From the NCBI RefSeq assembly GCF_000018365.1, contig NC_011529.1:1364001-1428000 (forward strand): a DNA stretch of 64,000 nucleotides. Direction: 5' to 3'. Of this stretch, positions 1-64,000 are shown piece by piece (the first letter of the stretch is position 1; each line of letters starts with the position of its first letter). This DNA comes from Thermococcus onnurineus NA1. Lineage in GTDB: Archaea; Methanobacteriota_B; Thermococci; Thermococcales; Thermococcaceae. Below the pieces are notes generated by a model. It was not told the origin of the DNA and ran no database searches. It was given only the letters and a program-made list of their open reading frames with translations. The position numbers and the translations under genes are program-made.

Positions 1-1
1 G

Positions 2-574
2 AAGCCCCAGATTAGGGTTGTAGGTTTTGACGACGGAACTTTCTCCTTTTCTTCAAAATTAGAGAGGGAAAAGACGATTCTAATCGGCATCGTCATGAAG
101 GGCTCTCAGGAGGTAGTCGGCGTTCTCTCGCGCTGGATAACCGTCGATGGGCGAGATGCAACGAACGCAATGATAGACGCCGTTAAGAGCTCACGCTTCA
201 GGGATTTGAGGGTCATCATGCTCAAGGGGATAACCTACGCGGGCTTTAACGTTGTGGATTTGGAGATGCTCCACCGGAAGACGGGACTTCCAGTGATAGT
301 TGTCGTCAGGAAGAAGCCAGACTTGAGAGCCATGGAGAAAGCTCTAAGGAAGCACTTTTCTGATGCTGGGGAGAGGATAACCCTACTAAGAAAAGCGCCA
401 CCTCTGGTGGAACTAATCCCCGGAAGGCTCTATCTCCAGGCGGTCGGCCTTGACTACGAAAGGGCTGCTGAGGTAGTCAGAGTAGCCACGAAAACCGGGC
501 TCACTCCAGAGCCCCTTAGACTGGCCCACATGATAGCCAGTGCCGTGATGAGGGGCGAGAGTACAAGGGAGTAG
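2..574 (+). CDS. DUF99 family protein, 5' truncated
   Basis: The open frame enters at the left edge of the window and runs to TAG at 572-574, so the first few codons are missing. An ATG at 95 is internal: upstream codons in the same frame read [14 protein letters not shown], the conserved start region of DUF99 proteins with its acidic pair. About 190 residues are visible, close to family length. DUF99 has an RNase H-like, endonuclease V-related fold. From memory, a Pyrococcus member has been reported as a deoxyuridine-cleaving endonuclease, so a role in repair of deaminated DNA is likely, but the substrate here is inferred. The family call is firm. Confidence 0.85.
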
Positions 575-575
575 G

Positions 576-583
576 TTTATAAG
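576..583 (+). promoter_or_regulatory. TATA-like box of the C/D sRNA
   Basis: TTTATAAG overlaps nothing coding except the region just after the DUF99 stop. It lies about 25 nt upstream of position 604, where the C/D box RNA would begin, which is the normal archaeal TATA-to-start distance. No open reading frame on this strand uses it. Confidence 0.6.
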
Positions 584-603
584 CCGGGAGGAAAAGGAAA
601 AAT

Positions 604-666
604 CGACCGATGATGGCAACAGGGTAGCTACCGAAACTTGATGTGGAAGCCGTTCCAGTCTGAGGT
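604..666 (+). ncRNA. C/D box sRNA (2'-O-methylation guide)
   Basis: The order of boxes fits an archaeal C/D RNA. Box C is ATGATGG at 610-616 (six of seven to consensus), D' is CCGA at 631-634, C' is TTGATGT at 638-644, and D is CTGA at 660-663. Guide segments are 14 nt (617-630) and 15 nt (645-659), and the D'-C' spacer is 3 nt, all typical. A dedicated TATA-like box lies upstream. By the N+5 rule the residues pairing with A626 and C655 would be methylated. I could not assign the rRNA or tRNA targets by eye. It lies between two convergent genes. Confidence 0.75.
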
Positions 667-667
667 C

Positions 668-1504
668 TCATTCGCACGGAACCAGGAGCACCGGGATTTT
701 TGAATCTCTTATAACCCTCTCCGCCGTGCTCCCAAGGAGTAGATCCTTTATGAAGCTCCTTCCCTTCTTGCCAATAACTATAAGTGTGGCCCCCTTTGCC
801 AGGGAGGTTCCTATTATGGCCTGAGAGGCAGGACCCACGAGAACCTCAAGTTCAAACGGCGCCTTTATTCCCTTGGCCAACTTCTCGAGGTTCTTCTTGG
901 CAACATCTATGTTGTGTTCGAGCTCTTCGACCTTACCGTAATCAACGGAGTGAAGGAGTATACCCTTATCCACGAGTTCCTCGAACCCCTTGACGATCTT
1001 TATTATCCTTATTGAGCACTTGGAGAAGTCCAGCGAAACGAGGGGACGCTTAAAGATTTCGGTACAGTCGACGGACAGCTCGAATTTATCGTCGCTCTTC
1101 AGGTACTTAAGGAGGAGAACTGGTCTTTTGGTGGCTCTGGCGAGGTTCGATGCAGTGCTGCCAACGAACATTGTTCTCCAGATATTCTCGCCCATGCTCG
1201 GAATAACTACGAGATCAATATCGTTCTCCTCGGCCACCTCCGCGATCTCTATCGAGGGAATACTTATCCTCACAATTGGATTTACCTTCACCCCTTTCGT
1301 CTCCAGCTCTCTAGCGAGCCCCTCCAGCTTTTCGCGGTAAATGTCTTCCAGCTCGAAGGCCTCAAACTCGGCAACAGTTATGTCAACGACATGAATTAAG
1401 TGGAGCTCCCTGACTCCCAAAGGGAGCAGCCTGGGAATACAGTTCCGCAGAGCGTGGAGCGAAACGTCGGAAAAATCCGTTGGGTACAGAATCTTCTCAA
1501 ACAT
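668..1504 (-). CDS. Universal stress protein, two UspA domains
   Basis: A 278-residue cytosolic protein made of two tandem UspA-type alpha/beta domains, roughly 1-145 and 150-278. The second domain ends with the ATP-binding pattern G-x2-G-x9-G-S (GKKGRSFIKDLLLGS), so it is an ATP-binding type. The first domain has a degenerate version around FVGSTASNL. Start ATG at 1504 opens with MFEKILYPTDFSD, the standard Usp start. It is transcribed divergently from gcvT. Its client process cannot be told from sequence. Confidence 0.9.
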   Translation of the reverse strand: MFEKILYPTDFSDVSLHALRNCIPRLLPLGVRELHLIHVVDITVAEFEAFELEDIYREKLEGLARELETKGVKVNPIVRISIPSIEIAEVAEENDIDLVVIPSMGENIWRTMFVGSTASNLARATKRPVLLLKYLKSDDKFELSVDCTEIFKRPLVSLDFSKCSIRIIKIVKGFEELVDKGILLHSVDYGKVEELEHNIDVAKKNLEKLAKGIKAPFELEVLVGPASQAIIGTSLAKGATLIVIGKKGRSFIKDLLLGSTAERVIRDSKIPVLLVPCE

Positions 1505-1606
1505 TTAGGTCACCTTAGTATCATATTGTTCATCAATGTTTATTACAGTTGCTCATGGATTGGAAAGGATTATAACGCTCAGAGCGAATTTTGAGCGGTG
1601 ATACTC

Positions 1607-2803
1607 ATGGCCAAGAGAGTCCACATCTTTGACTGGCATAAGAAAAATGCTAAGAAGGTTGAGGAATTCGCCGGATGGGAGATGCCTATCTGGTACTCGA
1701 GCATAAAGGATGAACACCTCGCCGTCAGAAATGGCGTTGCCATCTTCGATGTCTCGCACATGGGGGAGTTCATTTTCAAGGGTAAGGACGCGCTGGAGTT
1801 CCTCCAGTACGTTACTACCAATGACATAAGCAAGCCCCCCGCGATAAGTGGAACCTACACCCTCGTCCTTAACGAGCGCGGAGCTGTGAAAGACGAGACC
1901 CTTGTCTTCAACATGGGGAATGACACCTATATGATGGTCTGTGACAGCGATGCATTCGAGAAGCTCGAAGCCTGGTTCAACGCGATAAAGCGCGGAATAG
2001 AGAAGTTCGGGGAGCTCGATCTTGAGATTGAGAACAAGACCTACGACATGGCAATGTTCTCCATTCAGGGACCAAAGGCAAGGGATCTGGCAAAGGATCT
2101 CTTCGACATCGACATCAACGACCTCTGGTGGTTCCAGGCCAAGGAAGTCGAACTCGACGGCATAAAGATGCTCCTCTCAAGGAGTGGCTACACCGGCGAA
2201 AACGGCTTTGAAGTCTACTTCGAGGACGCCAATCCATACCACCCCGATCCAGAGAGGAGAGGCGAGCCCGAGAAGGCCCTCCACGTCTGGAAGACAATAC
2301 TCGAAGCCGGCGAGAAGTACGGCATTAAGCCTGCCGGACTCGGCGCCCGTGACACTCTCAGGCTTGAGGCTGGCTACACACTGTACGGCAACGAGACCAA
2401 GGAGCTTCAGCTCCTCAGTACCGACATCGACGAAGTTACCCCACTCCAGGCAAACCTTGACTTCGCCATATTCTGGGACAAGGAGTTCATCGGAAAGGAG
2501 GCTCTGCTCAAGCAGAGGGAGCGCGGCATTCCGAGGAAGCTCGTCCACTTCAAGATGATCGACAAGGGCATCCCAAGGGAGGGCTACAAGGTCTACGCCA
2601 ACGGCGAGCTTATCGGCGAGGTCACGAGCGGAACCAGCTCACCTCTCCTCGGCATTGGAATAGGCATTGCCTTCGTTAAGACGGAGTATGCCAAACCTGG
2701 CGTCGAAATAGAGGTTGAGATAAGGGGCAAGCCCAAGAAAGCCGTAACCGTTGCTCCCCCGTTCTATGACCCCAAGAAGTACGGCGCCTTCAGGGAGGAG
2801 TGA
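1607..2803 (+). CDS. gcvT: Aminomethyltransferase, glycine cleavage T protein
   Basis: Transfers the aminomethyl carbon of glycine from lipoylated H protein to tetrahydrofolate (or an archaeal pterin), releasing ammonia. The 398-residue frame carries the GcvT fold with the folate-binding region around [12 protein letters not shown] and the C-terminal barrel ([21 protein letters not shown]). I chose ATG 1607 over an in-frame GTG at 1598 because that GTG lies inside the GGTGAT ribosome-binding site, which is correctly spaced from 1607. The lipoate ligase-like gene at 41939-42688 could supply the lipoyl group of the partner H protein. H and P protein genes are not in the window. Confidence 0.95.
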
Positions 2804-2835
2804 GGTTTTTATTCCCTTTTCCCACATCTTTCCCC

Positions 2836-3663
2836 ATGTCTAAAAAGCACGCGATCGGAGCCGTTCTCCTCTGGTCAACGGTTGCATCTGCCTTCAAGCT
2901 CTCGCTCGGGTATCTAACTCCACTTCAGCTGGTCTTCTACGCCTCGCTAACTTCATTGTTCGTCTTTGGCGTTCTCTATGCCAAAAATTTCTCACCGAGG
3001 AGGGAGAACCTTCGTTCGGCCTATCTCGGGCTGATTAATCCACTTATTTACTACACGGTACTCTTCTCGGCCTACGACCGCCTGTCGGCCCAGGAGGCAC
3101 AGGCCTTTAACTACACCTGGCCGCTGATGCTGGTTGTCCTCTCTATCCCCATCCTCGGAAAGAGGCCCAGTGCTAGGGCAATAGCTGGCTTGTTCCTCGG
3201 CTTCCTCGGGGTCCTCGTCGTTGCAACTAAAGGGAACCTGGCCGAACTGAACTTCACAGACCCGGTAGGTGTTGCATTGGGCCTCTGGAGCGCTGTGATA
3301 TGGGCATCTTACTGGATACTGAACCTCCGCGACGAGAGGTCCCCAGTTGAGAAGATGTTCTGGAACTTCCTTTTCGGCTTCATCTATGTAGCGACAGCAA
3401 CTTTCCTCACCGGAAGCCTCGCCCTCCCAGAACCAAAGGCTCTGGCTGGAGCTATTTACGTCGGCCTCTTCGAGATGGGCCTGACCTTCCTGCTCTGGTA
3501 CAGAGCCGTGGAGAACGACATGGCCTTTGCCTCAAACCTGGCCCATATTGTCCCCTTCCTCTCGTTAGTCTTCATATCGGTGGTCGTGGGCGAGAGCATA
3601 GCTCCATCAACGGTTGTGGGACTGGCGATGATAGTTGGCGGAATCGTTATTGGAAGAGAATAG
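2836..3663 (+). CDS. EamA/DMT family transporter
   Basis: A 275-residue integral membrane protein with about ten hydrophobic segments in two homologous EamA halves, as in drug/metabolite transporters. The substrate is unknown. An upstream in-frame ATG at 2800 would overlap gcvT and adds a non-family N-terminus. I prefer ATG 2836 because a T-rich TATA-like box (about 2806-2813) lies about 27 nt upstream, the pattern of a leaderless archaeal transcript. It begins 32 nt after gcvT but probably has its own promoter. Confidence 0.85.
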   Translation: MSKKHAIGAVLLWSTVASAFKLSLGYLTPLQLVFYASLTSLFVFGVLYAKNFSPRRENLRSAYLGLINPLIYYTVLFSAYDRLSAQEAQAFNYTWPLMLVVLSIPILGKRPSARAIAGLFLGFLGVLVVATKGNLAELNFTDPVGVALGLWSAVIWASYWILNLRDERSPVEKMFWNFLFGFIYVATATFLTGSLALPEPKALAGAIYVGLFEMGLTFLLWYRAVENDMAFASNLAHIVPFLSLVFISVVVGESIAPSTVVGLAMIVGGIVIGRE

Positions 3664-3705
3664 CACAAAACTTATAAACCTCCCCTAGCTAAGGTTAAGC
3701 CGGAT

Positions 3706-3846
3706 GGGGGCGTGGTGTAGCCTGGTCCATCATCGCGGGCTCCAGAGGTATGAGGACTTGCGGGTTTGCTGATTTGGGGATGAGCCTTTGGAGCTCTGAC
3801 CCGGAGAAACCCGCGGACCGGGGTTCAAATCCCCGCGCCCCCACCA
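3706..3846 (+). tRNA. tRNA-Trp (CCA anticodon) with intron
   Basis: Acceptor stem GGGGGCG/CGCCCCC, T arm CGGGG-TTCAAAT-CCCCG, discriminator A and an encoded CCA (3844-3846). The anticodon stem GCGGG/CCCGC (3735-3739 with 3810-3814) closes a loop with anticodon CCA at 3742-3744. The gene is interrupted after position 37 by an intron at 3746-3808. A TATA-like CTTATAAA lies near 3670, about 30 nt upstream. Confidence 0.95.
3746..3808 (+). ncRNA. tRNA-Trp intron acting as a C/D box guide RNA
   Basis: The 63-nt intron holds box C (ATGAGGA, 3750-3756), D' (CTGA, 3769-3772), C' (GGATGAG, 3778-3784) and D (CTGA, 3796-3799). The guide before D (ending GGAGCT) pairs with GCUCCA of the 5' exon and places the fifth nucleotide on C3742, tRNA position 34. 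The guide before D' (GCGGGTTTG) pairs with AAACCCGC and places the fifth nucleotide on C3810, tRNA position 39. This matches the known archaeal tRNA-Trp intron that directs 2'-O-methylation of residues 34 and 39 of its own precursor. Confidence 0.9.
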
Positions 3847-4052
3847 TTTCTGGAAAACTTCTTCCGAGAGTCTAACGCACACTGTCTCTTTTGATAAATC
3901 CTTGCGTTTGTGAGCCCTTGCCTTTTTATAGACATAGCACGGAGAAGTGACTGATGGAGATGCTCTGAAGCAGCTAGTAACCCCGACAGCTAGCTAGTAC
4001 CAACGGAAGTTTTATTAACTTTGACTTACAAAAACATGATTAAGGTGATGCT

Positions 4053-4289
4053 ATGGAGGAATCGATTCTCATCGGAAAGGACAAGTTCAAGATAAGCGAA
4101 GACGAGACTGCCAGGAGAGAACTCAGGGTTGTTAAGGTTCACGACGATGCCATCCAGATCCAGGAGGAAGTCCATGGCATCATAGCCCTCGTTGGCGCGA
4201 GCTCCAGCGTCAACATCAAGAAGGAAGAGCTCAAAAACCTCATCAAAGTCGCCAAAGAGAAGTTTGGCTGGACCGACATCTGCGAATGA
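4053..4289 (+). CDS. Conserved small hypothetical protein
   Basis: A 78-residue acidic and lysine-rich protein, cytosolic, with no membrane segment or cysteine cluster. I do not recognise a characterised family. Sequence and composition look like a single small alpha/beta domain, beta-rich to about residue 50 and helical at the end (KKEELKNLIKVAKEKFGW). Start ATG 4053 follows GGTGAT at 4044-4049, and a TATA-like TTTATTAA lies near 4010. A T-run at about 4300-4306 downstream may end the transcript before the fbp promoter. Confidence 0.75.
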   Translation: MEESILIGKDKFKISEDETARRELRVVKVHDDAIQIQEEVHGIIALVGASSSVNIKKEELKNLIKVAKEKFGWTDICE

Positions 4290-4330
4290 AAGCTCTTCTT
4301 TTTTCATTACCCTTTTGCCGAGTTCTTGTG

Positions 4331-4362
4331 TATCATCGACGGTGATATTAACGTTTTATAAG
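4331..4362 (+). promoter_or_regulatory. fbp promoter: Thermococcales glycolytic motif upstream of TATA box
   Basis: TATCAT-N5-GTGATA at 4331-4347 is one base from the palindrome TATCAC-N5-GTGATA bound by the sugar-responsive TrmB-type regulator Tgr/TrmBL1. It ends just upstream of the TATA box TTTTATAAG (4354-4362). In Thermococcus this upstream position is the activating arrangement of gluconeogenic genes. Confidence 0.8.
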
Positions 4363-4396
4363 CATAAAAGTGATTAAAGCCATCGAGGTGGTTGCC

Positions 4397-5524
4397 ATGG
4401 CCATTGGAGAGAAAATAACGATCAGTGTTATAAAGGCCGACATAGGTGGATGGCCTGGACATTCCAGGGTTCATCCTCAGCTTATTGAAGCGGCTGAAGA
4501 AGTTCTGGCGAAGGCAAAAGAAGAAGGCACTATAATCGACTTCTACGTGGCTTACGCTGGTGATGATCTCCAGCTCATCATGACTCACAAGAAGGGTGTC
4601 GACAGCCCGGATATACACGGGCTCGCATGGAAGGCTTTCGAGGAGGCCACCGAGATCGCCAAGGAGTTCGGCCTTTACGGTGCCGGCCAAGACCTTCTCA
4701 AGGACGCTTTCAGCGGCAACATCAGAGGAATGGGTCCTGGCATTGCCGAGATGGAGATTACGCTTAGGAAGAGCGAGCCGATAGTTACATTCCACATGGA
4801 CAAAACCGAGCCCGGTGCGTTTAACCTGCCGATATTCAGGATGTTTGCAGATCCGTTCAACACCGCGGGCCTTGTCATAGACCCCAACATGCACATGGGC
4901 TTCAGGTTTGAAGTCTGGGACATTAAGGAGCACAAGCGTGTTATCCTTAACACTCCAGAGGAAATTTACGACCTCTTAGCTCTCATCGGCGCCAAGAGCC
5001 GCTACGTCATCAAGAGGGTCTACCCGAAAGAGGGCCACAAGATAAGCAAGGACGAACCGGTAGCTGTTATCAGCACGGAGAAGCTCTACGAGATAGCCGG
5101 CGAGTACGTCGGCAAGGATGACCCAGTTGCCATTGTCAGGGCCCAGAGCGGACTTCCGGCCCTTGGAGAGGTCCTCGAGCCCTTTGCCTTCCCGCACCTC
5201 GTCAGCGGCTGGATGCGCGGAAGCCACAACGGACCGATAATGCCAGTCCCAATGCATCAGGCCAATCCGACTAGGTTTGACGGTCCACCAAGGGTTGTTG
5301 CCCTTGGCTGGCAGATAAGCCCAGAAGGAAAGCTCGTCGGCCCGGTTGACCTCTTCGACGACCCGGCCTTTGACTACGCCAGGCAGAAGGCTCTCGAGAT
5401 AACCGAGTACATACGCAGGCACGGGCCTTTCGAGCCCCACAGGCTGCCGCTCGAAGATATGGAGTATACTACTCTTCCGGGAGTCCTCAAGAAGCTTGAG
5501 GAGCGCTTTGAGGACATTGAGTGA
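4397..5524 (+). CDS. fbp: Fructose-1,6-bisphosphate aldolase/phosphatase
   Basis: The archaeal bifunctional gluconeogenic enzyme. It condenses dihydroxyacetone phosphate with glyceraldehyde 3-phosphate and then removes the 1-phosphate to give fructose 6-phosphate. The 375-residue protein matches type V FBPase length. It starts with the diagnostic MAIGEKITISVIKADIGGWP and carries the metal-binding GHSRVHP near residue 22. ATG 4397 is preferred over GTG 4370 because it follows a purine-rich GAGGTGG and gives the family N-terminus. It is regulated through the motif at 4331-4347 and sits next to gor, so the two opposing triose-phosphate branches share a locus. Confidence 0.97.
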   Translation: MAIGEKITISVIKADIGGWPGHSRVHPQLIEAAEEVLAKAKEEGTIIDFYVAYAGDDLQLIMTHKKGVDSPDIHGLAWKAFEEATEIAKEFGLYGAGQDLLKDAFSGNIRGMGPGIAEMEITLRKSEPIVTFHMDKTEPGAFNLPIFRMFADPFNTAGLVIDPNMHMGFRFEVWDIKEHKRVILNTPEEIYDLLALIGAKSRYVIKRVYPKEGHKISKDEPVAVISTEKLYEIAGEYVGKDDPVAIVRAQSGLPALGEVLEPFAFPHLVSGWMRGSHNGPIMPVPMHQANPTRFDGPPRVVALGWQISPEGKLVGPVDLFDDPAFDYARQKALEITEYIRRHGPFEPHRLPLEDMEYTTLPGVLKKLEERFEDIE

Positions 5525-5624
5525 GCTTTTCTTCTATTATCTCTTCTAAATTTACTACAAAAACCCCCAGCGAACAGTTTTTATACCCCAAACATTCTAC
5601 TTTCTTGATAGGGTTGGCGGAAGC

Positions 5625-5665
5625 CTTAAATATTCCCCATATCAAAACTAACACTCAGAGTGATA
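5625..5665 (+). promoter_or_regulatory. gor promoter: glycolytic motif overlapping the start site
   Basis: The TATA-like box CTTAAATATT is at 5625-5634. TAACAC-N5-GTGATA at 5649-5665 is one mismatch from the Tgr/TrmBL1 palindrome and covers the expected transcription start (about 5655-5660). Downstream placement is the repressing arrangement of glycolytic genes, opposite to fbp. Confidence 0.75.
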
Positions 5666-5680
5666 CAAAGAGGTGAGAGT

Positions 5681-7642
5681 ATGAAGTTCACGGTTCTCAG
5701 GCTTAACCTGAGTGAAAATAAAGTGGAGAGCGAGGAGCTGGAAAAAGAAGGAATCTATGGAGTTATCGACTATGGACTCGAGCTCCACGAGAGCCTTAGA
5801 ACTTATGGGCTCAAGCCATATGACCCAGAAAATGTTGTCGTGATGGGAATGGGACCCTTTGCAGGCTCGACACTTCCCGGATCTCACAGGCTAATGTTCT
5901 TCTTCCGTTCACCGCTCTATGGAACACTCTTTCCTTCGGCCATGGGTGGAGCGGCCTACGCCTTCAAGAACGTTGGGGTCGACTTCGTCACCTTCGAAGG
6001 CAAAGCAGAGAAGCCCGTTGTGGTACTCCTCTACAACGACGGCAAAAACGTCAAAGTCGAGCTTCACGAGATCGAGATTGATAAGGTCATCGAAATCTGG
6101 CGCGGCTACAATGAAGAAGAGGGTGTCTATGCTCTCACCCAGTATCTCATTGACACCTTCGGAGAGAGGTTTCAGGACATGGAGTACAGAATAGCAGTCG
6201 TCGGTCCAGCGGCTCTGAACACCAACTACGGCGCTATATTCTCTCAAGCGTTGAGGAACGGTAAGAGACTCGTTGGAAGCGAGGACTGGGCCGCCCGCGG
6301 TGGTTCTGGAAGCGTTCTCCTCAGGGCACACAACGTGGTCGGCATAATCTTCGGAGGAAAGCCAAAGAAGAAGGCCTTCCCAGAAGAAGACATCTCCAAC
6401 TTCAAGACCGCCAAGACCATCGTTGAGGGCGTCCACAAGAAGCCATACAACGAGATTATCGGCGAGAAAACAACGAAGTACCGCTTTAACCCGAAGCTCA
6501 ACACCGGTGGAACCTTCGGTGGAAACTATCCTGCAGAAGGCGACTTCGTCCCGATACTCAACTGGCAGATGCCGTACATACCAAAAGAGGAGCGCATAAG
6601 GATCCATGAAAACATCATGAAGCACTACTGGGAGCCCTTTAACGAGGAAGCCATCAAGCCTAAGAACTGGACGACCTGTGGTGAGCCGTGCCCGGTGGTG
6701 TGTAAGAAGCACAGAAGGGGCCACCACGTCGAATACGAGCCCTACGAAGCCAACGGCCCGCTCAGCGGAAGCATAAGCCTGAGAGCAAGCGACATAAGCG
6801 TCCACGCCGTTGATGCCATGGGCTTCGACGCGATTGAGTTCGGCGGGACTGCAGCGTGGGTCCTTGAACTGGTTCACCGCGGCCTGCTCAAGCCAGAGGA
6901 AGTCGGTCTCAGCGGAAAGCCCGAGTTCACCAAGGAGGCCCTTCTTGAGCGCCCGGTCGAGGCGAGTGAGGTCAATGCCAAGCTCGTGGCCGAGTTAGCG
7001 CACCGCGTTGCCTTTGCCGAAAACGAGTTAGCGAGGATAATTGGCTTCGGCAAGAGAAAGGCAAGCAAGATACTTGACGAGAAGTTCAAGGACAGGCTCA
7101 AGTACGGTGAGAGCTTCAGGGACTACGCGGTCTTCACACCGCTCGGCGAGGACGGTGAGATGACTCCGACAATGTACTGGGCCATAGGCAACTACATCCC
7201 GCTGCCGATTCAGGGAAGATACTGGACGTTCTACCAGTTCGGCGTCTTCCTTGAGCCTGAGGAGCTGGCGAACAAGATAATAGCGAGCGCACTCTGGGAG
7301 TTCTGGTACGACAACGTTGGCTGGTGCCGCTTCCACAGGGGATGGATGAAGCCCGTCCTCAAGGCACTCTTCATGGACGCCTACGGAGAGAACGTCAACA
7401 TGGAGGAGCACGCGAAAAAGCAGATAAAGCGCCTCATTGAGTTCGCAAAGAAGGCCGGATACATTCCAGTATTCTGGGACAGCATGCGCGTCATTGACTT
7501 GGTCGCTGCTGGCAGTGAGGAGTTCGGCAACGAGAAGTGGGCGAAAAAGTTTAAGATAGATAAGGTTGGCACGGCGAAGGAATACCTTGAAAAAGTGCTC
7601 AATGCGTACAGCGAGATGCTTGGTGTGGAGTGGAGGCTCTGA
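5681..7642 (+). CDS. gor: Glyceraldehyde-3-phosphate:ferredoxin oxidoreductase (GAPOR)
   Basis: Tungstopterin enzyme of the aldehyde:ferredoxin oxidoreductase family that oxidises glyceraldehyde 3-phosphate to 3-phosphoglycerate with ferredoxin in the modified Embden-Meyerhof pathway. The 653-residue length equals the Pyrococcus furiosus enzyme as I recall it, and the N-terminus (GPFAGSTLPGSHRLMFFFRS) is GAPOR-like. The [4Fe-4S] cysteines are visible as CGEPCPVVC from residue 333, with a distal cysteine near 549 (GWCRFHRG). Start ATG 5681 follows GAGGTGAG. Regulation is expected through the overlapping motif at 5649-5665. Confidence 0.95.
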   Translation: MKFTVLRLNLSENKVESEELEKEGIYGVIDYGLELHESLRTYGLKPYDPENVVVMGMGPFAGSTLPGSHRLMFFFRSPLYGTLFPSAMGGAAYAFKNVGVDFVTFEGKAEKPVVVLLYNDGKNVKVELHEIEIDKVIEIWRGYNEEEGVYALTQYLIDTFGERFQDMEYRIAVVGPAALNTNYGAIFSQALRNGKRLVGSEDWAARGGSGSVLLRAHNVVGIIFGGKPKKKAFPEEDISNFKTAKTIVEGVHKKPYNEIIGEKTTKYRFNPKLNTGGTFGGNYPAEGDFVPILNWQMPYIPKEERIRIHENIMKHYWEPFNEEAIKPKNWTTCGEPCPVVCKKHRRGHHVEYEPYEANGPLSGSISLRASDISVHAVDAMGFDAIEFGGTAAWVLELVHRGLLKPEEVGLSGKPEFTKEALLERPVEASEVNAKLVAELAHRVAFAENELARIIGFGKRKASKILDEKFKDRLKYGESFRDYAVFTPLGEDGEMTPTMYWAIGNYIPLPIQGRYWTFYQFGVFLEPEELANKIIASALWEFWYDNVGWCRFHRGWMKPVLKALFMDAYGENVNMEEHAKKQIKRLIEFAKKAGYIPVFWDSMRVIDLVAAGSEEFGNEKWAKKFKIDKVGTAKEYLEKVLNAYSEMLGVEWRL

Positions 7643-7744
7643 CCTTTCATTTTCATCTATTTGTGAAGAAAGACGATTGTCAGCCTTCTATCCCTGTAAA
7701 CAGGTTTAAATCCAAAAATGTTGGAAAAACAAAAACGTGGGTGG

Positions 7745-9444
7745 CTAACTATAACCGAGAAGCCTAAGGATATCGAGCGCTAAAAACGTTGCTATCGGAT
7801 CCCCCTGCTTGGGATTCTCGTAGGGAGCGTAGGAGAAAAAACCGTAGGGACACTTTCTCCGCTCAAGGGCCTTTACTATCTCTTCTTTGCCTTCAACTTT
7901 GGCCCCCATTGAATTTAGAGCCAGCAGCGCGTATCTAGTTATTGGCAGAGACCACCACAAGGCGCCGTTTCTGTTGGATTCAATAAACTTCACTGTCTTT
8001 CCATCCCTGTAACCGTACCCAAGCTCGTTGAGGATTAAAACTGAGTAAAGCGTTGTTTCGAGCCTAACAATTTTTATTTTGGATATTTTGCTGCCAAATC
8101 CACCATCATCATCCCTCAAGTCCAAAACGAAGGAGGTTACAGTTTCTTTCCATGATTCGTCGATTTCAATGCCCAGTTCCCTACTCGTTACAAGCAGATA
8201 GTATACATCCTTGAGGAGATAGTGGTTGTGATAAACAGCGGACAGATTCAGGTTGGTGATGAAGTTCTGCAAGCGGGGCTTTACAATCTTCTTAAGATTC
8301 TCATTGGGGACACCTAATACCCGTAAGGCTCTGTACTCTGCCCATATTGCACTCGGTTTGTCTTCGTCTGAAAGCTCTGAGAGCAGGTAGTCCTTGACTT
8401 TCTCCTCTCTTGGCACTGTAGAGTTCAGAAGTCCAAGGGTCATCACCGAGAAAGCTGTGTCCAACGGGTTCGGTATTATACTGTACGGAATCTCTATGAA
8501 ACCTCCCAAGGGACTCTCCAAAGACCGCAAGTAACGCACCGTGTCTGTCCCGACTTCTCCCCCAAGATATGTTATCGCTTCCACTGCCCAGTGGGTAGTG
8601 TCGATGTACCCCCTTTTGGCCCCATTCGTATCGGAGTACGAACCATCTGAGCACTTGTATTTGGAAATATCGGCCAATATTTCTCTCCTGAGTGTCTCGT
8701 TTTTGATGTTTTCTTCCTTCATAAAGCGCGCAAGAGTGTGAAGATCATAAAAGCCAAGGTTATTTACCTCACGGGATGCATCATCAAACACTGTTCTCGC
8801 CAGCTCATGCATTCTGGTGTAATTTGGTATCTCCGCAGGGGAATAGCCGGACATCACGAGAAGCTCCCTGAGCTGAAGAAAGTTCCACACAAAATTTAAG
8901 GAGTGCTCCGGCTTCAGGGAGAGCCAGAGGGACATGGAAACGTTCTTCGCAAGGGGGGAGTTCAGTAAAATAAGGCTTTTTGCATGCAAGAAAGTCTCGT
9001 TTGACTTCTTCATATCTTCAAGGATGAAGTTTTCAATGGTTTCCCTGCTTCCCAGACTCAAATTAAACTCCTTGAGGAGCGTTAACAGGTAATAGACATC
9101 AACAACGGAAAAATAATCCTGCCTGTTGTAGATCTCCCCCTCGTAGTCCTTCAAAAATTCCCGGGTTTTCTGGGGATGCGCAGGGCTCAGGTTCAGTAGA
9201 GCCAACGTCAGAACCCCGTGGTACGTCGCGTACAGGGTGGGGAGTATCGTAAAAGACACGTCACCGTCCCAGCCGCCCGTAACCGGATCCTGGGCAAGTT
9301 CAAGGCGTCTTACCGTCCAGTTCCCCCAGGAAGGGCTTATCACTCCCTGAGCGGTCGGTTTTTCAGTGTGGGGGACTTTTGTTAAGGCCACAATAGCCGC
9401 GACGCTCAATAAAATCAAGAGAGAGGAGAGAATTTTTTTCTCAT
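7745..9444 (-). CDS. Exported alpha/alpha-toroid-like protein, frameshift at an A7 run after the start
   Basis: About 565 residues. It has repeated helical units with G-G-[FW] turns (GGWDGDVSF, DGSYSD, GGFIEIP, GGFGSK, YGFFSY) resembling prenyltransferase/squalene-cyclase-type alpha/alpha toroids. The function is unknown. The only well-placed start is ATG 9442-9444 behind GAGGTGAG, but that frame stops after nine codons. The long frame is entered by one backward slip on A7 (9433-9439), read as A-AAA-AAA, giving a signal peptide beginning MRKKILSSLL. Without slippage the first long-frame start would be TTG at 9418, far from the ribosome-binding site. It starts 9 nt after the upstream secreted-protein gene and shares its operon and AT-rich composition. 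Confidence 0.7.
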
Positions 9445-9453
9445 TGTCTCACC

Positions 9454-10305
9454 TCAAAACGCAGAGGAGTCTACTGCCACGGATGTACTCGTATCGAGAC
9501 TTCTAAATACACCCTTTTTGACCTCAAATGTTGCTATAGGCTTAGAGCTTACCCTATAAATCCGCACCTTGAAATAATCATAAACCGTTAGTGTCCCGTC
9601 GTATGGATGGGATATTGAGTCGTAATTACTGACACTGTCTTCTCCAAAAGAACCATCTATTGAAACCCATGAACTACCGCCGGACACTTGAATCGATAGT
9701 CCCGGTGGAAGCGAGATAGTAACCCCTATGCTCCAACCGTCAGTGTATGTTTCTCCGTAGAACGACAATTTGTTGATCAACTTGATGCTCTTACAGTTGT
9801 ATTGGTAGGTAATGTAAGGTGGATATTCCATGATTGCTGTACTATAGGCATAGTGATACACGCTAAAGTCTACAGTTTCCACTGGATCGTAATAGTCTAT
9901 TCTAAATCTAGCAGAGAGTGCTGCACCTACCGATAGTTTTATTTTCTTGTTATCGTTTAGTTTAAGAGTTGTAACCCTGTAATTATAGTCAGATTTAGTT
10001 ATGACATTTCCATAGTTACTCTCTATTGTCACGTCATTCCATTTGTTCAAAACGCGCTTTACCATCAGTTGATTGACTTTTTCTAATATATCACCCCTAC
10101 CCACTTCCGAAGTTTGCCCTATAATTATCATTCCGTTGCTCATCTTTCTCAGTGGAACATTCACTCCATCAACCGTAATTTTCTCGTTGGTACTAATCTT
10201 TTCTGAAGCCTCTGGCGCTGGATACTGCTCTGCGTATACTGCCCTTCCTAAGGTTCCAACCATCAGCAGTCCAATTAGGACTGCTAGTAATGGCTTCCAT
10301 CGCAA
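9454..10305 (-). CDS. Secreted protein of unknown family
   Basis: A 283-residue exported protein: signal peptide about 1-25 (RWKPLLAVLIGLLMVG then AVYA), then a beta-rich domain full of Tyr, Ser and Thr, with no membrane anchor. I do not recognise a family. The frame opens at a GTG at 10314, but that codon lies inside the GAGGTGAG ribosome-binding site, so TTG at 10303-10305 is the better start. It is the first gene of a two-gene unit with the toroid-like exported protein. A leader region with TATA-like AT-rich sequence lies at 10320-10400. AT-richness suggests recent acquisition. Confidence 0.7.
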   Translation of the reverse strand: MRWKPLLAVLIGLLMVGTLGRAVYAEQYPAPEASEKISTNEKITVDGVNVPLRKMSNGMIIIGQTSEVGRGDILEKVNQLMVKRVLNKWNDVTIESNYGNVITKSDYNYRVTTLKLNDNKKIKLSVGAALSARFRIDYYDPVETVDFSVYHYAYSTAIMEYPPYITYQYNCKSIKLINKLSFYGETYTDGWSIGVTISLPPGLSIQVSGGSSWVSIDGSFGEDSVSNYDSISHPYDGTLTVYDYFKVRIYRVSSKPIATFEVKKGVFRSLDTSTSVAVDSSAF

Positions 10306-10536
10306 GTTGCTCACCTCATATAAGTTTCTGCATTACCACTTAAACAACTTGTCTTTATAAGTTTTTCCTTTTACTATAAGTAAATTTTCTTTGTTTTTTT
10401 TCGAGTACAAATTTTTTCAGACTCAATTTTTACTCTTAGAATGAACGAAAAGAAAGCAGAGTAAAGGGGTTGCATAGTCATGCAATAGCTAAACCCTTAT
10501 ATTCTCCCTCTTCCTCAGCTTTTCAGGTGAGATAGA

Positions 10537-11799
10537 ATGAGGGCAGTGGTTATAGGCTCCGGAATCGGCGGACTACTAACCGCATCATTCCTGGCTAAAA
10601 ACGGTTACGAAGTTACCCTTCTTGAAAAAGCACCCTACATCGGGGGGAGATGTACAAACCTAAACTACAAAGGCTTCGGTCTCTCAACCGGAGCGTTCCA
10701 CATGATACCCCACGGCGAAGATGGTCCTCTGGCCCATCTCCTTAAGCTCCTCGGTGCAGATGTTCAAATCGTGAACTCCAATCCAAAGGGCATGATCTTC
10801 TACGAGGGGAGAACCTTCTCCTACCGTGATGGCTGGAAATATCTCAGCCTCACTGAGAAGGCTAAAGCGACAAAGCTCCTGCTTGACATCAAGCGCGGGA
10901 AGCTGCCCCATAGAGAAGAAGCCGAGATGAGCGGCCGCGAGTGGATACGCGAGAGGGTTGGTGACAACGAGTTCGTTGACCTCTTCATCAAAAGCTTCCT
11001 CGGCTGGGCCGACAGCGTTCTGGACGTTCCAGCGATAGAGCTTGCCAAGGAGATAAAGGCCGCTTTGAGATGGGGCGGGCCTGGCTTAGTCAAGGGCGGC
11101 TGTAAGTCAATACCTGAGGCCCTCTCCGCGATAATCCGCATGAACGGCGGAAGGATACTCACAAAGAAGAAGGCGATCGAGGTTGACCACGAGGCCAAGA
11201 AAGTAATCACCGCCGATAACGAAGAGCTTACCTACGACGTGCTCATCTCCAACGTCGGGATAAAGGAGACGGTAAGCCTCATCGGAAGGGATGCCTTCGA
11301 TAAAGACTACCTCAAGCGGGTCGATTCTCTCAAGCCCAGCGAGGGAATAAAGTACAACGTCGCTTTGAAGGGAGAGACCAGGATTGGAAACACTGTCGTC
11401 TTCACCCTCGACACAGAGAGGATAAACGGCTACAACGAGCCGAGCTCGATAAATCCAGAGCTCGCTAAAGATGGCCACACCCTGATAATGCTCCACCACG
11501 CTTTGCAGAGCAGAAACGTCAAGGCCGAGCAGAAGAAGGGCATCGAGGACATCCACAGAATCTTTCCGAACCTTGACAAGGAGGGCGAGATACTGCTCGT
11601 TCAGACCTACCTCGGCGGGAACCCCGTGAACCGCGTAGCGAGTGGCCAGCTCGTCGAAGACTTCCCTATAAGAGATATTTACGTCGTCGGTGACGCCTAC
11701 AAGATGCCAGGTGGAATAGAGGTTGACGGCATAGCCCTAGGGGTCATGAGGACGCTCGAAAAGCTCGGCCTCGAAAGCTTCTCCGAGTGGTATCTGTGA
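10537..11799 (+). CDS. FAD/NAD(P)-dependent oxidoreductase, phytoene desaturase-like
   Basis: A 420-residue flavoprotein of the COG1233 group. The N-terminal Rossmann dinucleotide motif GSGIGGLLTASFLAKNG (residues about 7-23) is followed by the acidic end of beta-2 (LLEKAPYIGGRC). A C-terminal FAD-binding stretch reads DIYVVGDAYKMPGGIEVDG. Related archaeal proteins act on isoprenoid chains (carotenoid desaturation or saturation of lipid tails), but the substrate cannot be read here. It is probably monocistronic, with a TATA-like CTTATATT near 10496 and a GGTGAGA ribosome-binding site. Confidence 0.85.
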   Translation: MRAVVIGSGIGGLLTASFLAKNGYEVTLLEKAPYIGGRCTNLNYKGFGLSTGAFHMIPHGEDGPLAHLLKLLGADVQIVNSNPKGMIFYEGRTFSYRDGWKYLSLTEKAKATKLLLDIKRGKLPHREEAEMSGREWIRERVGDNEFVDLFIKSFLGWADSVLDVPAIELAKEIKAALRWGGPGLVKGGCKSIPEALSAIIRMNGGRILTKKKAIEVDHEAKKVITADNEELTYDVLISNVGIKETVSLIGRDAFDKDYLKRVDSLKPSEGIKYNVALKGETRIGNTVVFTLDTERINGYNEPSSINPELAKDGHTLIMLHHALQSRNVKAEQKKGIEDIHRIFPNLDKEGEILLVQTYLGGNPVNRVASGQLVEDFPIRDIYVVGDAYKMPGGIEVDGIALGVMRTLEKLGLESFSEWYL

Positions 11800-11919
11800 G
11801 CTTTCTTTCATTTTGTAAACATTTCCTAGAAAGTTCCGAAGCTTTTTCTAATGCACAAGGCTGAAGACTAAGGAACGCTTTTATTCCTTGAGACAAAGTT
11901 ATGCATGGAGGTGAGGCCT

Positions 11920-12867
11920 ATGAAGAGGGTAGTTATAGCTCTCGGCGGGAACGCGATTCTTCAGCGAGGTCAAAAGGGCACTTACGAGGAACAGATGACG
12001 AACGTCATGAAGACCGCAAAGCAAATCGTCGATATAATCCTCGATGGCGATTATGAGGTTGTAATCACCCATGGAAACGGCCCCCAGATTGGTGCCCTTC
12101 TCCTCCATATGGATGCTGGACAGCAGATTCACGGTATCCCAGCCCAGCCCATGGACGTTGCCGGAGCGATGACTCAGGGCCAGATAGGATACATGATCCA
12201 GCAGGCGATAAGAAACGAGCTAAAGAGGAGGGGCGTGGAGAGGCCCGTCGCCACCATAGTCACCCAGACGCTCGTTGACAAAAACGACCCGGCTTTCCAG
12301 AACCCGAGCAAGCCAGTCGGTCCGTTCTACGATGAGGAGACGGCAAAGAGGCTTGCAAAGGAGAAGGGCTGGACGGTCATCGAAGATTCCGGAAGGGGCT
12401 GGAGGCGCGTTGTGCCGAGTCCGGACCCGATAGGTCACGTCGAGACCCCTGTGATTCAGGATCTAGTTGAGAAGGGATTCATAGTCATAGCCAGCGGCGG
12501 CGGTGGCGTTCCCGTTATCGAGGAGGATGGAATGCTCAAGGGAGTTGAGGCCGTCATAGACAAAGACCTTGCCGGAGAGAAGCTCGCAGAAGAGGTAAAC
12601 GCCGACATCTTCATGATTCTAACCGACGTGAACGGTGCGGCGATAAACTACGGAAAGCCCGACGAGAAGTGGCTCGGAAGAGTTACCGTCGAAGAGCTCA
12701 AGCGCTACTATAATGAGGGCCACTTCAAGAAGGGCAGCATGGGGCCAAAGGTTCTCGCCGCTATACGCTTCGTCGAGTGGGGCGGCGAGAGGGCGGTTAT
12801 AGCCGCGCTGGATAAGGCCGTGGAAGCGCTTGAAGGCAAAACCGGGACTCAGGTCATAAAGGGCTGA
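11920..12867 (+). CDS. cpkA: Carbamate kinase
   Basis: Reversibly converts carbamoyl phosphate and ADP to carbamate and ATP. In Thermococcales the enzyme is also discussed as a carbamoyl-phosphate-forming activity. The 315-residue protein has the amino-acid-kinase start [20 protein letters not shown] and the glycine-rich segments [12 protein letters not shown] and [13 protein letters not shown] frame open from ATG 11905 exists, but ATG 11920 is directly behind GAGGTGAG and matches the family start. A TATA-like CTTTTATTCC lies near 11879. Confidence 0.96.
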
Positions 12868-12914
12868 ACCAAAGCCTATAAATATCTCTTCTTCCTTCTC
12901 TATTCGGTGGTAAC

Positions 12915-13757
12915 ATGGCTGATGCAACAACTGGATTCTTCGGCTCGCTCCTGTGGTGGCTGTTCTTTCTCTACCTGCTCCTCTGGCCCCAGATGCAGTA
13001 CAGGGGGCTGCAGATGGCAAGGGCTAGAATACTGCAGAGGCTCTCCAGAAAACGCGGCTCAACGGTCATAACGATGATACACAGACAGGAGAGCGTTGGG
13101 CTCTTCGGAATCCCGTTCTACAAGTTCATAAGCATCGAGGACAGCGAGGAAATTCTCAGGGCCATTAGGATGGCGCCGAAGGACAAGCCAATTGATCTGA
13201 TAATCCACACCCCAGGAGGCCTCGTGCTAGCGGCAACCCAGATAGCCAGAGCATTGAAGGATCATCCAGCGGAGACGAGGGTCATAGTACCCCACTATGC
13301 TATGAGCGGAGGAACACTCATAGCGCTCGCGGCTGACAAAATAATAATGGATCCGCACGCGGTTCTTGGACCTGTTGACCCACAGCTTGGCCAATATCCA
13401 GGGCCGAGCATAGTTAGAGCCGTCGAGAAGAAAGGCCCCGACAAGGTGGATGATCAGACCCTGATTCTGGCGGATGTGGCTGAAAAGGCCATAAAGCAGG
13501 TCAGAGACCTTGTCTTCGACCTCTTGAAAGACCGCTATGGAGAGGAAAAGGCTAAAGAACTCGCCCAAATACTGACCGAGGGCAGGTGGACTCATGACTA
13601 TCCGATAACATACGAACATGCCAAGGAACTCGGTCTCCACGTCGAGACAGGCGTCCCTGAGGAAGTGTATGCTCTTATGGAGCTCTATAAGCAGCCAATG
13701 AAGCAGCGGGGTACTGTTGAGTTTATGCCGTACACCCAAAAGGGTGAGAACCCCTAA
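12915..13757 (+). CDS. SDH-type Clp-fold serine protease, membrane-anchored
   Basis: A 280-residue member of the 'serine dehydrogenase proteinase' family (DUF114), with a ClpP/crotonase fold. One N-terminal membrane helix (about 10-32, LLWWLFFLYLLLWP) anchors a cytosolic catalytic domain. The oxyanion/Gly-rich strand IIHTPGGLVLAA and the likely nucleophile in YAMSGGTLIALAADKI are both present. It may act in membrane protein quality control by analogy with SppA/ClpP-fold enzymes; the substrate is unknown. The start follows GGTGGTAAC. Confidence 0.88.
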   Translation: MADATTGFFGSLLWWLFFLYLLLWPQMQYRGLQMARARILQRLSRKRGSTVITMIHRQESVGLFGIPFYKFISIEDSEEILRAIRMAPKDKPIDLIIHTPGGLVLAATQIARALKDHPAETRVIVPHYAMSGGTLIALAADKIIMDPHAVLGPVDPQLGQYPGPSIVRAVEKKGPDKVDDQTLILADVAEKAIKQVRDLVFDLLKDRYGEEKAKELAQILTEGRWTHDYPITYEHAKELGLHVETGVPEEVYALMELYKQPMKQRGTVEFMPYTQKGENP

Positions 13758-13763
13758 AGGCTT

Positions 13764-13792
13764 CATTTTTCCTTTACTTCCATTCCTTTTTT
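13764..13792 (+). terminator. T-rich termination region after the Clp-fold protease gene
   Basis: Successive T runs (ATTTTT, CTTTAC, CCTTTTTT) follow the stop codon without a stem. Euryarchaeal RNA polymerase commonly stops at such oligo-T stretches. A new promoter (TTTTTATTTA near 13820) begins just downstream. Confidence 0.45.
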
Positions 13793-13905
13793 GAACCAGT
13801 CTCAAAGTTTTAGCCAAAAAGTTTTTATTTACTCTCGCCGTTCACCTACCAGATGTCTTGGAGTAAGTTTACAGACTGTTCTAAAAAGAGGGAAGGGGAA
13901 GAGAG

Positions 13906-14808
13906 ATGCAAGTGAAAGTGGACCCAGAGGAAATTAAGAGGATCAAGAGGGAGATTGAGGCCCTGGAAAAGGAGAGAAACGAGATAAGGGCCAAACTTGA
14001 GGAACTCGAAAAAGAGCTTCAAATCTGGATTCAAAAACGAGATGAGAAGAATAACGAGGTAAAAGGGCTCCGCCAAAAAGGCAGGGAGTATAAAGCCAAG
14101 AGGGATGAAATCAACCAGCAGATTCAGGAGCTGAAGAAGAACCGCGAGGAAATCAACGCGAAGCTCGACCTCCTCTACCAGGAGATACTCGAGTACAGGA
14201 CCAAGAGGGACGAGTACAACCAGCTCAGAAGACTCAAGATGCCACCCGAGAAGATACAGGAGCGCATAGAGAAGCTTGAATGGGAGCTCCAGACCAACCC
14301 GAACATAACCCCAGAGCGCGAGAAGCAGATCGTCGACCAGATTCAGGTTCTCGCAACCGAGCTCGAGATAATACAGCAGGCTGGGAGGTTCCACAACAAG
14401 CTCGTCGAGACTAGGAAGAAGGTCGACCAGCTCAAGAAGGCAAGGAGAGCCATCAGCATGGAGATCCAGAAGCTAGCCAATCAGAGCCAGCAGTTCCACG
14501 AGCAGATGATAAAGGCCTTCAACCAGGCTGACGAGGTCAAGAAGGAGGCCGACGAGTACCACCAGAAGGTCGTCGAGCTCCGCGAAAAGATCAAGGAAGT
14601 CAGGAAGGAGCTCCGCGAGATCGAGAGGAAGATAAGGGAGTACGACGAGAAGCACAAGGAGCTCATTGCCTACAGACTCGTCGCCAGGATGCGCGCCAAG
14701 AAGGACGCCAGCTTCGAGAAGGCGGTTGAGGCACTCGAGAAGTTCAAGCGCGGCGAGAAGCTCACGCTGGACGAGCTGCTGCTCCTCCAGAGGTACAACC
14801 TCGTCTGA
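13906..14808 (+). CDS. Archaeal coiled-coil protein (COG1340-like)
   Basis: A 300-residue, almost entirely charged helical protein rich in Glu, Lys and Arg with heptad patterning from residue 5 to about 275. There are no membrane segments and no catalytic motif. It resembles the conserved archaeal coiled-coil family COG1340, whose role is not established. It lies 9 nt upstream of arcS on the same strand, so the two are probably co-transcribed and might be functionally linked to tRNA modification or translation; that link is inference. Start ATG follows a GGGGAAGAG purine tract. Confidence 0.85.
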   Translation: MQVKVDPEEIKRIKREIEALEKERNEIRAKLEELEKELQIWIQKRDEKNNEVKGLRQKGREYKAKRDEINQQIQELKKNREEINAKLDLLYQEILEYRTKRDEYNQLRRLKMPPEKIQERIEKLEWELQTNPNITPEREKQIVDQIQVLATELEIIQQAGRFHNKLVETRKKVDQLKKARRAISMEIQKLANQSQQFHEQMIKAFNQADEVKKEADEYHQKVVELREKIKEVRKELREIERKIREYDEKHKELIAYRLVARMRAKKDASFEKAVEALEKFKRGEKLTLDELLLLQRYNLV

Positions 14809-14817
14809 GGCCTGACC

Positions 14818-16524
14818 ATGGAGGTACTCAGGCACGAAGGCCCTGGAAGGCTGGGTCTCGTAAGGCTGGGAGAGTACTCCTTCAGAACTCCAGCTTTGGC
14901 AGGGGTAGATTTTACCCTCTCCCCGTTCAATTCCTTCTTCCACCCCAAAGAGCCGGGTGATTATGACTTCAACCTTGCTCCGGCAATACCTCTCGGCTTC
15001 TACACGCCGGACGAGGTTATCCAGAAGGCCATAGGAAGGCTCTGGAGCATAAATTATGAAGGATTCAACGCATTCTATCTGCCCGCACTCCGCCGGATGG
15101 AATACCTCCCCGAGTTCTTCAAAATAATCGAGCGCTATGGCTTTGAGGCAGTTTACCTCGGCAACTCGAAGATTCTTATCAGGGAATACCGCTACTTCGT
15201 GAGAATTTTAAGGGAAATCCGCGAGAGGTTTCCCAACATCATGATAATCGCCGATTTGGAACCATTCTTCTATCCACTGGCGGTTTATCTCGGTGTTGAT
15301 GCCTTCGACACCCGTTCGCTCAAGCTCTACGACTTTGCGGGCAAGGCCTTCACCCAGTACAGCCCCTTCATCTGGAAGGAAGGCGGGAACTCCCTTGACT
15401 TCGCCCGTGAGACAATCCTTCTCGTCAGAAAGGCCCTCGAAGAAGGCAAGCTCCGCTATCTGGTTGAGAACTTCTTCCCGACGCAGTACAACGCGGGCAT
15501 TCTCAGAATAGCCGATCTGGAGCACGGCGATTACCTCGAAAAATACACACCGATCCAGAAGGAGACGGTCTACTTCATCAGCGACGCCTCGATAAGGAGG
15601 CCTGAGGTAAAGCGCTGGCACTCCCGCGTGGTTGAGCGCTTCGTCCCGCCGAAAAACACCGAGATACTTCTCCTCTTCCCCTGCTCGGCCAAGAAGCCCT
15701 ATTCATTCTCGCGCTCCCACACGCTCTACCGCAAAGCTGTGAAAGAGGCGCTCGGCTCTGGCATTGCCAAAGTCCACGAGCTTATCCTTACCTCACCCTT
15801 CGGCGTCGTCCCGAGGGAGTGGGAGTGGCTGGCCAAGTACGACATAGTCGTCACCGGCCACTGGAGTGAGGAAGAGATCAAACCAGCGGCAGAGCTCCTC
15901 GCGAAGACGCTGGAGAAGTACCCGAAGGACGTTCCGATAATAGCCCACCTCGACGAGGCCTACGTCGAGATAGCCAAGATGGCCGCTGAAATGACAGGCA
16001 GGGAGATAATCTTCACCCGTGTTGAGAACGGGACCACGAGCAAGGAAAGTCTCAGGTCACTGACTGAAACCCTTAGAGAGTTCGAGCTTGAGGGAACAAA
16101 GGAGGACAGGACATACCGCTACTTCGAGGGCATAAGGAAGGTCTTTGACTTCTATTTTGGTATTGGCGCTGGAGAGGCCGTCCTGCCGGATAAAGGCCAG
16201 GTTAAGGGCTCCAAGATGCTTCGCCTCTTCGTCGACGGCCAGCAGACGGGAACTTATAAGGATGGCGTGATAAGCGTGACGCCCTTCGGCATGCAGAGGG
16301 TTTATGATGCAACCAAGTCCTACTGGGTGAAAATAGACTTTGACCTTCGCGGTGATGTCTTCGCAGTGGGTGTTGGCGAGGCCGATGAGAGGATCCGCCC
16401 AGGTGATATAGTAGGTATTGTCAGGGACGAGAAAGTCGTCGGTGTCGGCAAGGCCGTCCTCAGTGGCGAGGAGATGGTCAGGGCCAAGAAGGGCGTTGCC
16501 GTGAAGGTAAGGAAGAGGGCCTGA
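14818..16524 (+). CDS. arcS: Archaeosine synthase subunit ArcS
   Basis: Acts in conversion of preQ0 at position 15 of archaeal tRNA to archaeosine. It adds lysine to preQ0-tRNA, which a radical SAM partner (RaSEA) then cleaves in Thermococcus. The 568-residue protein has a TGT-like N-terminal domain lacking the usual TGT active site and the ArcS signature PCSAKKPYSFSRSH starting at residue 288. A C-terminal PUA domain (about 495-568) carries the typical GDIVGIV and VGVGKAVLSGEEM. RaSEA and TgtA are not in this window. The stop codon directly abuts the ago stop codon on the other strand. Confidence 0.93.
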   Translation: MEVLRHEGPGRLGLVRLGEYSFRTPALAGVDFTLSPFNSFFHPKEPGDYDFNLAPAIPLGFYTPDEVIQKAIGRLWSINYEGFNAFYLPALRRMEYLPEFFKIIERYGFEAVYLGNSKILIREYRYFVRILREIRERFPNIMIIADLEPFFYPLAVYLGVDAFDTRSLKLYDFAGKAFTQYSPFIWKEGGNSLDFARETILLVRKALEEGKLRYLVENFFPTQYNAGILRIADLEHGDYLEKYTPIQKETVYFISDASIRRPEVKRWHSRVVERFVPPKNTEILLLFPCSAKKPYSFSRSHTLYRKAVKEALGSGIAKVHELILTSPFGVVPREWEWLAKYDIVVTGHWSEEEIKPAAELLAKTLEKYPKDVPIIAHLDEAYVEIAKMAAEMTGREIIFTRVENGTTSKESLRSLTETLREFELEGTKEDRTYRYFEGIRKVFDFYFGIGAGEAVLPDKGQVKGSKMLRLFVDGQQTGTYKDGVISVTPFGMQRVYDATKSYWVKIDFDLRGDVFAVGVGEADERIRPGDIVGIVRDEKVVGVGKAVLSGEEMVRAKKGVAVKVRKRA

Positions 16525-18825
16525 TTAAAGGAAATAAAGAGCACCCTCTTTTAGGAATTCATAACGATTAAATTTGAGTTCTCTTCGTTCATAGTTTATG
16601 AGTCTGTGAGATAAATGCACAGGAGCAGGTAATTTCATTTTATCTGGGTTCTCTGGCTGTGAATAGTTCAATTTTGTGAGTTTTGTTATTGTCATTATGT
16701 CCTCCCGAGAAATGACATTTTTAGATATCTTTCCTCGTGCTACGAAATACGTGTTTCCAAGTTTCAATGGGACTTTAAGATAATTTGTGAAATAGTGGGC
16801 AGTTAGATAATAGGTATCACCAATCTTAAAGTAGTAATTATGGCGTGGACTCTTGACAGTGTGTTCTTTATAGTTTTCCCAGAAAAAGCGCACTAATGGT
16901 CTTTTTAAGATTTCAATTATCGTGAACCTATAGTTGTATTTTCGAGAAATCTCCTTAAATTGTTCAAGTTCTCCTCCTGGGACTTTTCCATCTCTTAAGA
17001 ACAATATGTCGGCGTATCCTTTCCTATTTAATATTGCTGCGGCTTCTTGTTGAATATTTCCGATGAGATAGTTAATATTGGCTGTTTCGCTACTGGACTG
17101 TGGAGAAGTTATTGGTATAATCTTGAGAACTTGTCCATTTTTATTTTGTACTACTGCAGCCCCAGAAATACCGTAGTATCGCCCACTTTTATCCATTTCC
17201 CGGGTTACATCCAGTCCAATTATAAAGTCATAGTTAAGATTATCGAGAGAATAGAAATAAATGCCAAATGCATAAAGTGCTTGTAGTATCATGCTTTCAA
17301 TGAGTTTCTTTTGGTCTTTAGATGGATCACGCAAATTGTTTATGTTAATTGCTTTATGGAGAATTCCATTGTTAAAAAAGAAGCCCTTAATTTTATCGAA
17401 TTGCTCTTGCCTCATATCCGGGATTAGCGTTATTGCAAGGTGGTAGTCATATTCAACTCCCTTTTTGGAATGTATCCTTGTAAATGCGCTCTCGATTAAG
17501 TTCTCATAGTTTACAGGTATTCTACTAATAATGTCAATGGCTGAGGGAAGACTAAGACCTTCATTAACTTTCCTGAGGAATGTAAAATATTCTGAGAGCC
17601 TTTTTATTGTGCTGTCCACACTCTTTATTAAGTTCTGGATAACCTTAAGACTTTCAGAGTTCTCCCGATATTTTGCTGGGTATAAAATGTACACTCCAAT
17701 AGTTTTATCTCGCAGAAATTCTGGTGATTGGATAGGAATTATTAATTCAGAAATATCATCGAAAGGGGTGTTAGTGAACAGCCAATTAAAAGTCCCCTTA
17801 ATATTGTAATATGGTTGGATCGTCTTTTCTGTAATTGTTTTGTTTTTAAGGAATACTGCCTTGTAACTAATTGTTCGTTCATCAATTTTAAATGCTGGAA
17901 AAATTGCTCGCCCGGGGTATTTTGTAGAGTCGTATATTATATCGGCAACCAACTTTTTTGCGATGTTAAGGGCTTTTATGAATTCGTTTGATCTATAGAT
18001 CTCTCTCAAAATTTCTTTGTTTATCGGCCGAATTAATTTTGTCCTTGCAGAATGGTATGATAAATATTTTCCCCGTGTTTGACTCCTGAAAATGATATTA
18101 TAGTCATCTGGATACTTAGAGTCATCAATGGGACCAAGTTCTGTTTTCTTAGTGAAATATTCGTTAATCCGCTCCAGTTCTTGCTGGTATCTATCTGGAT
18201 CCTTAGTTTTCAATATAATTTCCACAACCCTATGTCCCGGAGGTAGAGGGACGTCTTTTCTGGAGGTTTGTATTTTCCATTTAGGGTCTTTTAAGAGATT
18301 GTGTACTAGCTCCTTAACAGTTATCTTTCCCTCGATCAGCAGTTCCATAATTGTATGATTTTCAATTATCTTGTACTTTGGTAGAGTGACGAGATAAAAA
18401 TGCTGCCCGTCATACTCAACTGTCACTAAAAATTTACGTATGATACTTCTTTCGGAATTAATGCTTTTCACGACCTCTCTATGCCCACGAATGTCACGCA
18501 GATATCCTTCTGCGTTAAGGATATTGAGTACTAATTTAGTTTTGTTTTCTTTCGACAGTTCAGAAAAACTAAATGCTCTGACTTCTTTCATATCATCTGG
18601 ATAATGATTTTGCAGCAGACTTTCCTTTCCCACTACCCATGCACTGTTAGTCATCTCATCGTAGTTTAGAATGATACCCCCAATCTTTTGTATCTCACTA
18701 TACGCTTCTTCGGGGTTAGAAGGCATATTGGTGACTCGAGCAACGATAATATCGGATAATATGTCTTGGATTAACTCATCTTTTAGGCGGTACATATTAC
18801 CTTGATAAAAAGTCTGTTTCTCCAT
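16525..18825 (-). CDS. ago: Prokaryotic Argonaute, long form with intact catalytic tetrad
   Basis: A 766-residue full-length pAgo, close to P. furiosus Ago in length and C-terminus (MKLPAPVHLSH and a hydrophobic -YFL end). The PIWI domain (about 500-766) shows D539 (IIGLDVTR), E580 (SSETAN), D612 (LFLRDG) and H740, which align with the PfAgo DEDH tetrad at nearly the same spacing. The protein should therefore cut nucleic acid; DNA-guided cleavage of DNA is expected from relatives. N, PAZ and MID regions are present by length. Start ATG 18825 follows GGTGATGCT. Base composition is strikingly AT-rich (28% GC in 17221-17280 against 58% in 15841-15900 of arcS), which indicates transfer. No partner nuclease, helicase or CRISPR gene is adjacent. 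Confidence 0.96.
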   Translation of the reverse strand: MEKQTFYQGNMYRLKDELIQDILSDIIVARVTNMPSNPEEAYSEIQKIGGIILNYDEMTNSAWVVGKESLLQNHYPDDMKEVRAFSFSELSKENKTKLVLNILNAEGYLRDIRGHREVVKSINSERSIIRKFLVTVEYDGQHFYLVTLPKYKIIENHTIMELLIEGKITVKELVHNLLKDPKWKIQTSRKDVPLPPGHRVVEIILKTKDPDRYQQELERINEYFTKKTELGPIDDSKYPDDYNIIFRSQTRGKYLSYHSARTKLIRPINKEILREIYRSNEFIKALNIAKKLVADIIYDSTKYPGRAIFPAFKIDERTISYKAVFLKNKTITEKTIQPYYNIKGTFNWLFTNTPFDDISELIIPIQSPEFLRDKTIGVYILYPAKYRENSESLKVIQNLIKSVDSTIKRLSEYFTFLRKVNEGLSLPSAIDIISRIPVNYENLIESAFTRIHSKKGVEYDYHLAITLIPDMRQEQFDKIKGFFFNNGILHKAININNLRDPSKDQKKLIESMILQALYAFGIYFYSLDNLNYDFIIGLDVTREMDKSGRYYGISGAAVVQNKNGQVLKIIPITSPQSSSETANINYLIGNIQQEAAAILNRKGYADILFLRDGKVPGGELEQFKEISRKYNYRFTIIEILKRPLVRFFWENYKEHTVKSPRHNYYFKIGDTYYLTAHYFTNYLKVPLKLGNTYFVARGKISKNVISREDIMTITKLTKLNYSQPENPDKMKLPAPVHLSHRLINYERRELKFNRYEFLKEGALYFL

Positions 18826-18923
18826 AGCATCACCATATGAATTCCCTTAATGTGAAGTTTAATAATTTTTGTCTTAGATAATAAGGCATAACTCCTAAAA
18901 ACCCTCTTTTCTATCTTCCCCAC

Positions 18924-19220
18924 ATGCCCAGACACTTCAAGCGTGGTGTCAAGAGGGAGCACCACTTTCTCAAAGGCCTTGAAAAGCCCCTCGAAGAGAT
19001 AGCCCAAATTCCAGGAGTTAAGAAGGTAATTCCCGGGAGGATCTACGCGAGCGACTCAAGGGGCTTCGAGATAAAGGTCTCGCGGGAGACCCCAACGGGG
19101 CTGAAGCTTATAGCGAAGAGCGATGGCTCAGTTCAGGATGTCTTTCTTGTCGTCGACAAGGCTGACAGGGAGAGAGTCTGGGGGGAAATCGAGAAGCTGA
19201 GTGATGAATGGAAAAATTAA
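18924..19220 (+). CDS. DUF2103-like small conserved protein
   Basis: A 98-residue basic protein beginning MPRHFKRGVKREHHFLKG, with a basic N-terminal segment and an alpha/beta remainder (GRIYASDSRGFEIKVSRETP). It resembles archaeal DUF2103 proteins, described in databases as predicted metal-binding, though only a histidine pair is obvious here. It is divergent from ago, and its start may be leaderless. An RNA-binding role would fit the charge but is a guess. Confidence 0.7.
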   Translation: MPRHFKRGVKREHHFLKGLEKPLEEIAQIPGVKKVIPGRIYASDSRGFEIKVSRETPTGLKLIAKSDGSVQDVFLVVDKADRERVWGEIEKLSDEWKN

Positions 19221-19236
19221 AAATAACGGCTTCAAC

Positions 19237-19677
19237 TCATCCAATGTACACCAGCTTGGCATTTATAGTAACATCCTTAGATGAAATCAGCGAGAATGTG
19301 TTGTCGAGCACTAGATAGTAGGTACCACCACCATAGAGATTAACAGTAGTATACACCTTTGTCACTTGACCACTATTGTACACTACTCTTCCATTCGAAT
19401 CGACAATTTTGACAATAATGTCATCTCCGGAGCCTCCTTTAGCCTCAAACTCCAATTTAACCCTGACATCACTGGCATCATAAGGGACACTAAAACTGAA
19501 TTTCCGTGTAGTTCCAGGATCCACAGTATATGTGCCACTAGCTATAGTTATAGTCCTCTCATGAGGCACAGCTTCTTGAACCGTCTCTGGAGCAAAAGCC
19601 ATCAAACCCAAAAGTACTATCACTATAATGCCTATCACAGCTCCTACTCCAATTAGGAGTTTTTTCGTCTGCACCAT
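19237..19677 (-). CDS. Membrane-anchored GOLD/emp24-like protein
   Basis: 146 residues. An N-terminal membrane segment (about 5-28, LLIGVGAVIGIIVIVLLGLM) is followed by an external beta-sandwich domain of the type annotated emp24/gp25L/p24-like in Thermococcales (TRKFSFSVPYDASDVRVKL, then GGTYYLVLDNTFS). Function is unknown; such domains often bind partner proteins or glycans. The open frame extends further upstream, but ATG 19677 with GGTGG before it gives a clean anchor start. Confidence 0.75.
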   Translation of the reverse strand: MVQTKKLLIGVGAVIGIIVIVLLGLMAFAPETVQEAVPHERTITIASGTYTVDPGTTRKFSFSVPYDASDVRVKLEFEAKGGSGDDIIVKIVDSNGRVVYNSGQVTKVYTTVNLYGGGTYYLVLDNTFSLISSKDVTINAKLVYIG

Positions 19678-19798
19678 GGTACCACCCACATTACTATGAC
19701 TATTTAGTTTTAAAAAAGTTTCCACAATAATACAAAAATGATCTAGTGACAGAGAACAAAAGAACATACAAGCGGACAGAAAAATAGTCCAAAGCCTA

Positions 19799-20434
19799 TT
19801 AAATCTCTCCCTTCCCCTCGAAAAACGCCTCCAGTTCCTCGTCGCTAATGTCCCCAGCGTCATCGATGTATCCAAGATTTCTCTTCTGAAGGTCTATGAG
19901 ACCCGGTGTTAAGAGCAGCTTTCCGTCCAGCTTCGGTACCGCATAGTGCAGCGTTATCTCGCTGAATTCGTCGAGCTTTATCGTTGGATTCTCCTCGTAC
20001 TCAATCTCCTCCAGCTTTTTACCGTCTGCTATGAGCTTGGCAACTATCGAAGCGCCATCTATGGAGTACTGCGGCTTTCCTATGTGGCGAACCTTCACTC
20101 CCTCCATACGCGATGTTATGAATTCCTTCGTTCTGCCGCGCGGCACAGCGTCGCCGAGAATTCCACCGACTACTATCATGGTGTCCCCGTCGATGTCCTC
20201 GGGCTTGAGCTCCTCCTCGGCCTGGAGGTCGAGGACGATGATTTTCGAGCGGTCAAAGGGAAACGTTGTGACGCTCTCAGTGATGACACTCCCGAGCTTT
20301 GCCAATCTCTCGCGCTCGTCCTCGCGAACGTTGGTGAATATCAGCCTGTCTCCCCACCACTCCGCAACGTGGCTGTACTCCAGCCAGAGCCAGTCACTTA
20401 TCTCCTCGAGATGCTCAATGATCAGGTACGGCAT
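19799..20434 (-). CDS. SFM1/DUF431-type SPOUT methyltransferase
   Basis: A 211-residue protein starting MPYLIIEHLEEISDWLWLEY, the hallmark of the DUF431 family. Its yeast member Sfm1 is a SPOUT-fold protein-arginine methyltransferase acting on ribosomal protein S3. The SPOUT knot region is GDTMIVVGGILGDAVPRGRT. An archaeal ribosomal protein or RNA target is likely but unproven. ATG 20434 is chosen because GGTGAGAAAA directly precedes it; the longer frame lacks a ribosome-binding site. Confidence 0.85.
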   Translation of the reverse strand: MPYLIIEHLEEISDWLWLEYSHVAEWWGDRLIFTNVREDERERLAKLGSVITESVTTFPFDRSKIIVLDLQAEEELKPEDIDGDTMIVVGGILGDAVPRGRTKEFITSRMEGVKVRHIGKPQYSIDGASIVAKLIADGKKLEEIEYEENPTIKLDEFSEITLHYAVPKLDGKLLLTPGLIDLQKRNLGYIDDAGDISDEELEAFFEGKGEI

Positions 20435-20534
20435 TTTTCTCACCGATGGGGCTAAGGCCGAGCCTCTTAAAAGCCTTGCTTGTAGGCAAGAATGTCCAGC
20501 AACGGTTTTAAGCACAAAAACTCCAGCAAATCCC

Positions 20535-21170
20535 ATGAGCTTTCGGGAGAAGTACGCCAAGCTTGGTGAACGCTATAACTTCCTCGAAAAACCTCTCGAG
20601 AGGTTCTTCTGTCCGCTGAGACAAAAGGCTATAAGCTTTGTTAAGGGAAGAACTCTTGAGATAGGCGTCGGCGTTGGCAAGACCCTTCCCTATTACCCTC
20701 CAGACGTTGAGCTCCATGCAGTTGATGCTGTGCCTGAGATGGTCAAGATAGCAGAGAAGAAGGCCAGAGAACTCGATCTGAACGCCCGATTTTATATTAT
20801 GGACGCTGAAAAACTGGAGTTTCCAAGCGAAAGTTTCGATACCGTGATTTCATCCTTCGTCTTCTGCACTGTGCCAAATCCAGAGAAGGCTATGAAAGAG
20901 ATTTACCGAGTCTTAAAGCCCGGCGGCAGGGCAATATTCCTGGAACACACGAAGAGCGAGTGTGAGCTCCTGAACTGGCTGTTTTTAAAGCCTCTGGACC
21001 TCTTCCTTGGTTGGCTCATAGAGGACAACACTCTAAGGGAGACGCACGATCTCGTTAGAAAATACTTCAAAATTGAGCACGAGGAGAGCCACTATCAGGG
21101 GGTTATAAGACTAATCATTGCAAGGAAGCCAGAAAACCAAAGTAAAGCTTTTAAGCCAAGGGGAACTTAG
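20535..21170 (+). CDS. Class I SAM-dependent methyltransferase
   Basis: A 211-residue UbiE/COQ5-like methyltransferase. Motif I is LEIGVGVGKTLPYYP (about residues 40-54), followed by the acidic VDAVPEM and the post-I motif SFDTVISSFVFCTVPNPE. C-terminal hydrophobic segments (LLNWLFLKPLDLFLGWLI) suggest a lipid or quinone-like substrate or membrane association. The substrate is not determined. ATG 20535 is probably leaderless behind a TTTTAAG box near 20505. Its 3' end carries the TATA-like box of the following tRNA-Gly. Confidence 0.85.
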   Translation: MSFREKYAKLGERYNFLEKPLERFFCPLRQKAISFVKGRTLEIGVGVGKTLPYYPPDVELHAVDAVPEMVKIAEKKARELDLNARFYIMDAEKLEFPSESFDTVISSFVFCTVPNPEKAMKEIYRVLKPGGRAIFLEHTKSECELLNWLFLKPLDLFLGWLIEDNTLRETHDLVRKYFKIEHEESHYQGVIRLIIARKPENQSKAFKPRGT

Positions 21171-21180
21171 TATTAAACGC

Positions 21181-21258
21181 GCGGTGGTAGTCTAGCCTGG
21201 TCTAGGACACCGGCCTCCCAAGCCGGTGACCCGGGTTCAAATCCCGGCCACCGCACCA
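21181..21258 (+). tRNA. tRNA-Gly (CCC anticodon)
   Basis: Acceptor GCGGTGG/CCACCGC, T arm CCGGG-TTCAAAT-CCCGG, anticodon stem CCGGC/GCCGG with loop CTCCCAA giving anticodon CCC, discriminator A and encoded CCA. No intron. Confidence 0.95.
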
Positions 21259-21874
21259 TTCTCACAAACTTCGCCTTTGCGACGTTGATGCCTTCCTCGC
21301 CGCACGAGACAACATCTCCGTTGAGCTTGATCGGGGTTTGCATGTCGTTTTTAACTGTTTTAAGGGATTTGTCTTTATACAGGCAGTTTTTAGTGTTTCA
21401 CGATAAATTTAGCGCCCAAAGGAAGTTAGGAGAAAGTGAGACTTGTTTTATTGGCTTGTTTTGAGTCAAGTCCATACTGGACTTGCAATCTTTAAAGGAC
21501 ATGCAAACTCTTCTCTGACAATTGGGAAGTTGCTTCTTTGATTAAACTTTGCAAAGCAAAATTTGCTTTGTTTCAAATGTTGAAACTTCGTCTCAACACA
21601 TCGGGAAGCTTCGCCTCTCACGAAGCGTTGACGGAAAACTTGAGTGCGATTCTAAAATGCTTGTTTTCAAGAGGGTTTACTCTTCAATTATCGATTTGTG
21701 ATGTTTCACTCTCCAAAAGGCGTCCGAAGGACGCCAGAATAAGGCGTGAAACTGCTTTAAAGACGCACCTTTTCAAAATTAACCCCTACTTCCAGGAAGT
21801 TCTAAGAGTGCACGCTCTAAATCTACGACACCAAAAATGAGAAAGAAAATTTTCGCGAGCCTTTCTTAAAGGCT
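21259..21874. other. 616-nt intergenic region without a credible gene
   Basis: Between tRNA-Gly and lrpA. A short reverse frame runs from 21343 through the tRNA but matches nothing I know. A 100-codon forward frame (21538-21840) crosses several hairpins and has no ribosome-binding site, so I do not call it. The right half contains one copy of the dual-hairpin element. The left part (21340-21530) is AT-rich and featureless apart from a TATA-like CTTTATA near 21370. Confidence 0.6.
21530..21735 (-). repeat. Dual-hairpin intergenic element, divergent copy D
   Basis: Contains TTTGATTAAACTTTGC (about 21537-21552), matching the conserved arm of copies B and C, then a perfect palindrome at 21552-21570 (CAAAGCAAA-A-TTTGCTTTG). 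A second hairpin, GGCGTCC-GAA-GGACGCC, lies at 21719-21735. Orientation is assigned from the conserved arm. Confidence 0.5.
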
Positions 21875-22300
21875 CTACTTCAGCTTCTCGAGGATTATGG
21901 CAGGGCAAACCTTGGTGACGCCGTTAAGTTTACCTATCTTGTTGGAGATTATGTCTGAAAGGTCCTCTCCGTCCTTGGCCCAGATCTCGGCCATTATCAT
22001 GTGGTCACCGCTCGTGAGGTAGACGTTCCTCACGAACTCGAACTCCTTGAGCTTGTTTGCGACCTCGAATATCTTCTCAGGGAGTGTGTCAACCCCAGTA
22101 AGGCTGACAAGGTTGTAACCGAGCTTTGACGGATCAACCACGATGGTGTACTGCCGTATAACCCCAGCCTCCTCGAGAGCCTTGACCCTTTTCCTGACGG
22201 CCGTCTCGCTGATGCCCAATACCTTCGCTATCTCCGTGAACGGAGTGCGGGCATCTCTGGTGAGCATATCGATTATAATCCTGTCCCTTTCATCAAGCAT
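21875..22300 (-). CDS. lrpA: Lrp/AsnC family regulator LrpA
   Basis: A 141-residue DNA-binding regulator, the same length as P. furiosus LrpA and ending in the same [15 protein letters not shown]-type tail. The N-terminal helix-turn-helix (about 15-45, [19 protein letters not shown]) is followed by a RAM ligand/oligomerisation domain (65-141). LrpA of Pyrococcus represses its own promoter. Here the gene follows GAGGTGATG behind a TATA-like AATATAC near 22338-22345. Targets in this genome are unknown. Confidence 0.93.
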
Positions 22301-22363
22301 TTTTCATCACCTCTATCTTATGTTATGCAGACCAAGTATATTAAGTTTTTGAACTTGTCGGTT

Positions 22364-23623
22364 CTAAAGCCAAACCTTGTGTTTAAGTTTGACAACCACT
22401 TCGATGTGGGGAGTGTGAGGGAACATGTCGAGACCAACTGCCTCTTCCACAGAGTACTTTCCAGATAGCTCGTTCAAGTTCAGTTTAAGGGTCTTTGGGT
22501 TGCAGGAGACGTAAACGATGGTCTGCGGTTCATCTTTTAAGATTTTCTTGACCAACTTTGGATGCAAGCCCGCTCTCGGCGGATCGAGGATTATCGTGTC
22601 GTATTTCGCCAAGTTCTTGACGTCTTTGTCCTCTCCAACCGAAAAGACTGCATCAATCCCGTTTAGTTCGGCATTTCTGTTGGCCATCTCAACCGCGAAG
22701 GGGTTAATCTCGATGCCCTCAACGGTAAAGCCCCTCTTCGCAAGGTAAACGCCGAAGGTTCCGACGCCAGAATACAGATCGAGAACTTTTTCACCCTCCA
22801 CGAGTCTGGAAACTTCCCTGACTAAGTTAACCGCTTGGTAGCTGTTAGTCTGGAAAAAGCTGTTGGGGTGGATAAGGTAAGCAACGTCATCGAGCCTCTC
22901 GCGTATGAACTCTTTCTTCCAAACCCTTTCCACATCGCCATAGGAGACATCGCTTGGTGTCCTGTTCACGCTCCAGTAGATAGAGTCAGCGTAGTCGAAG
23001 TAGTCCGGGAACTCCTCGGGAAGTTCCCCCTCGGCAGTTACAAGGTTCACCATCAGTTCATCCGTGAACTTGCCCTCACGAATGACTACATACCTCAAAA
23101 AGCCCCTGTTTTTGCCTATCTCATAGAGGCTCGGCTTGTGATCCTCTATAAACTCCCTGAGCGAACGGAGAACCTTTCCACTGGCTTTTCCGAAGACGGG
23201 ACACTCCTCGATGTCCACGACGTCCCACCAAGTGCCCCTCCTTCTGAAGCCAATCCCATTTGTCGAAATGACAACATCAATACGATTTCTATGGCCATAT
23301 ATCTTCGGTGAAGGAATAACCTCGACATCAAAACCAAGAATCTCCGAAAGCTTGTCAGATTTGAACTTCAGCTGCTCATCGTAGGGAAGGTGCTGTAAGA
23401 GACAGCCGCCGCAGGTTCCAAAATATGGACACTTTGGTTCGGTTCGAATCTCAGAAGGCCCAACTACTTCATACTCAGTTGCTATGAGCGTTCTCTTCTT
23501 TTTCCGCCATCTTTTAATCTCGACGATATCGCCAGGGGCTGTAAATGGGACGTGAATTTCCCGTTTATCCAGCCTGACTATGCCCAGTCCTTCCAAATCC
23601 AGTCTCTCAACGACTCCCCTCAT
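22364..23623 (-). CDS. RNA m5U methyltransferase (TrmA/RlmD-like, Fe-S)
   Basis: A 419-residue enzyme with an N-terminal TRAM-like OB domain (1-55) and [4Fe-4S] cysteines C65, C71, C74 (CPYFGTCGGC) and a fourth in EECPVF. The class I methyltransferase core carries VLDLYSGVGTFGVYLA, DPPRAGLH and the catalytic cysteine in YVSCNP. Pyrococcus has two related enzymes, one acting on tRNA U54 and one on 23S rRNA; I cannot separate them here. ATG 23623 has GGAAGAATC before it, so the longer frame is not used. The family is thought to have reached Thermococcales from bacteria. Confidence 0.88.
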   Translation of the reverse strand: MRGVVERLDLEGLGIVRLDKREIHVPFTAPGDIVEIKRWRKKKRTLIATEYEVVGPSEIRTEPKCPYFGTCGGCLLQHLPYDEQLKFKSDKLSEILGFDVEVIPSPKIYGHRNRIDVVISTNGIGFRRRGTWWDVVDIEECPVFGKASGKVLRSLREFIEDHKPSLYEIGKNRGFLRYVVIREGKFTDELMVNLVTAEGELPEEFPDYFDYADSIYWSVNRTPSDVSYGDVERVWKKEFIRERLDDVAYLIHPNSFFQTNSYQAVNLVREVSRLVEGEKVLDLYSGVGTFGVYLAKRGFTVEGIEINPFAVEMANRNAELNGIDAVFSVGEDKDVKNLAKYDTIILDPPRAGLHPKLVKKILKDEPQTIVYVSCNPKTLKLNLNELSGKYSVEEAVGLDMFPHTPHIEVVVKLKHKVWL

Positions 23624-23721
23624 GATTCTTCCTTCAGAGGGTGCCTTATAAATCTGCCCTTGAACGAGTGTCAAATGTAGTTTCGGAAGGTTTATTTAGG
23701 TGGAGAGAGTAGTAAATAACG

Positions 23722-23946
23722 GTGCCGTTGATGTTCGGCAGGCGTAAGGATGTTGTTTACAAAGTCCTCGCCACCAAAAAGAGGGCCGTGGCCCTTCAGA
23801 GCCTGAGCGCCGAGCTCGAGACTCCCATGCCCGCGGTTCTTAAAACTGTAAAACAATTAGAATCAGACGGTCTCGTAGAGGTTTTCTACGGCCAGGATAA
23901 AGCCTCAATCATGGTGAAAGCAAAGACCATTGAGGATTACATCTGA
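23722..23946 (+). CDS. Small winged-helix protein
   Basis: A 74-residue DNA-binding-type protein: helix-turn-helix about 20-55 (LQSLSAELETPMPAVLKTVKQLESDGLVEV) followed by a short wing. The start is uncertain. GTG 23722 fits a leaderless transcript from the TATA-like TTTATTTA at 23690-23697; ATG 23731, three codons on, is the alternative. It lies 48 nt upstream of a MinD-like ATPase on the same strand and may regulate it; that is inference. Confidence 0.7.
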   Translation: MPLMFGRRKDVVYKVLATKKRAVALQSLSAELETPMPAVLKTVKQLESDGLVEVFYGQDKASIMVKAKTIEDYI

Positions 23947-23994
23947 GGCTTTTTCAATCATTTTTTAGAATAAAACACTAAGGGGGCCTAGCCA

Positions 23995-24828
23995 GTGGTA
24001 TCAGTAGTCATAACCGGTAGGGGTGGGGCAGGAAAGACCACCATGACAACTAATTTGAGCACTTACTTCTCCAAGAACAACTACAGAACTCTGGTCATAG
24101 ATGGCGACCTCTATCTTCCAAAGCTCGCATTCCACTTCGGCATATACAATCCGGTTTACAACCTCCATACCCTGCTAAAGGATCCCGAGATGAGGGTCCC
24201 GGATGCAGTCTACCATGACATCAAAACGGGTGTCGATGTGCTCCCAGGAAGTTCAAAGCTCTACGACGTCCTTGACCTAGATCAGAGAAGGCTTAAGGAC
24301 ATTGTGAGAGAGATTCAAACGAGATACCAGATTACATTCATAGATTCACCGGTCGGAATACCCTTCGATACTATTTCAACCTTCAGGCTTGCCCAGTACC
24401 AGCTAATCATAGTAGAAATAGAGCGCTGTCCGATACACTCGGTTCACAGAATGATAGAAAACGAAGTTGTCAAACTGAAGGCCCTCGGGGAGGCCTACGG
24501 CCTGAAAGTTGGGGTCATACTTAACAAGGTCCGGGAATCCTCGCAGAACATCGACGAAATAGTGGAGTTCCTCGAGTATAGCGTCGATGTTCCGGTTGTG
24601 GGAATAGTTCCCTATGACTATCAGGTTCCAGAAGCAACCAACGAGGGAAGGCCAGTTGTTGACTACGCACCTCACTCAAAAGCCTCAAAAGCCATCGTCG
24701 AGGCGGGCGACATCATGGGTGAATGGATATTCGGGGAAAAGAAAAAGGAAGGGTCTCTCCACAGGCTCTACAAATCATTATTCTCTCATTTGCGAGGGGG
24801 CAGAATCCCTGCGGGCAAAAAGCTCTGA
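23995..24828 (+). CDS. MinD/ParA-like P-loop ATPase
   Basis: A 277-residue deviant-Walker ATPase. The P-loop [10 protein letters not shown] at residues about 8-17 has Arg where MinD/ParA usually has the signature Lys. Switch I/II equivalents are DGDLYLPKL and [12 protein letters not shown]. No obvious C-terminal MinD amphipathic helix is seen, but the basic tail ([20 protein letters not shown]) could touch membrane or DNA. The start is GTG 23995 behind GGGGGCC. The last 51 nt overlap convergent pyrE. The process it serves (positioning, partition or regulation) is not known. Confidence 0.85.
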
Positions 24829-25335
24829 GACCGTAACGAGCGGAAGAAAAGTGTACTTCTCCGTCATTTTTTCTTTGGCCCCCTCTTCCCTGTCCACAAC
24901 AACGCTTATAGCAACAACCACCGCGCCCTCTTTCTCAAGAATCTCAGCTGCCCTGAGGACGCTGCCTCCTGTGGTTGTGACGTCCTCGACCAGGAGTATC
25001 CTGTCGCCAGGCGTCACTTCACCTTCTATCTGCTTTCCTGTTCCGTACTCCTTCTTTTTTTTCCTGACTATGATGAGGGATTTATCCGTTTCGAGAGCCA
25101 ATGCAGTGGCTATTGGAACCGCCCCAAGCTCAGGGCCGGCCACTTTATCAAACTCGATGCCAAGTTCCTCGACCCTTGATTTCATCAGCTTTGCAATAAG
25201 CTTCAGCGCCCGGGGATTCGTGATGAGCTTTTTGACGTTGATGTAGTAGTCGCTCTCCTTTCCGGAGGTGAGAACAAAGCGCCCGAAGAGTATAGCCCCT
25301 TCCCGAAAGATCATCTCGATGAGCTCGTCCTTCAT
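24778..25335 (-). CDS. pyrE: Orotate phosphoribosyltransferase
   Basis: Joins orotate and PRPP to make OMP in pyrimidine synthesis. The 185-residue type I PRTase carries the PRPP motif [17 protein letters not shown] (about residues 105-121) and the orotate-side loop with [13 protein letters not shown] 25335 follows GGTGTCCAAA; the longer upstream frame is not needed. The 3' end overlaps the MinD-like gene tail to tail by 51 nt. Confidence 0.95.
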
Positions 25336-25442
25336 TTTGGACACCTTAATGTTAATAGTCGCGTAAATTCTGGGAGAAATAGACACGAAACTTAAAAATC
25401 TTAGCGTCAGGTTAATAAGAGATAAAGGCTGAGGAAAATATT

Positions 25443-26150
25443 ATGCTGACCGTCGAAAGGGTTATTGAGCACTACTTTGCCGTCGTGATCATCGTTGGGG
25501 GTCTCAGCCTCCCCTTGGGGATAAAACATACACTGAGAGCCTGGCGGACACTTCCAGAAGTCGGGTGGAGGGGCAGAAGCTTTGGAATGGGACTTCTGGC
25601 ATTGGTACTTGCATCATTCCTCGAGCTCCCCATTCTTCTCCTTGAGAGCTGGCTGGCTCTGGCTTTTACAGCAGGCCTCGTCGAGGAGACTATCAAACTC
25701 CTCCCGCTGGGATTCTTCAGAGACTCCCCTGGATGGGAGAAGTGGAAACTCGTGATTGGAACTGGCCTCTTCCTCGGTCTTATGGAGGGCATTCTCTACA
25801 CCGCTGGGATAATCGTACTTGAGGAGGATGTATACCTGATCGGTGTTAGGGCGGTTCTCATCGGACTCCACACCGTCTGGGCAGCGATCTCGATAGGCTT
25901 CCTGCTGGGTGGAAGTGGCTGGGAAAGGTTCTACGGACTGGCCTTTTCAATGGCGGCACACACGCTCTACGACCTGCCTCCGCTGGCGGTCGTCCAAGGG
26001 CTGTCTGCCGGGGCGGTGGCAGTTCTGGGAGCGGTCTCGACAGCCTTCATGCTCGCAACTCCCATAATGGCGAAGAGAGCGGCCGAGCTGGCGCTGAAAC
26101 TCGCCCCTGAAGAAGAAAGGGAGGAGCTAGCTTCAGAATTCACTTTTTAG
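25443..26150 (+). CDS. PrsW-family intramembrane protease
   Basis: A 235-residue membrane protein with about seven helices. It shows the PrsW/CAAX-type glutamate motifs: [11 protein letters not shown] with the EE pair, [17 protein letters not shown], and HTLYDLP in the last third. PrsW-like enzymes cleave within membranes, for example anti-sigma factors in Bacillus; the archaeal substrate is unknown. It is preceded by an AT-rich promoter stretch (25386-25430). Its end overlaps the convergent DNA ligase gene by 11 nt. Confidence 0.82.
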
Positions 26151-27828
26151 CCTTGAACCTCTCCTGGAACTCGTAGAGCTGGGCGATGCGCTCTATCGTG
26201 TCGGCCTCTTCAGGACTTTTATCCTCTCTCAGAGCCACGTAGCGCGGGAACCTCAGCGCAAACCCGCTCCTGTACTTCGGACTCTTCTGTATCTCCTGGT
26301 AGGTGACCTGGATGACCACCTTCGGCTCAATCTCCACGAATTTGCCCTCACCACCGATGATGAGGGGCTTGAGCATCTTGGTGAACTCAACGAGGTCTTC
26401 ATCGGTGAAGCCGCTGCCAACCTTCCCGACCGGCACAAACTCACCGCTGTGCGGGTCATAGGCCGCAACCAGGAAGGAGCCGAGCAGGTGTGCCCTCCTT
26501 CCCTCGCCCCACTCCGCCCCAATTATGACAAGGTCGAGATCTTCCATGGTGGGCTTTATCTTGAGCCACTTCTTGCCCCTGTTTCCGGGCTCGTAGACGG
26601 AATCGAGTCTCTTCGCCATGAGACCCTCATGGCCAAGTTCAAGGGCCTTCTTGTAGAACTCCTCGGCCTCCTCGACCTTCTTCGTGACCAGTTGCTGGGC
26701 AAGCTTGAGCTTTTCGCCCTCCTCGACGATTTCTTCAAGCTTAGCTCTCCTCTCGCGGAAGGGGGTGTCGATCAGGGGTTCTCCATCGACGTAGAGGACG
26801 TCGAAAAGGTTGAGCTCCAGCGGGATCTTCTCTATCATCTCTTCGATGTTGTATTTCCTCCTGAAGCGCCTGAGGACATACTGGAAGGGTCTTGGCCTTC
26901 CACCCTCACCCACAGCGACAAGCTCACCCTCAACTATCGCTTTTTCGGACTTTATGCTCGCCTTTATGGCATCAACGACCTCGGGGATAGAGCGCGTGAC
27001 GTTCTCCAGCCGCCTGGAGTAGATTACAACCCTGTCGCCGTCCTTGTGAACCTGAACTCTCGCTCCATCGTACTTTATCTCGAATGCCGCCTCGGCGCCC
27101 ATCTCGAGGAGGGCCTCCTTGACGCTCGCCGCGTTCTGGGCGAGCATCGGCCTTATCGGCTTCCCAATCTGAATGTGAACCTTCCCTAGGCCATCGTTGC
27201 CTTCGAGCTTCGCCACCTTTGCAACGTAGCCGAAGTCGCTCGTGAGCATGTAGGCACGCTCAACGAGCTCGGCTTTGACTTTGAAGGCCTCGGCTATGGC
27301 ATCGCGAAGTATGCCCTCGGCAACGCCCGTTCTCATCATGCCGAGAACGGTTCTTGCTATGTATTTACCCTCTTCCGGCTGGGCGTCCATGAAGATGTTT
27401 GCGAGGTACTTCAGCTTCCTGTCCTGGCTTCCCTCGCCACTCGCTTCGGCTATCTTAATGAAAGTCTGATAAACGCGCTTTATCGTGAGCGGCTGGCTGA
27501 AGAAGCTCTTCTGCTTCTTTTTCTTTAATGCCAAGGCAACGCTCTCGCCCAGATCTCCCGTGTCCTTGACTGAGTTCTCTATTTCCCTCTCCTGAACACC
27601 GGTTGCCATAGATACGGCCTTTATGAGGAGCTTCTCACCAACACCAAGCTCCCTCTCGTCCCAATCGGGAAAGACCTTACCAAGAATCAGGTATGGGACC
27701 ACCTCGAGAAGCTCATCTGGAGTTTTCTTCAGAAAGTCGGCCACGAACTTAGTCTTGAGCGTTTTGAGGGTAGTCTTCTCGAGCCTGCGGTAAAGGTCAG
27801 AGAGTTCAGTGTATTTCATGTCTCCCAT
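26140..27828 (-). CDS. lig: ATP-dependent DNA ligase
   Basis: Seals nicks during replication and repair. The 562-residue protein has the DNA-binding domain (1-215), the nucleotidyltransferase core with adenylation lysine K252 ([12 protein letters not shown]), motif III RRLENVT, motif IV EGELVA, motif V KWLKIKP, and the C-terminal OB domain (about 420-562). ATG 27828 follows GGTGAGC and gives the known Thermococcus length, so the four-codon longer frame is rejected. It sits 40 nt downstream of pantoate kinase. Confidence 0.97.
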
Positions 27829-27868
27829 GCTCACCACCAAGAAGAATAGGAAGTAAGGGGATAAAAGA

Positions 27869-28771
27869 CTATCCTACCCACCTGCCAACCTCGGGCTTGC
27901 CCATGAAAACATCGACGACGTCGAACGGAACTTCCAGGTCAGCGAGGATATCCCGAGCTTTTTCAACTTCTTCCGGTTTAAGGAGGGCAAAGAGACCCCT
28001 ACCAAGCATTATCATCGAGCTTGGGTTTGAGATCACTTTGTCCAGCTCTCTGGCTAGTTCAAGGAGCTCGCCGTCCAGCAAACCGGTCCTTTCGGCGAAC
28101 TCCCTCGCGAGGATCATCATGCGCTCGGGTTTAGGCTCTGCCAGAAGCTTCTCCAGGGCCTTAGAACCCTCGGCTTCTATGGCTTTGATGACGTCTCCGT
28201 CGAGAACCTCCTTGGTAGAGAGCCTCCCGAGTGGAACAACGAGAACCTTATAGTCCTCGAAGAACAGGTTATCGACCAGACCTATTCCCGGACCTCCTGC
28301 CTTAACCCGAATCTCTATCCCACCGGCGAGCTGTGCAATGACATCACCCAGGCCACCCTTGTTGATCACCTCGTGTCTGTGCGCCGTCTGCGCAGCCCTG
28401 AGCCACGTCCCACCGAAGGAGTAGCTCAGAGCCAGAGCCGTGCCCAGGGCCCCGCCGGCACTGTTGCCAAAGCCGTAGCCGTTGGGAAAGTCGAAGTACT
28501 GCCATATCTCAACCTCACCTGTGAAATCCATTGGAACGAGCTCTTCAGCGACGGAGTGGCTTATCACGGCCTCGTCCTTCTTCACAGGCTCGCCGTTGAA
28601 GGCCACGTGAATGTGCCTCTCCAGCGTTCCGGTTTCAACACTGAGAAAGACGTTCGTGCCCTTGGAGAGGTTCACACCGGCCCCCAGAGAGCCTGCTTTG
28701 AGCGGATCATCGTGAAAGCGCGGGACGAAAAAGGCTGTGATGTGGGCGGGAACGAAAGCTCTAATCAGCAT
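27869..28771 (-). CDS. Pantoate kinase (archaeal CoA synthesis)
   Basis: A GHMP-family kinase of 301 residues that phosphorylates pantoate in the archaeal route to 4'-phosphopantothenate, where pantothenate synthetase-like steps follow. The GHMP ATP motif is [19 protein letters not shown] (about residues 95-113). The N-terminal [14 protein letters not shown] and [14 protein letters not shown] are typical of the archaeal family. ATG 28771 lies behind GGAGGTGATGGTG; an ATG two codons earlier sits too near that site. Confidence 0.92.
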
Positions 28772-28844
28772 CACCATCACCTCCAAGAAGAGTGCTCTCT
28801 CATGTTTTTAAAATTGGTGAAGGAAAGGATGGAAAAAGAGGAAA

Positions 28845-30503
28845 TCACTCCTCGGCAACGTAGATGGGCACCTTGCCGTGCGGTATGCCGTACTTCTTGC
28901 CGTACCACTCGCTGAGGACGTACCACGCACCGACGAGGAGGGCTATACCCAGCGGCAGGAGTATAACCCAGCTCGTGACTCCCAGGGCGAACAGGAGGTA
29001 CAGCACGCTGCCAATTGTCGCAACCGTGAAGGCATAGGGTATTTGGGTTGTGACGTGGTCTATGTGGTCAGAACCACTGAACATGGAGCTCATGATGGTG
29101 GTATCACTGATGGGTGAGCAGTGGTCGCCGAAGATGCTTCCGGTAAACGTGGCTCCGATGGTGGCGAAGACTATCTCATTAACCTGACCGTTGGTGAAGG
29201 CCAGGCTGAGCTGGACTCCAAGCGGAACCATTATGGCGAAAGTTCCCCAGCTAGTTCCCGTGGTAAACGCAACGAACATCGCAGAGAGGAACATTATCAG
29301 CGGCATCCATGGTCCGAGGTTCGCCCCAGAGCTGGTCGCAAGGCTGATGACGTAGTCGCCGGTTCCAACGCTTTCAGCGGCGGTTCCGAGGCTCCAAGCA
29401 AGGACGAGGATGGTGTTGGCGAAGAGCATCTGCTTCATTCCCCTGACTACTGTGTCTTCCCACTCCTCCACCGTCATTTTCCTCCTGCCCAAAAGCATTA
29501 TGCTGGCAACGACGACCATTGCGAAGGAGCCCCAGAGAAGCGCGGTGGCAGCGTCGGCCTCACGGAAGGACTCAATGAAGCTGTAGTTGAGGAAGTTGAC
29601 ACCGAACGGGTTCTCCAACTCGGTCCACCAGCCGAGATCCTGACTATATGCCTCAAGGTTGGCCGCTCCGGTGTACCAGAGGCCAAGCATGGAGACGCCA
29701 ACGAGGACAAGGAGCGGAATAACGAAGTCCCAGAGACTTCCGCCCTCATTGGGCGTGCCTAGGTCAACCTCGGTGGTCATGAGGGGCTTCGCACCGTCGC
29801 GGAGGACTTTGCCCTCAGTCCTAGCGCGATATTCTGCCTTCAGCATGGGGCCGTAGTGCCTGTGGGTGTATGCAACGATGAAAACGAGTATTATTGCCAG
29901 TATCGAATAGAACCTATAGGGCACGCTAGACAGCCAGGCGTCATAAGTTCCATAAACGATGTTGGCGTTATCAAAGCCCTTGCCTATCATGAGAAGTTCA
30001 TAGCCTATCCACGTTGAGACGAGCGCAAGACCAGCCACGGGTGCCGCGGTAGAGTCGTCTATGTAAGCGAGCATCTCCCTGGAAACCCTCATCCTGTCGG
30101 TGATGGGCCTCATGGTGTTTCCGACGACTATGGTGTTGGTGTAGTCATCGAAGAACACCAGTATACCGAGGATCCATCCGAGGATCGAGGCCCCTCTGCT
30201 GCTTTTGACCCTCCTTACCAGGGAAGCCGCCAGCGCGTGGACTGCGCCGGACTTGTAGATAAGTCCGACACCCGCACCTATCAGGAAGTTAAATATGAGT
30301 ATCCTGGCGTTCCAGTCGCTTGTAACGCTACTGACAATCCACTCCAGCGTCTGGGTGGTCCCGACTACCGGATTACCGCCGGCGACCATCACTCCACCAA
30401 TCCAGACGCCCGCAAACAGCGCCAGGATGACCCTCTTTGTCCAGATGGCTAAGATAATGGCAACCAATGGGGGCAGCAATGCCAACACACCAAAGTCCGA
30501 CAC
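28845..30503 (-). CDS. NhaC-family Na+/H+ antiporter
   Basis: A 552-residue polytopic membrane protein with about twelve to thirteen helices and NhaC-family motifs (FFDDYTNTIVVGNTMRPITD near residue 118; GDHCSPISDTTIMSS near 455). It likely exchanges sodium for protons, or carries an amino acid, at the cell membrane in a marine hyperthermophile that relies on Na+ gradients. Start is GTG 30503 with GGAGGTGA four bases away; the ATG one base upstream is out of frame. Confidence 0.9.
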   Translation of the reverse strand: MSDFGVLALLPPLVAIILAIWTKRVILALFAGVWIGGVMVAGGNPVVGTTQTLEWIVSSVTSDWNARILIFNFLIGAGVGLIYKSGAVHALAASLVRRVKSSRGASILGWILGILVFFDDYTNTIVVGNTMRPITDRMRVSREMLAYIDDSTAAPVAGLALVSTWIGYELLMIGKGFDNANIVYGTYDAWLSSVPYRFYSILAIILVFIVAYTHRHYGPMLKAEYRARTEGKVLRDGAKPLMTTEVDLGTPNEGGSLWDFVIPLLVLVGVSMLGLWYTGAANLEAYSQDLGWWTELENPFGVNFLNYSFIESFREADAATALLWGSFAMVVVASIMLLGRRKMTVEEWEDTVVRGMKQMLFANTILVLAWSLGTAAESVGTGDYVISLATSSGANLGPWMPLIMFLSAMFVAFTTGTSWGTFAIMVPLGVQLSLAFTNGQVNEIVFATIGATFTGSIFGDHCSPISDTTIMSSMFSGSDHIDHVTTQIPYAFTVATIGSVLYLLFALGVTSWVILLPLGIALLVGAWYVLSEWYGKKYGIPHGKVPIYVAEE

Positions 30504-30813
30504 ATTTTCACCTCCTGAGGTGTTTCATGCAAAGGAACACGGAGAGAATATAAAGCTTTCTGTATATCCTTTGTCGTATTGCCTTATTCTCGAAAAATTT
30601 TCTGGAACGATTCCATCCATTAAAGGCCTAGTTACTGCATTCAGGGCAAATTTTATGAATTTCTGCATTAATGAAGACTTTCAAGTACATTAATGCTCAC
30701 TAATACCATAAAAACCTTTCCCAAAAAAAAGCTTCAGAAAAGCACAACTAAACCTTAAAAGAAGGCAGAAAGGAGAAGTCACTCAGAAGAGTAATTGAGA
30801 AGTTAAGAAATTT
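30504..30813. other. 310-nt intergenic region, nhaC promoter side
   Basis: AT-rich spacer upstream of nhaC (minus strand) and downstream of the udg stop codon. A minus-strand TATA-like box GCTTTATATT (30549-30558) lies about 46-55 nt upstream of the nhaC start. The rest (30570-30810) holds A/T runs and no reading frame, hairpin or C/D box that I can support. Confidence 0.5.
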
Positions 30814-31401
30814 TCACAAAGATTCTCCAGTCAGCTCCCTCAGCTTTTGGAAATCCTTTCTAAGCTCTTCCTTCAGCGCTGGGCGGTAAAGAGCCACGGC
30901 CGGATGGTACATTGGCATTATGACGATTTTTCCAAACAGCGTGTGGGCTTCGAAGGCCTTTCCGTGGATTTTACTTATGGGTTCGACCTCGAAGCCGAAC
31001 TTCTCGAGTATGTAACGCATCGAGTGCCTCCCAAGTGGAACGATGACCTTCGGCCTTATGATGTCTATCTGCCTGTCGAGGTATGGTGAGCAGGCCTTTA
31101 TTTCATCCTCCGTAGGGTCGCGGTTGTCAGGCGGACGGCATTTGACTATGTTCGTGATGTAAACCTCATCCCTGTCCAGGCCTATTTCAGCCAGGAGTTC
31201 GTCGAGAACCTTTCCTGCCCTCCCAACAAAAGGAAGCCCCTTCTGATCCTCCCAGTAGCCAGGTGCCTCACCGACGAACATGACCTTGGCGTTATAACTT
31301 CCCGAACCGGGTACGGCGTTAGTTCTGAGCTCGCCAAGGGGACACTTCCGACAGGATTTTATTTTCTCCTCGAGCTTATTCATCAGCTCTTCCTTGCCCA
31401 T
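30814..31401 (-). CDS. udg: Type IV uracil-DNA glycosylase (Fe-S)
   Basis: Removes uracil from DNA formed by heat-driven cytosine deamination. The 195-residue family 4 enzyme has [4Fe-4S] cysteines C17, C20, C88 and C104, the catalytic motif GEAPGYWEDQKGLPFVGRAG (44-63) and the C-terminal MYHPAVAL motif. It is second in a two-gene unit behind the 119-residue conserved protein, 9 nt away. Confidence 0.95.
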   Translation of the reverse strand: MGKEELMNKLEEKIKSCRKCPLGELRTNAVPGSGSYNAKVMFVGEAPGYWEDQKGLPFVGRAGKVLDELLAEIGLDRDEVYITNIVKCRPPDNRDPTEDEIKACSPYLDRQIDIIRPKVIVPLGRHSMRYILEKFGFEVEPISKIHGKAFEAHTLFGKIVIMPMYHPAVALYRPALKEELRKDFQKLRELTGESL

Positions 31402-31410
31402 GAAAACACC

Positions 31411-31770
31411 TCAACGCTTCAGTGCGAGCGTCTTCTGGGCTAGATAAGCCTTGAGGAACTCGACCCAGGCAGTGTAGTAGCCCTTCTCATACTCGTCGCG
31501 GAACTCGTGCTCAAGGATTCCCTCAAAGTGCTCGAGCAGTTTCTCGGCCTTCTCCCGGTCATGGTCTCTTATAAGTTGGACTATCAGTGCATCAGGGTCG
31601 TTGTCTTTTATGGCGCTCATGAAACCGTTTATGGCCTTGCCATAACCCCTTCCCCACTCGTCGCTCCCGGCCATCTTCTGGAGCTTCTCAAGGTGAGCCC
31701 TGGCCTTGGTGAAGTCCCTCTTGAGGAGCGCGCGGAGGAACATCTCCATCCTCATCTCTCTCGCCGGCAT
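31411..31770 (-). CDS. Conserved helical protein upstream of udg
   Basis: A 119-residue, all-helical charged protein (LKRDFTKARAHLEKLQKM; EKAEKLLEHFEGILEHEF) of a kind seen in Thermococcales, resembling a short TPR-like bundle. No catalytic motif. The start ATG follows GGTGGTAGA. Co-transcription with uracil-DNA glycosylase suggests a repair-linked or simply convenient position; the function is unknown. Confidence 0.75.
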   Translation of the reverse strand: MPAREMRMEMFLRALLKRDFTKARAHLEKLQKMAGSDEWGRGYGKAINGFMSAIKDNDPDALIVQLIRDHDREKAEKLLEHFEGILEHEFRDEYEKGYYTAWVEFLKAYLAQKTLALKR

Positions 31771-31931
31771 TCTACCACCGCATTAAGTTTGAGCCTTGGC
31801 TTTTAACGCCTTCGCCTGCTGCCCAGACACATGCCATACCTATGAAGGAAAATCTGCATATTTACGCAAAAGTTTTTATACCTGCGGATTGGAGAAATGA
31901 CTAGAAGTTGGAGTTGAAGAGGTGAACACAT

Positions 31932-33704
31932 ATGGCCGAGAGCATTGATGAAGTACCCAGCGGCGAAAAAGAGTTCGAGCAACTCACGAAGAGGGTCAGG
32001 GACGTACTGGAGTTTCCAGAGATAACCCCTGAGGAGTTTGAGGATATGTTGAAGAATGCGAGCAGGGCCTACGGTGGGCCGCTGCCGCACAAGACGTACT
32101 CCCTCTGTCCCGAGACGAGGAAGGTTGTTCCCGCTTTGATCTGGGAGAAGGATGGAAAGGTTTGGATAACAAAGCGCTGTCCCGAGGGCCTGATCACCGA
32201 TGTTTATTATGAGAGCGTTGAGCAGTACTATCGCTTCCAGAAGTGGAGGTACGATTTCAATCTCATGAGTTTCAACGTTGAGAATTCAGGTGTCAACTGT
32301 CCCTTCGATTGTGGACTCTGCGCCAGGCACCGCTCCCACACTAGCCTGTTGAACATAGTCCTGACAAACAGATGTAATTTATCGTGCTGGTACTGCTTCT
32401 TCTATGCCAAGGAAGGCCAGCCCATCTACGAACCGACACTTGAGCAGATCCGCATGATGCTCCGCAATGCGAAGAAGGAGCATCCCATCGGGGCCAACGC
32501 CGTTCAGCTCACGGGCGGAGAGCCAACGTTAAGGAACGACCTCATCGAGATCATCAGGATAGCCAAGGAAGAGGGCTACGACCACGTCCAGCTCAACACC
32601 GATGGAATCAAGCTCGCATTTGAGCCAGAACTCGTCAAGAAGATCAGAGAAGCTGGAGTCAACACACTCTACCTGAGCTACGATGGAATGACGCCCCAGA
32701 CCAACTGGAAGAATCACTGGGAGATCCCGCTCATCTTTGAAAACGTTAGGAAGGCCGGCGGACCGGGAATAGTCCTCGTCCCGACCACCATAAGGAACGT
32801 CAACGACCACGAACTCGGTGCCATAATCAACTTCGGCCTCAACCATCTCGATATCGTCCGCGGCGTCAACTTCCAGCCAATTTCCCTCGTTGGAAGGGTT
32901 CCCAAGAAGGAGCGCCAGCGCTTCAGGATAACCATCCCAGGGGCAATAAAGCGCATAGAGGAGCAGACCAACGGCACAATAGCCATGGAGGACTGGTACC
33001 CAATACCAATTGCCGGTCACATAGCAAGGTTCTTTGAAGCCTTCACGGGAAGCAAGTACTACATGACGAGCCACTACTGCTGCGGAGCGGCAACCTACAT
33101 CTTCCTCGACAGGAAAAAGAAGAGGGTGGTGCCGATAAGCAGGTTCCTCGACGTTGAGGGCTTCGTTGAGTACCTCGAGACCAAGACTGAGGAGATAGAG
33201 AACTGGAAGCATCTTGGAAAGCTCCAGAAGCTCAAGCTCGGAGCTGAGATATTCATCAAGTTCAAGAGCTTCTACGATGAGAAGTACGCGCCAGAGGGAC
33301 TCGACGTCCTCGACCTCATAAAGAACGCCTTCATGCACGGCAACTACGACGCCCTGGGCAAGTTCCACAAAAACGCGCTCTTCCTCGGAATGATGCATTT
33401 CATGGACGAGTACAATTACGACGTTGAGAGGGTTGAGCGCTGTGTCATCCACTACGCCATGCCCGACGGAAGGATAGTGCCGTTCTGTACATTCAACGTG
33501 ATTCCGGAACTCTACAGGGACAAGGTGCAGGCACAGTTCAGCTACACCTGGGAGGAGTGGAAGACTCTACACCCGGACTGGGACTACAAGAAGGACAAGT
33601 ACGTTAGAACCAAAGAGTTCGTCGAAAAGATGAAGAACAGCGAGCTCTACAGGAAGACCTACCTCGAGATAGAGGACTACTTCGGGGTGAACACCAAGGC
33701 CTGA
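31932..33704 (+). CDS. tes: Radical SAM enzyme, probable tetraether lipid synthase Tes
   Basis: 590 residues with several cysteine sets. A zinc-ribbon-like pair is C59 and C83 with neighbours. An auxiliary CPFDCGLC occupies C123-C130. The radical SAM motif is C148-x3-C152-x2-C155 (CNLSCWYC), followed by QLTGGEPTLR. This layout matches the MJ0619-type family that joins two archaeol lipids tail to tail to make membrane-spanning tetraethers. The assignment to Tes rather than a paralogous radical SAM methylase is from memory of family features. ATG 31932 follows GAGGTGAACA, with a TATA-like TTTTTATA near 31875. Confidence 0.72.
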   Translation: MAESIDEVPSGEKEFEQLTKRVRDVLEFPEITPEEFEDMLKNASRAYGGPLPHKTYSLCPETRKVVPALIWEKDGKVWITKRCPEGLITDVYYESVEQYYRFQKWRYDFNLMSFNVENSGVNCPFDCGLCARHRSHTSLLNIVLTNRCNLSCWYCFFYAKEGQPIYEPTLEQIRMMLRNAKKEHPIGANAVQLTGGEPTLRNDLIEIIRIAKEEGYDHVQLNTDGIKLAFEPELVKKIREAGVNTLYLSYDGMTPQTNWKNHWEIPLIFENVRKAGGPGIVLVPTTIRNVNDHELGAIINFGLNHLDIVRGVNFQPISLVGRVPKKERQRFRITIPGAIKRIEEQTNGTIAMEDWYPIPIAGHIARFFEAFTGSKYYMTSHYCCGAATYIFLDRKKKRVVPISRFLDVEGFVEYLETKTEEIENWKHLGKLQKLKLGAEIFIKFKSFYDEKYAPEGLDVLDLIKNAFMHGNYDALGKFHKNALFLGMMHFMDEYNYDVERVERCVIHYAMPDGRIVPFCTFNVIPELYRDKVQAQFSYTWEEWKTLHPDWDYKKDKYVRTKEFVEKMKNSELYRKTYLEIEDYFGVNTKA

Positions 33705-33714
33705 GGTGATAGGA

Positions 33715-34020
33715 ATGACCGTGAACGGGGAAAAGAGGCTCACCAAGCTCAGCTTCAAATTCGGCAACATAGACTGGGAGATGGCAGTGGTCAAGCAGTA
33801 TGAACTCCTGAAAAACGCGGGTGTGTGGAGAGCGTTCATCAACGGCTACGCCAAGAACGGCTTTGTAGTCTTCGACGAGGAGAAGCTGAGCAGGGAGAAA
33901 CTCCTTGAAAAGCTCAAGGAGCTCGAGCCAGAAGTCGTCAGGGAGGAACACCTAACGGTTGCGGAGCTCCTGGAGTCCAGCCACTCCTGGGGCAATATAC
34001 TCGGCAGGATGGAGTCCTGA
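33715..34020 (+). CDS. Small conserved protein following tes
   Basis: A 101-residue soluble protein, mixed alpha/beta, with no cysteines or membrane segment (LTKLSFKFGNIDWEMAVVKQ at the front, a Glu-rich helical second half). I do not know a function. ATG 33715 is behind GAGGTGATAG, whose GAGG overlaps the tes stop region, so the two are almost certainly co-translated and the protein may assist Tes. Confidence 0.7.
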   Translation: MTVNGEKRLTKLSFKFGNIDWEMAVVKQYELLKNAGVWRAFINGYAKNGFVVFDEEKLSREKLLEKLKELEPEVVREEHLTVAELLESSHSWGNILGRMES

Positions 34021-34034
34021 GAGGATAAAAGAAA

Positions 34035-35483
34035 TCAGCGGAGCTCTATTCTCACTTTTCCCTTCATGTCCTCTTTTTCAAGCTCGAAGGACACTATCCC
34101 GCTGAAGGAGCTTAAGTCCAAGACGTTCTTTCCGCGTCTCAGCTCGAAGGTCTCTGCGTAAGCCCCAGATGGGGGGAGCGAGAGGTCGTACTCGTAAACG
34201 GTGAGCTTGTTGTCAGAGCTGGCGTAGAAGACTGCCCTCGGCTCAGTGTAGCCATAAAGCGGAATTCCTCCAAAAGTTCCTGCGCCGAAGTTCCTTGCCA
34301 TGCTCGGAAGGGCGAGGGGTATGGAGAAGCTCACCGCCGGGGGCCTGTCCTGGAGAATCTTCTCGTCGAGCACGACTATGTCCCTGTTCCCCGTGTCAAA
34401 TGGGGTGGCCTCGGTTGCCCCGGTATTGGGCGCGGTGTTGGTACCAAGGAGTATTTTTCCATCCACCTTCTCGATGCTCGTTATCCGTGCCCCGAAGGCC
34501 CCAACGATTTTCACCATCGGCGGGGCTATGTAAACCAGGACGCTAGGGCCGGCCACCGTGTTGGTGGTGATCCAGTTGAACTCGTCAGATGGCAGATAAG
34601 CCGCGTCGTGATAGGCGTTGAAAGCAGTCAGTATTCCACCGCCCACGTTTATCGCGTTCACCCTGAAGGGCGCGTAGAAGGTGCAGAAGTCAAAGAGCCT
34701 GAAGAATGTGAGGTCCTCTCCCATGAGCGGGTTGCCGGCAAAGAGACCCCCACGAACAAAGGCGAAGACCCTGTTGTAAGCGGAAGCCATGGCTCCAAGC
34801 TCTGCCTTTATATAGGGCCTCCCGTCGACGCTGCTTCCGGGCTTGAAGGTATTCCATTTCCCGGTTATCAAATCAAGAGCCCTTAACTCCCTCAACCCCT
34901 CCGTAAAGTTGTTGCCGATTCCAAAGAACGCCACATCATGGACGAGGGTTCCCTTCGGCGAAGGATCACCTATCAGTTCTTCCGCCCTGCCGGTTCTCCT
35001 ATCCAGAGAGTAAACGCCGAGGTTGGCGTGACCGTCCTCCCTCGCGAGCAGAAGTCTATCACCGTATGGGTCGTAGATGATATCGCTTATCTCCCCGGCC
35101 CAGTCGGTCTCATGGTGGATTGAATCCTTCCAGAGGAGCCGTATAGAGTCGTTTTCCGTATCGTAAACGTGGACGTGGGAGTATTTGTTGACGAAGCTTA
35201 TGGTACGGTTCTTGTAAACGGCCGGAGCGTGAACCCAGCCGCCGAAGTAGATGAACTCATCGACTCCCGTTACGGCGTTGTAGGTATCCCCTCCGCTCGT
35301 GGGGCCTTCCCCGACTAGGGTAAAGTCGTAGGTTTTTTCCTCGCCGTCCCTCACGAAGTGAGCCTCGGCCTCGAAGGCCAAGGTGTAGTAGAGCACGCCG
35401 TTGTAATATTTAAGGCCAAATATTCCACCACTGCCCCATTCGGGGCCGTAACGCGGGGGAAAGCGATAGTTCTTCAGCTCCAT
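34035..35483 (-). CDS. DUF2139 beta-propeller-like protein
   Basis: A 482-residue protein of the archaeal DUF2139 family, with repeated beta-strand blocks and W/Y/G-rich turns as in propellers (EISDIIYDPYGDRLLLAREDGHANLGVY). No signal peptide is seen, so it is probably cytosolic. It has no known activity. ATG 35483 follows GGTGATATT. The 3' end faces the small gene after tes. Confidence 0.8.
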   Translation of the reverse strand: MELKNYRFPPRYGPEWGSGGIFGLKYYNGVLYYTLAFEAEAHFVRDGEEKTYDFTLVGEGPTSGGDTYNAVTGVDEFIYFGGWVHAPAVYKNRTISFVNKYSHVHVYDTENDSIRLLWKDSIHHETDWAGEISDIIYDPYGDRLLLAREDGHANLGVYSLDRRTGRAEELIGDPSPKGTLVHDVAFFGIGNNFTEGLRELRALDLITGKWNTFKPGSSVDGRPYIKAELGAMASAYNRVFAFVRGGLFAGNPLMGEDLTFFRLFDFCTFYAPFRVNAINVGGGILTAFNAYHDAAYLPSDEFNWITTNTVAGPSVLVYIAPPMVKIVGAFGARITSIEKVDGKILLGTNTAPNTGATEATPFDTGNRDIVVLDEKILQDRPPAVSFSIPLALPSMARNFGAGTFGGIPLYGYTEPRAVFYASSDNKLTVYEYDLSLPPSGAYAETFELRRGKNVLDLSSFSGIVSFELEKEDMKGKVRIELR

Positions 35484-35563
35484 AATATCACCGGGATTGA
35501 ATATAGCTTCCCTCTTATTGAACTTTCGGGAGACTTTTATACCCCAGCGCCGTAGGGGAAACC

Positions 35564-35917
35564 ATGTATCGCGGGCTGGCGATAATCTTCGGCTTCTTCC
35601 TCATGGGCGAATGGCTGAGCGAAACCCTCAGTCTTTCAATCCCGGGAAGCGTTCTCGGGATGCTCCTGCTGCTCGGCGCACTTCTCAGCGGGGTGATAAA
35701 GTTAGAATGGGTCGAGAACGAAGCGGAGATCTTCGTCAGGAACATGAGCGTCCTCTTCATTCCGCCGGGAGTCGGCATAGTGACATACCTTGGCCTGATA
35801 AAGAGCCAAGTGGTGCCGATATTCGGGGCGCTTCTCATCAGCTTCATTGTAACGCTCCTGGCAACGGCGAAAACGGTTGAGTTGATAAGGGGAAGAAAAG
35901 GGGGCGATGCCGGATGA
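35564..35917 (+). CDS. LrgA/CidA-like membrane protein
   Basis: A 117-residue protein with four membrane helices of the CidA/LrgA holin-like family (SIPGSVLGMLLLLGALLSG; FIPPGVGIVTYLGLI). In bacteria such pairs affect autolysis or transport small organic acids such as pyruvate or glycolate. In an archaeon without murein, transport is the more reasonable role. It has a TATA-like TTTTATAC at 35535-35542 and overlaps the LrgB-like gene by 4 nt (ATGA). Confidence 0.85.
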   Translation: MYRGLAIIFGFFLMGEWLSETLSLSIPGSVLGMLLLLGALLSGVIKLEWVENEAEIFVRNMSVLFIPPGVGIVTYLGLIKSQVVPIFGALLISFIVTLLATAKTVELIRGRKGGDAG

Positions 35918-36588
35918 GCCCCTTCGGGATAACGCTCACTCTGGTTGTATTCTGCATCTTCTCGGAGCTTCACAACAGAAAGAGGGCATTCTATACGAAC
36001 CCTGTCTTTCTGTCGATACTCACGATAGCGCTCATCCTCAAAGCTGGAAGGATTTCTTACGACTACTACATGGACAGCGCCAGGATACTCATCTTCCTCC
36101 TTGGGCCGGCTGTTGTCAGCCTTGCAATCCCTGTTTACAAGGGCCGAAACATGATAAAGGCATACGCAAAGGAGATAACCATAGGGATTGTAGCCGGAGG
36201 AACAATAGCTATACTCAGCGCCTTCTACATGGCGAAGCTCCTCGGGGGGAGCGAGGAGGTTCTGCTCAGCATAGCGCCGAAGAGCGTCACGACTGCAATA
36301 GCCATCGGAATAAGCGAGAAGATAGGTGGCCTCCCAGCTTTAACGGCCGTTCTGGTGATCCTGACGGGGATCCTTGGCAATGCCCTTGGGGTCGAGCTGC
36401 TGAACCTCGTCCGCGTGAAGGACAGAATAGCGAGAGGGTTAGCCATGGGCGTTACTTCCCATGGCCTCGGGACGGCTAGGATAATCCTCGACGACGAGCT
36501 GGCCGGGGCGGTGAGCGGATTGGCTATGGCCCTTAACGGCGTCTTCACGTCTCTATTGCTTCCCTATCTCATCGAACTCCTCAAGTAG
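35914..36588 (+). CDS. LrgB/CidB-like membrane protein
   Basis: A 224-residue LrgB family protein with about seven helices. It carries the family motif around LSIAPKSVTTAIAIGISEKI (residues near 123-142) and the late GVTSHGLGTARI. It is translationally coupled to the LrgA-like partner. Its last 36 nt overlap the convergent Tfx regulator gene. Confidence 0.88.
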   Translation: MSPFGITLTLVVFCIFSELHNRKRAFYTNPVFLSILTIALILKAGRISYDYYMDSARILIFLLGPAVVSLAIPVYKGRNMIKAYAKEITIGIVAGGTIAILSAFYMAKLLGGSEEVLLSIAPKSVTTAIAIGISEKIGGLPALTAVLVILTGILGNALGVELLNLVRVKDRIARGLAMGVTSHGLGTARIILDDELAGAVSGLAMALNGVFTSLLLPYLIELLK

Positions 36589-36993
36589 GCACTCGCTTAT
36601 CCTCAACCTGTCCCTGGCGTCCAGGAACAGCGTGAAGTCACGCTTGGCTATTCTGTCGCTTATTGGCGCGTGCTCGACGAGGAAGGCTATTATCTCCGCC
36701 GTGCTGTAAGGAACCTTGATCTGAAGCTCGTCCGCCTTCTTGAAGAGTTTGTCAGGGACTGTGAAGATGTCCTCCCCCTTCCTGACCTCAACACTTATCT
36801 TGGAGTTTATCTGCTCCCAGATGGTGATGGTGTTCCTAGCTTTCTCAATCTTTTCAAGGGCCCTTCTCTCAAGAATGCTTATGTTAGCCCTGCTCGTGCC
36901 TAAAAGCTCGGCTATCTCGCTCTGTTTCAAACCCCTAGCGCGCAGACGGAGGATCTTAATCTGCTGCTCCGTTAGGAAGCTCTTACTTCCCAT
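36553..36993 (-). CDS. Tfx family DNA-binding regulator
   Basis: A 146-residue Tfx protein: an N-terminal helix-turn-helix (SFLTEQQIKILRLRARGLKQ, then SEIAELLGTSRANISILERR) and a C-terminal Tfx domain. In Methanothermobacter the founding Tfx binds downstream of the molybdenum formylmethanofuran dehydrogenase promoter; targets here are unknown. ATG 36993 follows GGTGTTTAAA. It overlaps the end of the LrgB-like gene tail to tail, so overlapping antisense transcripts are expected. Confidence 0.9.
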   Translation of the reverse strand: MGSKSFLTEQQIKILRLRARGLKQSEIAELLGTSRANISILERRALEKIEKARNTITIWEQINSKISVEVRKGEDIFTVPDKLFKKADELQIKVPYSTAEIIAFLVEHAPISDRIAKRDFTLFLDARDRLRISECLLEEFDEIGKQ

Positions 36994-37127
36994 TTTAAAC
37001 ACCAGAGTTTAACATGTATCAATGGGTTAAAACTTTTTCCATACCAAAGGCAAGACTTCAACGTAATCTAGGAAGAGAGGGCAAGAATTCCAGCCAAGGT
37101 ATCCCAAGAAAACCGCGAGAATTTTGG

Positions 37128-37205
37128 TGGTCCCGCGGCCCGGATTTGAACCGGGGACCTGCGGATCTACAGTCCGCCGCCGCTCCCAGGCTAGGCTACC
37201 GCGGG
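37128..37205 (-). tRNA. tRNA-Tyr (GUA anticodon)
   Basis: On the minus strand: acceptor CCCGCGG/CCGCGGG with the archaeal C1-G72 tyrosine identity pair, discriminator A and encoded CCA. The anticodon stem GCGGA/TCCGC has loop CTGTAGA, giving GTA. T arm CCCGG-TTCAAAT-CCGGG. No intron. A minus-strand TATA-like TTTATAAA lies near 37240. Confidence 0.95.
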
Positions 37206-37282
37206 ACCCTACAGCCAGCCCGTTCCATAATGCCCTGGGTAGGTTTATAAATTTTTCTCCCAAACCTAACTTCGGTGAGAGC

Positions 37283-37864
37283 ATGAAGCTTTATGAACCC
37301 ATAACGCTCGCAATGCCACTCGCGAAATGGATAGGGAACTTCATAATGGAGAGGGGCCACCTGCCAAGTGGCGAAGACGTTAGAGAAACAATGAAGAGTT
37401 TGGGCCTCGAGGAGATCTGTCTGGACAAAGGTCTAGCCGTTTTTAGGGGCCGCTTTTTAATTGCGCTGGTCTTCCCGAGGAACGGGAATCTCGTCATCGA
37501 CGTAATATCGTCCAGCGGGGAGCTGAGCGACGCGCTTGAAGTGGTAGCCTACCACGACAAAAAGATAGAGGCATTCGTGGTGGAGATACTGCCGACCAAC
37601 GATCTTGAATACGAGGGCAACATCGGTATCGAGCCGATAATCATAGACGAGGAGAGCCTAGAGCTCGAGAGCAGCCCGGTTCTGGGCTACTTTGAGGAGG
37701 ACGAGGAAGGGATGTTCCTGGTGATAGACGATGAGACCTATGAGCGCTGGAATGAGGCGGACGATATTCACACCTGCCCGATATGCGGCGGCGAGCTGGC
37801 CTGGCGCAAGGAGAAGGCCTACTGTGCAGACTGCGGTTATGGGGTTAAGGTGGTGAGAAAATGA
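37283..37864 (+). CDS. Conserved protein with C-terminal zinc ribbon
   Basis: A 193-residue protein with an acidic alpha/beta N-terminal part (about 1-150) and a zinc ribbon at the end, CPICGGELAW then CADCGYG. The family is not known to me. The frame is open far upstream through the tRNA-Tyr antisense strand, but ATG 37283 is the start because GGTGAGAGC precedes it. The stop overlaps the next start by 4 nt (ATGA). Confidence 0.78.
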   Translation: MKLYEPITLAMPLAKWIGNFIMERGHLPSGEDVRETMKSLGLEEICLDKGLAVFRGRFLIALVFPRNGNLVIDVISSSGELSDALEVVAYHDKKIEAFVVEILPTNDLEYEGNIGIEPIIIDEESLELESSPVLGYFEEDEEGMFLVIDDETYERWNEADDIHTCPICGGELAWRKEKAYCADCGYGVKVVRK

Positions 37865-38418
37865 GCCGTATTGTTAAAGCCCAGCTTGTTAAGTACTCTC
37901 ATCTCGCCCACGAGAGGGGACTTACGGCGGCCTTCGGCGGGAATCTGAGCATCAGACAGGGAAATCTGATCTTCATCAAAGCGACCGGGGCCATCATGGA
38001 CGACATGGCGAGGGAACAGGTGGCGGTAATCGACATGAACGGAAAGCAGCTGTCAGCTATTAGGCCCTCCTCCGAGTACAGGCTCCACCTGGCGATCTAC
38101 CGCGAGAGACCGGACGTCAAGGCTATAGCCCACCTCCACCCACCGTATTCAATAATTGCAGCGACCATGCTCGAGATGGAACTCCCGATAATAACTCCAG
38201 AGGCGGAGCTGTACCTAAGAAGGATACCGATTGTACCCTTTAGGCCCGCCGGAACGAAGGAGCTGGCAGAGGCTGTCGCAGGGGTTATATGTCAGTCAGA
38301 CGCCGTCCTGATGGAAAAGCATGGCATCGTCACCGTCGGGAAGAGCCTGAGGGAAGCATTCTACAAGGCCGAACTGGTTGAGGAGAGCGCAAAGCTGTGG
38401 TATCTGCTCAGAAAATGA
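37861..38418 (+). CDS. Class II aldolase, L-fuculose-phosphate aldolase-like
   Basis: A 185-residue zinc aldolase of the AraD/FucA family. It has the N-terminal FGGNLSIRQ loop, zinc histidines in HLHPPYS (near residue 92) and a third in MEKHGIVTVG. It may cleave a sugar phosphate or deoxysugar phosphate to dihydroxyacetone phosphate plus an aldehyde; the exact substrate is open. It is coupled to the zinc-ribbon protein by a 4-nt overlap. Confidence 0.88.
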   Translation: MSRIVKAQLVKYSHLAHERGLTAAFGGNLSIRQGNLIFIKATGAIMDDMAREQVAVIDMNGKQLSAIRPSSEYRLHLAIYRERPDVKAIAHLHPPYSIIAATMLEMELPIITPEAELYLRRIPIVPFRPAGTKELAEAVAGVICQSDAVLMEKHGIVTVGKSLREAFYKAELVEESAKLWYLLRK

Positions 38419-38482
38419 TTATCAAACACACGGAAGAAGAGAACCATCAAACGCAGGAAATGAGCGGGAAAAGTAAAAGCGC

Positions 38483-38734
38483 TCACTTAACCTGCTCAAG
38501 GGCTCCGAGGACCTCCCAGATGATGGTCCTCGTGTGCATAGGCATGTTCGGATCCTCGCTAATCTCCTCGAGGATGGCTATCGCGTCGGCGGCCCTGACG
38601 GCCGGCTCCTTGCTCTCGTCGAGGAGGACCTCTATGGCCTGCTCGGCGGCTCTCCTAATGTTCCTCGGAACGACAGTGTCCTGGACGACCTGCTCCTTGA
38701 GAACCTGCACAATCTGGTGAATCAGCTCGCTCAT
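38483..38734 (-). CDS. UPF0147 family protein
   Basis: An 83-residue all-helical protein of the archaeal UPF0147 family ([40 protein letters not shown]). It has a compact helical bundle with no known activity. The start follows GGGGGTGATAGA, an unusually strong ribosome-binding site, which suggests high expression. Confidence 0.9.
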
Positions 38735-38841
38735 TCTATCACCCCCTTTTCTAAAGAATTGTTACTAAAATCTCCTCGGGTTATCTTAAGCTTTCCTAAC
38801 TAAAAAACTTTTCGGTTAACGTCGAAACTAAAGAAGGAAAA

Positions 38842-39369
38842 TCAGTACTCGACCCCCCTCCTCGCAAGGATGCCCCTCTGATAAGGGTGCTTTATCTCCC
38901 TCATCTCGGTGACGTAGTCGGCCAACTCGAAGAGCTCCTCCGGGCAGTAGCGGCCGGTGATGACGAGCTCGGTGTGGGGTGCCTTGCTCTTGATGAGCTC
39001 CTTGACTTCCTCGACGTCGAGCATGCCGAAGCCCAAAGCGACGCAGAGCTCATCGAGGATTACCAAGTCCCACTCTCCGCTCGAGACAACTTCCTTCGCG
39101 CGCTGAAGGGCTTTCTTGGCAGCTTCTATGTCGTCGGGCTCGGGTTTGCCGTGGACGAACTTCGGTAACCCAAAGGACTCTATGACCGCCCCGCACTCTG
39201 CTATCTTCTTCTGCTCTCCGTAAACGTTCCCGGCCTTCATGAACTGGAGTATTATCACCTTCCCACCGGAGCCGAGCATTCTCACCGCAAGACCGAAGGC
39301 TGCGGTGGTTTTTCCCTTCCCGTTGCCGGTGTAGATGTGAACCAAGCCGAGCTTGTCTTTCCAAGGCAT
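38842..39369 (-). CDS. cobO: Cob(I)yrinic acid a,c-diamide adenosyltransferase
   Basis: Adds the 5'-deoxyadenosyl group to cobalt of cobinamide/cobyrinate in B12 assimilation. A 175-residue CobA/CobO-type protein with P-loop GNGKGKTTAAFG (about residues 16-27), DLVILDELCVAL and GRYCPEEL. It is followed downstream by the UPF0147 gene on the same strand. Other B12 genes are not in the window. Confidence 0.93.
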   Translation of the reverse strand: MPWKDKLGLVHIYTGNGKGKTTAAFGLAVRMLGSGGKVIILQFMKAGNVYGEQKKIAECGAVIESFGLPKFVHGKPEPDDIEAAKKALQRAKEVVSSGEWDLVILDELCVALGFGMLDVEEVKELIKSKAPHTELVITGRYCPEELFELADYVTEMREIKHPYQRGILARRGVEY

Positions 39370-39477
39370 GTGAATTCACCAGGGTGGATATAATCGCCAG
39401 GGTTTTTAGGAGTTTGGCATGAAATTAAAGAAAGGGTTAAATTCTTGCTCATATAACCTTCCAGGTGGTGAACCAAG

Positions 39478-40441
39478 ATGCCAGATTACTTCTTAATATC
39501 CCTTTCAAACAGAAGAACAGAAGAAATCTAGAACTCTGCATAGAATACGCCCTTGCTGGTTTTACAAACAGTATAAATGGTCTCTGGACATTTTTCGACA
39601 TAAACGTTGGAGATTATGTCTCTTTTCTGTACGGAGCAAGAGTCAGAAACCTGTACCAGGTTGTTAGAAAAGTTGCCTACAAAAACGGGGAGAATCTTTC
39701 TCCTTGGCCGCCGATAACCTTCAGATCAAAAAGGACATATTATTTTCCTTTCAGGCTGTTCTTAAAACAGGAGAGAGAATTTAATGAGCCAATGGTCAGG
39801 CCCGAATTTTCTTACGTAGCTGAGAACTTGCTTTTGAGAGGTGGCTATAGAAAGACACATTTTCAAGCTGATACAATAACCTTTTACAATGTCTCTGAGA
39901 TGGAAAGCGCATTTAATGGCGAAACCAAGTATATAGAGTTCGAGGCCGAGCCTTTTGAACCCAAAATTGTTTTCAACGAGAAAACCAAAAAAATTCTGGA
40001 AAAGTTCTACTTTAAAGAACTTATACTCCAGTCTCTCGTGAGAAGAAAAATCCAGAGTTCCGTTCTCGATGATGCTTTGGAATTTTTTGGTATTGATAAG
40101 TCTCCAGATGAATTTGAAGTGCTTGGTGAAAAAGCCCTTCCTGAGGGATACGTCGATATATTCATCAAGCTAAGACATCCAGCTGGAACAAATAAGTATC
40201 TGCTCGTGGAAGTTAAGACTGGAAATGCGCAAAGAAAAGACATAGAACAATTAATAGGACACATAAGCGAATTTAGCAATGAAACTGTTGGGGGAATACT
40301 AATCGCCAGAGATTTTTCAAAATCTGCCCTTGATAATCCAAAATCCTGCTAGTTAGATACTATTTTGATGGCTTAGACAAATCGGCAGAGTATAGTTACG
40401 AAGAACTGCTGAGAATGCTAACCTTAGAGGTGATAATATGA
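39478..40441 (+). pseudogene. EVE-domain + PD-(D/E)XK nuclease, disrupted by frameshifts
   Basis: ATG 39478 behind GGTGGTGA opens [12 protein letters not shown] but reaches a stop after 17 codons. A perfect 8-bp tandem duplication (AACAGAAG twice, 39508-39523) causes it; deleting one copy joins the start to a long frame beginning [15 protein letters not shown]. That frame has an EVE-like modified-base reader domain (to about residue 150) and a nuclease part with GYVDIFI and LLVEVKTG. It stops early at 40352, and one base missing in AAAA (40340-40343) would restore [20 protein letters not shown] to TGA 40439-40441. The intact protein resembles a modification-dependent restriction enzyme. A GTG at 39465 could express a 295-residue version with an altered N-terminus. 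Confidence 0.75.
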
Positions 40442-40799
40442 GAAAAAGATTGTTTATATTCATGACACCGGATGGAGCTACATATTTGTCCCCTAACGAG
40501 ATATATCCTGATGTGGAAAACTTTCAAGTGCTTGGATTTGGTGAAGGATTGAATGAAGAAGAAGCGTTTGAGGACTTTATTAAGAATAATAAATGGGTGT
40601 TAGAGACGCAGTTTAACGAGGTGATCTGCATAGAGGTAAAGTCGAGAATTTACCAAGGCAAAAGATTTTATCTCAACAACAGAAGCTCGACGAGCTCGAC
40701 TTCAAACCGCTCATTCCGAAGCTAAGGTTGACCACAGTTTGTGACCACTTTGAGATGTTGCTTGCTAAAGAGTGCATACCCCAAATTCATACCTTCTAA
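40438..40799 (+). pseudogene. Small gene coupled to the EVE nuclease, frameshifted near its 3' end
   Basis: ATG 40438 follows GAGGTGATA and overlaps the restored stop of the nuclease gene (ATGA). The frame reads about 78 codons of an unknown acidic protein (FIFMTPDGATYLSPNEIYPD). After codon 78 it changes to a low-complexity Ser/Arg tail ending at 40725. A one-base loss near 40671-40675 would instead continue QQQKLDELDFKPLIPKLR and on to TAA at 40797-40799, a far more protein-like end. I do not recognise the family; its coupling suggests a partner of the nuclease. AT-rich like its neighbour. Confidence 0.6.
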
Positions 40800-40852
40800 T
40801 GCTGGGATTTCTCATAGAAATTACCGTATATTTAAGTCCACTTTTCTTTTTT

Positions 40853-41014
40853 GACGCCCGTAGGGCGTCGGTTTAAAAGTGAACTCCTCACGAAAGGGCG
40901 TGCTCTAGCAGATTCCAACACTCTGGAGGTTAAATTTAACGGCAATCACACTTTAGAAGCGAGCTTCAAGAAGGAGCCACAAACTTTGATGAAACTTTGC
41001 GAAGGCAAAGTTTC
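40853..41014 (-). repeat. Dual-hairpin intergenic element, copy B
   Basis: Hairpin 1 is a perfect 10-bp stem with a GAAG loop at 40991-41014 (GAAACTTTGC arm). Hairpin 2 is GACGCCC-GTA-GGGCGTC at 40853-40869. Read on the minus strand, the first 33 nt equal those of copy A. Hairpin 1 begins 3 nt after the encoded CCA of tRNA-His, so it would be transcribed as its 3' trailer. Confidence 0.75.
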
Positions 41015-41017
41015 TTC

Positions 41018-41095
41018 TGGGGCCGGGGCCGGGATTTGAACCCGGGCTAGGGGATCCACAGTCCCCTGTGCTGACCAGGCTACACCACCCCGGCC
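41018..41095 (-). tRNA. tRNA-His (GUG anticodon)
   Basis: Minus strand. Acceptor GCCGGGG/CCCCGGC with encoded G-1 (41095) opposite discriminator C73, the histidine identity element, and encoded CCA. Anticodon stem GGGGA/TCCCC, loop CTGTGGA with anticodon GTG. T arm CCGGG-TTCAAAT-CCCGG. A minus-strand TATA-like box CTTTATAAAG lies at about 41121-41130. Confidence 0.95.
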
Positions 41096-41236
41096 ATGTC
41101 CAGCTAAACCTTTTGAGTTAGCTTTATAAAGTTTTCGTCAGAACGGGCTGAAAGAGGGAGCTGAGACCTTTTACATTCAATAACCGAACTCAGAGGAGAG
41201 ATTGAAAACCGTCAAACCACACGGGGAGGTTTCGAG

Positions 41237-41884
41237 ATGAAAGCCAAGAGAGAAGCGCTCGCGAGCCTCTTCACGGCCATAAATGAGGGTAAAGTCGACG
41301 AAGACATAATAGACCTCCTCCTTCTCATCAACTCAATAAAGGGCATCTACACCACATCCTCCTGCTCGGGGAGGATTGGAATCATCGAGGAGCCGGCCCT
41401 GGGGGCAAAGCCCCTCTCCCGCTGGCTGATAAAGGCTCACAGACTCATAGAATTTGAAGAAGCGAAAGAAGCCCTGGAAAATGCCAAAGAGGGAATCATC
41501 TTCCTCAAGAGCCAGCCGCCTATCTTTCACGTCGTTGCCGAAGACCTTGAGAAGGCAAAGAAGCTCCACGAGCTAGGATTAGCTTCAGGCTTCAAGTACA
41601 CCACCTTCAAGGTCATCTCCAAGCGTTACCTCGTTGAGATAAACGCCACCGAATACCTTACCGCTCCCCTTGGAAAGGATGGAAAGGTCCTGGTGGACGA
41701 TGAATACCTCCGCTTCGCCATCGAGATCGGCAACGAGATGCTGAAGCGCTCGAAGGGCAGGCTCTCCCGCCTTGAGGAAAACTTCAGAAAGCTGAGGAAA
41801 GAGCTTGGCGAAGACGAGCTGTTCTACGAGATGGCCTCCAAGTACATGATAGACTACTCCAAATCATTACACTCTGGACGATGA
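41237..41884 (+). CDS. taw3: tRNA wybutosine-synthesis methyltransferase Taw3
   Basis: TYW3-family enzyme (215 residues) that N4-methylates the wyosine intermediate at G37 of tRNA-Phe. The N-terminal catalytic signature INSIKGIYTTSSCSGRIGII (with the Ser-Cys-Ser motif near residue 43) and the late NATEYLTAPLG are typical. The start follows GGGGAGGTTTCGAG. Taw1 and Taw2 are not nearby. Confidence 0.93.
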   Translation: MKAKREALASLFTAINEGKVDEDIIDLLLLINSIKGIYTTSSCSGRIGIIEEPALGAKPLSRWLIKAHRLIEFEEAKEALENAKEGIIFLKSQPPIFHVVAEDLEKAKKLHELGLASGFKYTTFKVISKRYLVEINATEYLTAPLGKDGKVLVDDEYLRFAIEIGNEMLKRSKGRLSRLEENFRKLRKELGEDELFYEMASKYMIDYSKSLHSGR

Positions 41885-41938
41885 ATCGGAAGGTGAAAAG
41901 GCTGAGAAGGGGGATAGAATCTCTGGGAAAATAGCCTC

Positions 41939-42688
41939 TTACCTCATCTCGTTCCACTCCGGGTTTCCGTACCTCTCCTCTATCAGTTTCTCTGCAAGCT
42001 CGAGCTCGTAGTCCGTCAGCTGGCCTTCTTCCAGCTCAAACGCAGCAAAGAACTTGTCTCTCAGCAGCTCGTAGGTCTCCCAGCGGTTCAGCTTTATTCC
42101 CTCGCGCTCCAGCGTCGTAACCCTCTCCCAGATGCTCGAAACTCCTTTATCGGAAAGCTTTGCCTTCGAGACCCTCAGAACCTTAGCGAGTACATCCACC
42201 CTCGTCGCGTACATGAACGTGCCGTGCTGGAGGATTACCCCCTTTCTCCTCGTCTGGGCAGAGCCGCTTATCTTCTTGCCGTTGGCAACGATGTCGTTAA
42301 GGCCGGAGAAGCCGGCGTCGAGGCCAAGCTCCTTCAGAGCATCGACGAGCGGACCAGCCAGGTAGCGGTAGCTCTCCTCGACGTTCCTCAGGGCGGGATG
42401 GTAGTCCTCGCCGACGACCACAGAATAGGTTATCTCACCGAACTCGTCGTGGAAGACGCTTCCGCCGCCGGTTATGCGCCTTACAACAGGGATTCCGAGC
42501 TTCCCGGCAACATCGAGGTCAACATCGTGCCTAACGCTCTGGAAGCGGCCTATAGTTACCGAGCTGGGACTGAAAGCGTAGAGCCTCACCGTGTCGGGGA
42601 CCTTGCCCTCGATTCTAGCGCGCATTATTGCCTCGTCTATCGCCATCTGAACCTCGGGTCGGGCAACTATGAGCGGAATGAACCTCAT
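41939..42688 (-). CDS. lplA: Lipoate-protein ligase A family protein (N-terminal domain only)
   Basis: A 249-residue biotin/lipoyl ligase fold protein with RRITGGGSVFHDEFGEITYS (about residues 70-89) and the lysine-bearing NDIVANGKKISGSAQTR. It lacks most of the C-terminal accessory domain of bacterial LplA, as in archaeal two-part ligases, so a separate partner may be needed. The likely acceptor is glycine cleavage H protein, linking it to gcvT at 1607. Confidence 0.88.
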   Translation of the reverse strand: MRFIPLIVARPEVQMAIDEAIMRARIEGKVPDTVRLYAFSPSSVTIGRFQSVRHDVDLDVAGKLGIPVVRRITGGGSVFHDEFGEITYSVVVGEDYHPALRNVEESYRYLAGPLVDALKELGLDAGFSGLNDIVANGKKISGSAQTRRKGVILQHGTFMYATRVDVLAKVLRVSKAKLSDKGVSSIWERVTTLEREGIKLNRWETYELLRDKFFAAFELEEGQLTDYELELAEKLIEERYGNPEWNEMR

Positions 42689-42790
42689 GCTATCACCAAG
42701 GTTAAAAAATCAAGAGCGTTTTTAAGCCCAGCGATGATGACGCCCAAGCCCTCCTGACGGGTGATGAAAGCGGTCACCACTGAGCAGATA

Positions 42791-42952
42791 GAAACTTTGC
42801 CTTCGCAAAGTTTCATCAAAGTTCGTGATTCCTTCGTTGGGAGCCTTTTTAGAATGGGTTTTCTTTTTTATGAACTTGCGTGATTTGTGGAACCTCTGCA
42901 AACGCTCATTTTTGATGGGGTTTGCTTTTTGGATAAGCGCCCTTCGGGCGCT
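42791..42952 (+). repeat. Dual-hairpin intergenic element, copy A
   Basis: Hairpin 1 at 42791-42814 (10-bp perfect stem, CTTC loop) is followed by ATCAAAGTTCGTGATTCCTTC. Hairpin 2, AGCGCCC-TTC-GGGCGCT, is at 42936-42952. The first 33 nt are identical to minus-strand copy B; the middle has diverged. Confidence 0.75.
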
Positions 42953-43190
42953 GAGGAGAGAAAACCTTCTAACGGGCCCTTATGAGGTAGTTCCTCGCAA
43001 AAGCCCCAAGTCAAGTAAAAACCAACTTAGTTGGGTAAACTCACTGAGAATCACAAAAACTTGGTCAAGAGTGAAGGGAAGGAACCTCCAGTGGATTAAG
43101 AGAAAAAGAGATGTGAGAAAACGTAGTTTTCCAGATTTTAGAGAAGAACAGGACGTGGCTTCGCCCCATATCGGGGGTTTGAGAGTACAG

Positions 43191-43346
43191 GAAGCTTTTG
43201 GAAAAAGCTTCACCAAAAGTTCGTAGCTCTTTTCAAGGCCGCTGGATAGCAGTGGATTTCGCTAAGTTCTAAAGTTAAATTGGGGAGCCTCCTGAGGACT
43301 TTTCGATATCGCTTAGGGGTTTTCTTTCGGACGCCCTTCGGGCGTC
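43191..43346 (+). repeat. Dual-hairpin intergenic element, copy E
   Basis: Hairpin GAAGCTTTT-GGA-AAAAGCTTC (43191-43211) is followed by CCAAAAGTTCGTAGCTC, matching the conserved flank of copies A and C. Hairpin 2, GACGCCC-TTC-GGGCGTC, is at 43330-43346 and is shared with copy C. Confidence 0.6.
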
Positions 43347-43486
43347 TATTCAGGTAACCACCTTATTAAAGAGAGCATTTTTCGAGAGGCTCAGAGATAA
43401 ATTGGCCAAGAGCAATGAAATCAACCCCCAAAAGAAGGTAAAAGGAGCTACGAACTTTGATCAAACTTTGCACCAGCAAAGTTTGA
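43330..43486 (-). repeat. Dual-hairpin intergenic element, copy C
   Basis: Inverted relative to copy A. Hairpin 2 is at 43330-43346. Hairpin 1 is an 11-bp perfect stem TCAAACTTTGC/GCAAAGTTTGA with an ACCA loop at 43461-43486, preceded by AGGAGCTACGAACTTTGA. Confidence 0.7.
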
Positions 43487-43538
43487 TGGTCAGGGGCCGA
43501 TTAGCTCCTCATCGGTCTCTCGGCCACCTACCCTCACA

Positions 43539-44015
43539 TCATCCCAGGCCGAGGCGCTCCCTTATCTCGAGCGGGATGAGGCCTATCTTCGGGAAAACTA
43601 GCAGGGCCTTGTCCTCGACGGCATAAGCTGGAACGCAAGGGACCGGCCCGTAAGGCGTTGGATAATCGGGGTCGGGAGCCCAGTTGTTGTCGCCCCATGT
43701 GACGAAGCACTTCTCAGTTTTCCCTCCAAGGCTTACCTCCTTTATCTCCCTGACGCGGTGAATTATCGGGTATTCATAACCGGGGCGCTTATAGACGATC
43801 ACGTCGCCAACGTGAACTTCATCCATGTTGTTCTCACTTATCCCCTTCAGGAGGACGACATCCCCCCTGTAAAAGACGGGTTCCATGGAGCCGCTCACCA
43901 CTATGACCAGCGGCGAGTCCGTGTGAAGGGCCATCTTAAGCCCGAATTGGAGTGCAAAAACTGCTATGAACGCGATTAGGATCCATGCTATGTCCTTTTT
44001 CCACGACTCATCCAT
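43539..44015 (-). CDS. Signal peptidase I, archaeal/Sec11 type
   Basis: A 158-residue membrane protease that removes signal peptides from Sec-exported proteins. It has an N-terminal helix (about 9-30), the catalytic serine in VVSGSMEPVFYRGD (near residue 42), the His of IIHRVREI and the acidic GDNNWAPDPDYPTPYGPVP segment of the Ser-His-Asp type. Its start lies inside the 3' end of the DUF531 gene (28-nt overlap on the same strand), so translation is coupled. A second, different signal peptidase gene begins beyond the right edge of the window. Confidence 0.92.
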   Translation of the reverse strand: MDESWKKDIAWILIAFIAVFALQFGLKMALHTDSPLVIVVSGSMEPVFYRGDVVLLKGISENNMDEVHVGDVIVYKRPGYEYPIIHRVREIKEVSLGGKTEKCFVTWGDNNWAPDPDYPTPYGPVPCVPAYAVEDKALLVFPKIGLIPLEIRERLGLG

Positions 44016-44539
44016 CTCAGCGCCTCCATCAGAGTGCTTATTCTAGCGGGTATGGCACCTATCGCGGTGCATGTTTCAAGGCTGACCCTTTTCCCTGTTA
44101 TATCCATATGATAGCGCGCCATCTTAAATATTTCCTTTGGAAGGCCATGCCTTCCAAGGCCTATCAGGAGCAGAAAACTCTCGCCTTTCAAAGCCCTCTC
44201 TGAGAGCTCAAGTGGGGTTATCTCCTTCTCCTCGCTCGGCTTTCTAGTGGTCGCAACCGGCGTGCCGAACTGAGGGGGAAAGCCCTTCTTCGGAAACTCA
44301 AGGAGGTGGAAGCGGTTTCTCTGGGCGAGCTCGAGGAGATACTTCCCTCCCTCGCCTATGGTCGTGTGACTGGCTATTTCCTCGGCAACATCAACCGGTC
44401 TGCCCTCGAAGGGGAATCCTACCAGAGCCAGGTGAAAGCCGTAGGCATAAGCTATTGGCCCGGCTCTGGCTATGGCTCTCAGGTGGGCCTCGTGCAGCTT
44501 CCTTGGGTCGTAGGTGTTGTAGAGCGCAACCGTCAGCAT
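43988..44539 (-). CDS. DUF531 family protein
   Basis: A 183-residue archaeal DUF531 protein with the family start MLTVALYNTYDPRKLHEAHL and a glycine-rich LLLIGLGRHGLPKEI, suggestive of a SPOUT-like knot. The activity is unknown, though an RNA methyltransferase is plausible. ATG 44539 is used because it is the family start with GAGGA ahead; the nine-codon longer frame lacks support. Confidence 0.82.
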   Translation of the reverse strand: MLTVALYNTYDPRKLHEAHLRAIARAGPIAYAYGFHLALVGFPFEGRPVDVAEEIASHTTIGEGGKYLLELAQRNRFHLLEFPKKGFPPQFGTPVATTRKPSEEKEITPLELSERALKGESFLLLIGLGRHGLPKEIFKMARYHMDITGKRVSLETCTAIGAIPARISTLMEALRWMSRGKRT

Positions 44540-44603
44540 GGTTCCTCGGAAAAAAGTGTCCAACAAAGGTTTATAAGGATTTATAGCAGACTAAACATTT
44601 AGT

Positions 44604-45683
44604 ATGACCACGCTAGAGGAAATAAACCTGCTTGTTGAAAGGGGCTACTACGAGGAGGCCCTTGCAAAGGTTTACGAGATTGAAGATCCCATAGAGCAGG
44701 TGCAGGTTCTCACCAAGATAGTAGTGACCATATACCAGCACGATGGCCCGATGGAGTGGATTCCGAGCATCATGGAGGATGCCATGTACATCGCGAAGAA
44801 ACTCAGAGACCCTGCTAACAAGGCCGTTGCGTATTCCATAATAGCATCCACCCTCGCGATAATGGAGTACGAAGAGGACGCGATGGACTTCTTCAACCGG
44901 GCGATAGATGAGGCGAACGAAATAGAGAGTCCCATAGAGAAGGGCATGGTTCTCTCGACCCTCGCCTATCACCTCGCCATTGCAGGCTATCCCGACAACG
45001 CCCTCGAGATCTTCAACATCGCCTTCGATACGATAATCGGGGCCGAAACCAGCTACACCCACAAGGTGGACGGCATACTGAGGATAGGGGATCTTCTTGA
45101 GAAGGCTGGAGATACCCTGCCCTCAAACGAGGCCATGGACTTTTATAAAATGGCATTTGACATATTTGACAAACTTCACGTCAATCAGCGTGCGGCGATT
45201 GTCGAGAAGAAGATAGAGCTTGCGAAAACGGTTTACGATGTTGGACTTCCACAGATACGTGCAGCCCTGCTCAAAGGGAAAAACCACTACGCACTGGCCA
45301 TTATAAAGAAGAAGTACAGCGGCGTTATGAGGCTCATTGGAGAGCTCGAAGTTGCCCTGTGGATGAAAAGAGTGAACAACATGGAATACCTTGACGTTGT
45401 GGACAAGGCTTTTGAGTGCTGCGAGAGCCCGAGATTCACCGACGTCAACGTCCAGCACATAGCGAGGCTCCTAACCGAGCTTGGAAACCTGAGAAGGGCA
45501 CTGAAATTCGCAAAAGAAATCCAGAATATCCACAAGAGAAGCGAGGCACTAAAGGCGATAGCCCTTGAGTTGGTCAGAAGGAAAAAGTTCGAAGAGGTAA
45601 AAAAGATCATTGAAAGCATCCCAGATCCAAAGATAAGGGAGGAGGCACTCAACGAGATTGGGACCATAGAAGAAAGCCAGTGA
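44604..45683 (+). CDS. TPR-like helical repeat protein
   Basis: A 359-residue all-helical protein of about nine antiparallel helix pairs with TPR-like spacing (NLLVERGYYEEALAKVYEI; EYEEDAMDFFNRAIDEANEI; LRRALKFAKEIQNIHKRSEA). Probably a scaffold for protein contacts; the partner is unknown. ATG 44604 lies about 26-30 nt after a TATA-like TTTATAAGG (44570-44578), so the mRNA is likely leaderless. It precedes the dipeptidase gene by 9 nt. Confidence 0.85.
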   Translation: MTTLEEINLLVERGYYEEALAKVYEIEDPIEQVQVLTKIVVTIYQHDGPMEWIPSIMEDAMYIAKKLRDPANKAVAYSIIASTLAIMEYEEDAMDFFNRAIDEANEIESPIEKGMVLSTLAYHLAIAGYPDNALEIFNIAFDTIIGAETSYTHKVDGILRIGDLLEKAGDTLPSNEAMDFYKMAFDIFDKLHVNQRAAIVEKKIELAKTVYDVGLPQIRAALLKGKNHYALAIIKKKYSGVMRLIGELEVALWMKRVNNMEYLDVVDKAFECCESPRFTDVNVQHIARLLTELGNLRRALKFAKEIQNIHKRSEALKAIALELVRRKKFEEVKKIIESIPDPKIREEALNEIGTIEESQ

Positions 45684-45692
45684 GGGGTTCGC

Positions 45693-46628
45693 ATGATATT
45701 TGATGCCCATTCAGACCTGCCTGCTTTTGTCTATGACGAGAGGAAGAAGGGAAAAACTCTTGTCCTCGAGGAAAGTTTTAACCAATTCTTTGCCCCGGGC
45801 GTAGCCGCTCGAGTGATGGCCATCTGGACAAAACCGGACAGGAGAAGCTCGGCCCTAAGATACGGGCTGGAGGTTCTCAACGCCCTTCAGAAAGACGTCG
45901 CGGAGAGCGAGCGCTTCGAGCTTGTGAAAAGCGTCAAAGATATGAGAAAGGCCATCGAGGAAGGAAGGGTTGCCCTCTGGTTGGGCCTTGAGGGAGGAGA
46001 GCCGATAGGGGACAGTCTGGATTTGCTGGAGGTTTTCCACCACCTCGGCCTGAGGGTTCTAACGCTCACATGGAGCCTTCGCAATGCCATAGGCGATGGT
46101 GTCTTCGAGAGGACAAACGGTGGCCTGACCAACTTCGGCGTTGAAGTCGTCGGAAAGGCTGAGGAACTGGGAATCATCATAGATCTCAGCCACATAAACG
46201 AAGCCGGCTTCTGGGACGCCCTAGACGTTACCGCATTCCCCGTTATGGCCTCGCACTCCAATGCGAGAGCGCTATGCGATCACCCGAGGAACCTCACGGA
46301 CGAGCAGATAAAGGCCATAGCAGAGCGGGATGGAGTTATCGGGGCGGTTGCCATTCCGAGCTTTGTAGACAGGGAAAAGCCAACGCTGGAGAAGTACGTT
46401 GATCACATCGCTTATATGGCCGAGCTGGCGGGATACAAGCACGTAGGACTCGGCTTCGACTTCGTGTATTACCTGTCCGGCTGGAGCGGGAGGAGCGTTG
46501 AGGGCTTTGAGGACGAGTCGAAGATTCCGGCGCTGCTCGAGAGGCTGAACGAGAACTTCAGCGCGAAAGAAGTTAGAGCGATAACTTTCAGGAACCTCGA
46601 GCGCCTTTTTGAGAAGGTCGTGGGATAG
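45693..46628 (+). CDS. Membrane dipeptidase-like M19 peptidase
   Basis: A 311-residue zinc TIM-barrel hydrolase of the renal dipeptidase family. Metal ligands appear in DAHSDLP (residues 4-10), LGLEGGEPIGD, IDLSHINEAGF and MASHSNARAL, with the closing GLGFDFVY. It likely hydrolyses dipeptides, possibly with D-residues, in the cytosol during peptide fermentation. It is downstream of the TPR-like protein in a probable operon. Confidence 0.9.
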   Translation: MIFDAHSDLPAFVYDERKKGKTLVLEESFNQFFAPGVAARVMAIWTKPDRRSSALRYGLEVLNALQKDVAESERFELVKSVKDMRKAIEEGRVALWLGLEGGEPIGDSLDLLEVFHHLGLRVLTLTWSLRNAIGDGVFERTNGGLTNFGVEVVGKAEELGIIIDLSHINEAGFWDALDVTAFPVMASHSNARALCDHPRNLTDEQIKAIAERDGVIGAVAIPSFVDREKPTLEKYVDHIAYMAELAGYKHVGLGFDFVYYLSGWSGRSVEGFEDESKIPALLERLNENFSAKEVRAITFRNLERLFEKVVG

Positions 46629-46669
46629 GTTTTTAACAGAGTTTTTCAAAAATCCTCTGGGGGAGAAGC

Positions 46670-46870
46670 ATGGGAACCAAGATAGTTGCTGTTTATGAAA
46701 ACGGAGTCCTAAAACCAAAGGAAGGGCTCAACCTTCCCCGAGGAACCGAGGTAGAGATCATCATAAAGCCCTCGCTTAAGGGCCTGATGAACCTGTTCAA
46801 AGACATTGAAACCGAGAAGGGAGTGGAGGAAACCCTTAGAGAGAGCAGGGAGAGAAGACTATGGGAGTAG
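46670..46870 (+). CDS. AF2212/DUF104-type antitoxin (VapB-like)
   Basis: A 66-residue protein with the DUF104 beta-strand start KIVAVYENGVLKPKEGLNLP and RGTEVEIIIKP, then a charged helix that would bind the toxin. It overlaps the PIN toxin gene by 10 nt, the classic toxin-antitoxin coupling. It probably autoregulates with its partner. Confidence 0.88.
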   Translation: MGTKIVAVYENGVLKPKEGLNLPRGTEVEIIIKPSLKGLMNLFKDIETEKGVEETLRESRERRLWE

Positions 46871-47337
46871 TTCTTGATTCTTCGGTCATTCTCAAAGCCC
46901 TCCTTCCACCCCCCAAGAATCTGAAGAAGGAGGTATACCAGCGAGAAGTGGAAACCCACAAAAAGTGCCAGCGTATATTGGAAATCGTAGAGGACAAAGA
47001 CATAGAAATACATGTTCCTGCGGTAGTAACGGTCGAAGTCGCTGGGGTTATTAAACGGATTACCGGAGACAAGTCCAGAGCTTCACTGGTAAGTGAGACT
47101 ATAGCCGAAACATTCAGACTTCACTACGATGCTGAGCTTCTGGAAAAAGCCACAGAAATAGCTGCCTTGACGGGCGCCAGTGGGTTTGATGCATATTTTA
47201 TAGCCACTGCTTATCTTCTGGATATTCCACTACTAACGGATGATAAGGGCATGCATTTGAGGGCTCAAGAACTTGGGATAAATTCAACACTCATCAGAGA
47301 GACCCTGTTGGAAAAGATAGAAGAGATTCTCCGGTGA
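46861..47337 (+). CDS. VapC-type PIN-domain toxin
   Basis: A 158-residue PIN ribonuclease with acidic residues in GVVLDSSVILKA (D6), VPAVVTVEVAGV (Glu), GFDAYFIATA and PLLTDDKG, so the active site looks complete. It likely cuts RNA when the antitoxin is lost. The unit sits between a metabolic gene and a methyltransferase gene whose start is only 5 nt away, so it may share a transcript with them. Confidence 0.9.
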   Translation: MGVVLDSSVILKALLPPPKNLKKEVYQREVETHKKCQRILEIVEDKDIEIHVPAVVTVEVAGVIKRITGDKSRASLVSETIAETFRLHYDAELLEKATEIAALTGASGFDAYFIATAYLLDIPLLTDDKGMHLRAQELGINSTLIRETLLEKIEEILR

Positions 47338-47342
47338 ATGCA

Positions 47343-48191
47343 ATGGAGGAGGTCTACTTCTTAACCGCAGGAGACGCGAGAAGGCTGCTCTTCGCTAGAG
47401 GCGGAGCGAGGCTTAACCTGGATTTGAGAAAAACCGGGCGCTCATGGCTCATCACCATTGAGGGAGACGAGTTCATATTTCCAGACGGCACGCGCGTTGA
47501 GAGGAGCGTAATCGAAAGGGTCGCGAGGGACGAGGGGAGCGTTTACTTCGTCAAAAACGGGGGCGTTTACAAGGCGGCAATAGCCGGAGAGCACTACTAC
47601 AAGCTCGTGCCAACGGTTCCGCCCACGATAGAGATAAACGGCATCAGGATGCACCGGACGAAGGACGTAAACCCCCTCCAAGACACCCTCAACAAAGTGA
47701 ATACCGTCAAACCCAAGGAGGGTGAAACTGTTCTAGATACCTGCATGGGGCTCGGATACACAGCGATAGAGGCCGCGAAGCGCGGTGCTTACGTGATAAC
47801 GGTAGAAAAGGATAAGAGCGTCATAGAACTGGCAAGAATAAATCCCTGGAGCAGGGAGCTCTTCCAGGGCGGGAAGATTCAGATCATCCACGGGGATGCC
47901 TTCGAGGTCGTAAAGAGGTTCAACGACGGGAGCTTCGATGTGATAATCCACGACCCTCCGCGCTTTTCTCTGGCGGGCCATCTCTACAGCGGAGAGTTTT
48001 ATGAGGAGCTCTTTAGAATTCTCAAGCCCGGTGGGAGGCTTTTCCACTACGTTGGGAACCCTGGGAAGAAGTACCGGAGAAGAGACCTCCAGAAGGGCGT
48101 GATGGAGCGCCTAAGAAAGGCAGGCTTCGTTGGTGTTAGAAGGGCCGAGGAAGCGCTCGGTGTAGTGGCGAAGAAGCCAGAGAAAAGATAA
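47343..48191 (+). CDS. Archaeal class I methyltransferase (COG2521-like)
   Basis: A 282-residue SAM methyltransferase. An N-terminal beta-rich domain (1-110) is followed by motif I VLDTCMGLGYTAIEAA, acidic VEKDKSVIELA, and motif IV IIHDPPRFSLAG, whose DPP resembles N-methyltransferases acting on bases or amide groups. The target may be RNA or protein; it is not resolved. ATG 47343 follows GGTGAATGCA; the GTG at 47334 overlaps the toxin stop and is disfavoured. Confidence 0.83.
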   Translation: MEEVYFLTAGDARRLLFARGGARLNLDLRKTGRSWLITIEGDEFIFPDGTRVERSVIERVARDEGSVYFVKNGGVYKAAIAGEHYYKLVPTVPPTIEINGIRMHRTKDVNPLQDTLNKVNTVKPKEGETVLDTCMGLGYTAIEAAKRGAYVITVEKDKSVIELARINPWSRELFQGGKIQIIHGDAFEVVKRFNDGSFDVIIHDPPRFSLAGHLYSGEFYEELFRILKPGGRLFHYVGNPGKKYRRRDLQKGVMERLRKAGFVGVRRAEEALGVVAKKPEKR

Positions 48192-48196
48192 AAATC

Positions 48197-49594
48197 TCAG
48201 ATGCCTCCAACCTCTTCCATCTCCTCGAAGGCCTCCAAGTTGGTGTAGTAGTCCATTAGCTGGGATATCTCCTTCCTCAGCCTGAAGCTCTTGACTATCG
48301 CTATGGCAAATCCTATTATCGATGGCCATGCTAAGAGTAGCAGCAGCTTCCAGTCGGCTATTGGAATCGGCCTCGGGTCTGTGAAGCGGTTGAAGTTCCA
48401 TATCATGAAGGCTATCATGAGCCAGGCTGTGGAGAAGTTGGTCAGACCACTTCCGCTCTCACCGAGCTTGAAGCCAGGGATGACGTCCTTGGTTATCGGC
48501 GGGAGCAGGTTGCTGCCCATGAAGCCAAGCTGATCCTCGAAGACGTGGAGCCACTGGCCTATCATCGCCGCGAGGGCAAGCTCGGTCGCGTGGGCGTAGC
48601 CGATGAGCTTGAAGAAGGCAAAGACGACGATACCGATTATTATGCCCATCGTGAGGGAGTGGCTGAAGCCGTGGTGCCATGGCAGGAAGCGATCCTTGAC
48701 TACGGTCTTGCCCTTAAACTCCGCCTTTCTGAAGGCTATCTCCGGGCCCGAGAAGGAATCCACACGGGTAGGCTTGGGATATGTCTTGATGAAGGGGACA
48801 CTGACCTTCGCTATCCCTACGCGCCTGTAATCTGGAACTTCACCGCCGATGGCAACACCGCCGGGAGTTACAATCGGGCCCATCTCAACGCGGACTTCCC
48901 TCTTCGGCGGGTCGAGGTGTATGAAGAACCGCCTGTAGACATCTCCAGGCAGGCGAATGTTGTGTATCTTGACTATAGTTTCACCTTTCTCGTAGGCTTC
49001 CTCTATGGCCTTGGCTATGGTCTCGGCTATGCCCTGTGGATGGGGAGCGTCGGAGACAACAAGCTTTATTCCGTCATCATCAACGTCGACATAGCCAAAG
49101 ACCAGCATCTCCTTCCCAAAGGCTATCTCACCGAACTCCTCTTCAAAGAACTCGTAGTCTTCCCCGAAGGCCTCTACCGTTATGGTGCCGGTCTCATCTG
49201 TAAGCTTGAAGATTATGCTCTTGTATGGCTTCTCGACTGTTTTGACGTTTCCGTTCTCATCAACCATCTTAAAGACCAGCGTATCCTCGCCCCTCTCGAC
49301 TATTTCGCTGACCTTGCCCTGAACTGCAAAGAACTGGTAGCGGTTTTTCTCATTCAGTTCAGCAACCTTAACGAGTTTTGGTGCGTAGTGCTTCTTGTCG
49401 TCCCATGGAGCCGGATCTATTTCGTAGTCCCTCCTGCTGAAGAACTTGCCGAATTTAAAGTCGACGAAGTCGGGGAAATATGCCGCAGCTGCAGCTATGA
49501 CTGGAATGAGGATGCCCATCCGCAAGTCCGCGACCAGAGCAGGGAAGAAGGTCGCCGCCGCCAGACCGGATATGTAGTGAGTGAAGCCCCTCAT
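48197..49594 (-). CDS. Membrane DUF457-type metal-dependent hydrolase with OB-like insert
   Basis: 465 residues. The YdjM/DUF457 membrane family features are N-terminal HYISGLAAATFF with FPDFVD and the later HHGFSHSLTMGIIIGIVVF and GQWLHVFEDQ. Between them lies a soluble insert (about 75-190) resembling an OB fold (FFAVQGKVSEIVERGEDTLV). It is the last gene of a three-gene unit with the TctA-like permease and the giant OB protein, 6 nt after the permease stop. OB-like domains in both end genes suggest they bind the same ligand. Function is unknown. Confidence 0.75.
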   Translation of the reverse strand: MRGFTHYISGLAAATFFPALVADLRMGILIPVIAAAAAYFPDFVDFKFGKFFSRRDYEIDPAPWDDKKHYAPKLVKVAELNEKNRYQFFAVQGKVSEIVERGEDTLVFKMVDENGNVKTVEKPYKSIIFKLTDETGTITVEAFGEDYEFFEEEFGEIAFGKEMLVFGYVDVDDDGIKLVVSDAPHPQGIAETIAKAIEEAYEKGETIVKIHNIRLPGDVYRRFFIHLDPPKREVRVEMGPIVTPGGVAIGGEVPDYRRVGIAKVSVPFIKTYPKPTRVDSFSGPEIAFRKAEFKGKTVVKDRFLPWHHGFSHSLTMGIIIGIVVFAFFKLIGYAHATELALAAMIGQWLHVFEDQLGFMGSNLLPPITKDVIPGFKLGESGSGLTNFSTAWLMIAFMIWNFNRFTDPRPIPIADWKLLLLLAWPSIIGFAIAIVKSFRLRKEISQLMDYYTNLEAFEEMEEVGGI

Positions 49595-49600
49595 TTTACA

Positions 49601-50923
49601 TCACCCCAGGCCAAGCAGGTGCATAACTTCGCCCGTGTGTCCCGTCATACTTATGAGCACCGGAAGAATAAGGCCTCCGAGGCAGTAACTCCTTCTGGTG
49701 TTGAAGGCCGCCGCCATCATGCCTATTGCCGTTGAGACGAGAAGCACCACTATCCCCATCGGTCCGGTGAGGACGTATGAGATGATAACCAGCGTTATTG
49801 CTACGAAGTAAGAGAGTTTCCTAATATGGACGATGTTGAAGCCCCTCGCAAGGAACTTGGAGATGTAGTAGGTGAAAACGAAGCTTATTCCCGCGCTGAG
49901 TAGTATGACGCCTACGGCCGCCAAGTATTCGGAGTAGCTCTTCGGAGTGTATATCGAGCTAACGAGCCATGCCGCCGCTCCCCTCGTGAGCCTGAGGTTG
50001 GGCAGGAAGAGCAGCGTGAAGGCCCCGACGTAGTAGATGACCCTGTTAACTCCTTGACTGATTATGAAGGCATCGTCACCGCGCTGGCTCGTCATGTGAC
50101 CCGCTATGAGCGCTCCCATACCTCCAGTGATTATCGGGTAAACGGCAGCTATTGTTCCTCCAAGAGCACCGCCAAAACTGGCCTTAGCGATGTTGTAGGG
50201 ACTGCTCTCAATTCTATCGTCCGGCACCTGTTCCAGCATGGGTGGATTGGAGAGTATGTTCAGCAGCACCCAGGACATCCCAAAGAAGCCTATGAACATG
50301 GGCGTAAGCCTCGTGTAGGCGCTCGTTGTCGGTAGGAGGTTGGTGTTCATGACGATGAAGCCAAGGATTCCGGAGAGTAAGAAGACGAGTAATCCACCCA
50401 GTATCTGCCTCCAAGCCATCCAGAGCCTCTGGAACGGCGTCTTGCCCCTGTCACCTTCCTTGGGCCACTCGCTCATGAACATGAAAAGAACTATGGCGGT
50501 GAGGAAGTAGGTGATGTACGGACTGGTCGCCTGGTATATCGGCGGAAGTACCTTCGGGAAGATGAAGAGGGCGCCTATGACCAGTATAAGCGTTCCAGCA
50601 ACCGCGCCAATGAGGTACAGCAGTACCGCCTCATGTCCTCTGCCAAGGAGGAGGTACCTCTGCGTGGGGAAGAGCAGGAAGACGGCGCTTTCGTCAGCAA
50701 CGCTGAAGTAGACGCTCGATATTGCACTGACGTAGGCGTAAGCTACTATGGCCCCTATAGCAAAGAATGGAAAGGCCTGGACGGGCATGAGCTCGCCGAC
50801 CCCGAAGACTGCCACGAGCAGGGCCATGATGTTGAAGATATGGAATCCCGGAATCCATGATATAAGCGAGCCGAAGAGCACTCCGGCCAGCGACCAAATT
50901 AAAATATCCGAGAGGGGGAGCAT
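49601..50923 (-). CDS. TctA-like polytopic membrane protein
   Basis: A 440-residue protein with about ten to eleven helices, resembling the TctA/DUF112 permease of tripartite tricarboxylate transporters (ALGGTIAAVYPIITGGMGALIAG). TctB and the periplasmic TctC are absent. ATG 50923 is preferred because GAGGTG lies just upstream; the three-codon longer frame starts within that site. It lies 10 nt after the OB-protein gene and 6 nt before the DUF457 gene. Confidence 0.75.
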   Translation of the reverse strand: MLPLSDILIWSLAGVLFGSLISWIPGFHIFNIMALLVAVFGVGELMPVQAFPFFAIGAIVAYAYVSAISSVYFSVADESAVFLLFPTQRYLLLGRGHEAVLLYLIGAVAGTLILVIGALFIFPKVLPPIYQATSPYITYFLTAIVLFMFMSEWPKEGDRGKTPFQRLWMAWRQILGGLLVFLLSGILGFIVMNTNLLPTTSAYTRLTPMFIGFFGMSWVLLNILSNPPMLEQVPDDRIESSPYNIAKASFGGALGGTIAAVYPIITGGMGALIAGHMTSQRGDDAFIISQGVNRVIYYVGAFTLLFLPNLRLTRGAAAWLVSSIYTPKSYSEYLAAVGVILLSAGISFVFTYYISKFLARGFNIVHIRKLSYFVAITLVIISYVLTGPMGIVVLLVSTAIGMMAAAFNTRRSYCLGGLILPVLISMTGHTGEVMHLLGLG

Positions 50924-50933
50924 GGTCATCACC

Positions 50934-53909
50934 TCACTCGACGATTATTGCGTCACTCATGTAGGGGACGACCTCTATGGTACCCTTGTACTCGGTAACG
51001 TAGCCTGCTATCCTGACAACCTGGCCCTTACTGAACGTCTTATCGCCCGCGGCGCTCTTCGGTATGAAGATAACGAGCTCGCCGCTACCGTCATCAATGG
51101 TGAGCTTGAAGAAGGTACTTCCTTCATAGAGGTCAACGATAGTTCCACTGACGATCACCGTCCTGCCCATGATGTCCGCGCTCACGTCTCCGGTTTTAAC
51201 CTCGGGGGAAGGCTCTGCCCTGATAACTTTGAGTGAAACCACCATTCCGCTGTCCGTGTCGTAGGTAAGCTCAAGGACGCTCCCAGTTCCGGCATCAAAG
51301 GGGTTGGGGAGCAGGTCCTTGCTTACAAGGAGGGAGGCACTTCCCGTATCGTCGCTGACGTTCATGATATACTCGGGCCCCTTGTAGGCAAGGGCATCCC
51401 ACGTGACCGTCAGGTTGACAAGGCCGCTGGCCCCCTCGAGCTCAGATAAGGTAACGGTTTGAATTTCTCCTTGGGATGATTCAGCCACGCGGATCGCATC
51501 GGCGGTGTATACCACTATCTCGGGCTCTCCGTTGTACTCCTCAACGTAGCCCGCAATTAGGACTTTGTTCCCCTTCCTAACTTCGACGCTTCCGGCAGTA
51601 GAGGGTATGAACACCGCCACCTCTCCGCTTCCGTCATCGACCATCAGCTTAAGACTCGTGCCGAGCTGGACTACCGATATTACTGTACCGTTGACGGCAA
51701 CGGTCTTTCCAGAGAGGCTCAGGCTCACTGAACCGGTACTGATAAGCTCCGCGGGAACGGCCTTCACGACTTCTAGGGTGGTTATCTCCATTGTCGTGGG
51801 ATCAACGGTGACCTTCAGTTCACTACCTGTTCCTGCCTCTAGAGGATTGGGAAGTAATGTTCTATCAACCACGAGGGAGGCCTTTCCGGTTTCGTCTCTG
51901 ATGCTCATGATGTAGTTCGGCTTCTCGTAGGCCAAAGTGTCCCACTTCACCACGAGCCAGACTAGCCCCTGTGCAGTCTTAAGGTCCGAGACCGTGACGA
52001 ACTGGGCCTCTCCGCCGAGTTCGGCTTTCACAACGGCATTCGGAGTGAAGACAACCACCTCTGGCTCTCCTCTGTACTCCTCGACGTAGCCACCGACCTT
52101 AACTACGTCGCCGACCTCTGGGACGTAGGAAAGCTCGTTCGCAGTGGAGCGCGGCACGAAGACCGGCAAGTCGCCGACGACTATCTTGAGGTTGCCGCTG
52201 AGGTTGGCGACATCGGTCACCTTGCCGATCACGAGCACGAGCTGGCCTCTCATCTCAAGGGTTATCTCCGATGGAGACATCGGTGTTGGCTCCACTGGCT
52301 TCACGATTGTCAAGTCCTTGCCCCTCACCTCGGTAGCGCTAACAACGAGTCCCATGACCTTAACCTCGCTGCCTGTTCCCACCTCCAACGGGTTGAGGTT
52401 CATGAGTGCTTCTTTCGGAATTGAGACAGTTACACCATCAATCTTGAGGTAGTAAGTGTAGTTCTCGTAGGTGATGCCCTCGAGCGAGCCTGTGAAGTCT
52501 ACGAGAGAGCCAACATAGCTGTCCAGCTCATCCGCGGTGACCTGCGGGAGTTCGATCTCCGATTCCTCCAGAGGCCTTCCAAGGGCATGTACCCCGTTTC
52601 CGGTGTAAACAACAACTTCGAGCTCATTGCGGTACTGGTCGAGGTAGCCGGCGACCTCAACGCCAAGGCCGGTCTGGAGGTTGTCCTTCGTCATGTTGGA
52701 AAACTCGGCAACGCTCGCTGAAGGTATGAAGACTACCAGCTTTCCGGTTCCATCGTCTATGTAGAGCTTGAGGTTCGAGCCGATGGTGGTTATCTCCTCG
52801 ATGTTACCCCTGACGATCACTATCTGGCCCCTCATATCCTCAGTCAGAGCCCCTATTGGGATAACTTTCGGAGCATTGGGCTCGATGACCTCGACGTAGG
52901 CACCGACCAGCCTGCCATCATCCCCTATCCTTCCAGCAACCTTAACGACGCTTTCAGTGCCAACCTCAAACGGATCAAGCTTCGCCAACACATCCCTCGG
53001 AAGGAGTGCATCGAAGTAATTGGTTCCATCCGTGAGGGTCAGGACGTATCTGCCGCTCTCATAGGAGATTCCGGCAAGCTCACCCTTAACGCTGAGAACC
53101 ATTCCGATGTAGTTTGACGCTTCAGCAAGCGGAACCTCGGGAGCCTCCTCTATGGGCGTAATGTGGAACTTGTCAATGTCCCTTACGACTATTTCCGGAG
53201 AAGAACCCTTGTAGAGGTAGACGATTCCTGGAGCATAGACGGTGTCACCCGTTTTGAGTGTGACGTTGTTCTCCACAAGGAGAACTCGCGGCACGAGGAC
53301 TGCAACCTCGGACTCGCCAGTATCAACGGTAAGCAGAAGTCCAGAGCTGACGTTTGAAACCTGTGTGACGATTCCCTCGACGGCGACGTAGAGATTGGCC
53401 ATCTCCGGGGTAAGGGAACTGACTTTTTCAGGACTATCTGAGTAAACCTTCGAGACGAACTCCAGGCCGTCAAGGTACTGGAGAATCGCGTAGGTGTAGG
53501 TCTCCCTTACCCTGAGCTGAACCTCGGCAGTTACGTTGTCCCCAGGGAACGGCACGAGGTTTTTGGCTATCATCTCCTCCGCCAAAGGAGAATAAACCCT
53601 GACGTCTATCTGCCCAGTCCCATCATCTACGGTGAACGTTATGGATATTCTCCCCCCAGTATCAGAGACGTAGGGAACACTGACGACGGTTCCGTTTATC
53701 CTCACGACGGCGTAGTTCATCAAGTAGCTTCCGTAGACATCATTCACCTTTATTAGCGGTGCCTGAGCTGTTTGAGCAGCCACTAAAAGAACCGCAACGC
53801 CAATAATCGAAATCAACAGCGACAGGTATTTAAGTCGAGAGACGTCCAGCTTCTTTTGCTCCTTCAGACCATGATAGTAAAGCCTCTTCTCACTTTCCAT
53901 TCCAGCCAT
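50934..53909 (-). CDS. Giant membrane-anchored protein with about ten OB-like modules
   Basis: 991 residues. A single hydrophobic segment near 25-45 (YLSLLISIIGVAVLLVAA) would anchor or export it, with the remainder outside the cell. About ten modules follow, many centred on a D-D-G-[ST]-G-x-[VI]-x-[VI]-[FY]-[IV]-P strand turn (for example DDGTGKLVVFIP, DDGSGEVAVFIP, DDGSGELVIFIP), alternating with degenerate ones such as DETGKASLVVD. This is OB-fold nucleic-acid-binding-like repetition on the cell surface. It heads the three-gene operon and its start has GGAGGT upstream. Binding of DNA, sugar or protein cannot be told from sequence. Confidence 0.78.
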   Translation of the reverse strand: MAGMESEKRLYYHGLKEQKKLDVSRLKYLSLLISIIGVAVLLVAAQTAQAPLIKVNDVYGSYLMNYAVVRINGTVVSVPYVSDTGGRISITFTVDDGTGQIDVRVYSPLAEEMIAKNLVPFPGDNVTAEVQLRVRETYTYAILQYLDGLEFVSKVYSDSPEKVSSLTPEMANLYVAVEGIVTQVSNVSSGLLLTVDTGESEVAVLVPRVLLVENNVTLKTGDTVYAPGIVYLYKGSSPEIVVRDIDKFHITPIEEAPEVPLAEASNYIGMVLSVKGELAGISYESGRYVLTLTDGTNYFDALLPRDVLAKLDPFEVGTESVVKVAGRIGDDGRLVGAYVEVIEPNAPKVIPIGALTEDMRGQIVIVRGNIEEITTIGSNLKLYIDDGTGKLVVFIPSASVAEFSNMTKDNLQTGLGVEVAGYLDQYRNELEVVVYTGNGVHALGRPLEESEIELPQVTADELDSYVGSLVDFTGSLEGITYENYTYYLKIDGVTVSIPKEALMNLNPLEVGTGSEVKVMGLVVSATEVRGKDLTIVKPVEPTPMSPSEITLEMRGQLVLVIGKVTDVANLSGNLKIVVGDLPVFVPRSTANELSYVPEVGDVVKVGGYVEEYRGEPEVVVFTPNAVVKAELGGEAQFVTVSDLKTAQGLVWLVVKWDTLAYEKPNYIMSIRDETGKASLVVDRTLLPNPLEAGTGSELKVTVDPTTMEITTLEVVKAVPAELISTGSVSLSLSGKTVAVNGTVISVVQLGTSLKLMVDDGSGEVAVFIPSTAGSVEVRKGNKVLIAGYVEEYNGEPEIVVYTADAIRVAESSQGEIQTVTLSELEGASGLVNLTVTWDALAYKGPEYIMNVSDDTGSASLLVSKDLLPNPFDAGTGSVLELTYDTDSGMVVSLKVIRAEPSPEVKTGDVSADIMGRTVIVSGTIVDLYEGSTFFKLTIDDGSGELVIFIPKSAAGDKTFSKGQVVRIAGYVTEYKGTIEVVPYMSDAIIVE

Positions 53910-54110
53910 ACCCAGACCTCCGGTTTATTTAACGTAGCAACGTACTACAACGCGTGAATTTTTAACAGTTTCGTGTCAAAGAAATACAGAAATGGGCATG
54001 TGTGGATAAAGAGGAACATAAAATGTAAGGGACTTCTCAAAAAATCCGAACGCCAACAAGTTCCGAGTTGAATTCAGGACAAATGAGACAAAGATAAAAA
54101 TACCAAGACT

Positions 54111-55982
54111 TCACTCTAAGCCCTTCAGAATCTTCTCCACATCGAAACCTTCCTCGTACTTCTTGAGCTTCCTCTCGAAGAACTCCACGAAGAGCTTGTA
54201 GCGCTTGGCCCTGTGCTTTGGAGAACCCCTTATGCTGTGGCCGTGAGCACCGCGCTTGAATATCGCTATGTAGGCCTCCTTGCCGAGGTCCTTGAGGGCG
54301 TGGTAGAACATGACGCTCTGGTCGAGCGGGCAGCGGTAGTCCTCCAGCGAATGGATGAGCAGTATCGGTGCCTTGACGTTCTCGACGTAGAAGAGCGGGC
54401 TGAGCTTTCTGTAGTTCTCGTTGTTCAGCGGGTCGTCCCCGATTACCTCCTTGTCGAACCAGAGACCTATATCGGAGAAAGCGTAGCTCGTCAGCCAGTA
54501 GCTTATGCCGTTCTCACTTATTCCAGCCTTGAAGAGCTCGTTCTGCGTCAGCGCCCAGTTGGTCATGAATCCACCGTAGCTGATGCCCGTTATTCCAACT
54601 CTCTCGCGGTCGGCCTGCGGTTCAAGCCTGAAGAACGCCTCGATTCCGTTGAGTATATCCTGAAAGTCTTCTAAGCCAGTCCTTTCAAGGACGCGGAGCG
54701 CAAAGTCCTCGTCATAGCCGTTGCTTCCCCTCGGATTGACAAAGACGATGTAGTAGCCCTTACTCGCCATCAGCTGCATCTCGTACTTGAAGTAGTGGCC
54801 GTACATTCCCTTCGGCCCGCCGTGGACGAAGACTATGACCGGGGCCTTCTCGTCCTCCTTCAGCTCTGGCCTGATGTACCAGCCGTCTATCTCGAGGTCG
54901 AGGGACTTAAACCTGAAGTGCCTCGGCTCAAAGGTCCTGAGCCTCTCAAAGAGCGGCCCGTTGTAGTCGGTGAGCTGCTTAAGTTCGCCGTCGTAGAGGT
55001 AGAGCTCCCTCAAGCGCGTTGCCGTCTCGATGAGCATCGCAACCTTTCCACCGTCGACGTCGAAGCCCATGACCCAGTGCTCGCCAACGGTTATCGGCTC
55101 AACATCACCATCCCACAGGTAGAGGTTGATACTGCCAGCCTCGTAGAGGGTGAAGTAGACTCTGCCACCGTCTAGCTTAGCCTGGCCTGTATTCCTGCCG
55201 AGGTGTTCATTTATAGCCTTCAGCTCGCCGTCGTAGAGGTAGAGGAAGTCGTGCTCGCTGAGCTTTTTCTTCTCGGGCTTGCCGCGAAGGAGGATGGTTT
55301 TGCCGTCGGAATCAACCGCCTGGAAGGAAACCTTCTCGAAGAGTTTCTCCTCATCTCCATCGCGCCAGAGGTAGATATCGGTGAACTTGAAGAAGGCGGG
55401 CTTGCCCTCCTCGCGGTGAGGAACGTTGACGACTATGGCGTTGCCGTGCCAGATACCCGAACTGAAGCGAGGCTTCTCAAACTCCTCGAGTATCTCCTCG
55501 CTCTCGGTGTCGAGAACCCAGAAGGTGGTCTTCTCGCCGTCGAAGAAGCCCATGTTGTCGAACCACACAGGGACATCGTCCTCGAAGATGAAGTCCTCAT
55601 CGTCCCTGCGCTTGAAGCCTACAACAAGGAGACGCCGGGAATCGTCGTTCCACTGGATGAAGCGGACGTTTTTAGCCTCTAGAACCTTCTTGGCGCTAAG
55701 CGTTTCAACGTCGGCAACCCATATCTCGGAAGTCCTCTTCTCCCCGTTGGGCCTCATGAAGGCGAGCTTCCTGCCATCCGGAGAAAAGCGAGGCATGGAA
55801 GCGTTCTCGATGAAGCGCCTTGTTCCAGTTTCGATGTCCTCAACCACCACAGTATTCTCGTACCTGTTGTCCTTCATGTTGGCCTTGGTCAGAACGTAGG
55901 CGACCCTATCTCCCTTGATCTGGGGGTCGCCCAGGTAAGCAAACCTAGAAAAGGTCTTTTCGTTCCATTCGATGCTGCTCAT
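54111..55982 (-). CDS. S9 family acylaminoacyl-peptidase-like serine peptidase
   Basis: A 623-residue prolyl-oligopeptidase family enzyme. An N-terminal beta-propeller (about 1-360) gates a C-terminal alpha/beta hydrolase. The catalytic triad is visible in order as Ser of GITGISYGGF, Asp of IHSLEDYRCP and His of RGAHGHSIRG. It degrades short or N-acylated peptides in the cytosol; no signal peptide is present. The start follows GGTGATACCGTT. Confidence 0.92.
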   Translation of the reverse strand: MSSIEWNEKTFSRFAYLGDPQIKGDRVAYVLTKANMKDNRYENTVVVEDIETGTRRFIENASMPRFSPDGRKLAFMRPNGEKRTSEIWVADVETLSAKKVLEAKNVRFIQWNDDSRRLLVVGFKRRDDEDFIFEDDVPVWFDNMGFFDGEKTTFWVLDTESEEILEEFEKPRFSSGIWHGNAIVVNVPHREEGKPAFFKFTDIYLWRDGDEEKLFEKVSFQAVDSDGKTILLRGKPEKKKLSEHDFLYLYDGELKAINEHLGRNTGQAKLDGGRVYFTLYEAGSINLYLWDGDVEPITVGEHWVMGFDVDGGKVAMLIETATRLRELYLYDGELKQLTDYNGPLFERLRTFEPRHFRFKSLDLEIDGWYIRPELKEDEKAPVIVFVHGGPKGMYGHYFKYEMQLMASKGYYIVFVNPRGSNGYDEDFALRVLERTGLEDFQDILNGIEAFFRLEPQADRERVGITGISYGGFMTNWALTQNELFKAGISENGISYWLTSYAFSDIGLWFDKEVIGDDPLNNENYRKLSPLFYVENVKAPILLIHSLEDYRCPLDQSVMFYHALKDLGKEAYIAIFKRGAHGHSIRGSPKHRAKRYKLFVEFFERKLKKYEEGFDVEKILKGLE

Positions 55983-56050
55983 AACGGTATCACCAATTTA
56001 GTAGAGAGCCTTAAAAGTATATAAGCCTAACCCAGTGGACAGGTGGAAAC

Positions 56051-56377
56051 ATGAAAGATGAGTACGCCGTTGGAATAATTCTCATAGCGGGACTCGCCGT
56101 ATCACTGGCCTTCAGGACGTACCTTGGAGTAGTCCTCGCTGCAATAGGGATACCGCTCTACTTGGCCTACGTAGCCAGAGAACAGAATATACTGGCGAAG
56201 TCGAGGCTCTTCGACAGGGATCTCTTCCTCATGATAGCCATAGCGATAGTAGTGATACTCGTCTTCAACTACCTATGGGATCCGAGGATGGGCCTTATAG
56301 CGATGGCAGTGGTGATCCCAGTCCTGGCTCTCTACGCGGACAGACTAAAGGCGAGAAAGAAGTCCCAGAAGGCCTGA
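56051..56377 (+). CDS. Small membrane protein, four helices
   Basis: A 108-residue protein with hydrophobic segments near 8-25, 26-42, 58-75 and 82-98 and a basic C-terminus (DRLKARKKSQKA). No family known to me. The start follows GGTGGAAAC. The last 33 nt overlap the convergent kinase gene. Confidence 0.75.
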   Translation: MKDEYAVGIILIAGLAVSLAFRTYLGVVLAAIGIPLYLAYVAREQNILAKSRLFDRDLFLMIAIAIVVILVFNYLWDPRMGLIAMAVVIPVLALYADRLKARKKSQKA

Positions 56378-56992
56378 GAGGTTTCCGGTTCTTTTGTAGT
56401 TCCTCAGTTCTTTCTTCATTTCGTCTAGAAAAGATTCCCCAACGCTGAACTTTTCCCTTATCCTGCGCGAGATGTAGTTGTCGTTGATGAAGAGCATGGC
56501 CATCGCCGATGTGAGGTTCTTGGGCTTCCTGAAGCCGGCCTTCTCGAAGTCTATAAGCCAGACGCGCTCCCCAACTATTATGTGCTTTCCGCCCTGTATC
56601 TGGCCGTGGTCGAGGCCGAGCCTGTCAAGGAGGGCCGTTTTATGGACTATCTCGAAGAGATGGCGCTTTTCAACCTCGGCATAGAAGATTATCTCACCCT
56701 CTGCAAACTCGCGGATGAGATATTCGAGGCCCTCAAAGGTTCCGTAGTCTACAAGCCGGGGCGTTATCTCGTATGGCTCGAGTATCTTGATGATCTCTGC
56801 CTCTCTCTTGAAGTTCATCCTAGGGGAATCCGGACGCTGGAGCTTAACTATGACGCTTTTTTCCCCTAACCTGGCTCTGAAAATAAGGCTCGTCGTCCCT
56901 TTGGCGTAAGGCTTTATTTCGGCCAATCCTAACCCTTCCAGGTGAGAGTAAAAGCGCTCCAGCTGAGCTCTGCTTATCAGGTGGTCGAACAT
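56345..56992 (-). CDS. Small Ser/Thr protein kinase-like protein (COG2112 type)
   Basis: A 215-residue minimal kinase fold: glycine loop KGTTSLIFRA, catalytic lysine in SVIVKLQRPD, HxD-like LDHGQIQGGKHIIV and metal-binding VWLIDFEKAG. It is related to archaeal RIO/Bud32-like kinases but is a separate archaeal group; the substrate is unknown. ATG 56992 is chosen over the long frame because it gives the domain start and lies near a TATA-like box in the shared divergent promoter (57000-57040). Confidence 0.83.
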   Translation of the reverse strand: MFDHLISRAQLERFYSHLEGLGLAEIKPYAKGTTSLIFRARLGEKSVIVKLQRPDSPRMNFKREAEIIKILEPYEITPRLVDYGTFEGLEYLIREFAEGEIIFYAEVEKRHLFEIVHKTALLDRLGLDHGQIQGGKHIIVGERVWLIDFEKAGFRKPKNLTSAMAMLFINDNYISRRIREKFSVGESFLDEMKKELRNYKRTGNLSGLLGLLSRL

Positions 56993-57044
56993 AGGCCTCG
57001 ATAAGCTTAAATACTCCGCCGATAAAATACTTTTGGTGATAACC

Positions 57045-57272
57045 ATGGTGACGGCTTTTATTTTGATGGTTACGGCCGCTGGAAAGGAAAGGGAAGTTAT
57101 GGAGAAGCTTCTCGCCATGCCGGAGGTTAAAGAAGCATACGTCGTCTACGGCGAGTACGACCTCGTAGTTAAGGTTGAGACCGACACGCTCAAGGATCTG
57201 GACCAGTTCATCACTGAGAAGATAAGGAAAATGTCCGAGATACAGATGACCTCGACGATGATAGCCATCTGA
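57045..57272 (+). CDS. Stand-alone Lrp RAM-domain protein
   Basis: A 75-residue protein made only of the Lrp/AsnC effector-binding (RAM) domain: FILMVTAAGKEREVMEKLLA, GEYDLVVKVETD, IQMTSTMIAI. No helix-turn-helix. Such proteins oligomerise and can sense amino acids or modulate full-length Lrp proteins, perhaps LrpA at 21875. ATG 57045 follows GGTGATAACC. Confidence 0.9.
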   Translation: MVTAFILMVTAAGKEREVMEKLLAMPEVKEAYVVYGEYDLVVKVETDTLKDLDQFITEKIRKMSEIQMTSTMIAI

Positions 57273-57315
57273 ACTTCTCGTTATTTTCTATGCTTCTTCC
57301 CAGACTTTGGTTGAA

Positions 57316-58832
57316 TCACCTCAGATCTGCTTTTCTGAACCTCAGCCAGGAGAGGGCGAGGTAAAGGAGCGTCGGTAGGAGGAGCATAGCGAGGTTTCCG
57401 GGCAAGTTCAAAACTTCTCCAACCGACTTTGGTGGAAGTCCCCTATTTGGGGCAACGGCCATCGAGATAACCATGTTCTGGAGGGACGGGCTTGGAATGT
57501 AGTGGGCAACGCTGAAGAGGTTATCCCGCCACGAAGTCACTATAAGGAGGGGCACCGCAAAGTCAAGGAGAAACGCCAGGAACAGTGCCGTTAGGAGGGA
57601 AACTTTTCCCTTTGAGAGTGTGGAAAGGAGGTAGCCCAGGGCAAGGTACTGGAGGAGGGAAAAGTAAAGAAGCGCCCCAAAAACAATCGTGAGTTCGAAG
57701 GTCTTGGAAACGGGGGCGCCGATGTGTACCGAATATGTAGCTATGAAGGAAGCGTACAGGGCCGTTCCGAGGAACAGGGCAAGAGAGTCCCCCAGAAAGC
57801 TCCCGGCGAAGAAGTCCCTCCTCCTCAAAGGCTTGCTCAGCAAAACCCTTACCGTACCGTTTTCCACGGCGGAGTTTACGGCCATCGCACCTAAGGGGAG
57901 CACCACCAATGGAACCATGAAACCACACATTGCGTGGGGCATTCTGGACAGAAGTCCCGGAATGCCATAGTAGGTGAAGTACTTGTCGAGGCTTCCCTTC
58001 TGAAGAAAGGCCATAAAACCCGTGAAGACCACAAAGGCCAGGAAACGCTTGCTATGCACGCTGATCTTAAGGAAGAGACCGGTGATGCCGCGGGACGGGA
58101 CGGGGGCTGCCAGGGAGACGTTGAGTCGAGCGTTCCTAAGCTCCGTTCTCCGGAAAATCTCGGAACCCACTAGAGTGGAGAGCAGGGAGAAGGACAGGAT
58201 GGTGATGACTGCCCCGGGGAGGTGTCTATTCCAGTTCTGGTAAATGAGAGGGCATTTTGGAGATAGTTGAAGGGTAGAAAGTCAAGCGAAATGCCCAAGT
58301 CAAGATTTGAGGCCAGAAGGAGGGTTATAAAAGCTCCAATCCCAAGGAAAACGCCGGTGTCCCCGCTTCTCACGGCCGGAATAATTAGGAGGGCCACTCC
58401 CACAACACCGATGAGAGCTACCGAAAGGCCGATTGCGCCCAATATGTAGTCTTCAGGATCGAGGCCGTAGTAGAGCATCGCCAGACTTCCGGAGAGGACC
58501 ATGCCAAGGGCAGGGATTAAAGCAAGCTCTACACCTTGCGTTATCCATCCCATAAAGTAGCGCCTCTTCGTGAGGGACTTGCTGAGCATCAACGCTGCTC
58601 TTCCACTCTCGAACTCGGAGCCGAAGATGAATAGAAGGTATATTAAAACAAACGGGGCCAGGAGGTATTTGATAAACGGCGGAACCCAATTGGAGAGGAC
58701 GTCGGCGGTTATTACTGCACTCAACGCTTCCTCTTGGAGCTTTGAGGGAAGCTTTCCAAAGTCGTAGCTAACGGCGAAGGCCGGAAAGAGCGAGAGTGCG
58801 AAGAGTGCAAGGGACACTTTACGGTGCTTCAT
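57316..58832 (-). pseudogene. ABC-2 type permease, split by a one-base frameshift
   Basis: Two overlapping frames cover one gene. ATG 58832 (behind GGAGGGCTG) gives a permease half to about residue 205, then falls into a Ser/Pro tail and stops at 58170. Adding one base near the C4G4 run (58212-58219) joins it to the second frame: AVITILSFSLLSTLVGSEIF and onward to 57316, making about 505 residues with two six-helix ABC-2 halves (EFESGRAALMLSKSLTKRR; VENGTVRVLLSKPLRRRDFF). No ATPase gene is nearby. It may be decay or sequence error; if the sequence is right the two pieces could still be made separately. Confidence 0.65.
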
Positions 58833-59034
58833 CCCGCAGCCCTCCACGAGTTTAGTTCAAGCCTTGTAACTTGATGGGAGAGCACGAAGCCGACAAAAGG
58901 AAACAGGGAGCCAAGGGCAAAGTAGGGAACGAGGGTAAGACATCCTCATTAGAGAGTCCGGTGAGGAGTGTTAAAAGGGCAGAGATTCCAAGAGAACGGA
59001 CAAGCCTTTTCAGCTCAAAATGAAAAAGCCACAT
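58829..59034 (-). pseudogene. Short membrane protein upstream of the permease, frameshifted
   Basis: ATG 59034 (GGAGAGAG ahead) reads MWLFHFELKRLVRSLGISAL, typical of an ABC-2 permease N-terminus. The frame then loses its hydrophobic pattern and stops at 58852. With one base added near 58935-58948 it continues LTLVPYFALGSLFPFVGFVL and ends in TGA 58829-58831, which overlaps the permease ATG (ATGA). That overlap argues that the restored frame is the original. The product would be about 68 residues with two helices. Confidence 0.55.
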
Positions 59035-59096
59035 GATAGCTCTCTCCAATTGCTAGCGCGTGTTAACGTTGAACATTATGTCGCTATCACGGGTGT

Positions 59097-59444
59097 TCAC
59101 TTCCCGCGGAGGCTTATGTCGAGGCTTATGGAGCTATCACCCTCGTTTCTGATGATGACCCTCCAGGAACCCTCCGGAAGCTCCACCGTCTCTTTGACCT
59201 CGGTTACGTTTGTTCGCTTGAACAGTTCCTTCGAGCCATCGGACGATATTATGAGCAGGGTGAACGGCCCGTTTCCTGAGACCCCTATCTCCAAAGTCGC
59301 AGGCCCCTTAAAGGAATAATCAAGCTCTCTATGCGGCCCAATAATCTTGCCCTTCGAGTAAACAAAGTTCCCTCCCTCAATGCACCCCGCGACCAAGACG
59401 ATGAGGAACATACCAACCAGCAAGAGGCCAACGTTCCGACCCAT
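59097..59444 (-). CDS. Small lipoprotein
   Basis: A 115-residue exported protein with signal peptide and lipobox LVAGCIEG (Cys near residue 21), then an all-beta domain (KGPATLEIGVSGNGPFTLLI; LPEGSWRVIIRNEG). Family unknown. It is the first gene of the unit containing the disrupted permease genes, so it could have been the ligand-contacting part of that transporter. Confidence 0.75.
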   Translation of the reverse strand: MGRNVGLLLVGMFLIVLVAGCIEGGNFVYSKGKIIGPHRELDYSFKGPATLEIGVSGNGPFTLLIISSDGSKELFKRTNVTEVKETVELPEGSWRVIIRNEGDSSISLDISLRGK

Positions 59445-59566
59445 CTACAGCCCCCCGATTTTGAATTTAACAAATCCCGTCACAAAAATGACCACTAGCT
59501 ATATAAATTTTTACCCGCTTACAAACAGTATGAGAACCAATCAAAACAAAAAGAAAAAATAACAGC

Positions 59567-60241
59567 TCACTTGTTCATCATGAGCCTTATTCTTTCCGCC
59601 GAATCCTTGGCCTTGTCGGATATATTGCTGAGAGTTCTTGCTATGTTGAGGATGTAGAAACCGTCGCCCCAGCTCAGCTCGTTCTCCTTCTCGAAGACGA
59701 GCTGCATGAGCCTCGTATCGAGTCCGTCTATCTTACTCTCGACGCTCTCTATCTCCCTGATTATCTCGTACTCCCTCTCGATTTCCTTCTCGGTGAAGCC
59801 GCTCTCTATGACGCGATCCATCTGGACTATAGCCTCATGGACAAGCTTAGCAGCTTTGATGCTCTCCGTCCCCATCTGGAGGATTATATCCTTAATATCG
59901 GCCGGGATTTCATTCGGTCTCTTGATGAGGAGCCACTTGGCGGTGTCTTCAGCAGCGTCGGCAACCTTGTCCTGCATGTGGAGGTATACGAGAACATCCT
60001 CCCTCGCGACGGCCATGAGAAGCTTGGAGCTGAGGGAGTCCCTTATTTCCTCCTTTATCCTGTCGGCGACGTCCTCGAGGCGGTCGACCTCGATGGCCAC
60101 CCTCTCCATCTCCTCGAAGTTCCCCTCGTACCAGAGGCGAAGGGCCTTCTCGAGGGTCTCAACCGTCTGGAGAACCACATCAGCGTGCTTAATTAGAGGC
60201 TTGAACGGGCTCTTCGCGAAGAGTTTGGTCCACACCTGCAT
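59567..60241 (-). CDS. PhoU-like phosphate transport accessory protein (DUF47)
   Basis: A 224-residue all-helical PhoU/DUF47 protein (TIGR00153 type): KHADVVLQTVETLEKALRLW, then VDRLEDVADRIKEEIRDSLS and MQDKVADAAEDTAKWL. Such proteins sit beside Pit transporters and modulate phosphate uptake. It follows pit by only 4 nt on the same strand, confirming an operon. Confidence 0.92.
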   Translation of the reverse strand: MQVWTKLFAKSPFKPLIKHADVVLQTVETLEKALRLWYEGNFEEMERVAIEVDRLEDVADRIKEEIRDSLSSKLLMAVAREDVLVYLHMQDKVADAAEDTAKWLLIKRPNEIPADIKDIILQMGTESIKAAKLVHEAIVQMDRVIESGFTEKEIEREYEIIREIESVESKIDGLDTRLMQLVFEKENELSWGDGFYILNIARTLSNISDKAKDSAERIRLMMNK

Positions 60242-60245
60242 GATA

Positions 60246-61457
60246 TCACCCCACCACCATAAGCACCTTGAATATAATGGCGCTCACAACGGCCGCTATC
60301 GGAACCGTCACGAACCAGGAGATTATTATATCCCTCACGATGTTTTTGTTTATTGCCTTTACTCCCCTAGCCAAGCCTATACCTATGACGGCACCGACCA
60401 CCGTGTGGGTCGTTGAGATCGGCATTCCGAGCCAGGAAGCCACGAGAACCACCGTTGCAGCGGAGAAGTCTATGGTGAAGCCCCTTGTATTGGTAAGCTC
60501 TGTTATTTTCTTGCCGACCGTCTCCATGACGCGGTAGCCGTAGGTTGCGACGCCAACCGCTATGCCTACTCCACCGAGGACGAGAATCCACCTCGGAACG
60601 GGCACCTGCATTCCAGCCAGACCCATCGTTGCGACGGCGTAAACGGCGGCAACAGGGCCTATTGCGTTGGCGACGTCATTGGCTCCATGAGCTAAAGCCA
60701 CGTAGGCAGAGGTGACCACCTGCACCTTCTTGAATATGCTCTCAACGCCAATGTACGGGTCGCTCGAGGGGAAGCGGACCTTTATGAGGAAGTAGCTGAG
60801 GATGAAAACGATTATGCCAAGAGGTATTCCATAGAAAATGACCCCCGTCTTGAGGTCACTCCCGTGGAGAACCTTGATGTAGAACATGGCCCCGATGACC
60901 ACGAAGGCCATGCCTATCCAGAAGGGAGACCATATCCTCGCACTTCTCACAGGATTTCCGCTTTCGAAAATGCTCTTGGTAAGGGCCTTGAAGATGAAGT
61001 AAGCCATTAGGGCACCTATTACCGGGGACAGTATCCAGCTAAGGACGACCTGCGCCATCTTGTCCCAGTTGACGATGCCCAGGCCGGCGTAGGCTATCCC
61101 GTAGCCCGCTATGCCACCTATGATCGAGTGCGTCGTTGAAACCGGGAGTCCGAATTTGGTAGCCGCTACCAGCCAAATCGTTGCAGCAAGCAGGGCCGCT
61201 ATTGAGCCGTATATAAGAACCGTTGGATCTGTGATTTTGTCGGGGTAGAGTATGCCCTTCCTTATCGTCTCTGTGACGCTCTTGCCGAAGAAGTAGGCTC
61301 CGGTGAACTCGAGGATACCCGCTATGATCACGGCCTGCTTCGGAGTTATCGCCTTCGCACCGACAGCAGTGCTCATAGAATTTGCGGCATCATTGGCACC
61401 GATGGCCCATGCCATCGCAAATCCAAGAACGATGGTTATCAGCAGCCATGGATCCAC
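60246..61457 (-). CDS. pit: Inorganic phosphate transporter, Pit family
   Basis: A 404-residue polytopic phosphate symporter with the two inverted Pit signatures GANDAANSM (near residue 22) and AHGANDVANAIGPV, plus the twin motifs LPVSTTHSIIGG and MPISTTHTVVGA. The frame is open further upstream, but I choose GTG 61457 because GGTGATAAGC precedes it and a TATA-like TATAAATAT lies at about 61489-61497. It is first in the operon with the PhoU-like gene. Confidence 0.9.
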   Translation of the reverse strand: MDPWLLITIVLGFAMAWAIGANDAANSMSTAVGAKAITPKQAVIIAGILEFTGAYFFGKSVTETIRKGILYPDKITDPTVLIYGSIAALLAATIWLVAATKFGLPVSTTHSIIGGIAGYGIAYAGLGIVNWDKMAQVVLSWILSPVIGALMAYFIFKALTKSIFESGNPVRSARIWSPFWIGMAFVVIGAMFYIKVLHGSDLKTGVIFYGIPLGIIVFILSYFLIKVRFPSSDPYIGVESIFKKVQVVTSAYVALAHGANDVANAIGPVAAVYAVATMGLAGMQVPVPRWILVLGGVGIAVGVATYGYRVMETVGKKITELTNTRGFTIDFSAATVVLVASWLGMPISTTHTVVGAVIGIGLARGVKAINKNIVRDIIISWFVTVPIAAVVSAIIFKVLMVVG

Positions 61458-61562
61458 GCTTATCACCGAGAGAACGCTTCCCCCGAAGATATAAATATCT
61501 TGCCGCAGTAGAATATAGTGCACCGCAAAGTTCTATATAGACATAAATAGAATAAAGAGAAA

Positions 61563-63200
61563 TCAGGGTTCAACCTTGACGGGCTCAACCCCAATGCTTC
61601 CATCGGTTGCCATGAACAGCCTCGTGTAGTGGTCAAAGCCGCCCTCGTCAGGTGAAGCGTAGAGCGGGGCCCCTGCAGCGCCGGCTACTACGAACTCAGC
61701 ACCATCCTTCTCGCCGTACCAGAACATATGGATGTGGCCAAAGATTCCAAAGGCATTGTACTCCTTCATAAGCTGAAGGAGCCTCTTTCCATCGGTTGGG
61801 TTCATGCCGTGGTCTCCCTCAGGCCTGGGATCAACGGGCGGTGCATGCATTACTATGACGGGCCTCTTACCCATCTCCTCGGCCTTCTCAAGCTCATCCT
61901 GGAGCCAGACCCACTGTTCGTCGCTCAGGCTGTAGTCGTTCTCGATGTTGTTCATGAAGATGTAGTAGTAATCCCCGAGAACAAAGGAGTAATCTGTCGG
62001 ACCGAAGAGCATATGATAAATGTTTATTCCCTCTCCCCTGTACTCGTGGTTACCCGGGGCAATGAATATCGGCTTCTCCCACTCCCACTCATCAAGCAGG
62101 GCCGCCCACTGGTCAACCGTTCCCGAATAGATAAGGTCACCGCTGTCTATGATGAACACGGCATCTTCTTCATTATTGTTTATCTCCTCCATTATTTTAA
62201 GGAACACCTCAGGGACCTCCGTGCCGCCGTCCGATCTGTGGTCACCGAAGGCTATAATCTTATAGTCGCCAAGCTCCTTGGGAGCTATGTTGAATGAATC
62301 TGCGCTCGTGGTGAACTTTACCCATGTGTTTTCCGCTTCGGTACCCTCCGGAAGCTGGAGGACTTCCGGATTGGTGTTTTCAATGATGTACGTTAGCTCA
62401 ATGCCCTTGGCATTCTTTACCTCAACAGTGATGTTAAAGCTCAAAGCGTGAATGTAGACGGTAGAGCCGTTCACGTTGCTTATGAAACCACCCTTGACCG
62501 TCACGTTTTCTCCCTCAACGACGCGCCAATAGTAGATGAACGGCTCCTTGATCTTGAAGGAGTCAAGATACCAGTGTTCGCCCTCGTCCGGGATTCCGTT
62601 CCAATTGTTGTCGCCTATGACCTTAACCAAAACTCCCTCAAAGTCACCCATCCTGACAACATCGTCCGTGCTAACGCTTCCGCCGTTCTTAAGTTCCAGC
62701 GCGTATTCAACGGCAGCACCTGCCCCCGCCTTACTCGTTCCGGTGAAGACGTAGTAGGCTTTTCCATCCTGGTTAAAGACAGCGAAGATACCCTTATCCT
62801 TGCCAACGAACTTGACGCCGAGCTTGTAGATGATGTAACCGAAATAGTCGTTGACTGTGATGAGAATCGGCTTACCCTTAAGGAGAGCCCTTGCGTCAGC
62901 GGGAGAGAGGATCGCGACGCCACCAGTGTAGTCCTTAGCTGGAAGAATCTGAGCGTCCGGGAAGTAGTGCTTGGCCAAATCCTCGTAGCCTTCACTCACG
63001 TAGACCTTTGAGACGTCCGCAAGGTTGTACCACCCTGTCAGAACCTGACCCTTCTCATAGCTATCGAAGTCTATGCCCTCTGAAGGCGTAGAAGTTGGAG
63101 ACGTCGACGTTCCCGTTGTCTCGGTGGTTCCGCTGGAGCCGATACATCCCGAGACCAGCACAACGAAGACGAGCAGGATTGCAAAAGTGGCTTTCTTCAT
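61563..63200 (-). CDS. Secreted lipoprotein metallophosphoesterase
   Basis: 545 residues. Signal peptide and lipobox LVSGCIGSSG are followed by a Thr/Ser-rich linker (about 24-42) as in archaeal surface lipoproteins. A middle domain (45-270) has an internal EF-hand-like GDNNWNGIPDEGE. The C-terminal calcineurin-like domain carries the metal motifs FGDHRSDG, DSGDLIYSG, PGNHEYRG, VMHAPP and GHIHMF. It likely hydrolyses extracellular phosphoesters. Its position upstream of the pit operon on the same strand suggests phosphate scavenging. ATG 63200 follows GGTGAAGTCC; the ATG three codons earlier is disfavoured. Confidence 0.88.
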   Translation of the reverse strand: MKKATFAILLVFVVLVSGCIGSSGTTETTGTSTSPTSTPSEGIDFDSYEKGQVLTGWYNLADVSKVYVSEGYEDLAKHYFPDAQILPAKDYTGGVAILSPADARALLKGKPILITVNDYFGYIIYKLGVKFVGKDKGIFAVFNQDGKAYYVFTGTSKAGAGAAVEYALELKNGGSVSTDDVVRMGDFEGVLVKVIGDNNWNGIPDEGEHWYLDSFKIKEPFIYYWRVVEGENVTVKGGFISNVNGSTVYIHALSFNITVEVKNAKGIELTYIIENTNPEVLQLPEGTEAENTWVKFTTSADSFNIAPKELGDYKIIAFGDHRSDGGTEVPEVFLKIMEEINNNEEDAVFIIDSGDLIYSGTVDQWAALLDEWEWEKPIFIAPGNHEYRGEGINIYHMLFGPTDYSFVLGDYYYIFMNNIENDYSLSDEQWVWLQDELEKAEEMGKRPVIVMHAPPVDPRPEGDHGMNPTDGKRLLQLMKEYNAFGIFGHIHMFWYGEKDGAEFVVAGAAGAPLYASPDEGGFDHYTRLFMATDGSIGVEPVKVEP

Positions 63201-63308
63201 GGACTTCACCTAAGAGGAGATTGACACACGGCCTTAAAGCCCTTTTGATTCGCCTTTCTGACCCACCATATTTAAATATCCGTTCACCCAAGAGAATGGG
63301 GTGATACC

Positions 63309-63665
63309 ATGTTTGTCGGACACTACACCGAGGTGCCCGAGAAAGACACCGGTTTTGAGGGAGTGACCATCAGATGGCTCGTTTCCCCGAAGCTCGGGGC
63401 CAAGAACTTCGCGATGAGGTATTTCGTCCTCAAGAAGGGTGCTGAGATACCCCTCCACAGTCATGACTGGGAGCACGAGATATTCATCATGAAGGGCGAA
63501 GGAATAATAACTAACGGGAATGAAGAGCACCACGTTAAGGCTGGAAACTTCCTCTACGTCCCGCCCAATGAGCCCCACGGCTACAAGGCACTGAGCGAAA
63601 CCTTCGAGTTTCTCTGTCTGATTCCGGTCAAACGGGAAGCCATTCCAGACGACGAATGGGCCTAG
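63309..63665 (+). CDS. Cupin-domain protein
   Basis: A 118-residue single cupin barrel with metal-ligand motif 1 (PLHSHDWEHEIFIMKGEG) and motif 2 (PPNEPHGY). The ligand or reaction is unknown; such small cupins include isomerases and dioxygenases. The start follows GGGGTGATACC, with TATA-like TTTAAATAT near 63270. The end overlaps the convergent signal peptidase gene by 4 nt. Confidence 0.88.
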   Translation: MFVGHYTEVPEKDTGFEGVTIRWLVSPKLGAKNFAMRYFVLKKGAEIPLHSHDWEHEIFIMKGEGIITNGNEEHHVKAGNFLYVPPNEPHGYKALSETFEFLCLIPVKREAIPDDEWA

Positions 63666-64000
63666 CGGCGCTTGTAGTGATAGACCTTTATTTTCTTTCT
63701 CCTAAGGAGTTGAAAATAAGCTTTTCTGGATTTGGGGGGGATTGGGGGTTCTTCAAGAAACGCCCATGCGAGGTCATATGCAAGGGAGGCTACGAATATC
63801 ATAATGAGACCGAGGATTATCAGAGGGGTGTGGTACCAGATGACGCCGATTTTGGGGATGACGAGGAGAGGTTTGCCGATGACCTGCTCGGGATATACCA
63901 CCCATGGATCAGGTCTCTCACGGTTGTCTCCCTTAGTAATGTAATAGATCTGTCCGTTTTCATCCGTGCGGATTTCGGCAACCCTGTGAAGGATTCTATA
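63662..64000 (-). CDS. Signal peptidase I-like protein, N-terminus beyond the window
   Basis: The frame runs off the right edge, so only the last 113 residues are seen. They begin YRILHRVAEIRTDENG, then ITKGDNRERPDPW, matching the His-containing and Asp-containing regions of archaeal signal peptidases. After that come VIPKIGVIWYHTPLIILGLI (a membrane helix) and a very basic tail. The catalytic serine lies outside the window. It differs from the gene at 43539-44015, giving two signal peptidases in this genome region. Confidence 0.85.
   Translation of the reverse strand, partial: YRILHRVAEIRTDENGQIYYITKGDNRERPDPWVVYPEQVIGKPLLVIPKIGVIWYHTPLIILGLIMIFVASLAYDLAWAFLEEPPIPPKSRKAYFQLLRRKKIKVYHYKRR

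Follow-up and report, generated by a model that had tools for sequence, protein, structure and literature searches.

A solitary, probably catalytic long Argonaute in the variable arcS-DUF2103 pocket of Thermococcus onnurineus NA1

The gene described here lies in a 64-kb window of the Thermococcus onnurineus NA1 genome (the whole stretch of 64,000 nucleotides that was analyzed). It is likely to encode a solitary Argonaute of the long-A type, a probable DNA-guided DNA nuclease that would require no partner, and to be the cargo at present carried in a pocket of variable content that separates arcS from a DUF2103 gene. By analogy with PfAgo and TtdAgo, from which the types of guide and target are taken, the protein would function as a stand-alone DNA-guided DNA interference nuclease that, with no partner protein, degrades the DNA of plasmids or viruses. 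A role in defense is assumed from its family, as given by the PADLOC match described below.

The Argonaute gene and its product

The open reading frame at positions 16525-18825 is located on the minus strand, begins with an ATG codon, and encodes 766 amino acid residues with zero internal stops. The initial annotation had placed a 766-residue, long-form prokaryotic Argonaute between arcS and a DUF2103 gene, and this assignment is confirmed; the strand, not given there, is minus. The left flank is formed by arcS, which encodes archaeosine synthase subunit alpha (14818-16524, plus strand; NCBIfam NF040592, 508 bits versus a cut-off of 440 bits), and the right flank by the DUF2103 gene (18924-19220, plus strand; PF09876). 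The TGA codon of arcS ends at position 16524 and the converging stop codon of ago begins at 16525 such that, as had been reported, zero bases lie between them. The divergent starts of ago and the DUF2103 gene are separated by 98 bp (18826-18923). There is no further coding sequence between arcS and DUF2103, and the earlier claim that partner genes are absent is borne out for this interval, which encodes ago alone. A single Argonaute was detected in the whole 1.85-Mb genome. The G+C content of ago is 35.9%, as compared to 54.6% for arcS and 51.0% for the window, and the gene constitutes the most AT-rich stretch of 2301 bp anywhere in the window. The local values originally quoted, 28% for positions 17221-17280 and 58% for positions 15841-15900, were recomputed as 28.3% and 58.3%, respectively.

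The encoded protein matches the Pfam Piwi family (PF02171) with 49.4 bits (cut-off 28.9, 5e-13) and the PADLOC pAgo model PDLC02397 with 471 bits. Its matches among solved structures are to Argonautes only, namely PfAgo (1e-41), TtdAgo (2e-36), and AaAgo (1e-6). In a profile alignment with a TtdAgo-like pair, residues 8-766 pair with residues 8-752 at 27% identity and a probability of 99.8%. Since a Pfam scan of the protein detects neither a PAZ domain nor an N domain, the assignment of these two regions comes solely from the profile alignment spanning residues 8-766. A single-sequence AlphaFold2 model had a mean pLDDT of 37 and was too poor for use.

The catalytic tetrad that had been proposed, D539, E580, D612, and H740, was verified at the level of both residues and codons by a seven-protein alignment and a codon check. 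The corresponding codons, all on the minus strand, are positioned at 17209-17211 (D539), 17086-17088 (E580, the "glutamate finger" position), 16990-16992 (D612), and 16606-16608 (H740). When seven Argonautes from the phylum are aligned, the other six all being from Thermococcales, the columns of this DEDX tetrad do not vary. One of these six, encoded by genome G071, matches PDB entries 8jsi and 8wd8 wherever the printed alignment allows comparison, and is taken to be TtdAgo from Thermococcus thioreducens. In TtdAgo, the tetrad D538/E576/D608/H725 is required for DNA-guided cleavage (PMC10017986). Because the tetrad is conserved with that of TtdAgo, the NA1 protein is predicted to be a nuclease. 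With its intact reading frame and full tetrad, ago probably encodes a complete, catalytically competent long pAgo, and the original description of an apparently active enzyme is upheld as predicted activity. Weighing against assignment as a DNA-guided DNA nuclease is an amino acid sequence identity of only ∼27% to any characterized Argonaute.

The MID pocket and comparison with known Argonautes

The 5'-phosphate pocket of RsAgo is formed by Y463, K467, Q478, and K506 (PMC6299218). In the NA1 protein the residues aligned with these, without gaps and with identical spacing, are F476, K480, K491, and A519, rather than the canonical MID set of Y/R, K, Q, and K. Two of the four canonical residues are thus altered. 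K491 (codon 17353-17355, minus strand) takes the place of a glutamine and A519 (codon 17269-17271, minus strand) that of a lysine; both changes are found in the Argonautes of NA1 and of genome G018 only, and the other five that were compared retain the glutamine and the lysine.

These two changes may, as judged from the alignment, alter the choice of guide, and they also count against the proposed use of DNA guides in the manner of PfAgo and TtdAgo. In a stronger form of the argument, the altered pocket would lead to a non-standard guide, such as one lacking a 5'-phosphate or one composed of RNA. The substitutions common to NA1 and G018, in an alignment without gaps and with the spacing of RsAgo (PMC6299218), favor such a guide. 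The first lysine (K480) is retained, however, and K491 may replace the lost lysine in phosphate binding. Moreover, non-canonical MID variants occur within the long-A group and most are thought to bind 5'-phosphorylated guides (PMC6299218). A non-standard guide is thus considered unlikely and, because such long-A variants have been reported, a non-canonical MID pocket does not by itself exclude membership in that group. Quite improbable is the notion of a distinct lineage of Thermococcus Argonautes in which a rewired MID pocket would load a guide 5' end other than that bound by PfAgo and TtdAgo. In this view, selection would maintain the AT-richness of the genes, and homologous recombination in arcS and DUF2103 would pass them from species to species as a cassette of one gene.

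Argonautes are sparsely distributed in this phylum. A search with the pAgo model identified them in 8 of 115 genomes, and a search with the Piwi model in seven, in keeping with the earlier statement that only some Thermococcales carry them. The only close relative of the NA1 protein is that of G018, which belongs to the same genus; no relative was found in plasmid, phage, and viral contig collections, and scans of genome contigs likewise returned none. The G018 gene is situated at the same arcS-DUF2103 site in the same orientation with 0 bp between the stops, has a G+C content of 36%, and encodes the same lysine and alanine in the MID pocket. Nevertheless, the two proteins are only 52% identical, the right junctions differ, and the arcS gene of G018 belongs to another clade, in which a PIN/UPF0175 cassette predominates among the remaining members.

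TtdAgo resembles the NA1 protein in that the profile alignment extends over the putative N and PAZ regions as well as over MID and PIWI, the tetrad is DEDH, and the gene is solitary with 35% GC. It differs in its identity of ∼27%, its location at another chromosomal site beside a radical-SAM gene, and its retention of the canonical glutamine and lysine in the MID pocket. PfAgo from Pyrococcus furiosus (PF0537; PDB 1u04), likewise ∼27% identical, can be aligned over the tetrad and the C-terminal half, but the sequence search is significant only from approximately residue 361 to residue 766, and the MID residues differ. The MID-OH Argonautes, such as MpAgo, have similarly departed from the canonical 5'-phosphate pocket. 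Unlike ago of NA1, however, they are encoded close to cas genes within CRISPR loci (PMC6299218); the neighbors of ago are arcS and DUF2103, and no tandem repeat array is present in the 64-kb window. In summary of these comparisons, ago represents a second, diverged type of Argonaute in Thermococcus-like hosts, itself an ordinary long Argonaute, solitary and probably catalytic, that is unusual only in its MID pocket.

Among the other Argonaute loci, the TtdAgo-type genes of G070 and G071 (L096, 8529-10787; L097, 9631-11889) share a second single-gene site adjoining the radical-SAM gene. In G049 the Argonaute gene (L094, 9266-11653) adjoins a type I restriction-modification operon. The 880-residue Argonaute-like protein of G093 (L117, 1-2643) was missed by the Piwi model, and the 3' end of its gene is overlapped by one encoding 337 residues (2612-3625), possibly a partner.

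The pocket between arcS and DUF2103

The contents of the arcS-DUF2103 junction vary among relatives. Among 63 such loci, 25 are empty, 15 contain a gene for a secreted-looking protein, nine a PIN/UPF0175 cassette, two an Argonaute gene, and 12 other DNA. On a tree based on arcS, at least 17 changes of state are needed to account for these contents. The secreted-looking cargo is a protein of ∼347 residues with no Pfam family, and the PIN/UPF0175 cargo is a toxin-antitoxin pair consisting of a DUF3368-PIN gene and a UPF0175 gene. Genes of the secreted type are found at this junction in other genera as well; they may therefore be an older cargo, with emptiness often reflecting a loss. Note that in the PIN/UPF0175 cassette of G019 (L063) the frame of the PIN toxin is apparently split into two open reading frames, unlike in its relatives, and that G050 has two differing arcS-DUF2103 loci (L074 and L082) on short contigs, which suggests a mixed genome bin.

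The inspection of relatives for empty sites, as proposed in the initial annotation, revealed 24 in which 32-36 bp separate the last codon of arcS from the start of DUF2103; in all 24 the arcS stop codon is TAA and overlaps the apparent DUF2103 promoter. It had also been reasoned that the presence of ago here in all neighboring genomes would speak against a recent insertion. This proved not to be the case: among the others, only G018 has ago at the site. In the genome closest to that of NA1 (G038, with 95-98% nucleotide identity in arcS), ago is replaced by a secreted-protein gene, and the two provide a natural pair for comparing an ago-bearing genome with one lacking the gene. Accordingly, the gene-sized insertion originally described holds with respect to its precise boundaries but, relative to G038, not as an insertion into an empty site, the difference between the two genomes being gene for gene. 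The right junction of NA1 (18883-18923, plus strand), which begins with AAGGCATAACTCCTAAAAACCC, matches the empty-site sequence of G071 and G036, including the end of arcS, its TAA stop codon, and the likely DUF2103 promoter. Because this empty-site-like sequence is kept, the ago cassette probably first entered an empty site.

The inserts of different species are normally less alike than their arcS genes, the median difference among secreted-type inserts being -17 percentage points. Exceptions to this pattern are the four pairs G038/G037, G028/G037, G038/G028, and G017/G039. In G038/G037 the inserts are 99.6% identical as compared to 79.8% for the 5' half of arcS, and the identity rises near arcS position 1200 and declines again where DUF2103 begins. 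The inserts of G028/G037 and G038/G028 are 95.5-95.7% identical versus 84.7% for arcS. For G038/G028 the insert value is 95.7%, with 96.9% for the 5' end of DUF2103; here the rise occurs at the end of arcS and the drop ∼195 bp into DUF2103. For G017/G039 they are 95.3% in the insert versus 84.7% in arcS. Such steps in identity are the signature of homologous recombination via the genes on either side, by which these relatives exchange cargo. A clean recombination locus behind arcS, as had been suggested, is thereby substantiated in the form of a pocket flanked by core genes, and no mobile element is needed to bring new cargo into such a single-gene pocket. It may be that ago itself entered the NA1 lineage by the same flank-mediated exchange, but the evidence for exchange comes from the secreted-protein cassettes, and the flanks of ago in NA1 contain no mosaic tract of their own.

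A site-specific target behind arcS is not indicated. Sharp boundaries and a weak repeat, in which the end of arcS recurs at each of the two junctions, could be explained by a mobile element whose site-specific recombinase places single genes behind arcS. The junction contains no integrase, transposase, or recombinase gene and no tRNA, however, and the phage, plasmid, and viral collections hold no relative of ago. The 9-bp repeat (AGGGCCTGA / AAGGCATAA) matches at only six of nine positions and is missing in G018; it was judged too weak for a target-site duplication. Such an element is considered very improbable.

Age of the Argonaute gene at this site

The low G+C content of ago was originally interpreted as the mark of a recent acquisition, that is, a horizontal transfer from an AT-rich donor whose footprint has not yet ameliorated. 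In keeping with this, ago has a G+C content of 36% versus 51%, the nearest genome (G038) lacks the gene, and the same family includes AT-rich genera with 39-40% GC around their Argonautes. The Argonautes of NA1, G018, G070, and G071, however, all display 35-36% GC at two sites in Thermococcus loci of 51-52% GC. Indeed, those of G070 and G071, which occupy a common site, differ at 46.6% of their fourfold sites, yet their GC4 values are 28-33% beside 66-76% for the neighboring genes. Because these four Argonautes stay at 35-36% GC through heavy synonymous turnover, low G+C content, on the sequences compared, does not date the arrival of ago and, within this group, is a poor guide to when an Argonaute gene was acquired. 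Either ago is held AT-rich or it has been repeatedly imported from AT-rich sources.

The anomalous tract near the junction likewise argues against a recent arrival, for it belongs to G038. A foreign tract at the 5' end of the NA1 DUF2103 gene was considered and dropped when comparison of G038 with G028, G037, and G040 placed the anomaly in G038. Over the first 195 bp of DUF2103, G038 is 97% identical to G028 and G040, whereas arcS is 84-87% identical, and NA1 lies at the background distance. G038 is therefore the recent recipient, and ago in NA1 may be older than the swap in G038. Given that the recent swap lies in this sister genome, recency of ago at the site is, from the sequences at hand, an unproven claim, and we regard a recent acquisition as rather unlikely. 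That ago is an older resident of the lineage common to NA1 and G038, lost from G038 when the secreted-protein cassette recombined in, can be put forward tentatively. The 97% tract in DUF2103 favors it, as does the 99.6% identity of G038 to G037 across the insert with the NA1 flanks at background divergence. On the other hand, parsimony on the arcS tree places ago on single tips only, and residence could not be told apart from transfer out of a donor lying at background distance.

The window contains other variable stretches. A second AT-rich (∼39% GC) single gene at 39465-40352 (plus strand) encodes 295 residues, with a weak C-terminal match, below the cut-off, to the restriction-endonuclease-like Pfam family NA-iREase1; 18 of 61 genomes of the genus have it, and the closest relative, G038, lacks it. 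The region at 7745-10314 (minus strand) is another variable spot between core genes. The products of its two genes look secreted, and one of them has a prenyltransferase-type toroid domain; the two genes have no aligned counterpart in the examined region of G038 or G018 and align with G040 at 97-98%.
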